NCBI GenBank assembly: GCA_012517115.1
Contig: JAAYVP010000441.1
Span: 1 to 32,131 of the forward strand
From: Brooklawnia sp.
GTDB lineage: Bacteria; Actinomycetota; Actinomycetes; Propionibacteriales; Propionibacteriaceae
Reading direction: 5' to 3'
Length of the DNA: 32,131 nucleotides
How positions within the stretch are numbered: position 1 is the stretch's first letter; the number at the start of each line of letters is the position of its first letter. The translations under genes were made by a program, and so were the position numbers. Of this stretch, positions 1-32,131 are shown in pieces. The notes under the pieces are model-generated. The model did not search any database, was not told where the DNA came from, and was given only the letters and a program-made list of their open reading frames with translations.

Positions 1-120
1 ATCGAGGAAGAGCGCGTCCACCGGCAGACCACGTGACTTTTCGATGAACCGTTCCGAACTGCCCGGGACGGCGAGAACGGTGCGCCGGGCGCGGAATACT
101 CGGGGTTGGCTGGCGTTCAT
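1..120 (-). CDS. HpcH/HpaI aldolase / citrate lyase beta-like protein, N-terminal fragment
   Basis: Reading leftward from an ATG at 118-120, the frame stays open for 40 codons to the window edge. The visible segment has the family's first strand and loop, with VLAVPGSSERFIEKS followed by a LPVDALFLD segment. This resembles the N-terminus of CitE-like acyl-CoA lyases (malyl-CoA or citryl-CoA lyases), whose TIM barrel opens in this way. These enzymes cleave or form C-C bonds in CoA thioesters. Substrate cannot be told from 40 residues, and the metal-binding and catalytic residues lie outside the window. The start is supported by a TAGACT hexamer ending 6 nt upstream. The gene is divergent from the MgtE-like gene. 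Confidence 0.72.
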   Translation of the reverse strand, partial: MNASQPRVFRARRTVLAVPGSSERFIEKSRGLPVDALFLD

Positions 121-132
121 GAGGTAAGTCTA
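118..132 (-). promoter_or_regulatory. Leaderless -10/start module of the CitE-like gene
   Basis: On the minus strand TAGACT (127-132) is followed by exactly 6 nt and the ATG (118-120). There is no Shine-Dalgarno sequence. The spacing places the transcription start at or next to the start codon. Confidence 0.55.
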
Positions 133-211
133 GGGACGCAGTCACCCGCTGGCAGGGCATGTGCTGCTGGCAGCACGATCCTCCACCCAGCCTGGGTGGG
201 GCCACCGCGGC

Positions 212-226
212 TAGGCTGTGCGCGTG
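212..226 (+). promoter_or_regulatory. Leaderless -10/start module of the MgtE-like gene
   Basis: TAGGCT (212-217), 6 nt, then GTG (224-226). An earlier in-frame GTG at 218 directly abuts the hexamer and would lie upstream of the expected transcript start, so the GTG at 224 is preferred. Confidence 0.55.
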
Positions 227-1501
227 GTGAGCAACGCGCGCTCGGTCTTCATTAGCCGCCTCCAGGGGCTGCAGGTGCTGGATGCGTCCGGCGATCAGGT
301 CGGCAAAGTGCACGATGTCGTGGTGCAGGCCCGGTTGGTGGGCCGCCCTCGTGTGCGCGGGCTGGTCGTCGAACTTTTCGCCAGACGACGCATCTTCGTG
401 CCAATGCTGCGGGTGCACGCGATCGACCTGACCCAGATCTCGATCGTCGGCGTGGTCGATACCCGACGCTTCGACAGACGCGCCTCCGAGGTGCTGGTGG
501 TGGATGATCTGTTCGATCGCGAGATTGCCCGCGACGGCCGCAAAGCCAGCATCTTCGATGTGTCAATGGTCGAAGTACGCAATCGTGAATGGGAACTCAA
601 CGAAGTAGCGCTGCGCGACATCCCCAGCAACCGGCGGTTCGGGCTAGCCCCGAAAGGGCCGATGGTGATCGTGCCGTGGTCGGTGGTCGCCGCTGACGTC
701 CTGCAAGCTGAGCAGAGCACCGACACCAAGCTTGCTCAACTGGCAGGCATGAAACCCGCCGACGTTGCCCGCGAACTGTATGAGATGGACCCTGAGCGGC
801 GGGCCGAGATCGCCAGCGCACTCGACGACGAACAGCTGGCCGATGCCTTCCAGGAGTTGCCCGAGGACGAGCAGGTCGACCTGTTGCAGGCACTCGAGAA
901 GGAGCGCGCGGCCGACGTGCTTGACGAGATGGATCCGGACGATGCCGCGGACCTGATCAACGACCTACCCAGTGAGCTCGCCGAAGAACTGCTCAACCGG
1001 ATGGAACCCGAGGAGGCCGCCGATGTCCGTAACCTGCTGAAGTATCCCGAACTGACCGCAGGCGGCATGATGACCCCCGAACCCGTGATCCTGGGCGCTG
1101 ACGACACCGTGGCCAAGGCGCTGGCCAAGGTACGTCATGAAGACCTCACCCCCGCCTTGGCGTCCATGGTCTTCCTCACCCGTCAACCACACGACACACC
1201 ATCAGGACGATACTTGGGCGGGGTCCACCTGCAACGGCTGTTGCGCGAACCACCCAGCCTGCTCATCGGGCAGATGATCGACACCGAACTCCAGCCCCTC
1301 CCCCCGGAGGCTGATGTCGAACAGGTCAGTCGCTACTTCGCGACATACAACCTAGTGGTGGCGCCAGTAGTCAACGCCCGAAATCAGCTGGTGGGCGCAG
1401 TGACCGTCGACGACCTGCTCGACCACATGTTGCCGCGGGACTGGCGCGGCGACCAGATGGACGGCTCCGACGAAGACGCCGCAGCGGTGAACCATGACTG
1501 A
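224..1501 (+). CDS. MgtE N-domain and CBS-pair protein with PRC-barrel-like N-terminus, no channel domain
   Basis: The protein has 425 residues from the GTG at 224. It has no membrane segment. Residues about 8-90 and 105-160 look like two PRC-barrel-type beta domains (LDASGDQVGKVHDV in the first). Residues about 165-280 form the helical MgtE N-terminal repeat domain, rich in Asp and Glu, with repeated units such as MDPDDAADLINDLPSEL and MEPEEAADVRNLL. The remainder is a CBS pair ending in a GAVTVDDLLDHML segment. In MgtE channels the N and CBS domains sense cytosolic magnesium and gate the pore; the pore domain is absent here. The stop overlaps the start of the DUF1003 gene by 8 nt. Similar proteins are conserved in actinobacteria near mrp (Rv1232c in M. 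tuberculosis, from memory). A magnesium-sensing role is inference. Confidence 0.85.
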   Translation: MVSNARSVFISRLQGLQVLDASGDQVGKVHDVVVQARLVGRPRVRGLVVELFARRRIFVPMLRVHAIDLTQISIVGVVDTRRFDRRASEVLVVDDLFDREIARDGRKASIFDVSMVEVRNREWELNEVALRDIPSNRRFGLAPKGPMVIVPWSVVAADVLQAEQSTDTKLAQLAGMKPADVARELYEMDPERRAEIASALDDEQLADAFQELPEDEQVDLLQALEKERAADVLDEMDPDDAADLINDLPSELAEELLNRMEPEEAADVRNLLKYPELTAGGMMTPEPVILGADDTVAKALAKVRHEDLTPALASMVFLTRQPHDTPSGRYLGGVHLQRLLREPPSLLIGQMIDTELQPLPPEADVEQVSRYFATYNLVVAPVVNARNQLVGAVTVDDLLDHMLPRDWRGDQMDGSDEDAAAVNHD

Positions 1502-2042
1502 AAGCCAGTGGCCCGAGGAGGAGAAGCTCAGCACTCCCGGCCGTCGCGCCGGTTTCAAGCTGCGCAAGATGCGCATCGATCAGGAGTCGTTCGGCCGATT
1601 CGCCGAGTTCATCGCCCGCTACATGGGCAGCCCGGCATTCCTGATCTGGATGACGGCCTTCATCGCGATCTGGCTGCTGTGGAACACCTTGCTGGTCATC
1701 GAGTTACGGTTCGACGAGAGCCCGTTCATCTTGCTGACGCTGATGCTGTCGATTGAAGCCGCGTACTCGGCCCCACTGATCTTGCTGGCGCAAAACCGTC
1801 AAGAGGCCCGTGACCGGCTGAGCTTCGACGAAGATCGCCGCATCGCCGCGCAGAGCCGCGCCGACACTGACTTCCTGGCCCGCGAGATCGCCGCGCTGCG
1901 TGCCAACGTCGGGGAACTGGCGACGCGGGAGTTCGTTCGCAGCGAGATCCGCGACCAATTGCGTGACCTGCTTGCCGAACTGGACAAGGCTCCAGCCGGG
2001 GAGAGCCCCGCCGCGAATCCCGACTCGGCCGAGCCCCGCTGA
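1494..2042 (+). CDS. DUF1003 family membrane protein
   Basis: A 182-residue protein with two hydrophobic helices, about residues 48-70 and 78-99. The motif between and after them, SIEAAYSAPLILLAQNRQ, is typical of DUF1003. A charged, probably coiled C-terminal tail follows (residues about 100-160, with RDRLSFDEDRRIAAQSRAD). The first 30 residues are basic and cytosolic. The ATG lies inside the end of the upstream MgtE-like gene (8-nt overlap), so the two are very probably translated together. Function of the family is not established. Pairing with a soluble MgtE-type sensor suggests that the two act together at the membrane (inference). Confidence 0.85.
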   Translation: MTESQWPEEEKLSTPGRRAGFKLRKMRIDQESFGRFAEFIARYMGSPAFLIWMTAFIAIWLLWNTLLVIELRFDESPFILLTLMLSIEAAYSAPLILLAQNRQEARDRLSFDEDRRIAAQSRADTDFLAREIAALRANVGELATREFVRSEIRDQLRDLLAELDKAPAGESPAANPDSAEPR

Positions 2043-2090
2043 CCCGGTCCCACCAGCCGGCCGCATTTGAAAAACTGCCTCCCGATCGCG

Positions 2091-2105
2091 TAGGCAAGAG
2101 CAGTG
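2091..2105 (+). promoter_or_regulatory. Possible leaderless -10/start module of mrp
   Basis: TAGGCA (2091-2096), 6 nt, then GTG (2103). The hexamer lacks the final T of the exact pattern, but spacing is identical. It lies in the 60-nt gap after the DUF1003 stop, so mrp may have its own promoter. Confidence 0.4.
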
Positions 2106-3284
2106 AGCAATGATGTTCTTCAGGTCGCGGCGCACCAGGCGCTGACCACCGTAATCGATCCCGAGATCCGTCGGCCGATCACCGAATTGGGCATGGTTGA
2201 CCAGCTCGAGGTGGACGACACCGGTACCGCACACCTGACCGTGCTGTTGACAGTGGCTGGCTGTCCACTGCGCAACACCATCGAATCCGACGTCCGCAAG
2301 GCGCTTGGCGCGGTCGAGGGCATCACCGGGGTCAACCTGACCATCGGTACGATGAACGCCGAGCAGCGGTCCGCGTTGACCCAGACGCTCCGCGGCGGAC
2401 GCCCGGAGCCGGTGATCCCATTCGCTCAGCCCGGCAACCTCACCCAGGTGTTGTCGGTCGCCTCCGGCAAGGGCGGGGTCGGGAAGAGCTCGATCACCGT
2501 CAACCTGGCGCTGGCGTTGGCCAAGATGGGACGCAGTGTCGGCCTGCTCGACGCCGACATCTACGGGCACTCCGTGCCAGACCTGCTGGGGATGCCGGAA
2601 GACGTGCGTCCCACACTGGTGGACGCCATGATCATGCCAGTGCCGGTGGAGTTCGTGTCGGCCGATGGCGCTCGGGCCGTGCTGAAGGTGATCAGCATGG
2701 GCATGCTGAAGGAGTCCCGCGACCAGGTGATCGCTTGGCGTGGTCCGATCCTGGATCGCGCCCTGACCCAGCTGCTGAGCGAGGTCTACTGGGGCGATCT
2801 CGACTTCTTCCTGATCGATCTACCTCCCGGAACCGGCGATGTGGCGATGTCGATCGGCCAGAAACTGCCCGGCAGCGACCTGATCGTGGTCACCTCACCG
2901 CAACCCAGCGCAGCCTGGGTCAGCGAACGCGCCGGAACGATGGGCTCGATGATGCACCAGAACGTGATCGGGGTCATCGAGAATATGAGCTGGTACGAGA
3001 CGCAGTGCCCACACTGCGGCCAGATGCATCGTGTCGAGCTGTTCGGTTCCGGAGGTGGTCAGCAAACTGCGGACGGCCTGTCCGACCGGTTGGCGCGAGA
3101 GGTGCCGCTGCTTGCGCAGATACCGATGGAACTCGCCATGGGCGCCGGCGCGGAGTTCACCGCACCCATCGTGATTAGCCAACCCGACCTGCCGGCCGCC
3201 CAGGCAGTCAGTGGGCTGGCGGAGCGGCTGGCCGCAAGCCGCCCCTCGCTGGCCGGCAAACCACTCAACCTGCTGGCACGGTAG
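2103..3284 (+). CDS. mrp: Mrp/NBP35 family P-loop ATPase, iron-sulfur cluster carrier
   Basis: A 393-residue soluble protein. Residues 1-85 form a MIP18/DUF59 domain with the VIDPEIRRPITELGM motif and a Cys at 54. The ATPase domain follows, with the deviant Walker A SGKGGVGKSS at 121-130, the LLDADIYGHSVPDLLG segment near 148-163, LIDLPPGTGD near 238-246 and a CPHC motif at 302-305 that in Mrp/ApbC proteins bridges an Fe-S cluster between two subunits. Known members bind and transfer Fe-S clusters to apo-proteins. Several probable or certain clients are in the same window (the 7Fe ferredoxin and the Nfn-like flavoprotein), though that link is only contextual. It ends convergently with tatB, 28 nt away. 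Confidence 0.93.
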   Translation: MSNDVLQVAAHQALTTVIDPEIRRPITELGMVDQLEVDDTGTAHLTVLLTVAGCPLRNTIESDVRKALGAVEGITGVNLTIGTMNAEQRSALTQTLRGGRPEPVIPFAQPGNLTQVLSVASGKGGVGKSSITVNLALALAKMGRSVGLLDADIYGHSVPDLLGMPEDVRPTLVDAMIMPVPVEFVSADGARAVLKVISMGMLKESRDQVIAWRGPILDRALTQLLSEVYWGDLDFFLIDLPPGTGDVAMSIGQKLPGSDLIVVTSPQPSAAWVSERAGTMGSMMHQNVIGVIENMSWYETQCPHCGQMHRVELFGSGGGQQTADGLSDRLAREVPLLAQIPMELAMGAGAEFTAPIVISQPDLPAAQAVSGLAERLAASRPSLAGKPLNLLAR

Positions 3285-3312
3285 GGCAAGTCACCGCAAG
3301 ACCCAGCCGCGC

Positions 3313-3816
3313 TCAGGTCGCCTCAGGATCCCAGGGCACATGTCGAGCCGAGGCCAAAGCGGCTGGTGCTGAGCCAGCTGCTGCGGTTGCCTCAACCGAC
3401 GGAACCGTCCCGCCCGCCGCCACTGCTGGCGGCGGGGCGGTCAGACTCTGATTCACCACGGACCTCACGTCCTTGCCGGCCGAGTTAATGTTGGTGACCG
3501 AGCCCGTCAGTTCGGTCTTGACCCCGTCCAGTTCCTTCTTGATATCTGCGAGGTCTTCCTGCATGTCGGCGAGCAGGTGCTTCTGCACGAATGTCTTCGG
3601 GTTGAGGTCAGCCATCGTGAGGTCCTTGTACTCCGGGCCAAGTTCCTCCTTCAGTTGGCTGGTTGCCTGATAAGCGAAGAGCCGCACCGTGTGGATGACA
3701 CGGGCGGCCTTGCGACTGATCTCGGGAAGCTTCTCAGGGCCGAAGAAGATGACCGCGAGAACCAGCAGGAGCATTAGCTCCCCCCAGCCGATCCCGAGGA
3801 ACTCCTGAGGCACCAT
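3313..3816 (-). CDS. tatB: Twin-arginine translocase subunit TatB-like
   Basis: A 167-residue protein starting at the ATG at 3814-3816. One N-terminal membrane helix (residues about 8-26, GWGELMLLLVLAVIFFGPE) leads through the Tat-specific FGPEKLPE hinge into an amphipathic helix (about 30-55). A long charged helical region and an Ala/Pro-rich tail follow. Length and the early Glu at residue 13 favour TatB over TatA. TatB forms the twin-arginine signal receptor with TatC. The start lies 10 nt after the dapA stop with GAGG about 8 nt upstream, so translation from a dapA-tatB message is likely. A longer in-frame extension to 3912 runs through the end of dapA and is rejected because it has no Tat features. 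Confidence 0.88.
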   Translation of the reverse strand: MVPQEFLGIGWGELMLLLVLAVIFFGPEKLPEISRKAARVIHTVRLFAYQATSQLKEELGPEYKDLTMADLNPKTFVQKHLLADMQEDLADIKKELDGVKTELTGSVTNINSAGKDVRSVVNQSLTAPPPAVAAGGTVPSVEATAAAGSAPAALASARHVPWDPEAT

Positions 3817-3826
3817 CAGCGTGACC

Positions 3827-4708
3827 TCACAGGTCGATGGCGTCCAGGATCGCGCCGAAGGTCTTCGCCTGCTGATCGGACGCCGGCAGCAACGGCGCAC
3901 GCACGCCACCAACGGGGAAACCCTGATGCGCTAACCCAGCTTTGACCATCATGACGCCCTGGGTCGCGAAGACCCCCGTGTAGGCGGGCAATAGGGACCG
4001 GAAGATCCGGAGGGCCTCATCCTGGTCGCCACGCAGCCAGGCCTGGATCAACTCGGCCGTGCGTCGCCCCGTGAAATGGGTGGACGTACCGACCACCCCA
4101 ACCGCGCCTACGGACAGCAGCGGCAGCACCTTCGCGTCGTCGCCGGCGTAGTAGGCCAGGTCAGTGGCCGCCAACACCTGCGCCGACGCCGCGATGTCGT
4201 TCTTGGCGTCTTTAACCCCGATGATGTTCGGGTGCTGTGCCAACGTCATAAGCGATGCCGTCTCGATCGGACGCCCGGTGCGGTGGGGGATGTCGTAGAG
4301 CACCATCGGCAGGTCGGTGGCGCTGGCTGCTGTCTGGAAGTGGGCAACTAGCGCGTCCTGCGGCGGCAGCGAGTAGTAGGGCGTGACCACCAACAGGCCA
4401 TCGGCCCCTGCATTGGCGGCCTGACGGCACAAATGAACCGTGTGACGGGTGTCGAATGTTCCCACGCCCGCAAGCACTTTTGCTCGATCGCCCACCGCCT
4501 GCTTCACCGCACGGACCAAGGCGACCTTCTCGTCATCGGTGGTCGTCGGCGACTCACCGGTCGTCCCGTTCACCAGCACCGTGTCGTTGTGCTGCTCATC
4601 TACCAGTCGCGCGGCAAGTTGCTGGGCACGAGCCAGATCGACCTCGCCCTCGGCATCGAAAGGAGTCACCATGGCCGTGATCAGTCGACCCAGAATCGGT
4701 TCGGTCAT
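3827..4708 (-). CDS. dapA: 4-hydroxy-tetrahydrodipicolinate synthase
   Basis: A 293-residue TIM-barrel aldolase. It condenses pyruvate with aspartate semialdehyde, the first committed step of diaminopimelate and lysine synthesis. Visible family marks are GTTGESPTTT (residues about 48-57), YYSLPPQDALVAHFQ, the VLYDIPHRTG segment holding the catalytic Tyr, and IIGVKDA with the Schiff-base Lys. Length is standard. It is the first gene of a probable dapA-tatB unit and is divergent from the O-methyltransferase. Three further diaminopimelate genes (dapE, dapD, dapC) lie 4-8 kb away. The ATG has no ribosome binding site but a TAGCAT hexamer 6 nt upstream. Confidence 0.94.
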   Translation of the reverse strand: MTEPILGRLITAMVTPFDAEGEVDLARAQQLAARLVDEQHNDTVLVNGTTGESPTTTDDEKVALVRAVKQAVGDRAKVLAGVGTFDTRHTVHLCRQAANAGADGLLVVTPYYSLPPQDALVAHFQTAASATDLPMVLYDIPHRTGRPIETASLMTLAQHPNIIGVKDAKNDIAASAQVLAATDLAYYAGDDAKVLPLLSVGAVGVVGTSTHFTGRRTAELIQAWLRGDQDEALRIFRSLLPAYTGVFATQGVMMVKAGLAHQGFPVGGVRAPLLPASDQQAKTFGAILDAIDL

Positions 4709-4720
4709 GCACCCATGCTA
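4706..4720 (-). promoter_or_regulatory. Leaderless -10/start module of dapA
   Basis: TAGCAT (4715-4720, minus strand), 6 nt, then ATG (4706-4708). It faces the matching module of the O-methyltransferase; the two hexamers are about 52 nt apart. Confidence 0.6.
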
Positions 4721-4772
4721 GGCAATCGGGCCGGTCGCCGCAGACCCGGTCCATGCCATCGAACGCGGACGC

Positions 4773-4787
4773 TAGGCTGGCTCTGTG
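4773..4787 (+). promoter_or_regulatory. Leaderless -10/start module of the O-methyltransferase
   Basis: TAGGCT (4773-4778), 6 nt, then GTG (4785). This fixes the GTG as start and makes the dapA/methyltransferase gap a divergent double leaderless promoter. Confidence 0.6.
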
Positions 4788-5426
4788 AGTGAAGCCTTCC
4801 TACTCGATCAGCGGTCACTTGGCTACGCTGAAGACTACGTCCCTGCCCCCGATCATGTACGCGCCGCCCGCGAGGACGCACTCTCAGCTGGCGTACCCGC
4901 TCCGTCCAACGGCGTCACTACGGCGCTGACGTTCCTGGCCAAGACGCTGAACGCCAAAGCCGTGGTCGAGATCGGTACCGGCACCGGCGCCACGGGACTC
5001 GCCTTGTTCGAGGGCATGAGCCCCCAGGGGGTGCTGACCAGCATCGATCCCGAAGTTGGCTGGCAGTTGGCGGCAAAGCAAGCGTTCCGCGACCATCAAA
5101 TCACTTCACAGCGCTTCCGGCTGATCGCGGGACGCCCCCTTGAGGTGCTGAACAACCTCCGCGACACGGCCTACGACCTAGTCTTGGTCAACGCCGAGAA
5201 GCTCGAATATGTCGAGCATGTCGCCCAAGCCGAACGCCTGCTGCGGCCCGGTGGCGTCCTCATCTTGAACGACGCGTTGTGGCACGGGCTGGTCGCCGAC
5301 CCCGCTGACGAATCCGACGAGTCGGTTATTATCCGCGAGGCCCTCGAGGCAGTGAACCAGTCAGAGGTCTTCACCCCCTGCCTGCTGCCACTCGGTGAGG
5401 GGCTGCTGGTAGCCGTCAAACACTGA
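4785..5426 (+). CDS. SAM-dependent O-methyltransferase, Rv1220c type
   Basis: A 213-residue class I methyltransferase of the catechol/caffeoyl-CoA O-methyltransferase (methyltransferase_3) family. The SAM-binding glycine loop is VVEIGTGTGATG at residues 60-71, followed by the acidic strand end SIDPE near 86-90 and by YDLVLVNAEK near 135-144. The GGVLILNDALWHG segment near 171-183 corresponds to the metal-binding strand. The physiological substrate of this actinobacterial group is not known. In mycobacteria the homologue sits next to sigE and close to tatB and mrp; here sigE is missing and dapA occupies the neighbouring position. A strong bidirectional hairpin lies just downstream. Confidence 0.88.
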   Translation: MSEAFLLDQRSLGYAEDYVPAPDHVRAAREDALSAGVPAPSNGVTTALTFLAKTLNAKAVVEIGTGTGATGLALFEGMSPQGVLTSIDPEVGWQLAAKQAFRDHQITSQRFRLIAGRPLEVLNNLRDTAYDLVLVNAEKLEYVEHVAQAERLLRPGGVLILNDALWHGLVADPADESDESVIIREALEAVNQSEVFTPCLLPLGEGLLVAVKH

Positions 5427-5449
5427 TCATTCCGCACAGTTTGTCTTCT

Positions 5450-5492
5450 CATGGAGAAGGCGCCGACCCGCTGGGCCTGCGCCTTCTCCGTG
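5450..5492. terminator. Bidirectional hairpin terminator between the methyltransferase gene and glgC
   Basis: Arms 5450-5463 and 5479-5492 form a 14-bp stem with one T-G wobble around a 15-nt loop; the inner 11 bp are perfect. It lies between convergent stops at 5426 and 5507. There is no long T tract on either side. Confidence 0.75.
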
Positions 5493-5506
5493 AGTAGATC
5501 GGCTTG

Positions 5507-6730
5507 TCAGATCGGGTTTACCTTGGCGTTCTTCGGCACCACGGTGACACCGTTCGTCGAGACGTGGAAGCCGCGCGCTTCATCCGCTTCGCGGTCGACA
5601 CCAATCTGCACACCGTCGGCGACTTCGACGTTCTTGTCGAGGATGACGTTGCGCAACACGGCGTTGCGTCCGATGCGTGCATTGTGCATGACCACGCAGC
5701 AGTCCACCGAAGCGTGGTCTTCAACGCGGACGCCCGGGCTGAGCACCGAGTGTTCGACGTCGCCGCCGGAGATGATGCAACCGTTGGTCACGATCGAACT
5801 CTCGGCGGTGCCATGCAACGTGAACTTCGCGCCTGGCAACTGCGGCTGTTGGGTGAGGATCGGCCAGCGATCGTTGTAGAGGTTGAACTCCGGGACGACC
5901 GAGATGAGGTCCATGTGGGCTTCGAAGTAGGCGTCGATGGTACCCACGTCACGCCAGTAGTTGCGGTCTTTGTCGGTAGCTCCGGGGACCTCGTTCTGGG
6001 TGAAGTCGTAGACTCCGCATTCGCGCTGTGCCACGAAGGCGGGAATGATGTTGCCGCCCATGTCGTGCTTCGAAGAGTGGTCTTGCCCGTCGAGGTTGAG
6101 CATATCGACGAACTGCTTACGGCTGAAGACGTAGTTACCCATGGAGGCGAACGACTCCTCTGGCGAGTCGGGCAGCCCGGGCGGGTCGGACGGCTTCTCC
6201 AGGAAGCGATCGATCACATTGTCGGGTCCTGCGTCGATGATGCCGAACGCAGAGGCCTCGGAGCGCGGCACCCGGATGGCGGCGACTGTGGCGGCCAAAC
6301 CAGAATCGATGTGGGCATTGAGCATCTGCCGCACATTCATGCGATAGATGTTGTCGGCACCGAAGACCACGATGTAGTCGGGGTTCTCGTCGTTGATGAG
6401 GTTCATCGACTGGTAGATGGCATCAGCGCTGCCTTGGTACCAGTGCGGTCCGCGACGCTGCTGGGCCGGGACTGGGGTGACGTAGTTACCGAGCAGCGTC
6501 GACATTCGCCAAGTGATGGAGATATGCCGATCAAGTGAGTGTGACTTGTACTGGGTGAGCACCGCAACCTTGGTGAGGTCGGAGTTCACCATATTCGACA
6601 AGGCGAAATCGATGAGCCTGTAGGTACCACCGAATGGCACCGCGGGCTTGGCCCGGTCAGCGGTGAGCGGCATCAGCCGCTTGCCTTCGCCGCCGGCGAG
6701 GATGATTGAAAGGACCTTGGGTTGAGCCAT
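5507..6730 (-). CDS. glgC: Glucose-1-phosphate adenylyltransferase (ADP-glucose pyrophosphorylase)
   Basis: A 407-residue enzyme that makes ADP-glucose from ATP and glucose-1-phosphate for glycogen or alpha-glucan synthesis. The N-terminal nucleotidyltransferase motif [15 protein letters not shown] is at residues 9-23, followed by [10 protein letters not shown] and [14 protein letters not shown]. The C-terminal part is a left-handed beta-helix with hexapeptide-like repeats (residues about 300-400), and the length is typical of GlgC. It is divergent from glgA, which uses its product. The start follows a TAGGTT hexamer at the leaderless spacing. The long open frame on the opposite strand (5504-6538) is its shadow. 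Confidence 0.95.
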
Positions 6731-6742
6731 GCCTAGAACCTA
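6728..6742 (-). promoter_or_regulatory. Leaderless -10/start module of glgC
   Basis: On the minus strand TAGGTT (6737-6742), 6 nt, then ATG (6728-6730). No Shine-Dalgarno sequence precedes the ATG. Confidence 0.58.
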
Positions 6743-6860
6743 TGGTCTTCGCAATGCTTCGGCAGCAGATTCCACAAAATCGGCGGCTCCCTCGCGGGCC
6801 ACAATCAGGCAAGTGGAGGGCCGGTTTTTGGTGACAGCCCCGCGTCCAGAGTGGGTGTGA

Positions 6861-6875
6861 CAGCATCGGAGCATG
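6861..6875 (+). promoter_or_regulatory. Possible leaderless -10/start module of glgA
   Basis: CAGCAT (6861-6866), 6 nt, then ATG (6873). It has C for the first T of the pattern. GGAG just before the ATG could instead be a close ribosome binding site, so this one is uncertain. Confidence 0.35.
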
Positions 6876-8066
6876 CGAGTTTCCATCCTCACACGTGAGT
6901 ACCCTCCGTACATCTACGGCGGCGCGGGCGTCCATGTCGGCCAACTGGTTCCGCAATTGCGAAAGTTCACCGATTCCGTCGATGTCCAGTGCATGGGCGA
7001 GCCTCGGGACGGTGCGACCGCACACGCCGAGGACTATCCGGAGGGCGCCAACGCAGCCCTTCGCACTCTCGGCGCCGACATCGCAATGGCGGCGGCCATC
7101 CCCGAGGTGGACGTAGTCCACGCCCATACCTGGTACGCGCAGTTCGCCGGCATCATCGCCGGCCAGTTCCAAGACATCCCGACTGTCGTGACGGCTCACT
7201 CACTCGAGCCTGATCGCCCTTGGAAGGTGGAGCAGCTTGGCGGCGGCTACCGCGTTTCGAGCTGGATCGAGAAGACAGCCTTCGAGAGCGCAGATGCCGT
7301 GATCGCTGTCTCCGCGGCCATGATCAACAACATCCAGGCTGCCTACCCCTCGGTCGAGCGCGACCGCATTCACGTGGTCAAGAACGGCATCGACCCGGAA
7401 GAGTTCAAGCCCGATCCCAACACCGACGTCATCGAGAGCCTCGGCGTCGACCTGTCGAAGCCGATTGTGACCTTCGTCGGACGCATCACTCGACAGAAAG
7501 GCATGGTGCACCTGGTACGGGCTGCCCAGATGCTAGATCCCGATACCCAACTCTTGCTGCTCGCCGGGGCCCCGGACACCCCAGAGATAGCCGCTGAGTT
7601 CGACAAGGCATTCGCAGATCTGAACGCCACCCGCAGCGGTGTCAAGTGGGTGCAAGAGATGCTGCCACGCGCATCTGTGCGGCAGGTGCTGACACACTCG
7701 ACCGTTTTCGCCTGTCCGTCTATCTATGAGCCGCTGGGCATTGTGAACCTTGAGGCCATGGCCTGCGAGATCCCGGTGGTCGCCTCCGCTGTCGGCGGCA
7801 TCCCTGAGGTCGTCGTGGACGGCGAGACCGGGCTACTGGTGCCCTACGATCCCGCCAAGGCCGGTGATCCAGAGTTCGTTGCGAGCTTCGAGAGGCAGTT
7901 CGCCGAGAAGCTCAACGAGCTGACCCGCGATCGCGCCCGCGCCCGCCAGATGGGGCTCGCCGGACGCCAGCGCTGCATCGACGAGTTCAGCTGGGAGAAG
8001 ATCGCCCAGGAAACCGTCGAGGTCTACCAGGCTGCGATTGCCCATCACAAGGCCAAGAAGGGCTGA
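6873..8066 (+). CDS. glgA: Actinobacterial glycogen synthase / GlgM-type GT4 glycosyltransferase
   Basis: A 397-residue GT-B glycosyltransferase. The N-terminal motif EYPPYIYGGAGVHVGQL (residues about 9-25) is the acceptor and donor loop of the GT4 type. The C-terminal half has FVGRITRQKGMVHL, CPSIYEPLGIVNLEAMAC with the donor-binding Glu pair, and SAVGGIPEVV. The size fits the short actinobacterial enzyme (Rv1212c class), not the about 480-residue E. coli GlgA. In mycobacteria that class uses ADP-glucose and can make maltose-1-phosphate (GlgM); sequence alone does not separate the two roles. It is divergent from glgC and ends at a 17-bp perfect hairpin. Confidence 0.9.
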   Translation: MRVSILTREYPPYIYGGAGVHVGQLVPQLRKFTDSVDVQCMGEPRDGATAHAEDYPEGANAALRTLGADIAMAAAIPEVDVVHAHTWYAQFAGIIAGQFQDIPTVVTAHSLEPDRPWKVEQLGGGYRVSSWIEKTAFESADAVIAVSAAMINNIQAAYPSVERDRIHVVKNGIDPEEFKPDPNTDVIESLGVDLSKPIVTFVGRITRQKGMVHLVRAAQMLDPDTQLLLLAGAPDTPEIAAEFDKAFADLNATRSGVKWVQEMLPRASVRQVLTHSTVFACPSIYEPLGIVNLEAMACEIPVVASAVGGIPEVVVDGETGLLVPYDPAKAGDPEFVASFERQFAEKLNELTRDRARARQMGLAGRQRCIDEFSWEKIAQETVEVYQAAIAHHKAKKG

Positions 8067-8076
8067 ATGCCGGTGG

Positions 8077-8121
8077 CATGACGAACGCCCGGGCGGTGAC
8101 CTGACCCGGGCGTTCGTCATG
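8077..8121. terminator. Bidirectional terminator with 17-bp perfect stem between glgA and the DUF3117 gene
   Basis: Arms 8077-8093 and 8105-8121 are perfectly complementary over 17 bp with an 11-nt loop. It lies between the convergent glgA stop (8066) and DUF3117 stop (8140). No T tract follows on either strand. Confidence 0.82.
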
Positions 8122-8139
8122 TCTGAACCGTGGAAACAG

Positions 8140-8310
8140 CTACTCCCCAACGACGCCTTTGAGGCACTCCAACAGGGACGAGGCCTCGGCTGCGTTCAAC
8201 TCGACCACCAGACGTCCACCACCGTCGACCGGCATGCGCATGACGATGCCGCGGCCTTCCTTAGTGACTTCCATCGGTCCGTCGCCGGTACGCGGTTTCA
8301 TCGCTGCCAT
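8140..8310 (-). CDS. DUF3117 small conserved actinobacterial protein
   Basis: A 56-residue protein beginning MAAMKPRTGDGPMEVTKEG and containing GGGRLVVELNAAEASSLLECL. It is near-invariant in length and sequence across actinobacteria (Rv1211 in M. tuberculosis, which has been discussed as calmodulin-like). The start at 8308-8310 is chosen because family members begin MAAMKPR, and GAGGAT lies a few nt upstream. A 12-codon in-frame extension to 8346 is not expected to be translated. It is third in a minus-strand run after dapE and the DivIVA-like gene, the same neighbours as in mycobacteria. The molecular role is not firmly known. Confidence 0.88.
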   Translation of the reverse strand: MAAMKPRTGDGPMEVTKEGRGIVMRMPVDGGGRLVVELNAAEASSLLECLKGVVGE

Positions 8311-8361
8311 TCCATCCTCGTTTCTATCCGTCCGACTACCCTCCATTATTCCGCATCGGGT

Positions 8362-8703
8362 TCACCTGGCGGGCTGATCCGGCCATGGGGAAGTCGGCCA
8401 GCCGTTGGGCACCGGACCTAGCGCGTCGGCAGGCACTTCGCGCCGTGGCGGGCTCTGGTCGGTGGCGGCCATCTCATCGGCCACCCGGTCCAGCAGTGCC
8501 TCCACCTGCTCCATGGAGTAGCCGCGCGGCACGACGGCGAATGCCAGGTTCTCCAGATCGCCGGGCTCAAGTCGGCGATCAGAGGGCAGCGCCGGAACCG
8601 GCCGGTCGTCCACCTGGGGCATCAACTCGCCTAACCTGCCCACCGACGCCAGGAAGGCGAATCCAATCACGACCACGATCAGCGCGACGAAGACCCAACC
8701 CAT
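8362..8703 (-). CDS. Membrane-anchored DivIVA-domain-like protein
   Basis: A 113-residue protein. Residues 2-20 are a single N-terminal membrane helix (GWVFVALIVVVIGFAFLAS). A short linker follows, then LENLAFAVVPRGYSMEQVEALLDRVADEM (about residues 50-78, in part), which matches the short DivIVA/Wag31 signature in which the RGY motif starts a coiled coil. The C-terminus is Pro-rich. It lies 23 nt after the dapE stop and before DUF3117, the same place as the Rv1209-like protein of mycobacteria. DivIVA-type domains recognise curved membrane or scaffold growth machinery, so a link to cell envelope growth is plausible, but no direct function is known. No clear ribosome binding site precedes the ATG. 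Confidence 0.8.
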   Translation of the reverse strand: MGWVFVALIVVVIGFAFLASVGRLGELMPQVDDRPVPALPSDRRLEPGDLENLAFAVVPRGYSMEQVEALLDRVADEMAATDQSPPRREVPADALGPVPNGWPTSPWPDQPAR

Positions 8704-8726
8704 ACATCACATGTTGACACACACCG

Positions 8727-9800
8727 TCAGGAGGTGAGCCAACGCTGCAGGGCAGCCAGGCAGGTTTCAAGGTCGGACAGCGGGCAGCACTCGTCCACCT
8801 TGTGAGCCTTGCCCGGGTCGGCGGGCCCGAAGTTGACCGCTGGGATACCCACTTCGGAGAAGCGCGCGACATCGGTCCAGCCGTACTTAGCCCGCGGCTC
8901 GCCACCCACTGCCCGGACGAAAGCAGCAGCCGCGGGCCGGTCCAGACCAGGACGCGCGGCCGACGACAGATCACGGACTTCCAGTTTCCAGTCGGCGAAC
9001 CAGCCAGTCAGCCGCGCCAGCGCCTGCTCAGCGGTCTTGTCGGGAGCGAACCGGTAGTTGACCTGCACCGTGCAGGAATCAGGCACGACGTTGGGCGCCA
9101 GCCCACCACTGATCATGGTGGCGTTCAGACCCTCCCGGTAGACTAGGCCTTCGACTTCCACCTCGCCGACCTCGATGCTGCGCACCCGGTCAAGTACGTC
9201 TGCCATATCGTGGATGGCGTTGTGACCGAGCCAGGACCGGGCGCTGTGCGCGGCGACCCCGGTGGTGGTGATGTCTGCCCGGATGGTGCCCTGACAGCCG
9301 CCCTCGATCATGGCCCCGGTGGGTTCCATCAAGACCGCGAGGTCGATGCCGGTGAACCAGTCCGGGTGGTGGGCGGTCAGGCGCCCCAACCCGTTTGCGG
9401 TGGCCTCGATCTCTTCGCAGTCGTAGAAGACCCAAGTGATGTCACGAGTTGCAGTGGTGAGTCGACTGGCCAGCCAAACCATCACCGCCACGCCGCCCTT
9501 CATGTCGCAGGTGCCGCGGCCGTGCACCACGGTGCCGTTGGGGCCGGTGGTGACGCTGCTCGGCAGGTTACCGGCCACCGGGACCGTGTCGAGGTGACCG
9601 GCGATCAGGACGCGCTCGGCGCGTCCCAGGTTCGTCCTGGCCAGCAACGCGTCCCCATCGCGAACCAGCTCCAGGTGTGCGCAGTCTTGCAGGGCGTCCT
9701 GCACCGCGTCCGCCAACTGGCGCTCGTTGCGGCTGACCGATTCGATGTCGACGATCGCCCGGAAGAGCTCGAGCAGGTTGTCGTTGGGCAATGGCACCAT
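8727..9800 (-). CDS. dapE: Succinyl-diaminopimelate desuccinylase
   Basis: A 357-residue M20-family zinc hydrolase. It removes succinate from N-succinyl-LL-diaminopimelate to give LL-diaminopimelate. Metal and catalytic motifs are visible: GHLDTVP (His69, Asp71), GRGTCDMKGG (Asp99), and YDCEEIEA (Glu129/Glu130). The dimerisation insert and the C-terminal FGPADPGKAHKVDE segment with the last His ligand are present. Length and motifs are standard for the actinobacterial DapE. It is divergent from dapD, which makes the succinylated substrate branch, with only 78 nt between their starts. Confidence 0.93.
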   Translation of the reverse strand: MVPLPNDNLLELFRAIVDIESVSRNERQLADAVQDALQDCAHLELVRDGDALLARTNLGRAERVLIAGHLDTVPVAGNLPSSVTTGPNGTVVHGRGTCDMKGGVAVMVWLASRLTTATRDITWVFYDCEEIEATANGLGRLTAHHPDWFTGIDLAVLMEPTGAMIEGGCQGTIRADITTTGVAAHSARSWLGHNAIHDMADVLDRVRSIEVGEVEVEGLVYREGLNATMISGGLAPNVVPDSCTVQVNYRFAPDKTAEQALARLTGWFADWKLEVRDLSSAARPGLDRPAAAAFVRAVGGEPRAKYGWTDVARFSEVGIPAVNFGPADPGKAHKVDECCPLSDLETCLAALQRWLTS

Positions 9801-9813
9801 GGCGCTCAGCCTA
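9798..9813 (-). promoter_or_regulatory. Leaderless-type -10/start module of dapE (7-nt spacing)
   Basis: On the minus strand TAGGCT (9808-9813), 7 nt, then ATG (9798-9800). It is one nt longer than the common spacing in this window. Confidence 0.5.
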
Positions 9814-9866
9814 CGCTTCCGGCGATGGTCGGCAGCTGACGGCCGAAGACCGTCGGGGCAGCCCGT

Positions 9867-9881
9867 TACAGTTGTCGCATG
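9867..9881 (+). promoter_or_regulatory. Leaderless -10/start module of dapD
   Basis: TACAGT (9867-9872), 6 nt, then ATG (9879). The dapE and dapD hexamers face away from each other within about 60 nt, so regulation of the two is probably shared. Confidence 0.58.
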
Positions 9882-10847
9882 AACGAGCAGGCACTATTCG
9901 ACGACGACCCCACGACTGCGCCGGGAATGTCGGCTTGGGGTTGGGGGCTGGCCAGCGTCCATTTGAGTGGCCAAGTGCTCGACGTTTGGTACCCGGAGCC
10001 ACGGCTCGGGCCGCCTGACGCCGGCAGCCAACCGCAGGCCATGCTACGTGCCCACCGCATGACCGACGAGACCCGCGGCATCACCACCGAAATCGTGCGG
10101 ACGACCGTGGAACTCGACGACCCGCCGACCTCCACCAGGGACGCCTACCTGCGTCTGCATCTGCTCAGCCACCGCCTCCGCAAGCCGCGCAGCATCAACC
10201 TGGACGGCATCTTCGGGGTGCTTCCCAACGTGGTGTGGACGACCGCCGGGCCCTGTCACGCAGAAACGTTCGAGACCATCCGAGCCACCCTGCGCGGCCA
10301 GCGGGGTGGTCTCAACGTGATCTCAGTCGACAAGTTTCCCCGGATGGTCGACTACATCATTCCCAGCGGTGTGCGTATCGGGGACGCTGCCCGGATCCGG
10401 CTCGGCGCCCACCTGGCCGAAGGCACCACCGTGATGCATGAAGGCTTCGTCAACTACAACGCCGGAACCCTGGGCCGGTCGATGGTCGAGGGACGAGTCA
10501 GCCAAGGCGTCATCATCGGTGACGGCAGCGATGTCGGCGGCGGCGCGTCGATCATGGGCACCCTGAGCGGCGGCGGCACCGAGATGGTCTCGGTTGGTCG
10601 CGGATGTCTGCTGGGGGCCGAATCGGGGCTGGGTATCTCGCTGGGTGACAACTGTGTCTTGGAGGCCGGGCTCTATCTGACGGCGGGCACCAAGGTTCGG
10701 CTGCCCGACGGCAAGGTGGTCAAAGCCCGCGAGTTGAGCGGGGGGTCAGACCTGCTCTTCCTGCGCGACTCGCAGTCGGGCGCGGTGATCGTCAAGAGCC
10801 GCAGCGGCCGCCAAGTGGCGCTGAACGCCGCCTTGCACCGCAACTGA
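9879..10847 (+). CDS. dapD: Tetrahydrodipicolinate N-succinyltransferase, actinobacterial type
   Basis: A 322-residue acyltransferase with a C-terminal left-handed beta-helix. Hexapeptide repeats run from about residue 160 to 275, including [28 protein letters not shown] and [17 protein letters not shown]. The [11 protein letters not shown] segment belongs to the active site. The length matches the actinobacterial DapD (about 317 residues), longer than the E. coli form. It transfers succinyl from succinyl-CoA to tetrahydrodipicolinate. The lysozyme-like gene begins 3 nt after its stop, a tight link between precursor synthesis and a wall-associated protein. Confidence 0.94.
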
Positions 10848-10850
10848 CCC

Positions 10851-11735
10851 ATGGTCAGACGCACCACCGGACGCCGAAGGCGACGCGCTGGCGGCTGGGC
10901 GCTGGCCCTGCTCGTCATCGGAGTACTGGTCGCCCTGATCGCCGCCGTCATCAGCTGGATCGGGCGTTGGAGTTCCCAGACCCCCGATCTACTGTTGCCG
11001 CCGCAGGGTTGTGTGGTCACGGTTGAGGGGTTCAGAAGCTACCTGACCTGGGAGCAATCGGGCAACGCATCCATCATCGTCGGCGAGTCGATTCGTCGTG
11101 GCCTACCTGCCCGGGCTGCGACCATCGCACTGGTCACCGCATACCAAGAATCTGACCTGCGGAACTTGGACTACGGCGACCGGGACTCTATTGGGCTCTT
11201 CCAGCAGCGTCCGTCCCAGGGTTGGGGGACGGTCGAACAGATCATGGATCCTTGGTACTCGGCCGGAAAATTCTACGAGCACCTTGTGCAAGTGCCTGAT
11301 TGGGAGACCGGAGTCATCAACGATGTGGCGCAGGCAGTGCAACGCTCGGGCTTCCCAGAGGCGTATGCCCAACACGAAACAAAAGGACGCGCCTGGGCCA
11401 GCGCGCTCACCGGTCACTCCACTGCGGCAGTCAGTTGTATCGACCGTCACGAGAACCCGGCCGACGCAGCCGTGCTCTCCGACTTCATCGCCACAGTCTG
11501 GGGCGGTGCCGTGAGCGTCAGCACGGACGAAGTGGACGCCCTGCATGTGAGCACAGATTCGGAGATCACCGCTTGGTCTGTGGCCCAACTGTCGATGCTG
11601 CGCGGCTCGCCAGCGGGGCTGACCACTGTGCAAGCGGGTGCCCAGCAATGGGTGAACTCGCGCACCGACTATGCGGTCTGGCAGCCGGCCTCCCCCGCCG
11701 CTGCACCAGTGGTGATGTACTTGCGCGCCGCCTAG
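10851..11735 (+). CDS. Membrane-anchored lysozyme/transglycosylase-like protein
   Basis: A 294-residue protein with a strongly basic N-terminus (residues 2-13), one membrane helix (about 16-37) and an extracytoplasmic domain. The core TAYQESDLRNLDYGDRDS (about 97-113), followed by SIGLFQQRPSQGWG, looks like a lysozyme-like fold in which Glu100 would be catalytic and the GLFQQ segment corresponds to the GLMQ motif of lytic transglycosylases. Two Cys (about 54 and 196) could form a disulfide. Homologues are widespread in actinobacteria and mostly unnamed. The ATG follows the dapD stop by 3 nt with no ribosome binding site, so it probably depends on dapD translation. Activity is inferred. Confidence 0.78.
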   Translation: MVRRTTGRRRRRAGGWALALLVIGVLVALIAAVISWIGRWSSQTPDLLLPPQGCVVTVEGFRSYLTWEQSGNASIIVGESIRRGLPARAATIALVTAYQESDLRNLDYGDRDSIGLFQQRPSQGWGTVEQIMDPWYSAGKFYEHLVQVPDWETGVINDVAQAVQRSGFPEAYAQHETKGRAWASALTGHSTAAVSCIDRHENPADAAVLSDFIATVWGGAVSVSTDEVDALHVSTDSEITAWSVAQLSMLRGSPAGLTTVQAGAQQWVNSRTDYAVWQPASPAAAPVVMYLRAA

Positions 11736-11746
11736 CCCCCGCAGGA

Positions 11747-12853
11747 TCAGGCGGAGACCAGCCGCTCGGCAGCAGCCGCCACTTGCTCGTCGGTTGCCGT
11801 CAGCGCGATGCGGACGTGCTGTTCACCGGCCGGGCCGTAGAAGTCCCCGGGCGCGACCAGGATGCCCCGTTCGGCGAACCAGTCGACCGTCACGCGGCAA
11901 CCTTCGCCGCGGGTTGCCCACAGGTACAGTGAGCCCTCCGAATGGTCAATCCGGAATCCAGCGCCGATCAGGGCGTCCAGCAGCAGCGCGCGCCGCCTGA
12001 GATAGCGGGCGCGCTGCTCATCGACATGTGTCTGGTCGCCCAAGACGGCGGTCATTGCGGCCTGAACGGGTGCGGGAACCATCAATCCCGCGTGTTTACG
12101 CACCGCTAGCAGCCCGTCGACGGCGTCGGGGTCGCCGGCGACGAAGCCGGCACGGTAGCCGGCTAGGTTCGACCGCTTCGACATGGAGTGCAGCACCAGC
12201 AGATTCTCCGGCGTCCCTTCGCATAGGTCGGGACGCAGGACCGAGGCAGGCTCGGCGTCCCAGCCGAACTCGCCATAGCACTCGTCGCTGGCCAGCAGCG
12301 CCCCTTGATCGCGAGCGAACTCGATCCATCGTTTGAGCAAGGGCTCGGCCGCGATCAGTCCGTGCGGGTTGGCGGGCGAATTGATCCAGATCAGCGAAGG
12401 CCGACCCGCGACGGCGTCGGGGTCGTCGCACAGCTGGATCCGGCAGCCCGCCAGTCGCGCACCCACGTCGTAGGTCGGGTATGCGGTGCTCGGGATCACC
12501 ACGAGGTCTTCGGTACCGAGTCCGAGTTGCAGCGGCAGGCCCGCCACAAGTTCCTTGGTGCCGATCACCGGCAGCACATGCTGGTCACCGAGCCCCCGGA
12601 TGCTCCAGCGGTCGCGCAGGTAGCCGACGATCGCGGCGCGCAGTGCGGGGGTTCCCCAAGTGGTCGGGTAGCCGGGCGCATTGGACGCAGCCTCAAGCGC
12701 CCTTCTTGCCAACTCTGGTGTTTGGTCCACAGGGGTGCCGACCGACAGGTCGGCCACGCCGTCCGGGTGCGCAACCGCTGTCGCCTTCGCCTGCGCGAGG
12801 GTGTCCCACGGGAAGACCGGAAGGTTGGCCGAGGCGCGCGCCCAACGACTCAT
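11747..12853 (-). CDS. dapC: Succinyldiaminopimelate transaminase (PLP aminotransferase)
   Basis: A 368-residue class I/II aminotransferase from the ATG at 12851-12853. The PLP features are NSPANPHG (residues 158-165), SDECYGEF (189-196) and the SMSKRSNLAGYR segment with the Schiff-base Lys at 226. Actinobacterial DapC converts N-succinyl-2-amino-6-ketopimelate to N-succinyl-LL-diaminopimelate. The start overlaps the ferredoxin stop in an ATGA (12850-12853), the standard ferredoxin-dapC arrangement of actinobacteria. An upstream in-frame extension to 12970 reads through the ferredoxin gene and is rejected. It ends convergently 11 nt from the lysozyme-like gene. The exact substrate is inferred from family and context. 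Confidence 0.9.
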   Translation of the reverse strand: MSRWARASANLPVFPWDTLAQAKATAVAHPDGVADLSVGTPVDQTPELARRALEAASNAPGYPTTWGTPALRAAIVGYLRDRWSIRGLGDQHVLPVIGTKELVAGLPLQLGLGTEDLVVIPSTAYPTYDVGARLAGCRIQLCDDPDAVAGRPSLIWINSPANPHGLIAAEPLLKRWIEFARDQGALLASDECYGEFGWDAEPASVLRPDLCEGTPENLLVLHSMSKRSNLAGYRAGFVAGDPDAVDGLLAVRKHAGLMVPAPVQAAMTAVLGDQTHVDEQRARYLRRRALLLDALIGAGFRIDHSEGSLYLWATRGEGCRVTVDWFAERGILVAPGDFYGPAGEQHVRIALTATDEQVAAAAERLVSA

Positions 12854-13170
12854 TGGTTCTGCGGCGGCAGAGCGGCGACCCGCGGTTCGTCCTCGTCGAT
12901 CACTCCCATGCGGGCGGCACCGCCTGGCGAGCCGATGTCGTCGAAGAAGCGGACGTTGATGTCGTACCACTCCGAGTACTCGGCGGGCAGGTCGTCTTCG
13001 AAGTAGATCGCCTCAACAGGGCAGACCGGTTCGCAAGCACCACAATCCACGCACTCATCGGGGTGGATGTACAGCGACCGTGGACCCTCGTAGATGCACG
13101 AGACGGGGCATTCGTCGACACACGCGCGGTCTTTGACATCAACGCACGGCAGAGCAATGACGTAGGTCAT
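12850..13170 (-). CDS. fdxA: 7Fe ferredoxin ([3Fe-4S][4Fe-4S])
   Basis: A 106-residue ferredoxin starting MTYVIALPCVDVKDRAC. The first cluster motif is Cys9-x7-Cys17-x3-Cys21-Pro, as in seven-iron ferredoxins; the second is CVDCGACEPVCPVEAI, which gives CxxCxxCxxxCP for a [4Fe-4S] cluster. The C-terminal tail with FFDDIGSPGGA is typical of the mycobacterial FdxA group. The start at 13168-13170 has a clear AGGAG about 7 nt upstream, so this gene, unlike many neighbours, uses a normal leader. A 12-codon extension to 13206 is rejected. It is coupled to dapC by a 4-nt ATGA overlap. Its electron partners are unknown. Confidence 0.94.
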   Translation of the reverse strand: MTYVIALPCVDVKDRACVDECPVSCIYEGPRSLYIHPDECVDCGACEPVCPVEAIYFEDDLPAEYSEWYDINVRFFDDIGSPGGAARMGVIDEDEPRVAALPPQNQ

Positions 13171-13493
13171 CCACATTCTCCTGTAGTCGTTAGCCTGATT
13201 CCCCATGGCCGGGACGCATTGAACTCTATACCCGCCAGACGTCGAAACCGAGTGCGCTCCCGGCTGACGGCAACCAGGCAGTCTGGGAACTCGCAGCTAG
13301 CCGCAGGTGATCCGGTCGATCGGGAGTAACGCCAAAAGTAGTCCTCGCCCTCGTAGACGGTCGCCTCTCGCCCCGGCGGTGTGGGATCGGGGCCGCTGAT
13401 CTGCCAGGTGGCGTTCTGCGGCCTGACCTCGCTGAGAGCGGATACTCCCCGGTCGGAGAGGAACCTTGCCATCGCACTGTCGGGGGCGGCCAC
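13167..13493 (-). CDS. Possible small hypothetical protein upstream of fdxA
   Basis: The stretch 13171-13524 has no recognised gene. It holds one open frame of 108 codons (GTG at 13491-13493, internal ATG at 13470-13472) whose stop overlaps the fdxA start in an ATGA, as a coupled operon gene would. The product has no signal peptide, no membrane helix and no motif I recognise. Its middle (PQNATWQISGPDPTPPG) has G/C-rich third codon positions; the last third is less clear, and a second frame (ending at 13226) looks about as good there. It could be a real small gene, a frameshifted remnant or chance. Confidence 0.3.
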   Translation of the reverse strand: MAAPDSAMARFLSDRGVSALSEVRPQNATWQISGPDPTPPGREATVYEGEDYFWRYSRSTGSPAASCEFPDCLVAVSRERTRFRRLAGIEFNASRPWGIRLTTTGECG

Positions 13494-13512
13494 GCGTCCG
13501 AAGGTGCGTCGC

Positions 13513-13527
13513 TAGGCTTGGGCCATG
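13513..13527 (+). promoter_or_regulatory. Leaderless -10/start module of fumC
   Basis: TAGGCT (13513-13518), 6 nt, then ATG (13525). It is the same hexamer as for the MgtE-like and methyltransferase genes. Confidence 0.6.
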
Positions 13528-14925
13528 TCACGCATCGAATCCGATTCCATGGGGACGATTGAGGTTCCCGCCGAGCGCCACTGGGGCGCACAGACCCAGC
13601 GCAGCCTGCAGAACTTCGACATCGGACGCCCGACCTTTGTCTGGGGTCGCCCGATGATCAAGGCCCTGGGCGTGCTGAAGAAGTCCGCAGCGCTAGCCAA
13701 TGCCGAGTTGGGCGAACTGCCGCAAGAGATCGCCGACCTGATCGCGCAGGCCGCAGACGAAGTCATCGACGGCAAGCTCGACGACGACTTCCCGCTGGTG
13801 GTCTTCCAGACCGGCTCAGGCACCCAGTCGAATATGAACTCCAACGAGGTCATCAGCAACCGCGCGATCGAGATCGCCGGCGGCCAAATGGGTACCAAGA
13901 AGCCCGTGCACCCGAACGACCACGTGAACCGTGGACAGAGCTCGAACGATACCTTCCCGACCGCCATGCACATCGCTGTGGTCACCCAGATCAATGAGAA
14001 GCTCTACTCAGACGTCGCGAAGCTGCGCGACACGCTCGCGCTGAAGGCCGACGACTACGCCGACGTCGTGATGGTCGGACGCACCCACCTGCAGGACGCC
14101 ACCCCGGTAACCCTCGGCCAGGTCATCGGTGGCTGGGTCGCCCAGATCGACTTCGCGCTCGACGGAATCCGCTACTCAGACTCGCGGGCCCGTGAGTTGG
14201 CCATTGGTGGCACGGCCGTGGGTACCGGCCTGAACGCCCACCCCGAGTTCGGCAGACTCTGCGCCAAGAAGATCAGCGAGCAGACCGGCATCGAGTTCGT
14301 ACAGGCCGACAATCTGTTCGCATCCCTTTCGGCGCACGACGCCTTGGTGCAAGTGTCGGCGTCGCTGCGGACGCTGGCCGACGCCCTGATGAAGATCGCC
14401 AACGATGTGCGCTGGTACGCGTCCGGCCCACGAAACGGCATCGGCGAGTTGAACATCCCCGAGAACGAGCCGGGTAGTTCGATCATGCCGGGCAAGGTGA
14501 ACCCGACCCAGTCCGAGGCGATGACCATGGTCGCCACCAAAGTCTTCGGCAACGACGCCACCGTCGGCTTCGCCGGTTCACAGGGCAACTTCCAGCTGAA
14601 CGTCTTCAAGCCGGTGATGGCGTGGTGTTGCCTGGAGTCAATCCAGCTGATCGGCGACGCTTGTGTGTCGTTCAACGACCACTGCGCAGTCGGCATTGAA
14701 CCCAACCTGGCTCGGATCCAGGCGAATCTCGACTCGAACCTGATGCAGGTGACCGCTCTGAACCGGCACATCGGCTACGACAAGGCCGCCAAGATCGCCA
14801 AGAACGCCCACAAGAAGGGCCTCACGCTGAAAGCCTCGGCGCTGGAGTCCGGAGAGCTCACCGAGGAGGAGTTCGACAAGTGGGTGGTCCCAGTCGACAT
14901 GACCCACCCGAGCGCTGCTGAATAG
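13525..14925 (+). CDS. fumC: Fumarate hydratase class II
   Basis: A 466-residue member of the fumarase/aspartase superfamily. It interconverts fumarate and malate in the citric acid cycle. The signature [15 protein letters not shown] is at residues 317-331, with the flexible loop serine in it. [10 protein letters not shown] (about 186-195) carries the active-site His, and [14 protein letters not shown] (96-109) and [10 protein letters not shown] (137-146) form the other substrate-binding regions. Length is standard and no iron-sulfur ligands are present, so this is the stable class II enzyme. In propionic fermentation the enzyme also works in the reductive branch. A rho-independent hairpin follows. 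Confidence 0.96.
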
Positions 14926-14948
14926 CACGTCCCGCATGCTAGTGAGGA

Positions 14949-14976
14949 GGGCCGCCCCGTTCGGGCGGCTCTTCTT
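14949..14976 (+). terminator. Rho-independent terminator of fumC
   Basis: A 7-bp perfect G/C stem (14951-14957 with 14963-14969), extended by a wobble and one further pair, has a 5-nt loop and is followed by TCTTCTT. It is the only hairpin in the window with a clear T-rich tail. Confidence 0.8.
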
Positions 14977-14988
14977 ACGTCCGGCCAG

Positions 14989-15003
14989 TAGCGTTCCACC
15001 ATG
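14989..15003 (+). promoter_or_regulatory. Leaderless -10/start module of the GNAT gene at 15001
   Basis: TAGCGT (14989-14994), 6 nt, then ATG (15001), directly behind the fumC terminator. No ribosome binding site is seen. Confidence 0.55.
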
Positions 15004-15627
15004 ACTGGACTGACGATACGACCGGCCAACGACAATGAGATCGTCGCTGTGGCCACGCTAGTGGCGCTGACGTTCGCAAACGAACCCTACGTGCGAGCCA
15101 TGCTCGGCCACGGCGACGAGGTCACCGGGCGGCTGCAGGCCATGCTCGAACTGCAATTGCGCTACCAGTACCTGGCGCACGGCGAGGTTGACCTGGCCTA
15201 CGAAGCCGACGAACTGGTGGGGGCAGGGCTCTGGATGGCGTCCGACGCCGAGTCCGGGCCGACGCTCGCCAAGCTGCGCCGGGTTCCCAGCTACCTGCGA
15301 ATCCTCGGCCGACGGCTGCCCATCGCGATCCGGATCGAGTATGAATCAGTTCGCAGGCAACCTAAGTTCCCGCATTGGTATCTATCGATGCTGGCCGTGT
15401 CACCCGATCACCAAGGCAAGGGCGTCGGACGCCAACTACTGGAGTATCGGCTCTCGCGGATTCCGGCCGACCGGCCGGTCTATCTTGAGGCGTCCACCGC
15501 GGGCAGCGCGCGTCTGTATGCGCGGCACGGCTTCGTCGACATGGGGGCAGTGCCGATCGGGGACGAACCACCCATGCGGGCCATGTGGCGGCCGGCGGCC
15601 AAGTTCGGAGTGCCCCACGACAGCTGA
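15001..15627 (+). CDS. GNAT family N-acetyltransferase
   Basis: A 208-residue single-domain GNAT. The acetyl-CoA motif A is LSMLAVSPDHQGKGVGRQLLEYRL (residues about 128-148, in part), with the pyrophosphate loop QGKGVG at 138-143. A later segment LEASTAGSARLYARHGFVDMG is the usual motif B region. The N-terminal half, with two helices rich in charged residues, should form the substrate side. The acceptor is unknown. The gene stands alone between the fumC terminator and a weak hairpin before putP. Confidence 0.85.
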   Translation: MTGLTIRPANDNEIVAVATLVALTFANEPYVRAMLGHGDEVTGRLQAMLELQLRYQYLAHGEVDLAYEADELVGAGLWMASDAESGPTLAKLRRVPSYLRILGRRLPIAIRIEYESVRRQPKFPHWYLSMLAVSPDHQGKGVGRQLLEYRLSRIPADRPVYLEASTAGSARLYARHGFVDMGAVPIGDEPPMRAMWRPAAKFGVPHDS

Positions 15628-15636
15628 CCGACGACA

Positions 15637-15661
15637 CGGCGTCCCATCCTGAGGGGCGCCG
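15637..15661 (+). terminator. Probable hairpin terminator after the GNAT gene
   Basis: Arms 15637-15645 and 15653-15661 pair over 9 bp (one T-G wobble) with a 7-nt loop, 10 nt after the GNAT stop. No T tract follows. Confidence 0.5.
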
Positions 15662-15662
15662 C

Positions 15663-15692
15663 TTGGCCGACATAACCCACAGACGATAGATT
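15663..15692 (+). promoter_or_regulatory. Possible promoter of putP
   Basis: TTGGCC (15663-15668) and TAGATT (15687-15692) are 18 nt apart, about 45 nt before the putP start. This gene thus has a leader and a ribosome binding site, unlike many neighbours. Confidence 0.4.
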
Positions 15693-15735
15693 CTGGACGC
15701 CGCAACGTCAGCGGCAAGCCCGGGAGGACGATCAA

Positions 15736-17235
15736 GTGACCACTGAGCCCATCTTCAAACTCGCCGCGATCATCATCTACTTCGCCGCGATGATCGCAAT
15801 CGGCCTGTGGGCCAACTTGCGCACCAAAGACCTGACCGACTACATGCTGGGTGGCCGCAACCTGAACCCGATGGTTGCTGCGCTGAGCGCTGGGGCGTCC
15901 GACATGTCCGGCTGGCTGCTGCTGGGCCTGCCAGGCGCGCTGTACGTCACCGGCCTTGCCGACGCCTGGATCGCGATCGGACTCACCATCGGAGCCTGGC
16001 TGAACTGGAAGTTCGTCGCACCCCGGCTGCGCACCTACACCGAAGTGGCGCAGAACTCAATCACCATCCCCTCGTTCCTGGAGAACCGACTGCACGACAG
16101 ATCACGGATGCTGCGTGTGGTCTCGGGGCTGTTGATCCTGACCTTCTTCACCTTCTACGTCTCCAGCGGCATGGTCTCCGGAGGGATCTTCTTCGAGAAT
16201 TCCTTCGGGTCGAGCTACCGGATCGGCATGCTCATCGTCGCGGGCGTCACCGTGCTCTACACATTCTTCGGCGGTTTCATCGGGGCTTCCTACACCGACA
16301 TGATGCAGGGGTTGTTGATGATGACCGCACTGTTGATGGTGCCGACGTTGGGGATTATCGAGGTCGGCGGCCCCGCGCAAATGCTTGAGACAGTGACTGC
16401 GGTCAACCCGAACGCCTTCTCGCTGATCGTCGGCACGACCGTGGTCGGAGTCGCGTCCAGCCTCGGTTGGGGGCTCGGCTACTTCGGGCAGCCGCACATC
16501 ATCGTGCGATTCATGGCGCTGCGCTCCGCTGCCGACGCCACGGCCGGGCGGCGGATCGGCATCGGCTGGATGGGAATATCGATGGCCGGTGCCGTCTTCA
16601 CCGGTCTGATCGGTCTGGCCTACTTCGCTCAGCACCCGGAACTCACCCTGAACAACCCCGAAGCGGTCTTCCTTGCGATGGCGCAGATCCTCTTTCATCC
16701 GCTGGTTGCCGGCTTCGTGCTGGCGGCGGTCTTGGCGGCGATCATGTCAACGGTCTCGTCCCAGCTGATCGTCTGCAGTTCAGCGCTGGTGGAGGATCTA
16801 GCAAAGATGGCACTCAAGCGAGAGATCAGCCCGCGCCAGCAGGTCTGGCTGGGACGCTCGGGCGTGCTCGTGGTTGCGCTGGTTGCGATGTCGCTGGCTT
16901 GGACACAGAACGACACCATCCTGGCATTGGTTGCATTCGCGTGGGCTGGCTTCGGCGCCACCTTCGGTCCGGCGGTCTTGCTGTCGCTGTTCTGGCGGCG
17001 GTTGACTGCTCCGGGCGCCATGCTCGGCATGGTTGCCGGCGCGGTCGTGGTCTTCACCTGGCAGTACACGCCGTGGAGTTCGCTGTACGAGATCATCCCG
17101 GGCTTCGCGGTGAACCTGCTGGTTGCGATCACAGTGTCGCTGTTCACCAACAAACCAGAGGTGGACGAGGAGTTCACCGCCGCCCGAGAGCTGGCGAACG
17201 CCGGGCGCCTAGGCGAACAGATCGTTGCCCGTTGA
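15736..17235 (+). CDS. putP: Sodium/proline symporter
   Basis: A 499-residue sodium:solute symporter with about 13 membrane helices. Helix 2 contains ALSAGASDMSGWLLLGLPG, the conserved sodium- and substrate-site region of PutP. The region MSTVSSQLIVCSSALVED (around residues 336-353) matches helix 8 with the second set of sodium-coordinating Ser/Thr. These and the length point to proline uptake with sodium. The GTG start has GGGAGGA about 7 nt upstream. The globin gene starts 22 nt after the stop. Proline specificity is by family resemblance. Confidence 0.9.
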   Translation: MTTEPIFKLAAIIIYFAAMIAIGLWANLRTKDLTDYMLGGRNLNPMVAALSAGASDMSGWLLLGLPGALYVTGLADAWIAIGLTIGAWLNWKFVAPRLRTYTEVAQNSITIPSFLENRLHDRSRMLRVVSGLLILTFFTFYVSSGMVSGGIFFENSFGSSYRIGMLIVAGVTVLYTFFGGFIGASYTDMMQGLLMMTALLMVPTLGIIEVGGPAQMLETVTAVNPNAFSLIVGTTVVGVASSLGWGLGYFGQPHIIVRFMALRSAADATAGRRIGIGWMGISMAGAVFTGLIGLAYFAQHPELTLNNPEAVFLAMAQILFHPLVAGFVLAAVLAAIMSTVSSQLIVCSSALVEDLAKMALKREISPRQQVWLGRSGVLVVALVAMSLAWTQNDTILALVAFAWAGFGATFGPAVLLSLFWRRLTAPGAMLGMVAGAVVVFTWQYTPWSSLYEIIPGFAVNLLVAITVSLFTNKPEVDEEFTAARELANAGRLGEQIVAR

Positions 17236-17245
17236 ACGACTCTGG

Positions 17246-17260
17246 CAGCATTGATGAGTG
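17246..17260 (+). promoter_or_regulatory. Possible leaderless -10/start module of the globin gene
   Basis: CAGCAT (17246-17251), 6 nt, then GTG (17258), the same variant hexamer and spacing as at glgA. It sits in the 22-nt gap after putP, so the globin may be expressed independently. Confidence 0.35.
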
Positions 17261-17650
17261 ACCGAGTCCTTCTACGACCGCGTCGGCGGTGAGCAAACCT
17301 TCCGGGACCTGGTGGAGTGTTTCTATCGCGGCGTCGCCGGTGATCCCCCGCTGCGGGCGCTGTATCCGGAGGAGGACCTCGGCCCGGCGGCCGATCGGCT
17401 GAGATTGTTCTTGGTGCAGTACTGGGGTGGCCCGCATACCTATCAGGAGACCCGCGGCCACCCCCGGCTGCGAATCCGGCACTCGCCGTTCCGGGTCACC
17501 TCAGCCCAGCGCGATCGCTGGGTGCACCACATGCTCACCGCAGTCGACTCGCTGGGGTTGCCACCTGCCGAGGACGCGGAGTTGCGTGAATACCTGGTGC
17601 GGGCGGCAGGCTTCATGGTGAACACCGATGATTCCGATGTCGGGTCTTGA
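17258..17650 (+). CDS. glbO: Group II truncated haemoglobin (trHbO type)
   Basis: A 130-residue globin. Key positions fall at the same numbers as in mycobacterial trHbO: Tyr23 (B10), Tyr36 (CD1), proximal His75 (F8) in IRHSPF, and Trp88 (G8) in RDRWVHHML. The haem pocket is therefore intact and of the group II kind with Trp at G8. Members bind O2 tightly and may scavenge peroxide or NO; the physiological role is unsettled. The C-terminus is short and polar. It is convergent with the response regulator gene, 31 nt away. Confidence 0.92.
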   Translation: MTESFYDRVGGEQTFRDLVECFYRGVAGDPPLRALYPEEDLGPAADRLRLFLVQYWGGPHTYQETRGHPRLRIRHSPFRVTSAQRDRWVHHMLTAVDSLGLPPAEDAELREYLVRAAGFMVNTDDSDVGS

Positions 17651-17681
17651 GGCAGGTCAAAGGACCCGGTTCCTGCGTTGC

Positions 17682-18359
17682 TCAATCAGTTGATTTTCTT
17701 ATGCCTCCCGGCTGCACGACACCGTGCTCGTAGGCGAAGATCACCAGTTGTGCCCGGTCACGGGCGTCCAACTTGGTCAGTAGCCTGCTGACATGCGTCT
17801 TCGCCGTCGCATAGCTGATCACCAGTCTGTCAGCCAACTCGGCATTTGACAGGCCCGCCGCAACCGCGGCCAGCACTTCGATCTCTCGGTCGGTCAGCAC
17901 GTCGAGCCCGTGCGTTGGTGCAGTCGACGGGGCGCCCCGGCGGAACTCCTCGATCAAAGCCCGGGTAGCGTGCGGAGCGAGCAGCGCCTCACCGGCAGCC
18001 ACGACCCTAATGGCCTCCAGGAGGCGCTCTGGTTCGGTGTCTTTTGGCAGGAACCCACTGGCCCCGGCGCGCAGGGCTGCGAAGACGTTCTCATCGTGGT
18101 CGAAAGTGGTCAGCACGAGGATGCGACTGTCGGAAGTCCCGGGATCGCGGACCAGTCTCCTGGTGGCCTCCAATCCATCGATCCCGGGCATCCGGATATC
18201 CATCAGCACCACGTCAGGGTGCTGCTCACTTACCAACGACACAGCGGCCAATCCGTCGGCAGCCAACCCGACGACTTCGAATCCTGGCTCGTGACGCAAC
18301 AGCACCGCCAGGCCGCTACGCACCAGGGCTTCATCGTCTGCGATCACCACACGGATCAT
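17682..18359 (-). CDS. NarL/FixJ-type two-component response regulator
   Basis: A 225-residue regulator. The receiver domain has the acidic pair Asp8/Asp9, the phosphoacceptor Asp54 in VVLMDIRMPG, and Lys in GFLPKDTEPE. The C-terminal LuxR-type helix-turn-helix runs from about residue 152 to 212 (LTDREIEVLAAVAAGLSNAELADRL in part). The start overlaps the kinase stop in an ATGA (18356-18359), and AGGAGG lies a few nt upstream inside the kinase gene. It is the partner of the kinase. Targets are unknown; the divergent alpha/beta hydrolase gene at 19600 is an obvious candidate. Confidence 0.92.
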   Translation of the reverse strand: MIRVVIADDEALVRSGLAVLLRHEPGFEVVGLAADGLAAVSLVSEQHPDVVLMDIRMPGIDGLEATRRLVRDPGTSDSRILVLTTFDHDENVFAALRAGASGFLPKDTEPERLLEAIRVVAAGEALLAPHATRALIEEFRRGAPSTAPTHGLDVLTDREIEVLAAVAAGLSNAELADRLVISYATAKTHVSRLLTKLDARDRAQLVIFAYEHGVVQPGGIRKSTD

Positions 18360-19504
18360 TCGTCCTCCTGTCGGGGCAATCGTGCCACCACCTCGAACCC
18401 GCCACCTTCAGCTGCGCCGGCGTTGACGACACCACCCAAAGCCGCCACCCGCTCAGCCATCCCGCGCAGTCCAGACCCTGGGGTGCTGCCCTGGGCAGGG
18501 CCACGCCCACGGTCGAGGACGCGCAGTTCCACAACGGCTGGGGCGTAGCTGATCCGAAGCGAGGCACGATCGGTGCCGGCATGGCGTACGACGTTGGTGA
18601 GTGACTCCTGCAGCAGCCGGTAGGCGGTCAAGTCCCTCGCCGGGCTCAGCGGCCAGGGTTCGCCTTGCTGTTCCAGTTCGACCTGCAATCCCACCTTCGC
18701 CAAGTCAGCGACCAGGTTTGGGACACTTGCCAGTCCCGGACTCTGGCTAGCCGCAGTGCCCGGATCGCGAAGCACCCCCAGGATTTGGCGTACCTCACGT
18801 AGCGAGGTACGGCTTCGCTCTGCGATGGCGTCCAGCGCGGCCTTCGCCTCGACTGGGTCAGTATCGACCACCCGGGCACCGACGCCGGCCTGCAACGCGA
18901 TCACGCCCAGCGAGTGCCCGACCACATCATGCAGTTCCCGGGCGATCCGCAGCCGCTCCTCGGTGATGGTGGCACGTGCCTGCTCACGCTGCACCTGTTC
19001 TGCCAGCGCGCTGTGCTCGGCCGCCAGCTGCGCGGCCGCCCGGTTGATGCGCACCGAGCGTCCTAGCGCGAAGGAACCAGCAAACAACGCCAGGTTGGTT
19101 GCTAGCTCACCCAAGGTCATCCGCTCGGGCACCACCGCCGCAGCAACCAGCAGAACCGCGGCGGCGAAGCATGCCGCAGCGATGGTCGCGCGGGCGGTCC
19201 GGTTGACCGCAACCGAGTAGGCCATCAAGAACATGCCCGCACCGATCACGGCGGTGCCGAAGCCGAGCAGGATCATGGTGAGGACGACAGTGCCGGTCAC
19301 GAAGAAGGCCGGCACAGGGAAGGCACGTCGCGCCGCGTAGCCGGTAGCGGTGATGACACTCAAGACAACGTGCAGCGGTGAAACCGACGGTGATGACATC
19401 GCCTCGATAGACAGTGACACTGCCAGCAACGCCAGGGCTAGCGCAGCGTCCAGCAACCACGGGCGCTGACGGTCGAGTTGCCGCAGACCCTGCCACGTGA
19501 TCAC
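18356..19504 (-). CDS. Membrane sensor histidine kinase, HisKA_3/DesK-LiaS type
   Basis: A 382-residue kinase. The N-terminal about 150 residues are hydrophobic, with five or six membrane helices and no extended extracytoplasmic domain, suggesting a membrane-located signal. The dimerisation helix has the phosphoacceptor His192 in RIARELHDVVGHSLG. The HATPase part has QESLTNVVRHAG (N-box Asn304), DRGRGP and GSGLRGMAERV. The GTG start at 19502-19504 is set by a TAATTT hexamer 6 nt upstream. Such kinases often sense membrane state or membrane-active compounds; the signal here is not known. Confidence 0.9.
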   Translation of the reverse strand: MITWQGLRQLDRQRPWLLDAALALALLAVSLSIEAMSSPSVSPLHVVLSVITATGYAARRAFPVPAFFVTGTVVLTMILLGFGTAVIGAGMFLMAYSVAVNRTARATIAAACFAAAVLLVAAAVVPERMTLGELATNLALFAGSFALGRSVRINRAAAQLAAEHSALAEQVQREQARATITEERLRIARELHDVVGHSLGVIALQAGVGARVVDTDPVEAKAALDAIAERSRTSLREVRQILGVLRDPGTAASQSPGLASVPNLVADLAKVGLQVELEQQGEPWPLSPARDLTAYRLLQESLTNVVRHAGTDRASLRISYAPAVVELRVLDRGRGPAQGSTPGSGLRGMAERVAALGGVVNAGAAEGGGFEVVARLPRQEDE

Positions 19505-19516
19505 TCCCGCAAATTA
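19502..19516 (-). promoter_or_regulatory. Leaderless -10/start module of the histidine kinase
   Basis: On the minus strand TAATTT (19511-19516), 6 nt, then GTG (19502-19504). GGGAG next to the GTG is too close to act as a ribosome binding site. Confidence 0.55.
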
Positions 19517-19599
19517 GCCGACAACCCCGAACGCCACAACGGCTGCGGGATGTACACCGACATCAACCTGCAGCGGTATCCGGCCGGCAGAGGTGCAGC

Positions 19600-21123
19600 G
19601 TGAGATTCACGCCGAAGACCAATCCCGGGCCGGATGCGATTCTGCTCCCGGGTGAGCACGCTGGTGCCATGACAAAAAGTACTGGTTGGCTCGGGTTGCT
19701 CCTCGGCACGGGGCTGGTGGCCGCTGTGGGCGTCCTCGCCGGATGGCTGCAACCGCTAGGTCCCATCACCGCTGCCGAGGCGATCGCCTGGCTCGCTGGC
19801 GGCGCCGCGACCGGGTTGATAGCCGGTCTGCTGGCCCGGTCCCGCTGGATGCTGTGGCTGGCGCCGGTTGGCTTCATCGTCGCCTTCGAGATCGCCCGGT
19901 CAGGAGCTGGGCTGGTCACCACTGGGCCATTACGCCTGGGCTCTGCCTTCGGGCCGCTGGCGTACTTGCTCGGGCGGCTGGCTGCCTGGGGACTGGCGAC
20001 CGTTTCGCTGCTGGCTGGGGTGGGTTGGGGCAGTCGCGGAGAGCATGCCAGACACCGGCCTGTCGGCCCACTCATCGCGACCGGGCTGACCGTCGTCCTG
20101 GCGGTAGCGCTGCTGCTGCCTGCCACTTCGCCCCCACTGCGCGATGCCGAAGGCCGACCGAACGATGGCGCGGTCTCGGAACTGGTCCGCGTGGAACTGG
20201 GTGGACACGAGCAATGGATCCAGGTGCGTGGTGCCAGCCCTAACCTGCCGGTCCTGCTCTACCTCAGCGGCGGTCCGGGTCAAAGTGACCTGCCGTACTC
20301 TCGAGTGCTGTTCGCGCCGCTCACCGACGACTTCCTCGTAGTTGGCTGGGATCAGCGTGGGACCGGGAAGTCGTATCCGGCGCTGGACGCCGAGACTCTA
20401 ACCCTCGACCAGGCAGTGGCCGACACGGTTGAGCTTGCGGGGCTGTTGGCCGAACGCTATGGGCAGCAGAAGATCTACCTGCTCGGTGAGTCATGGGGCA
20501 GTCTCCTCGGGGTGCTGGCCGTGCAACAGGCCCCAGAGATGTTCCACGCCTACCTCGGCAGCGGGCAGATGGTGGATGTGCGGGCCAGCGACGAGGCGAT
20601 CTACCGTGACTTGATTGTTCAAGCCATGTCACAAGGCGATGGTGAGCTGGTCGCGAGGCTGATCTCAATGGGGCCACCGCCCTATCGGGGTGGGACGCTT
20701 GACTACGCGACGATCTTCAGCCTCTATCCCCTGATTCAGAGCAGCTACACCCCTCCCCTGGCGTACCGGCAGCGTGGCGATGCGGCCAGGCTCGGCCCTT
20801 GGGGCGTCCTGGGACAGGAGTACGCCTGGTTGGAGAAAATCAACGTCTTGCGAGGGCTGCTCGACATGAACTCGGTGATGTACCCGCAATTGCAAGCACT
20901 CGATCTGCGCCGCAGCGCCAGAACGCTGGAGGTGCCTGTCTATTTGTTGGTCGGGGAACACGAACTGGCCGCCCGTAGTGATCTGGCGAGAGAGTGGTTT
21001 GACTTGCTGGACGCCCCTGACAAGGGCTGGTACCGCCTGCCCGACAGCGGACACTCGGTTGCCTTCGAGCAGGCCGACGAACTGCACCGAATCCTGCTCA
21101 ACGACGTCCAGCGTGCCGGCTGA
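19600..21123 (+). CDS. Membrane-anchored alpha/beta hydrolase, prolyl-aminopeptidase-like
   Basis: From the GTG at 19600 the protein has 507 residues. The N-terminal third has about five hydrophobic helices (between residues 31 and 175). The C-terminal 320 residues form an alpha/beta hydrolase: oxyanion loop YLSGGPG (221-227), VGWDQRGTGKS (248-258), nucleophile elbow GESWGS with Ser298, and DSGHSVAFEQ with the catalytic His near 488. These resemble proline iminopeptidases (peptidase S33). The substrate is unknown. The start is uncertain: GAGG precedes the GTG at 19600, but the ATG at 19669 gives a more natural membrane protein N-terminus (484 residues). It is divergent from the kinase-regulator pair. 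Confidence 0.82.
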   Translation: MRFTPKTNPGPDAILLPGEHAGAMTKSTGWLGLLLGTGLVAAVGVLAGWLQPLGPITAAEAIAWLAGGAATGLIAGLLARSRWMLWLAPVGFIVAFEIARSGAGLVTTGPLRLGSAFGPLAYLLGRLAAWGLATVSLLAGVGWGSRGEHARHRPVGPLIATGLTVVLAVALLLPATSPPLRDAEGRPNDGAVSELVRVELGGHEQWIQVRGASPNLPVLLYLSGGPGQSDLPYSRVLFAPLTDDFLVVGWDQRGTGKSYPALDAETLTLDQAVADTVELAGLLAERYGQQKIYLLGESWGSLLGVLAVQQAPEMFHAYLGSGQMVDVRASDEAIYRDLIVQAMSQGDGELVARLISMGPPPYRGGTLDYATIFSLYPLIQSSYTPPLAYRQRGDAARLGPWGVLGQEYAWLEKINVLRGLLDMNSVMYPQLQALDLRRSARTLEVPVYLLVGEHELAARSDLAREWFDLLDAPDKGWYRLPDSGHSVAFEQADELHRILLNDVQRAG

Positions 21124-21220
21124 GGCAGACGATCCGGTAGGACTACTTCTCCTGGTCCTTCCAACCGTCCACTGGATCGTCGATCCACCTCAAATCGTCA
21201 CAATCAGGCGGACGCCACGC

Positions 21221-21250
21221 AGCGGGGCCGCCCACAAGGACGGCCCCGCT
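21221..21250. terminator. Bidirectional terminator between the alpha/beta hydrolase gene and tkt
   Basis: A perfect 10-bp G/C-rich stem (21221-21230 with 21241-21250) and a 10-nt loop between the convergent stops at 21123 and 21272. Confidence 0.78.
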
Positions 21251-21271
21251 CACATATCGCCAACCTGAGGC

Positions 21272-23332
21272 TCAGGCGCCCATCGACTCCTTGGCGGCTG
21301 CGACAACCGCATCGGCGGTGATGCCGAACTGCTTGAACAGCAGTGTGCCCTTGCCGGAGGCACCGTAATGCTCGAGGGAGACCGAACGGCCCTTGGCGCC
21401 TACGTACTTGGCCCAGCCCATCGCGATGCCTGCCTCGACGCTGACCCGGGCGGTCACCGACGCCGGCAGCACCTCTTCGCGGTAGGCCTCATCCTGGGCA
21501 TCGAACCACTCCTGGCAAGGCATGGACACCACGCGGGTGGGGATTCCCTCGGCTTCCAGCGCCTGCTGCGCGTCCACAGCTACCTCAACCTCGGATCCGG
21601 TACCGATCAGAATCACCTTCGGGGCGGCGCTGGCCTCCTTCAGTATGTAAGCACCCCTGGCCAGACCATCAGCCGAGGCGTACTCTCCGCTGCTGCGATC
21701 CAAGGTGCGCAGGTTCTGGCGCGACAGGATCAGTCCGACCGGTGTCTTGGTCTGCTTGAGCGCCTCACCCCAAGCGACAGCGGTCTCGTTGGCGTCCGAC
21801 GGACGCACGATGGCCAGGTTGGGGATCGCTCGGTAGGCAGCCAAATGCTCGACCGGCTGATGGGTCGGGCCATCCTCGCCAACACCGATGGAGTCGTGCG
21901 TCCAGACGAAGATGGTTGGGATATTGGAAAGCGCAGCGAGCCGCGCGGCTGGGCGCATGTAGTCAGCGAAGACGAAGAAGGTGCCGCCATAAGCGCGAGT
22001 AAGCCCGTCTGCGTTGATGCCGTTCAGGATGCCGCCCATGCCATGCTCGCGGACGCCGAAGTGCAAGGTGCGCCCGTACGGTCCGCCCGGCCATTCCGCG
22101 GTGGTGCGGTCTTCGGGCAGGAAGCTGGGTTCGCCCTTCATCGTCGTGTTGTTCGAGCCGGCCAGGTCAGCAGAGCCACCCCACAGCTCAGGCAGCTGAG
22201 GCGCCAGCGCAGTCAGTACCTCAGCAGACGCCGAACGGGTCGCCTTCGAGCCCTCGGCGAAGACCGGGAGCTCCAGGTCAGGCAGCTTGCGCGAGACCAC
22301 GCGCTCAAGCAGGGCTTTGCCCTCTGGGTTGGCCTGCTGCCAAGCGGCGAACTTCGCGTCCCAGGCGGCTCGAGCTGCCTTGCCGCGCTCACGAAGCTGC
22401 TTGCGGGTGCGCTCGACCAGCTCTTCCTCGATGCCGAAAGGCTCGTCGGGGAAGTTGAGCAGCTTCTTCAGCTCGGCGATCTCTTCGGCACCCAACGCTG
22501 AGCCGTGCACCTTCTCTTGACCCTGCAGGTTCGGCAAGGGCCAGCCGATGACAGTATGCAACTGGATCAGCGACGGCTTGTCGGTGACCTTCTGAGCCTC
22601 AAGGATCGCCGCGTACAGGTCTTCGATGTTCTCGCCATAGCTGGTGGAGCCGGCCGTCCAGTCGACGTCTTGGACGTGCCAACCGTAAGCCGCATAGCGG
22701 GCCGCCACGTCTTCGCCAAAGGCGATCTTGGTGTTGCCCTCGATGGTGATCTGGTTGGCGTCGTAGATCATGATCAAGTTGCCCAGTTCTTGGGTGCCGG
22801 CCAGCGAAGCCGCCTCCGCCTGGACGCCCTCCTGCATGCAACCGTCGCCGAGGATCACATAGACGAAGTGGTCGAACGGGCTGTCACCGGAGGCGTTCGG
22901 GTCGTAAACGCCGCGGGCTCGGCGAGCCGCCATGGCCATACCCACCGCATTGCTGACGCCCGCGCCCAGCGGTCCCGTGGTGACTTCGATGAACTTCGTG
23001 TGACCGAACTCCGGGTGCCCCGGGGTCAGCGACCCGAATGTGCGCAGCGACTGAATGTCGTCCATCTCCAACCCGAGCCCACCAAGGTAGAGCTGCGAAT
23101 ACTGCAAGATGGACGCGTGCCCAGCCGACAGCACGAACCGGTCTCGGCCGATCCACTTGTCGTCAGTCGGGTCGATGTTCATCACCTTCTGGTAAAGCAG
23201 ATAGGCAACCGGCGCCAGCGAGATTGCGGTGCCCGGGTGCCCGTTGCCGACTTTCTGCACCGCGTCGGCGGCCAGGATGCGTGCGGTGTCGACGGCACGC
23301 CGGTCTTCATCGGTCCAGGTCAGATTGCTCAC
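21272..23332 (-). CDS. tkt: Transketolase
   Basis: A 686-residue thiamine-diphosphate enzyme of the pentose phosphate pathway. The N-terminal TPP domain shows GNGHPGTAISLAP (residues about 28-40) and GDGCMQEG with the metal-binding Asp. The pyrimidine domain shows ThrHisAspSer in VWTHDSIGVGEDGPTHQPVEH, a strong transketolase mark. The C-terminal domain starts near VILIGTGSEVEVA. The start is the GTG at 23330-23332, with AAAGGA 6 nt upstream; a 31-codon extension to 23425 lacks homologous character and is rejected. It is followed by the bidirectional hairpin at 21221. Citrate synthase lies upstream on the same strand with 158 nt between, which hold only the promoter. Confidence 0.95.
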   Translation of the reverse strand: MSNLTWTDEDRRAVDTARILAADAVQKVGNGHPGTAISLAPVAYLLYQKVMNIDPTDDKWIGRDRFVLSAGHASILQYSQLYLGGLGLEMDDIQSLRTFGSLTPGHPEFGHTKFIEVTTGPLGAGVSNAVGMAMAARRARGVYDPNASGDSPFDHFVYVILGDGCMQEGVQAEAASLAGTQELGNLIMIYDANQITIEGNTKIAFGEDVAARYAAYGWHVQDVDWTAGSTSYGENIEDLYAAILEAQKVTDKPSLIQLHTVIGWPLPNLQGQEKVHGSALGAEEIAELKKLLNFPDEPFGIEEELVERTRKQLRERGKAARAAWDAKFAAWQQANPEGKALLERVVSRKLPDLELPVFAEGSKATRSASAEVLTALAPQLPELWGGSADLAGSNNTTMKGEPSFLPEDRTTAEWPGGPYGRTLHFGVREHGMGGILNGINADGLTRAYGGTFFVFADYMRPAARLAALSNIPTIFVWTHDSIGVGEDGPTHQPVEHLAAYRAIPNLAIVRPSDANETAVAWGEALKQTKTPVGLILSRQNLRTLDRSSGEYASADGLARGAYILKEASAAPKVILIGTGSEVEVAVDAQQALEAEGIPTRVVSMPCQEWFDAQDEAYREEVLPASVTARVSVEAGIAMGWAKYVGAKGRSVSLEHYGASGKGTLLFKQFGITADAVVAAAKESMGA

Positions 23333-23394
23333 ATTGTGTCCTTTGCAGAGTGTGTGCTCGGCCTCGAGCGGCGGATCTGGGAGTCCTCTCCCTG

Positions 23395-23400
23395 AGTGTA
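23395..23400 (-). promoter_or_regulatory. Possible -10 element of tkt
   Basis: TACACT on the minus strand lies about 60 nt upstream of the tkt GTG. No convincing -35 element is seen, so this is tentative. Confidence 0.3.
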
Positions 23401-23490
23401 GTGGCGGATCAGCCGAATGGATCACTGTCTAGAAGTATCCGCAGGACCACGTTTACCCACTGCGCGGCCGCCCCTGGAGGTGTTGTCCGA

Positions 23491-24801
23491 TCACTCCTGA
23501 CCGGTGCTGGCTGCGCCGCGTTTGCCGATCGGCACATAGTCGCGCGCGGGTGGACCCACGTAGACCTGCCGTGGGCGGCCGATCTTCAGCTTCGGATCGA
23601 ACCGCATCTCGCGCCACTGGGCGATCCAGCCTGGCAGGCGTCCGATCGCGAACAGGACGGTGAACATCTCTTTCGGGAAGCCCATCGCCTCATAGATGAG
23701 ACCGGAGTAGAAGTCGACGTTCGGGTAGAGCTTGCGCTCGGTGAAGTAGTCGTCCGACAGTGCGGTCTGCTCCAGTTCCTGAGCGATTTCGAGCAGGTCG
23801 CGTCGTCCGGCCTTGAGACGCATCACCGTGTCGGCGTGCTGCTTGATGATGGCCGCCCGGGGATCGTAATTGCGATAGATCCGGTGACCGAACCCCATCA
23901 ACTTGATGCCGGCCTTCTTGTCCTTGACCTGCTGCACGTACTCCTTGACGCTGATGCCGGAGTCTTTGATCGCCGCCAGCATCTCGACAACGGCCTGGTT
24001 GGCACCACCGTGCAGCGGACCGGACAGTGCGTTCACTCCGCCAGCCACCGACGCGTAGATGTTGGCGCCCGCGGATCCGATCAACCGCACCGTGGATGTG
24101 GAGCAGTTCTGTTCATGGTCGGCGTGCAGCACGAGCAGCACATCAAGAGCGCGAGTGATCTCGTCGTGGAACTCGTACGGCTCGGTCGGGTAACCGAAGC
24201 TCATCCGGAGGAAGTTCTCCACATAGCTGAGCGAATTGTCCGGGTAGAGCATCGCCTCGCCACGCGAGTTCTTGTAGCCGTAAGCAGCCAACGTCGGCAC
24301 CTTCGCGATCAGCCGCTCGGTGGCCTTCTCGATCGCCTCAGGGGCGTCGCCCACCGAATCGAAGCTGAACGTCGACAGCATCATCAGTCCACTCGCCAGC
24401 ACCGGCATAGGATGCGAACGACGCGGGAACATTTGGAAGAACTCACGCATCCGCTCATCCACCATCGTCTTGCGGCGGATCCGGTCCTCCCAGGTCGCTA
24501 ACTGCGCAGCAGTGGGTAGTTCACCGTAGATCACCAGATAGGCGGTCTCCAGGAAGGTGGACTCCTTCGCCAACTGCTCGATCGGGTACCCGCGATAACG
24601 CAGGATGCCTGCGTCGCCGTCGATGAAGGTGATCGCCGAGGTGGCCGAGGCGGTGTTCGCGAAGCCCGGATCGAAAGTAACGTGCCCGGTGGTGGTGAGG
24701 AGTTTGCCGATGTCGAGGCCATCTGGGCCTTCGGTGGCCCGCACCGCAGCAAGATCGAGCGGCACTTGGTCGAGGCCGGTTAGTTGAACTTGATCGGTCA
24801 C
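23491..24801 (-). CDS. gltA: Citrate synthase, type II
   Basis: A 436-residue enzyme from the GTG at 24799-24801. Active-site segments are present: SGPLHGGANQAV with the first catalytic His, LMGFGHRIYRNYDPRA with the second, and PNVDFYSG with the catalytic Asp. The size and the N-terminal beta region (VTFDPGFANTASATSAITFIDG) fit the large hexameric type II enzyme of Gram-negatives and actinobacteria. It joins oxaloacetate and acetyl-CoA. GGAAGG lies about 10 nt upstream of the GTG; an in-frame extension to 24828 is not supported. With fumC the window holds two citric acid cycle enzymes. Confidence 0.95.
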   Translation of the reverse strand: MTDQVQLTGLDQVPLDLAAVRATEGPDGLDIGKLLTTTGHVTFDPGFANTASATSAITFIDGDAGILRYRGYPIEQLAKESTFLETAYLVIYGELPTAAQLATWEDRIRRKTMVDERMREFFQMFPRRSHPMPVLASGLMMLSTFSFDSVGDAPEAIEKATERLIAKVPTLAAYGYKNSRGEAMLYPDNSLSYVENFLRMSFGYPTEPYEFHDEITRALDVLLVLHADHEQNCSTSTVRLIGSAGANIYASVAGGVNALSGPLHGGANQAVVEMLAAIKDSGISVKEYVQQVKDKKAGIKLMGFGHRIYRNYDPRAAIIKQHADTVMRLKAGRRDLLEIAQELEQTALSDDYFTERKLYPNVDFYSGLIYEAMGFPKEMFTVLFAIGRLPGWIAQWREMRFDPKLKIGRPRQVYVGPPARDYVPIGKRGAASTGQE

Positions 24802-24837
24802 CTTGGTACGCCCTTCCTGACACAACACGGCCCCTCC

Positions 24838-24843
24838 ACCCTA
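24838..24843 (-). promoter_or_regulatory. Probable -10 element of gltA
   Basis: TAGGGT on the minus strand about 37 nt upstream of the GTG would give a leader of roughly 30 nt that includes the ribosome binding site. Confidence 0.42.
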
Positions 24844-24866
24844 ACCGGGATCGGTATCCCGCCGCA

Positions 24867-24884
24867 GGGCATCGCGCGATGCCC
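24867..24884 (-). terminator. Hairpin between the App1-type gene and gltA
   Basis: Complementary arms 24867-24874 and 24877-24884 (8 bp, or 7 bp with a 4-nt loop) lie 30 nt past the App1-type stop and just upstream of the gltA -10 element. A terminator for the lipid operon is the simplest reading. No T tract follows. Confidence 0.5.
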
Positions 24885-24914
24885 CGACCAGGGTCGGTAC
24901 GACCGGCGAAGCCC

Positions 24915-26102
24915 TCAGGCCCCTGGTGGCACCGGCAATGCCGCCAGGTCTCGATCTAGCAACTGCCGGGCGTGGGCCTCCTGCTCAGCACTTCGCCAGG
25001 GCACCTTCTGGAACTCGCTGAGGGTGGCATCGGCCACCGCCCATAGCCCGGCCTCGCTGATCAGCCCCAACTGTCGAACCGCGATCGCCGCGCCGACGTA
25101 GGTATCGAAGAAGACGATCCCCCGCTCGGCGCAGCGGGCTCGCGAACTCGCGTCAGTGCTCACAACGTCGTGGATGAGCACCGCATCAACACTACCGGCG
25201 AACTCGGTCAGCAGGCGCTCCGCGACCCGCACGTCCCCCTGACCCGAGTCGCCGATGAAAACCAGCCGATACTCCGGGAACAGGGCGTGGTAGTGGTTGA
25301 TGTTCTGGATCTTCTTCTCAGCCATGCCGGCATGGCTGAGAAGATGCAGCATCGAGCCCGTCAGCATGGACGACACCGAAACTCCGGCCCCACGCAGCTT
25401 CTTGCGGGTCTGGTCCTCAACCCAGCCGAACAGGTCGGCCGGTCGCGCCGTGATGAACGTCAGGTCGCCGAAAGATCTGGGTTTCGAGTCCGGCCCGAGA
25501 TCGAGGGCCTCCCAGAGCGCCACCACTCCCGGGTAGACAAGGCCCTTTGGGAAGCGCCGATCGTGCAGGCTGCAGATCGTGGTGTCGTCGATATCAGACA
25601 GCACCTTCGCTTCAAGATCGCTCACCAGTGTGGCCTGGACGGCAATGTGCTCGAGGATCTGCTGCCGAATCTCGTCACTGTCGATGTCTCGGTAGATGAG
25701 TTCTTCGAGGTCATTGTGGTTCGGAGTGGCGTCGATCAGGTTCTTCAGCACCGTCAAATCGACCCCCTGCACGTCCGTGAACAGGTCTCGGACGACGAGT
25801 TCGTCCCGTCTTGATGTGTGTCCGGTCTGTAACGCATGCACAAGAGCTGCCCGAGCCGGCAGATCAAGCTCACCACGCCGGGCAACGCCCAACAGGTCGC
25901 GCAGTTCGCCACGGTGGCTGCGACCGAACCGAACAGTAGACAAGACGGCCACCAGCCGATCGGTCAGCTTAGGCTCGGCCAGCATCTGGTTCAGTTCCTC
26001 AGCGTCCGCCTTTGCCAGCAACTCGAAGATGGCAGGCCGAGTTTGGGCGTTGGGACGGCCGGATAGCAATTCGCACAGCAACCCGACCGCGGATGCCTTC
26101 AC
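24915..26102 (-). CDS. App1-type (DUF2183) HAD phosphatase, possible phosphatidate phosphatase
   Basis: A 395-residue protein. The N-terminal about 160 residues are helical and not recognised. From about 165 it matches the App1 catalytic domain: AKVLSDIDDTTICS carries the HAD nucleophile motif (Asp170, Asp172), FITARP (216-221) is motif II, KKIQNINHY (263-271) supplies Lys, and VFIGDSGQGD (281-290) is motif IV. Yeast App1 is a magnesium-dependent phosphatidate phosphatase; bacterial members are little studied. The GTG overlaps the last base of the upstream DAG-kinase stop, with GAGGGGG just before it, so both are made from one message. Together they could run a diacylglycerol-phosphatidate cycle (inference). 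No membrane helix or signal peptide is present. Confidence 0.85.
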   Translation of the reverse strand: MKASAVGLLCELLSGRPNAQTRPAIFELLAKADAEELNQMLAEPKLTDRLVAVLSTVRFGRSHRGELRDLLGVARRGELDLPARAALVHALQTGHTSRRDELVVRDLFTDVQGVDLTVLKNLIDATPNHNDLEELIYRDIDSDEIRQQILEHIAVQATLVSDLEAKVLSDIDDTTICSLHDRRFPKGLVYPGVVALWEALDLGPDSKPRSFGDLTFITARPADLFGWVEDQTRKKLRGAGVSVSSMLTGSMLHLLSHAGMAEKKIQNINHYHALFPEYRLVFIGDSGQGDVRVAERLLTEFAGSVDAVLIHDVVSTDASSRARCAERGIVFFDTYVGAAIAVRQLGLISEAGLWAVADATLSEFQKVPWRSAEQEAHARQLLDRDLAALPVPPGA

Positions 26103-27082
26103 TACGCCCCCTCATCGCGTGCCGGCAGATGCACCCGCAGGCCGCGCGGTTGGATCCAGGCCCGCAATGACGTGACGCGCGTCACGACATCACCGTCAAG
26201 TTGCACAGGCGCGGGGTCTGCGGGGCGTACCCGCAGTCGTTCCGCCCGGCGATAGCGCAATGCCGCGACTTCCATGTCGGGCTTGATGACGCCTTTGGCA
26301 GCCACCGGCAGCCACTGCAGCCAGTGCCTGATCGGTACCTCAAGAACCTCCATCAACCCGTCGTCGGAGCGGGCCTGCGGGTACACGACCAGACCGCCAG
26401 GCGCTTCTCTGATCAGACCAGCCAGCACCGACCAGCTCACGATGCTGCGCTCGGGCTGGTCATCCACCTTGATTTGCATGGGCAGCGCCGGGCGGGTTGC
26501 CTGCCGGACGCCCTGCAGGGCGTAGGCCGCCGCCCCGATCCGCACCTTGGCCTTCAAATCTGTTCGCGCGACGGTTTCGGCGTCCCGGCCGATGCCAGCC
26601 ATGGTGAGGAACGGTTCATTGAGCTCGCGGCCGTCGACGGTCTGCAGCCTGGCCCAGCCGAGGTCCAAATCGGTGCTGGGGCCGGACAGTGCAATCGACA
26701 CCTTGGTGCGCAGGTCGAGACCGGTAAGGCCAAGGTTGTAGGCCAGCACATTGCCAGACCCCAGCGCGACGATGCCAAGCCGGATCCCGGTGCCCGCCAG
26801 TTCGCGGGCCACCTGGCGCACGGTCCCGTCACCCCCGATCACCACCACGACGTCGGCTCCGGCCTCAATGGCCTGACGGGCCTGCTGGGAGCCCGGCTCT
26901 TCCCGGGTGGTCGCGACCGATCGCGGAGCATCGATCCCCATCCGATAGCACTGGCCGACGACTTCGGCGACCGCGCTGCTGGCCCGCCTGGCCAGCGGGT
27001 TGACCACCACGAAGGGCCGCACTGCGGCTGGGGTCTGCAGCACGGACGCGCTGGCTACCCAAGACTGGCGAGTCCTCATCAC
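26102..27082 (-). CDS. Diacylglycerol kinase family lipid kinase
   Basis: A 326-residue soluble member of the DAG-kinase/sphingosine-kinase/YegS group. The nucleotide motif VVVIGGDGTVRQVA lies at 79-92 with GGDGT at 83-87. The second motif, VALGSGNVLAYNLGL, is a variant of the usual PxGTxNDFA. FVVVNPLAR near 24-32 is the N-terminal strand. The C-terminal beta domain (about 150-320) includes the MAGIGRDAETV segment. It probably phosphorylates diacylglycerol or a related lipid. The start is GTG 27082 or ATG 27079; neither has a ribosome binding site. It is the first gene of the lipid operon and faces the SPFH gene across the palindrome at 27108. Confidence 0.88.
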   Translation of the reverse strand: MMRTRQSWVASASVLQTPAAVRPFVVVNPLARRASSAVAEVVGQCYRMGIDAPRSVATTREEPGSQQARQAIEAGADVVVVIGGDGTVRQVARELAGTGIRLGIVALGSGNVLAYNLGLTGLDLRTKVSIALSGPSTDLDLGWARLQTVDGRELNEPFLTMAGIGRDAETVARTDLKAKVRIGAAAYALQGVRQATRPALPMQIKVDDQPERSIVSWSVLAGLIREAPGGLVVYPQARSDDGLMEVLEVPIRHWLQWLPVAAKGVIKPDMEVAALRYRRAERLRVRPADPAPVQLDGDVVTRVTSLRAWIQPRGLRVHLPARDEGA

Positions 27083-27107
27083 GAGACATATTGTGCCCGA
27101 AGATAAA

Positions 27108-27128
27108 GTGATATCATTTTGATATCAC
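27108..27128. promoter_or_regulatory. Perfect inverted repeat, probable operator between the DAG-kinase and SPFH genes
   Basis: GTGATATCA (27108-27116), a TTT spacer and the exact complement (27120-27128) form a 9-bp perfect palindrome. It is the most A/T-rich spot in the region. TATCTT (27100-27105, minus strand) next to it could be the DAG-kinase -10, and TATCAT (27112-27117) inside it could be the SPFH -10. A bound regulator would block both. Each half contains the self-complementary core TGATATCA. The ribbon-helix-helix protein encoded in the SPFH operon is the obvious candidate binder. Confidence 0.7.
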
Positions 27129-27149
27129 CCTCTTCGGAAAGGAATCGTG

Positions 27150-28130
27150 ATGGCAAACCAGAGCGACAACCCGGGAGTCCCGGCCGACAAGTCGATCGCC
27201 GGAGAACCTGCGGGGCGTCCCGTCGGACTGCTGGGCGCGCGAGTCGATATCTCGGAACGCCAGGCTTGGCACATCAGTGGGGTCCTTGGCGTGCTGGTGG
27301 CCTTCGCTCTGCTGCTAGGCGGCACGATCGCGATAATCATCGGTGGCCTACGCATGGAGTCCGGTACGGACGGACAGGCCTTGATGATCGCCGGTATTGC
27401 GAGTCTGCTAGTCGCGACGATTATCTCGTCGATGCTGACGATCGTACAGCCCGGCGAGACCCGGGTGATCACCTTCTTCGGCAACTACGTCGGCACGATC
27501 CGCGAGGCCGGCCTACACACCACCGTGCCATTCACCTCGAAACGGAAGGTCTCGGTGCGCGTCCACAACTTCGAGACGAACGAGTTGAAGGTGAACGACT
27601 CCGACGGCAACCCCGTCAACATCGCCGCGATCGTGGTCTGGCAAGTCGCCGACACCGCCAAGAGCGTTTTCGCCGTCGAGGACTACCAGGCATTCGTGAG
27701 CGTGCAGTCCGAGGCGGGGCTGCGCCACGTCGCGTCCAGCCACCCCTACGACAACGCCGCGCCCGGTGAAGAGACGCTGCGGGGGTCGACGGAACTGGTG
27801 GCCGATGAGCTGGCACACGAGGTCGCCGACCGGATCGCCATCGCGGGCCTTGAGGTGATCGAGACCCGCATCTCGGCGCTGGCCTACGCCCCCGAAATCG
27901 CCCAAGCGATGCTGCAACGCCAACAAGCGTCCGCCGTGATCGCTGCCCGCGAGAAGATCGTCGAGGGCGCCGTGACCATGGTGCAGAACGCCCTGGACCG
28001 GCTCGAGGTGGACGCCATCGTGCACCTTGACGACGAGCGGAAGGCCGCCATGGTCAGCAACCTGCTGGTGGTGCTGTGCTCCGACTCCCGAGTCAGTCCG
28101 GTCGTGAACGCCGGCAGCCTCTACACGTAG
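27150..28130 (+). CDS. SPFH/Band 7 domain membrane protein
   Basis: From the ATG at 27150 the protein has 326 residues. A polar N-terminus of about 35 residues is followed by two membrane helices (about 36-61 and 75-95). The SPFH domain then starts with [18 protein letters not shown] and runs to about residue 230. The tail includes [32 protein letters not shown], the typical coiled helical SPFH tail. Such proteins form membrane rings or microdomains. GGAAAGGA lies 6-7 nt before the ATG; the GTG at 27147 is less well placed. It is followed 9 nt later by a ribbon-helix-helix gene. A link to membrane-lipid state is suggested by the divergent lipid-kinase operon but is inference. Confidence 0.88.
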
Positions 28131-28139
28131 TGGGGGGTC

Positions 28140-28373
28140 ATGGTTGAGCGAAAGCAGGTGCTGCTGCGGCTTGACCCAGCCGTGCACGATGCCCTGCAGC
28201 GCTGGGCCAGCGACGAATTGCGCTCGGTGAACGCCCAGATCGAGGTGCTGTTGCGACGGGAACTGCAGCAGGCGGGACGACTACCTGACCAGGTCGCCCC
28301 GCTCCCACGGCGCGGCCGGCCAGCCAAGCGGAGCGAGTGGCGTCAACCACCCGAACCGGCACCGCAGCATTGA
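28140..28373 (+). CDS. Ribbon-helix-helix (Arc-like) DNA-binding protein
   Basis: A 77-residue protein. [22 protein letters not shown] (residues 5-26, in part) gives the DNA-contacting beta strand and first helix, and [20 protein letters not shown] the second helix of an Arc/MetJ-type fold. A basic, Pro-rich tail with RRGRPAKR looks like an AT-hook-type minor groove contact. GGGGGG precedes the ATG. It starts 9 nt after the SPFH stop. SPFH plus a small Arc-like protein is a recurrent pair in actinobacteria. It lacks a toxin gene partner, so an antitoxin role is unlikely. It may bind the palindrome at 27108 and regulate its own operon. Confidence 0.82.
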
Positions 28374-28396
28374 TCATTGCGGCATCGGGTCCGGGC

Positions 28397-29413
28397 TCAG
28401 CCCACCGGGAGAGACCACAGACCCTTGTGGGCTAGCGGACGCCAACCCAGTTCGGTGTTGATCCGCAGCATATGGACGTTGTCAGCAGCGTTGTGGGTGA
28501 TGATGCGCCGCACATTGCCGTACCGCTCGCGCACCAACGCGGTGGCCAATGTCTTCAGCGATCGTCCCAGTCCGTGTCCGCGGTGTCCGGACGCCACCGA
28601 AGTGTCCCATTGGTAGGCCACTGTCGTGCCGTCCTGCACTGCGATCTGGGTGAGGCCGGCGATCGCCCCATCCGGAGCCAGCGCCAGCACCGTCACCAGC
28701 AGCCGTCCAGCCTCGACCGCACTGGCCTCGTCGGCCGCTACTCGATCAGCACTGAACTTCTCGGCAATGTAACCGGTTTCACCGATCGGGGCGTCCGCCA
28801 TGGTGATCTCGTGCATGGTGCCCACCTGAGCCCGCCAGCGCGCCGGTGTGGGACCGAACCAGTGCGCCAGCCGATAACCATCAGCAGGCGGCTCGGGTTC
28901 ACCCGCGCTCCACGGATCGATCTCGGAGATCCGGTAGACGTGGGCAAGCTGGGCGCCCGCCGAAACCAGCAGGTCGGCGACAACGTCACGTCCGATCGAG
29001 CCAATGCCGGTCGGTGAGGTCAGTTGCTCGCTGACATCGGCATGCAGGTACCACAGGATCACGTTATTGCGACGATACTCCCGGGCGAAGTCGCGACAAA
29101 TCTCCAGGACGAACGGCAGGACGAGCGCTGGATCGGCGTCGGGATGTAGCCAGATCTCTGCTTCGGCCGGGCCACCACTGACGAGGTTGACCTCCAGTTC
29201 AACGGCGGCCAGGTCACCGCCCTCGTCGCTCAGCAATGCCCAGTCCTTGACGATCGGCGGAACCTGATACCTCACCGCGGCGACGATCTCACGACCCAGC
29301 CAGGCGAGTTTCGCGTTGCCCACCCGGTTGTGCGAGACCGTAGCAGTCAACTGCTCTACTCGTTCGGCCTGCCGGAGAAGATATTCGCCGGGGCCCAGCA
29401 TCGTGATCTGCAC
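28397..29413 (-). CDS. GNAT family acetyltransferase with large N-terminal domain
   Basis: A 338-residue protein from the GTG at 29411-29413. The C-terminal GNAT domain holds the acetyl-CoA loop HRGHGLGRSLKTLA (residues 277-290) and an IITHNAADNVHMLRINTELGWRP segment typical of motif B. The N-terminal about 170 residues, including LPFVLEICRDFAREYRRNNVILWYLH, may be a second, degenerate GNAT-like fold, as in two-domain mycothiol synthase-like proteins. The substrate is unknown. The start is set by TATGCT 6 nt upstream; a 64-codon extension to 29605 would run across the small divergent gene and is rejected. Confidence 0.85.
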   Translation of the reverse strand: MQITMLGPGEYLLRQAERVEQLTATVSHNRVGNAKLAWLGREIVAAVRYQVPPIVKDWALLSDEGGDLAAVELEVNLVSGGPAEAEIWLHPDADPALVLPFVLEICRDFAREYRRNNVILWYLHADVSEQLTSPTGIGSIGRDVVADLLVSAGAQLAHVYRISEIDPWSAGEPEPPADGYRLAHWFGPTPARWRAQVGTMHEITMADAPIGETGYIAEKFSADRVAADEASAVEAGRLLVTVLALAPDGAIAGLTQIAVQDGTTVAYQWDTSVASGHRGHGLGRSLKTLATALVRERYGNVRRIITHNAADNVHMLRINTELGWRPLAHKGLWSLPVG

Positions 29414-29425
29414 CCGGCCAGCATA
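29411..29425 (-). promoter_or_regulatory. Leaderless -10/start module of the large GNAT
   Basis: On the minus strand TATGCT (29420-29425), 6 nt, then GTG (29411-29413). It is divergent from the module of the small gene at 29483, about 45 nt away. Confidence 0.58.
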
Positions 29426-29470
29426 GGCGCACCCCGTCGCTGGGCCCGGCCCGACGAAGGCGGCCGGCCA

Positions 29471-29485
29471 TAAAGTGAAGCCATG
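29471..29485 (+). promoter_or_regulatory. Leaderless -10/start module of the 45-residue gene
   Basis: TAAAGT (29471-29476), 6 nt, then ATG (29483). It is the same arrangement as at ten other genes in the window and is the main argument that this short frame is expressed. Confidence 0.55.
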
Positions 29486-29620
29486 ACTGACATCGAGCGC
29501 ATCGCGATTGTGGGCGCCGACACCAGCGCCGACGCTGCCGTGGTGGTCGGGCCACAGACCTCCATCCTGTCGATCCTGAACAGCCTCGACTCCGAGAACC
29601 GCCACGCAGCTCAGGCGTAG
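29483..29620 (+). CDS. Small 45-residue protein, unknown function
   Basis: A short frame in the gap between the large GNAT and the Nfn-like gene. It begins MTDIERIAIVGADTSADAA, continues with VVVGPQTSILSILNSLDSE and ends in a polar tail. It has no signal peptide; residues 7-23 and 26-34 are moderately hydrophobic. By my count 38 of the 44 codons after the start end in G or C, the bias of real genes here, and it has its own leaderless -10/start module. Its stop lies in the first unit of a 19-bp tandem duplication. I do not recognise the family. It could be a small regulatory or membrane-peripheral protein, or chance. Confidence 0.55.
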   Translation: MTDIERIAIVGADTSADAAVVVGPQTSILSILNSLDSENRHAAQA

Positions 29621-29638
29621 CCACGCAGCTCAGGCGTA
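29601..29638. repeat. 19-bp exact tandem duplication at a convergent gene end
   Basis: The 19-nt unit at 29601-29619 is repeated exactly at 29620-29638, and the next three bases restart a third copy. The first unit carries the stop of the 45-residue gene, the second the stop of the Nfn-like gene. Confidence 0.93.
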
Positions 29639-32131
29639 GCCGTGTCGGGCCTTGCTCGCCGTCTCCTGCGCCTTGAACAGGTTGAACCGCGGCAGGAACT
29701 TATCCCAATCGATGGCATGGGCGTCCAGTTCGGGGCCGTCGATGCAGGCGTGCTTGCGGATCATCTTCCCGTCCACCACGAACGGCACCATGCAGGCACC
29801 ACACATGCCCGTGGCGTCCACCATGATCGAGTTCAAGGACGCGATCGTCTTGACCCCGTACGGCTTCGACAAGTCTGAGACTGAGCGCATCATCAGTGGC
29901 GGACCGATGGTGGTGATCTCAGCGATCGGGCGTCCCTCACCGGCCGCGTTGGCGTCCAGCATCTGCTTGAGCGGCACCGTGACGAAACCCTCGATGCCGA
30001 ACGACCCATCGTTGCTGGTGTAGATCACCTCGAGCCGGTCGCCGAACTCGGCCTGCAGTTGGTCGACCCGCTCCCCCTCACCGACCCAGAAGAGCAGGTC
30101 CGCGTTTCGGAAGCCGGCGATCAGCGTGACGTGGTTACCCAGCCGCAGGTGCTCCCGAGCTATCGGGTGCACCGGTGGCAACCCGACACCACCAGCGGTG
30201 AACACGACTGTCTGCTCGTCCGGCACCCGATGCAGCAGGCTCGGCTGCCCCAGCGGGCCGGCGACACCGGCCAACTGGTCGCCGACTTGGAGTTGGTTGA
30301 TCCGCCGAGTGCTGGTACCCATGGCCTGAATGACCAGGACGATCGTGCCGGCGTTCGCGTCCCAGTCGGCCAATGTCAGCGGGATCAGCTCGCCCTTGGG
30401 TTCGCCCAGCACTCGGACGAACTGCCCGGCCTGGGCAGAACGAGAGACCAGCGGGGCATAGACCTGAAGCTCGACGATGCCAGGCCCCAGCTCACGGCGA
30501 CCGGTGATGGTATTGGCGGCCCCCGCCAGCTCGTTGAACCGCTTCGCCCGCGAAACCATGTCACGGATCTCCGTCGCCGGCAGCAGGGACGCCTCCCTGA
30601 TCTCGCGGGCAGCGGCCTGGCCGTCACCGGCCGCCTTCACTGCCGTCGACCCGCCGCGCGCTGCGTCGCCGCCAGAATAGACCCCGTCGAGCGAAGTGGC
30701 TTGGCTGCCCTCGGTCAGTTCCAACGCCCCTGCGGTGGTCACGGTCAGTGCCGGCTCGGAGTCCTTGATGATCGGGTTGGCCGAATTGCCCAGGGCCATG
30801 ATCACCAGGTCGGCGGGCACCGTCTCGGTTCGGCCGGTGGCCACGGGACGCCGCCGGCCGGAAGCGTCCGGTTCGCCGAGCTCCATCACCTCAAGCGTCG
30901 CCGCGCGCACGAAGTGCGTCGCGTCGTCGCCGAGAAACTCGCTCGGTGACCGCAAAGTTGCCAACTGCACGCCTTCCTCCAAGGCGTGCTCCAACTCCTC
31001 GACCCGAGCAGGCATCTCGTCCTGGGTGCGCCGGTAGACGATAGTGACCTGCCCGCCAAGCCGCCGGGCGGTACGGGCGGCGTCCATCGCGGTGTTACCA
31101 CCGCCGATCACCATCACCTGCTTGCTACGGCAGACCGGCAGCGGCGTCTCATGGTCGTCGCGATGGCCCTGCATCAGGTTCACCCTGGTCAGGAACTCGT
31201 TGGCGCTCATCACATTGAGCAGGTGCTCACCGGGCACGTTCATGAACCGCGGCAGGCCAGCTCCCGAGCCCACGAAGATGTGCGCGAACCCGGCATCTTT
31301 GAGTTCGGCGAGGGTTGCGGTCTTGCCAACCACGAAGTTGGTGATGAACGTGCCGCCCAACGCCTTGATCTTGCCCACCACGTCGTCGATCAGCGAGTTC
31401 GGCAGCCGGAACTCCGGAATGCCGTAACGCAGCACACCGCCCAACTCGTGGAACGCCTCAAGCACCGTCACCGGATGGCCTTCGGCGGCCAGCAGGAAGG
31501 CGTTGATCAGCCCGGAAGGCCCAGACCCAACCACGGCAATGGGTGGCTTGGTGGCCACCTGCCAGGGGTCGGGCAGACCGGCGTACTTGGCAGTGTTGCC
31601 GTCGGGATTGACCAGCCGCTCACGCTGCGGCAGGAACCATTCCAGTTGGCCGATCTCGATGGGCCGGCCGGAGTGCGCACAGACCGATTGGCATTGCAGT
31701 TCCTGCGGACAGATGCGTCCGGTCACGTTGGGCAGCGGGTTAATCGACTCGATCAGGTCCATCGCCTCACGGAAATGGCCGGTGCCCAGCAACCGCATCA
31801 TGTCTGGGATCGCCACCTGCACCGGACAGCCACCCTTGGGTTCATTGCGGCCAGCCAGCAGCTCACCCAACTGGCAGGGCTTGTCAGCGCACTGCTTGTC
31901 GCGTAGCGCCTCCAGCCAGACCAGCAGGTCAACCTCCCGCTGGGTGTAACCGAGAGTCAGGTAGCCCAGGTAGCCCTGATTGACCAGTTCGAAGTCCTCG
32001 CTGCGCTCTTCAGGCTGGCGGATGTACGGCGGAATAGACGAATTCGCCGGCCAACCCTGACTGAGGCCGGCAAAGACCGGGTATCGCTGCGAAAGGTGCG
32101 CGTCCAAGGCGCGGATGAACTTGCGTTTGGC
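29630..32131 (-). CDS. Fused NfnB-NfnA-like NAD(P)-dependent flavoprotein (glutamate synthase beta-like plus PyrK/NfnA-like), 5' end missing
   Basis: The frame is open through the right window edge; 833 residues are visible and no start is present. In order: a Fer4_20-type Fe-S region with CADKPC, GGCPV and a CPQELQCQSVC group; a GltD-like flavoprotein with VVGSGPSGL for FAD (about residues 200-208) and VIGGGNTAMDAARTARRLG for NADPH; then from about residue 545 an FNR-like module with QFVRVLGEPKGE, VFTAGGVGLPPVHP, and a C-terminal GMCGACMVP...CIDGPELD [2Fe-2S] segment. Nfn enzymes carry these as two subunits (NfnB and NfnA) that couple NADH, NADPH and ferredoxin by electron bifurcation. Here they are one chain. 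Spacing of the first Cys pair (C-x4-C, then a long insert) differs from the usual CxxC pattern. The activity is inferred. Confidence 0.83.
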   Translation of the reverse strand, partial: AKRKFIRALDAHLSQRYPVFAGLSQGWPANSSIPPYIRQPEERSEDFELVNQGYLGYLTLGYTQREVDLLVWLEALRDKQCADKPCQLGELLAGRNEPKGGCPVQVAIPDMMRLLGTGHFREAMDLIESINPLPNVTGRICPQELQCQSVCAHSGRPIEIGQLEWFLPQRERLVNPDGNTAKYAGLPDPWQVATKPPIAVVGSGPSGLINAFLLAAEGHPVTVLEAFHELGGVLRYGIPEFRLPNSLIDDVVGKIKALGGTFITNFVVGKTATLAELKDAGFAHIFVGSGAGLPRFMNVPGEHLLNVMSANEFLTRVNLMQGHRDDHETPLPVCRSKQVMVIGGGNTAMDAARTARRLGGQVTIVYRRTQDEMPARVEELEHALEEGVQLATLRSPSEFLGDDATHFVRAATLEVMELGEPDASGRRRPVATGRTETVPADLVIMALGNSANPIIKDSEPALTVTTAGALELTEGSQATSLDGVYSGGDAARGGSTAVKAAGDGQAAAREIREASLLPATEIRDMVSRAKRFNELAGAANTITGRRELGPGIVELQVYAPLVSRSAQAGQFVRVLGEPKGELIPLTLADWDANAGTIVLVIQAMGTSTRRINQLQVGDQLAGVAGPLGQPSLLHRVPDEQTVVFTAGGVGLPPVHPIAREHLRLGNHVTLIAGFRNADLLFWVGEGERVDQLQAEFGDRLEVIYTSNDGSFGIEGFVTVPLKQMLDANAAGEGRPIAEITTIGPPLMMRSVSDLSKPYGVKTIASLNSIMVDATGMCGACMVPFVVDGKMIRKHACIDGPELDAHAIDWDKFLPRFNLFKAQETASKARHGYA

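Follow-up and report, generated by a model that had tools for sequence, protein, structure and literature searches.

The overlapping genes and their surroundings

The window, a 32,131-nucleotide stretch of DNA from Brooklawnia sp. analysed here as a whole, holds adjacent genes for a lipid kinase and a phosphatase. The DAGK_cat/YegS-type kinase gene (26102..27082, minus strand) encodes 326 amino acids from a GTG start, and an ATG three bases downstream is also possible. The gene of a divergent APP1_cat phosphatase of the HAD type (24915..26102, minus strand) encodes 395 amino acids, likewise from GTG. They overlap in a TAGTG (26100..26104, minus strand), where the kinase stop TAG (26104-26102) and the phosphatase start GTG (26102-26100) have base 26102 in common, exactly as originally predicted.

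Since 4 of the 14 same-strand junctions in the window overlap, this overlap is ordinary and carries little weight, and we rejected it as evidence on its own for functional pairing. The kinase/phosphatase junctions of relatives show similar overlaps of TAGTG, ATGA, GTGA, TGATG or 8 bp. Judged by sequence, the two genes would make a small co-translated unit, which we hold with the same slight preference as the antagonistic-pair reading it belongs to.

Upstream, between the kinase gene and a divergent Band 7/SPFH gene, lies a perfect palindrome, GTGATATCA-TTT-TGATATCAC, that has no other exact match in the genome. Its inner arms span 27108-27128 and its outer arms 27097-27103 and 27131-27137. Because similar sites precede Band 7 in four relatives (loci L031, L032, L049 and L143), it is probably the operator of Band 7, and we take it to be possibly a site for a PadR-like regulator. 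It was rejected as a switch for the pair, as relatives whose kinase start is far off still have it beside Band 7.

The kinase belongs to the predicted family, with DAGK_cat at 67.2 bits and YegS_C at 35.8 bits in Pfam and with intact catalytic motifs. The nucleotide-binding GGDGT motif (residues 83-87; 26822..26836, minus strand) is invariant in the 23 linked kinases and 13 solo orthologues. In the DGD motif D296-D298 (26189..26197, minus strand), D296 and G297 are invariant and D298 occurs in 22 of 23 linked and 13 of 13 solo kinases. Both motifs are thus retained by the solo kinases.

The kinase aligns with solved DgkB/YegS-type structures in the PDB. Like the DgkB, YegS and BmrU kinases (2qv7, 2bon, 3t5p and 4wer), it combines DAGK_cat and YegS_C with GGDGT and DDG motifs. 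Unlike them, it stands in a separate actinobacterial subclade and scores below the curated cut-off of every specific lipid-kinase model in NCBIfam, the best being PRK13057 with 117 of 274 bits. The window's genome has further DAGK_cat enzymes besides the linked one.

The phosphatase matches APP1_cat (PF09949, the former DUF2183) with 40.3 bits against a cut-off of 27.1. The domain covers residues 166-311 (25170..25607, minus strand) and is matched by all 22 aligned members, for which no other family is convincing. HAD motifs I, III and IV are intact throughout these members. Motif I (D170-T174; 25581..25595, minus strand) reads DIDDT here and DFDDT or DVDDT elsewhere, with D170, D172, D173 and T174 invariant. 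Motif III is the invariant K264 (25311..25313, minus strand), and motif IV GDSGQGD (G284-D290; 25233..25253, minus strand) has variants, with G284, D285 and D290 invariant.

Motif II, T218-A-R220 (25443..25451, minus strand), sets the enzyme apart. T218 and R220 are invariant and the motif is T-(A/S)-R-P in all 22 members, with T-(A/S)-R also in three relatives outside the family (G871, G652 and G637). By contrast, three canonical bacterial APP1 proteins that we examined lack it and have STGS or SSSP instead, neither of which the phosphatase carries. One of them is encoded elsewhere in the window's own genome (contig C307) and scores 169 bits, and canonical bacterial proteins score 158-169 bits, against 40 for the linked phosphatase.

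Because of this motif II, we file the phosphatase as a divergent APP1 subfamily and not as a canonical member. The predicted App1 type holds for the catalytic domain and its HAD motifs, but not in the canonical sense. With yeast App1 and the canonical bacterial proteins the phosphatase shares the Pfam catalytic domain and motifs I, III and IV, and it differs from them by a helical N-terminal domain and other spacing after motifs I and II. The PDB holds no sequence relative of it, and a fold search with the full phosphatase model gave no match at E<=0.001. A plasmid match was also looked for, and none was found.

About 160 N-terminal residues had been called unrecognised, and indeed the first ~165 have no Pfam assignment, APP1_cat starting at 166. 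This N-terminal domain (residues 1-165; 25608..26102, minus strand) has ten predicted helices in an AlphaFold2 model with pLDDT of 89.7. It has no PDB relative by sequence profile or fold search at E<=0.001, and among 346 sampled genomes of the class its profile matches nothing but proteins of this type. R75, K120, D131, E133 and H152 are its invariant polar residues. The phosphatase of G871 is without the first ~80 residues and keeps the segment around LKN...DLE...H, so the conserved core would be about residues 105-160.

Linkage and phylogeny of the pair

We surveyed 199 Propionibacteriaceae genomes of 29 genera and mapped the surroundings of the matches for both proteins. Beyond the family, the survey covered ~645 genomes from the order and phylum as well as 346 from the class, all in the same phylum. 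The genomes are partly fragmentary, and absences in incomplete assemblies are weak evidence. Whole-genome profile searches were needed, as a single-sequence scan of public genome contigs gave one close relative only. Among named records the closest is an uncultured Propionibacterium MAG with 84% identity, which points to the Propionibacteriaceae as the family of the genome.

Phosphatase relatives occur in 24 of the 199 family genomes (6 of the 29 genera), and a member of the kinase subclade lies within ~6 kb of the phosphatase in 23 of these 24. The linkage is far above chance. A neighbourhood survey for kinase partners had been proposed along with the original prediction, and its outcome is a conserved linkage, not the lack of one.

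The kinase is directly upstream of the phosphatase on the same strand in 19 genomes, with a gap of at most ~70 bp, and the genes overlap in ~11 of these, some start codons being uncertain. In three genomes (G163, G162 and G158) the two lie on one strand with ~0.8 to 6 kb between them, and in another (G157) they are divergent and ~0.4 kb apart. The only phosphatase-carrying family genome without a nearby kinase is G125. There the C-terminal half of the phosphatase is in frame with an apparent ATP synthase beta subunit start (L053:5757-7895, contig G125:C249), and the contig is probably chimeric.

Two further loci are irregular. One phosphatase (L054, contig G159:C49) is split over two frames below an open kinase frame, by recent pseudogene formation or sequencing error. 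A second and more divergent copy with ~36% identity (L048:7831-8985) has no adjoining kinase in G114, a genome that also has a linked pair.

The flanking genes, named by eye from their sequences, vary by genus. Transketolase, citrate synthase and Band 7 flank the pair in the window's genus (g1) and in g8; g12 has an IMP-dehydrogenase-like gene and a penicillin-binding protein, g16 a Rieske-like protein and UvrA, and g10 and g21 have others again. Hence the pair is kept together through changing surroundings. The linkage also extends to another family, as the N-terminal-domain profile found a member in G871, whose kinase and phosphatase genes overlap by ATGA. In G652 and G637, which are also outside the family, a phosphatase is present without a close kinase.

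We placed the kinases in a tree of 44 DAGK_cat proteins, made by a quick method and with some long branches. Linked kinases group with their solo orthologues in a single clade, split from eight paralogues (SH-aLRT 97), with the G871 kinase at its base. Linked and solo kinases are interleaved in it, with at least four state changes on the starred branches. At least 13 related genomes have the kinase and no phosphatase, and in several of them the synteny is conserved. In four species of the window's genus (G001, G004, G005 and G007) it adjoins citrate synthase and the phosphatase is absent.

Thus the pair is not obligate, and the phosphatase looks like an accessory partner of a kinase that related lineages retain alone. 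The simplest reading is a pair ancestral to the kinase subclade, followed by several losses of the phosphatase, although change counts alone cannot separate loss from gain. At two loci (L148 and L149, in G217 and G218) an isochorismatase-like gene sits beside the kinase, at the place of the phosphatase in related g8 genomes.

Likeness to known lipid kinases and phosphatases

Another lipid phosphatase is coupled to this kinase family in actinobacteria. Fused PAP2-DAGK_cat-YegS_C proteins are encoded in G018, G016, G114 and G154 (L170:955-2625, L171:758-2272, L172:1102-3402 and L173:725-2272), and the first three of these genomes carry both a fusion and the kinase/APP1-type pair. A prephenate-dehydratase-like gene is beside the fusion in three of the four loci. 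A DAGK_cat-PAP2 protein of Mycobacterium smegmatis, MSMEG_0633, raises diacylglycerol (DAG) when expressed in E. coli (PMC8225852).

The fusions resemble the pair in that a DAGK_cat kinase domain is coupled to a phosphatase. They differ in that an integral-membrane PAP2 is within one polypeptide, whereas the pair has an apparently soluble APP1-family HAD enzyme from a separate overlapping gene. With the fusions in existence too, the combination of lipid kinase and phosphatase is a recurrent one with two unrelated phosphatase folds.

PAP2 (PF01569) itself is undetected in the window's genome, whose assembly is 92% complete. It is undetected in seven of the eight genomes of the genus and present in 155 of 198 family genomes. 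We considered that the phosphatase replaced PAP2 and rejected this, since the absence of PAP2 fails to track the phosphatase across the family. The two coexist in g12, g16, g10 and g21 genomes, and the g1 species without the phosphatase are also without PAP2. The PAP2 distribution is weak context only.

The motifs of the phosphatase also recall Pah1/lipin, with which it has motif I DxDxT and motif II T-x-R in common. According to a 2025 study of yeast Pah1, phosphatidate (PA) phosphatase activity requires both Thr-443 and Arg-445 of motif II, and the arginine is conserved in the Pah1/lipin proteins and not in other HAD enzymes (PMC12357310). The invariant T218 and R220 fit the lipin-type T/S-x-R. 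Since that study ties the arginine to PA phosphatase, the T-x-R of the subfamily is a lead to a lipid phosphate substrate. The correspondence is one of motif position and alignment.

On the other side, motif IV of Pah1 has Asn where the phosphatase has Asp. None of the 22 members has a lipin-family Pfam match at E<=10, and hence no N-LIP domain is detected. We therefore do not accept the lipin family as the home of the phosphatase, and the T-x-R likeness may be convergent.

A proposed antagonistic pair and its alternatives

Our slightly favoured reading, held at little better than even confidence, is a co-translated antagonistic pair that acts on one lipid of the inner leaflet, most likely DAG/phosphatidate. 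The kinase would add a phosphate to the membrane lipid, most likely turning diacylglycerol into phosphatidate, and the phosphatase would take it off again. Neither protein has a strongly hydrophobic stretch (the highest 19-residue mean is ~1.36), so both are expected to be peripheral enzymes of the cytoplasmic side, in contrast to the PAP2 phosphatases, which are integral to the membrane. The pair would set the ratio of DAG to phosphatidate in the inner leaflet and not switch it.

We infer these substrates, the antagonism, the localisation and the physiological role from the linkage and its persistence in changed surroundings and in G871, the kinase clade, the invariant HAD motifs and the precedent of the PAP2-DAGK fusions. 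The lack of detectable PAP2 in the window's genome and the T-x-R match to Pah1 add to this. The modest APP1_cat score, the kinase alone in at least 13 genomes, the unlinked phosphatases of G652 and G637 and the failure of PAP2 absence to track the phosphatase are counted against it. Such a pair, if constitutive, would also be a futile cycle in the absence of regulation.

The strongest alternative, a minor but serious one, keeps the antagonism and changes the lipid to a glycolipid, a polyprenol, a ceramide-like lipid or another lipid alcohol. The DAGK_cat/YegS families are broad enough for it and the kinase is below every specific NCBIfam cut-off. Moreover, the linked kinases have their own subclade, and housekeeping phosphorylation of DAG could be left to the genome's other DAGK_cat enzymes. 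What speaks for DAG/phosphatidate instead is the lipin-type motif II together with the precedent of the PAP2-DAGK fusions.

Less probable still, the two enzymes take consecutive steps of phospholipid turnover and do not oppose each other. The phosphatase would act on another phospholipid phosphate, e.g. phosphatidylglycerol phosphate, and the kinase would recycle DAG. Linkage alone does not show opposition and HAD phosphatases are broad in substrate, and a kinase kept without the phosphatase in many lineages is expected of a mere shared pathway. However, the motif II likeness to PA phosphatases and the PAP2-DAGK fusions suggest that the phosphatase undoes what the kinase does.

A true regulatory switch is improbable. 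In it the N-terminal domain would respond to a signal and thereby activate or silence the phosphatase in opposition to the kinase. Such a sensor would suit a conserved helical domain with five invariant polar residues, but the domain has no ligand-binding homology and its first ~80 residues are missing in G871. Co-translation, moreover, would lead to joint, not alternate, production. The original prediction had read the overlap as a possible switch between the two lipids, and this part is not supported: with overlapping translation the two enzymes are made at the same time, related genomes retain the kinase in the absence of the phosphatase, and we found neither a pair-specific regulatory element nor opposite regulation.

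Slightly less likely still is a chance neighbourhood of the lipid kinase and a HAD phosphatase for a soluble substrate. The modest APP1_cat similarity and the phosphatase alone in two genomes would permit it, but the linkage outlasts changes of neighbours in several genera and in a second family, and the genes stay near each other even where separated or divergent.

A fuller version of the antagonistic pair is doubtful and we offer it tentatively. It would be a cytosolic unit of the actinobacteria dedicated to a DAG/phosphatidate cycle, composed of the kinase subclade and an undescribed APP1 subfamily with a lipin-type arginine and a new helical domain that works on the phosphatase at the membrane, and its origin would be independent of the PAP2-DAGK fusions.

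Bacterial APP1/DUF2183 proteins are almost undescribed, in line with the original remark that an App1 domain paired with a bacterial lipid kinase is little described: in open-licence PubMed Central, DUF2183 is scarcely mentioned and PF09949 is not. The conserved partner kinase suggests a specific kind of substrate for them, and the shared motif II could help to tell which HAD enzymes are lipid phosphate phosphatases. If the antagonistic pair is true, coupling of a DAG-type kinase to a phosphatase arose at least twice in the actinobacteria, with unrelated folds, and this repeated coupling would point to the control of DAG/phosphatidate as a selected trait.
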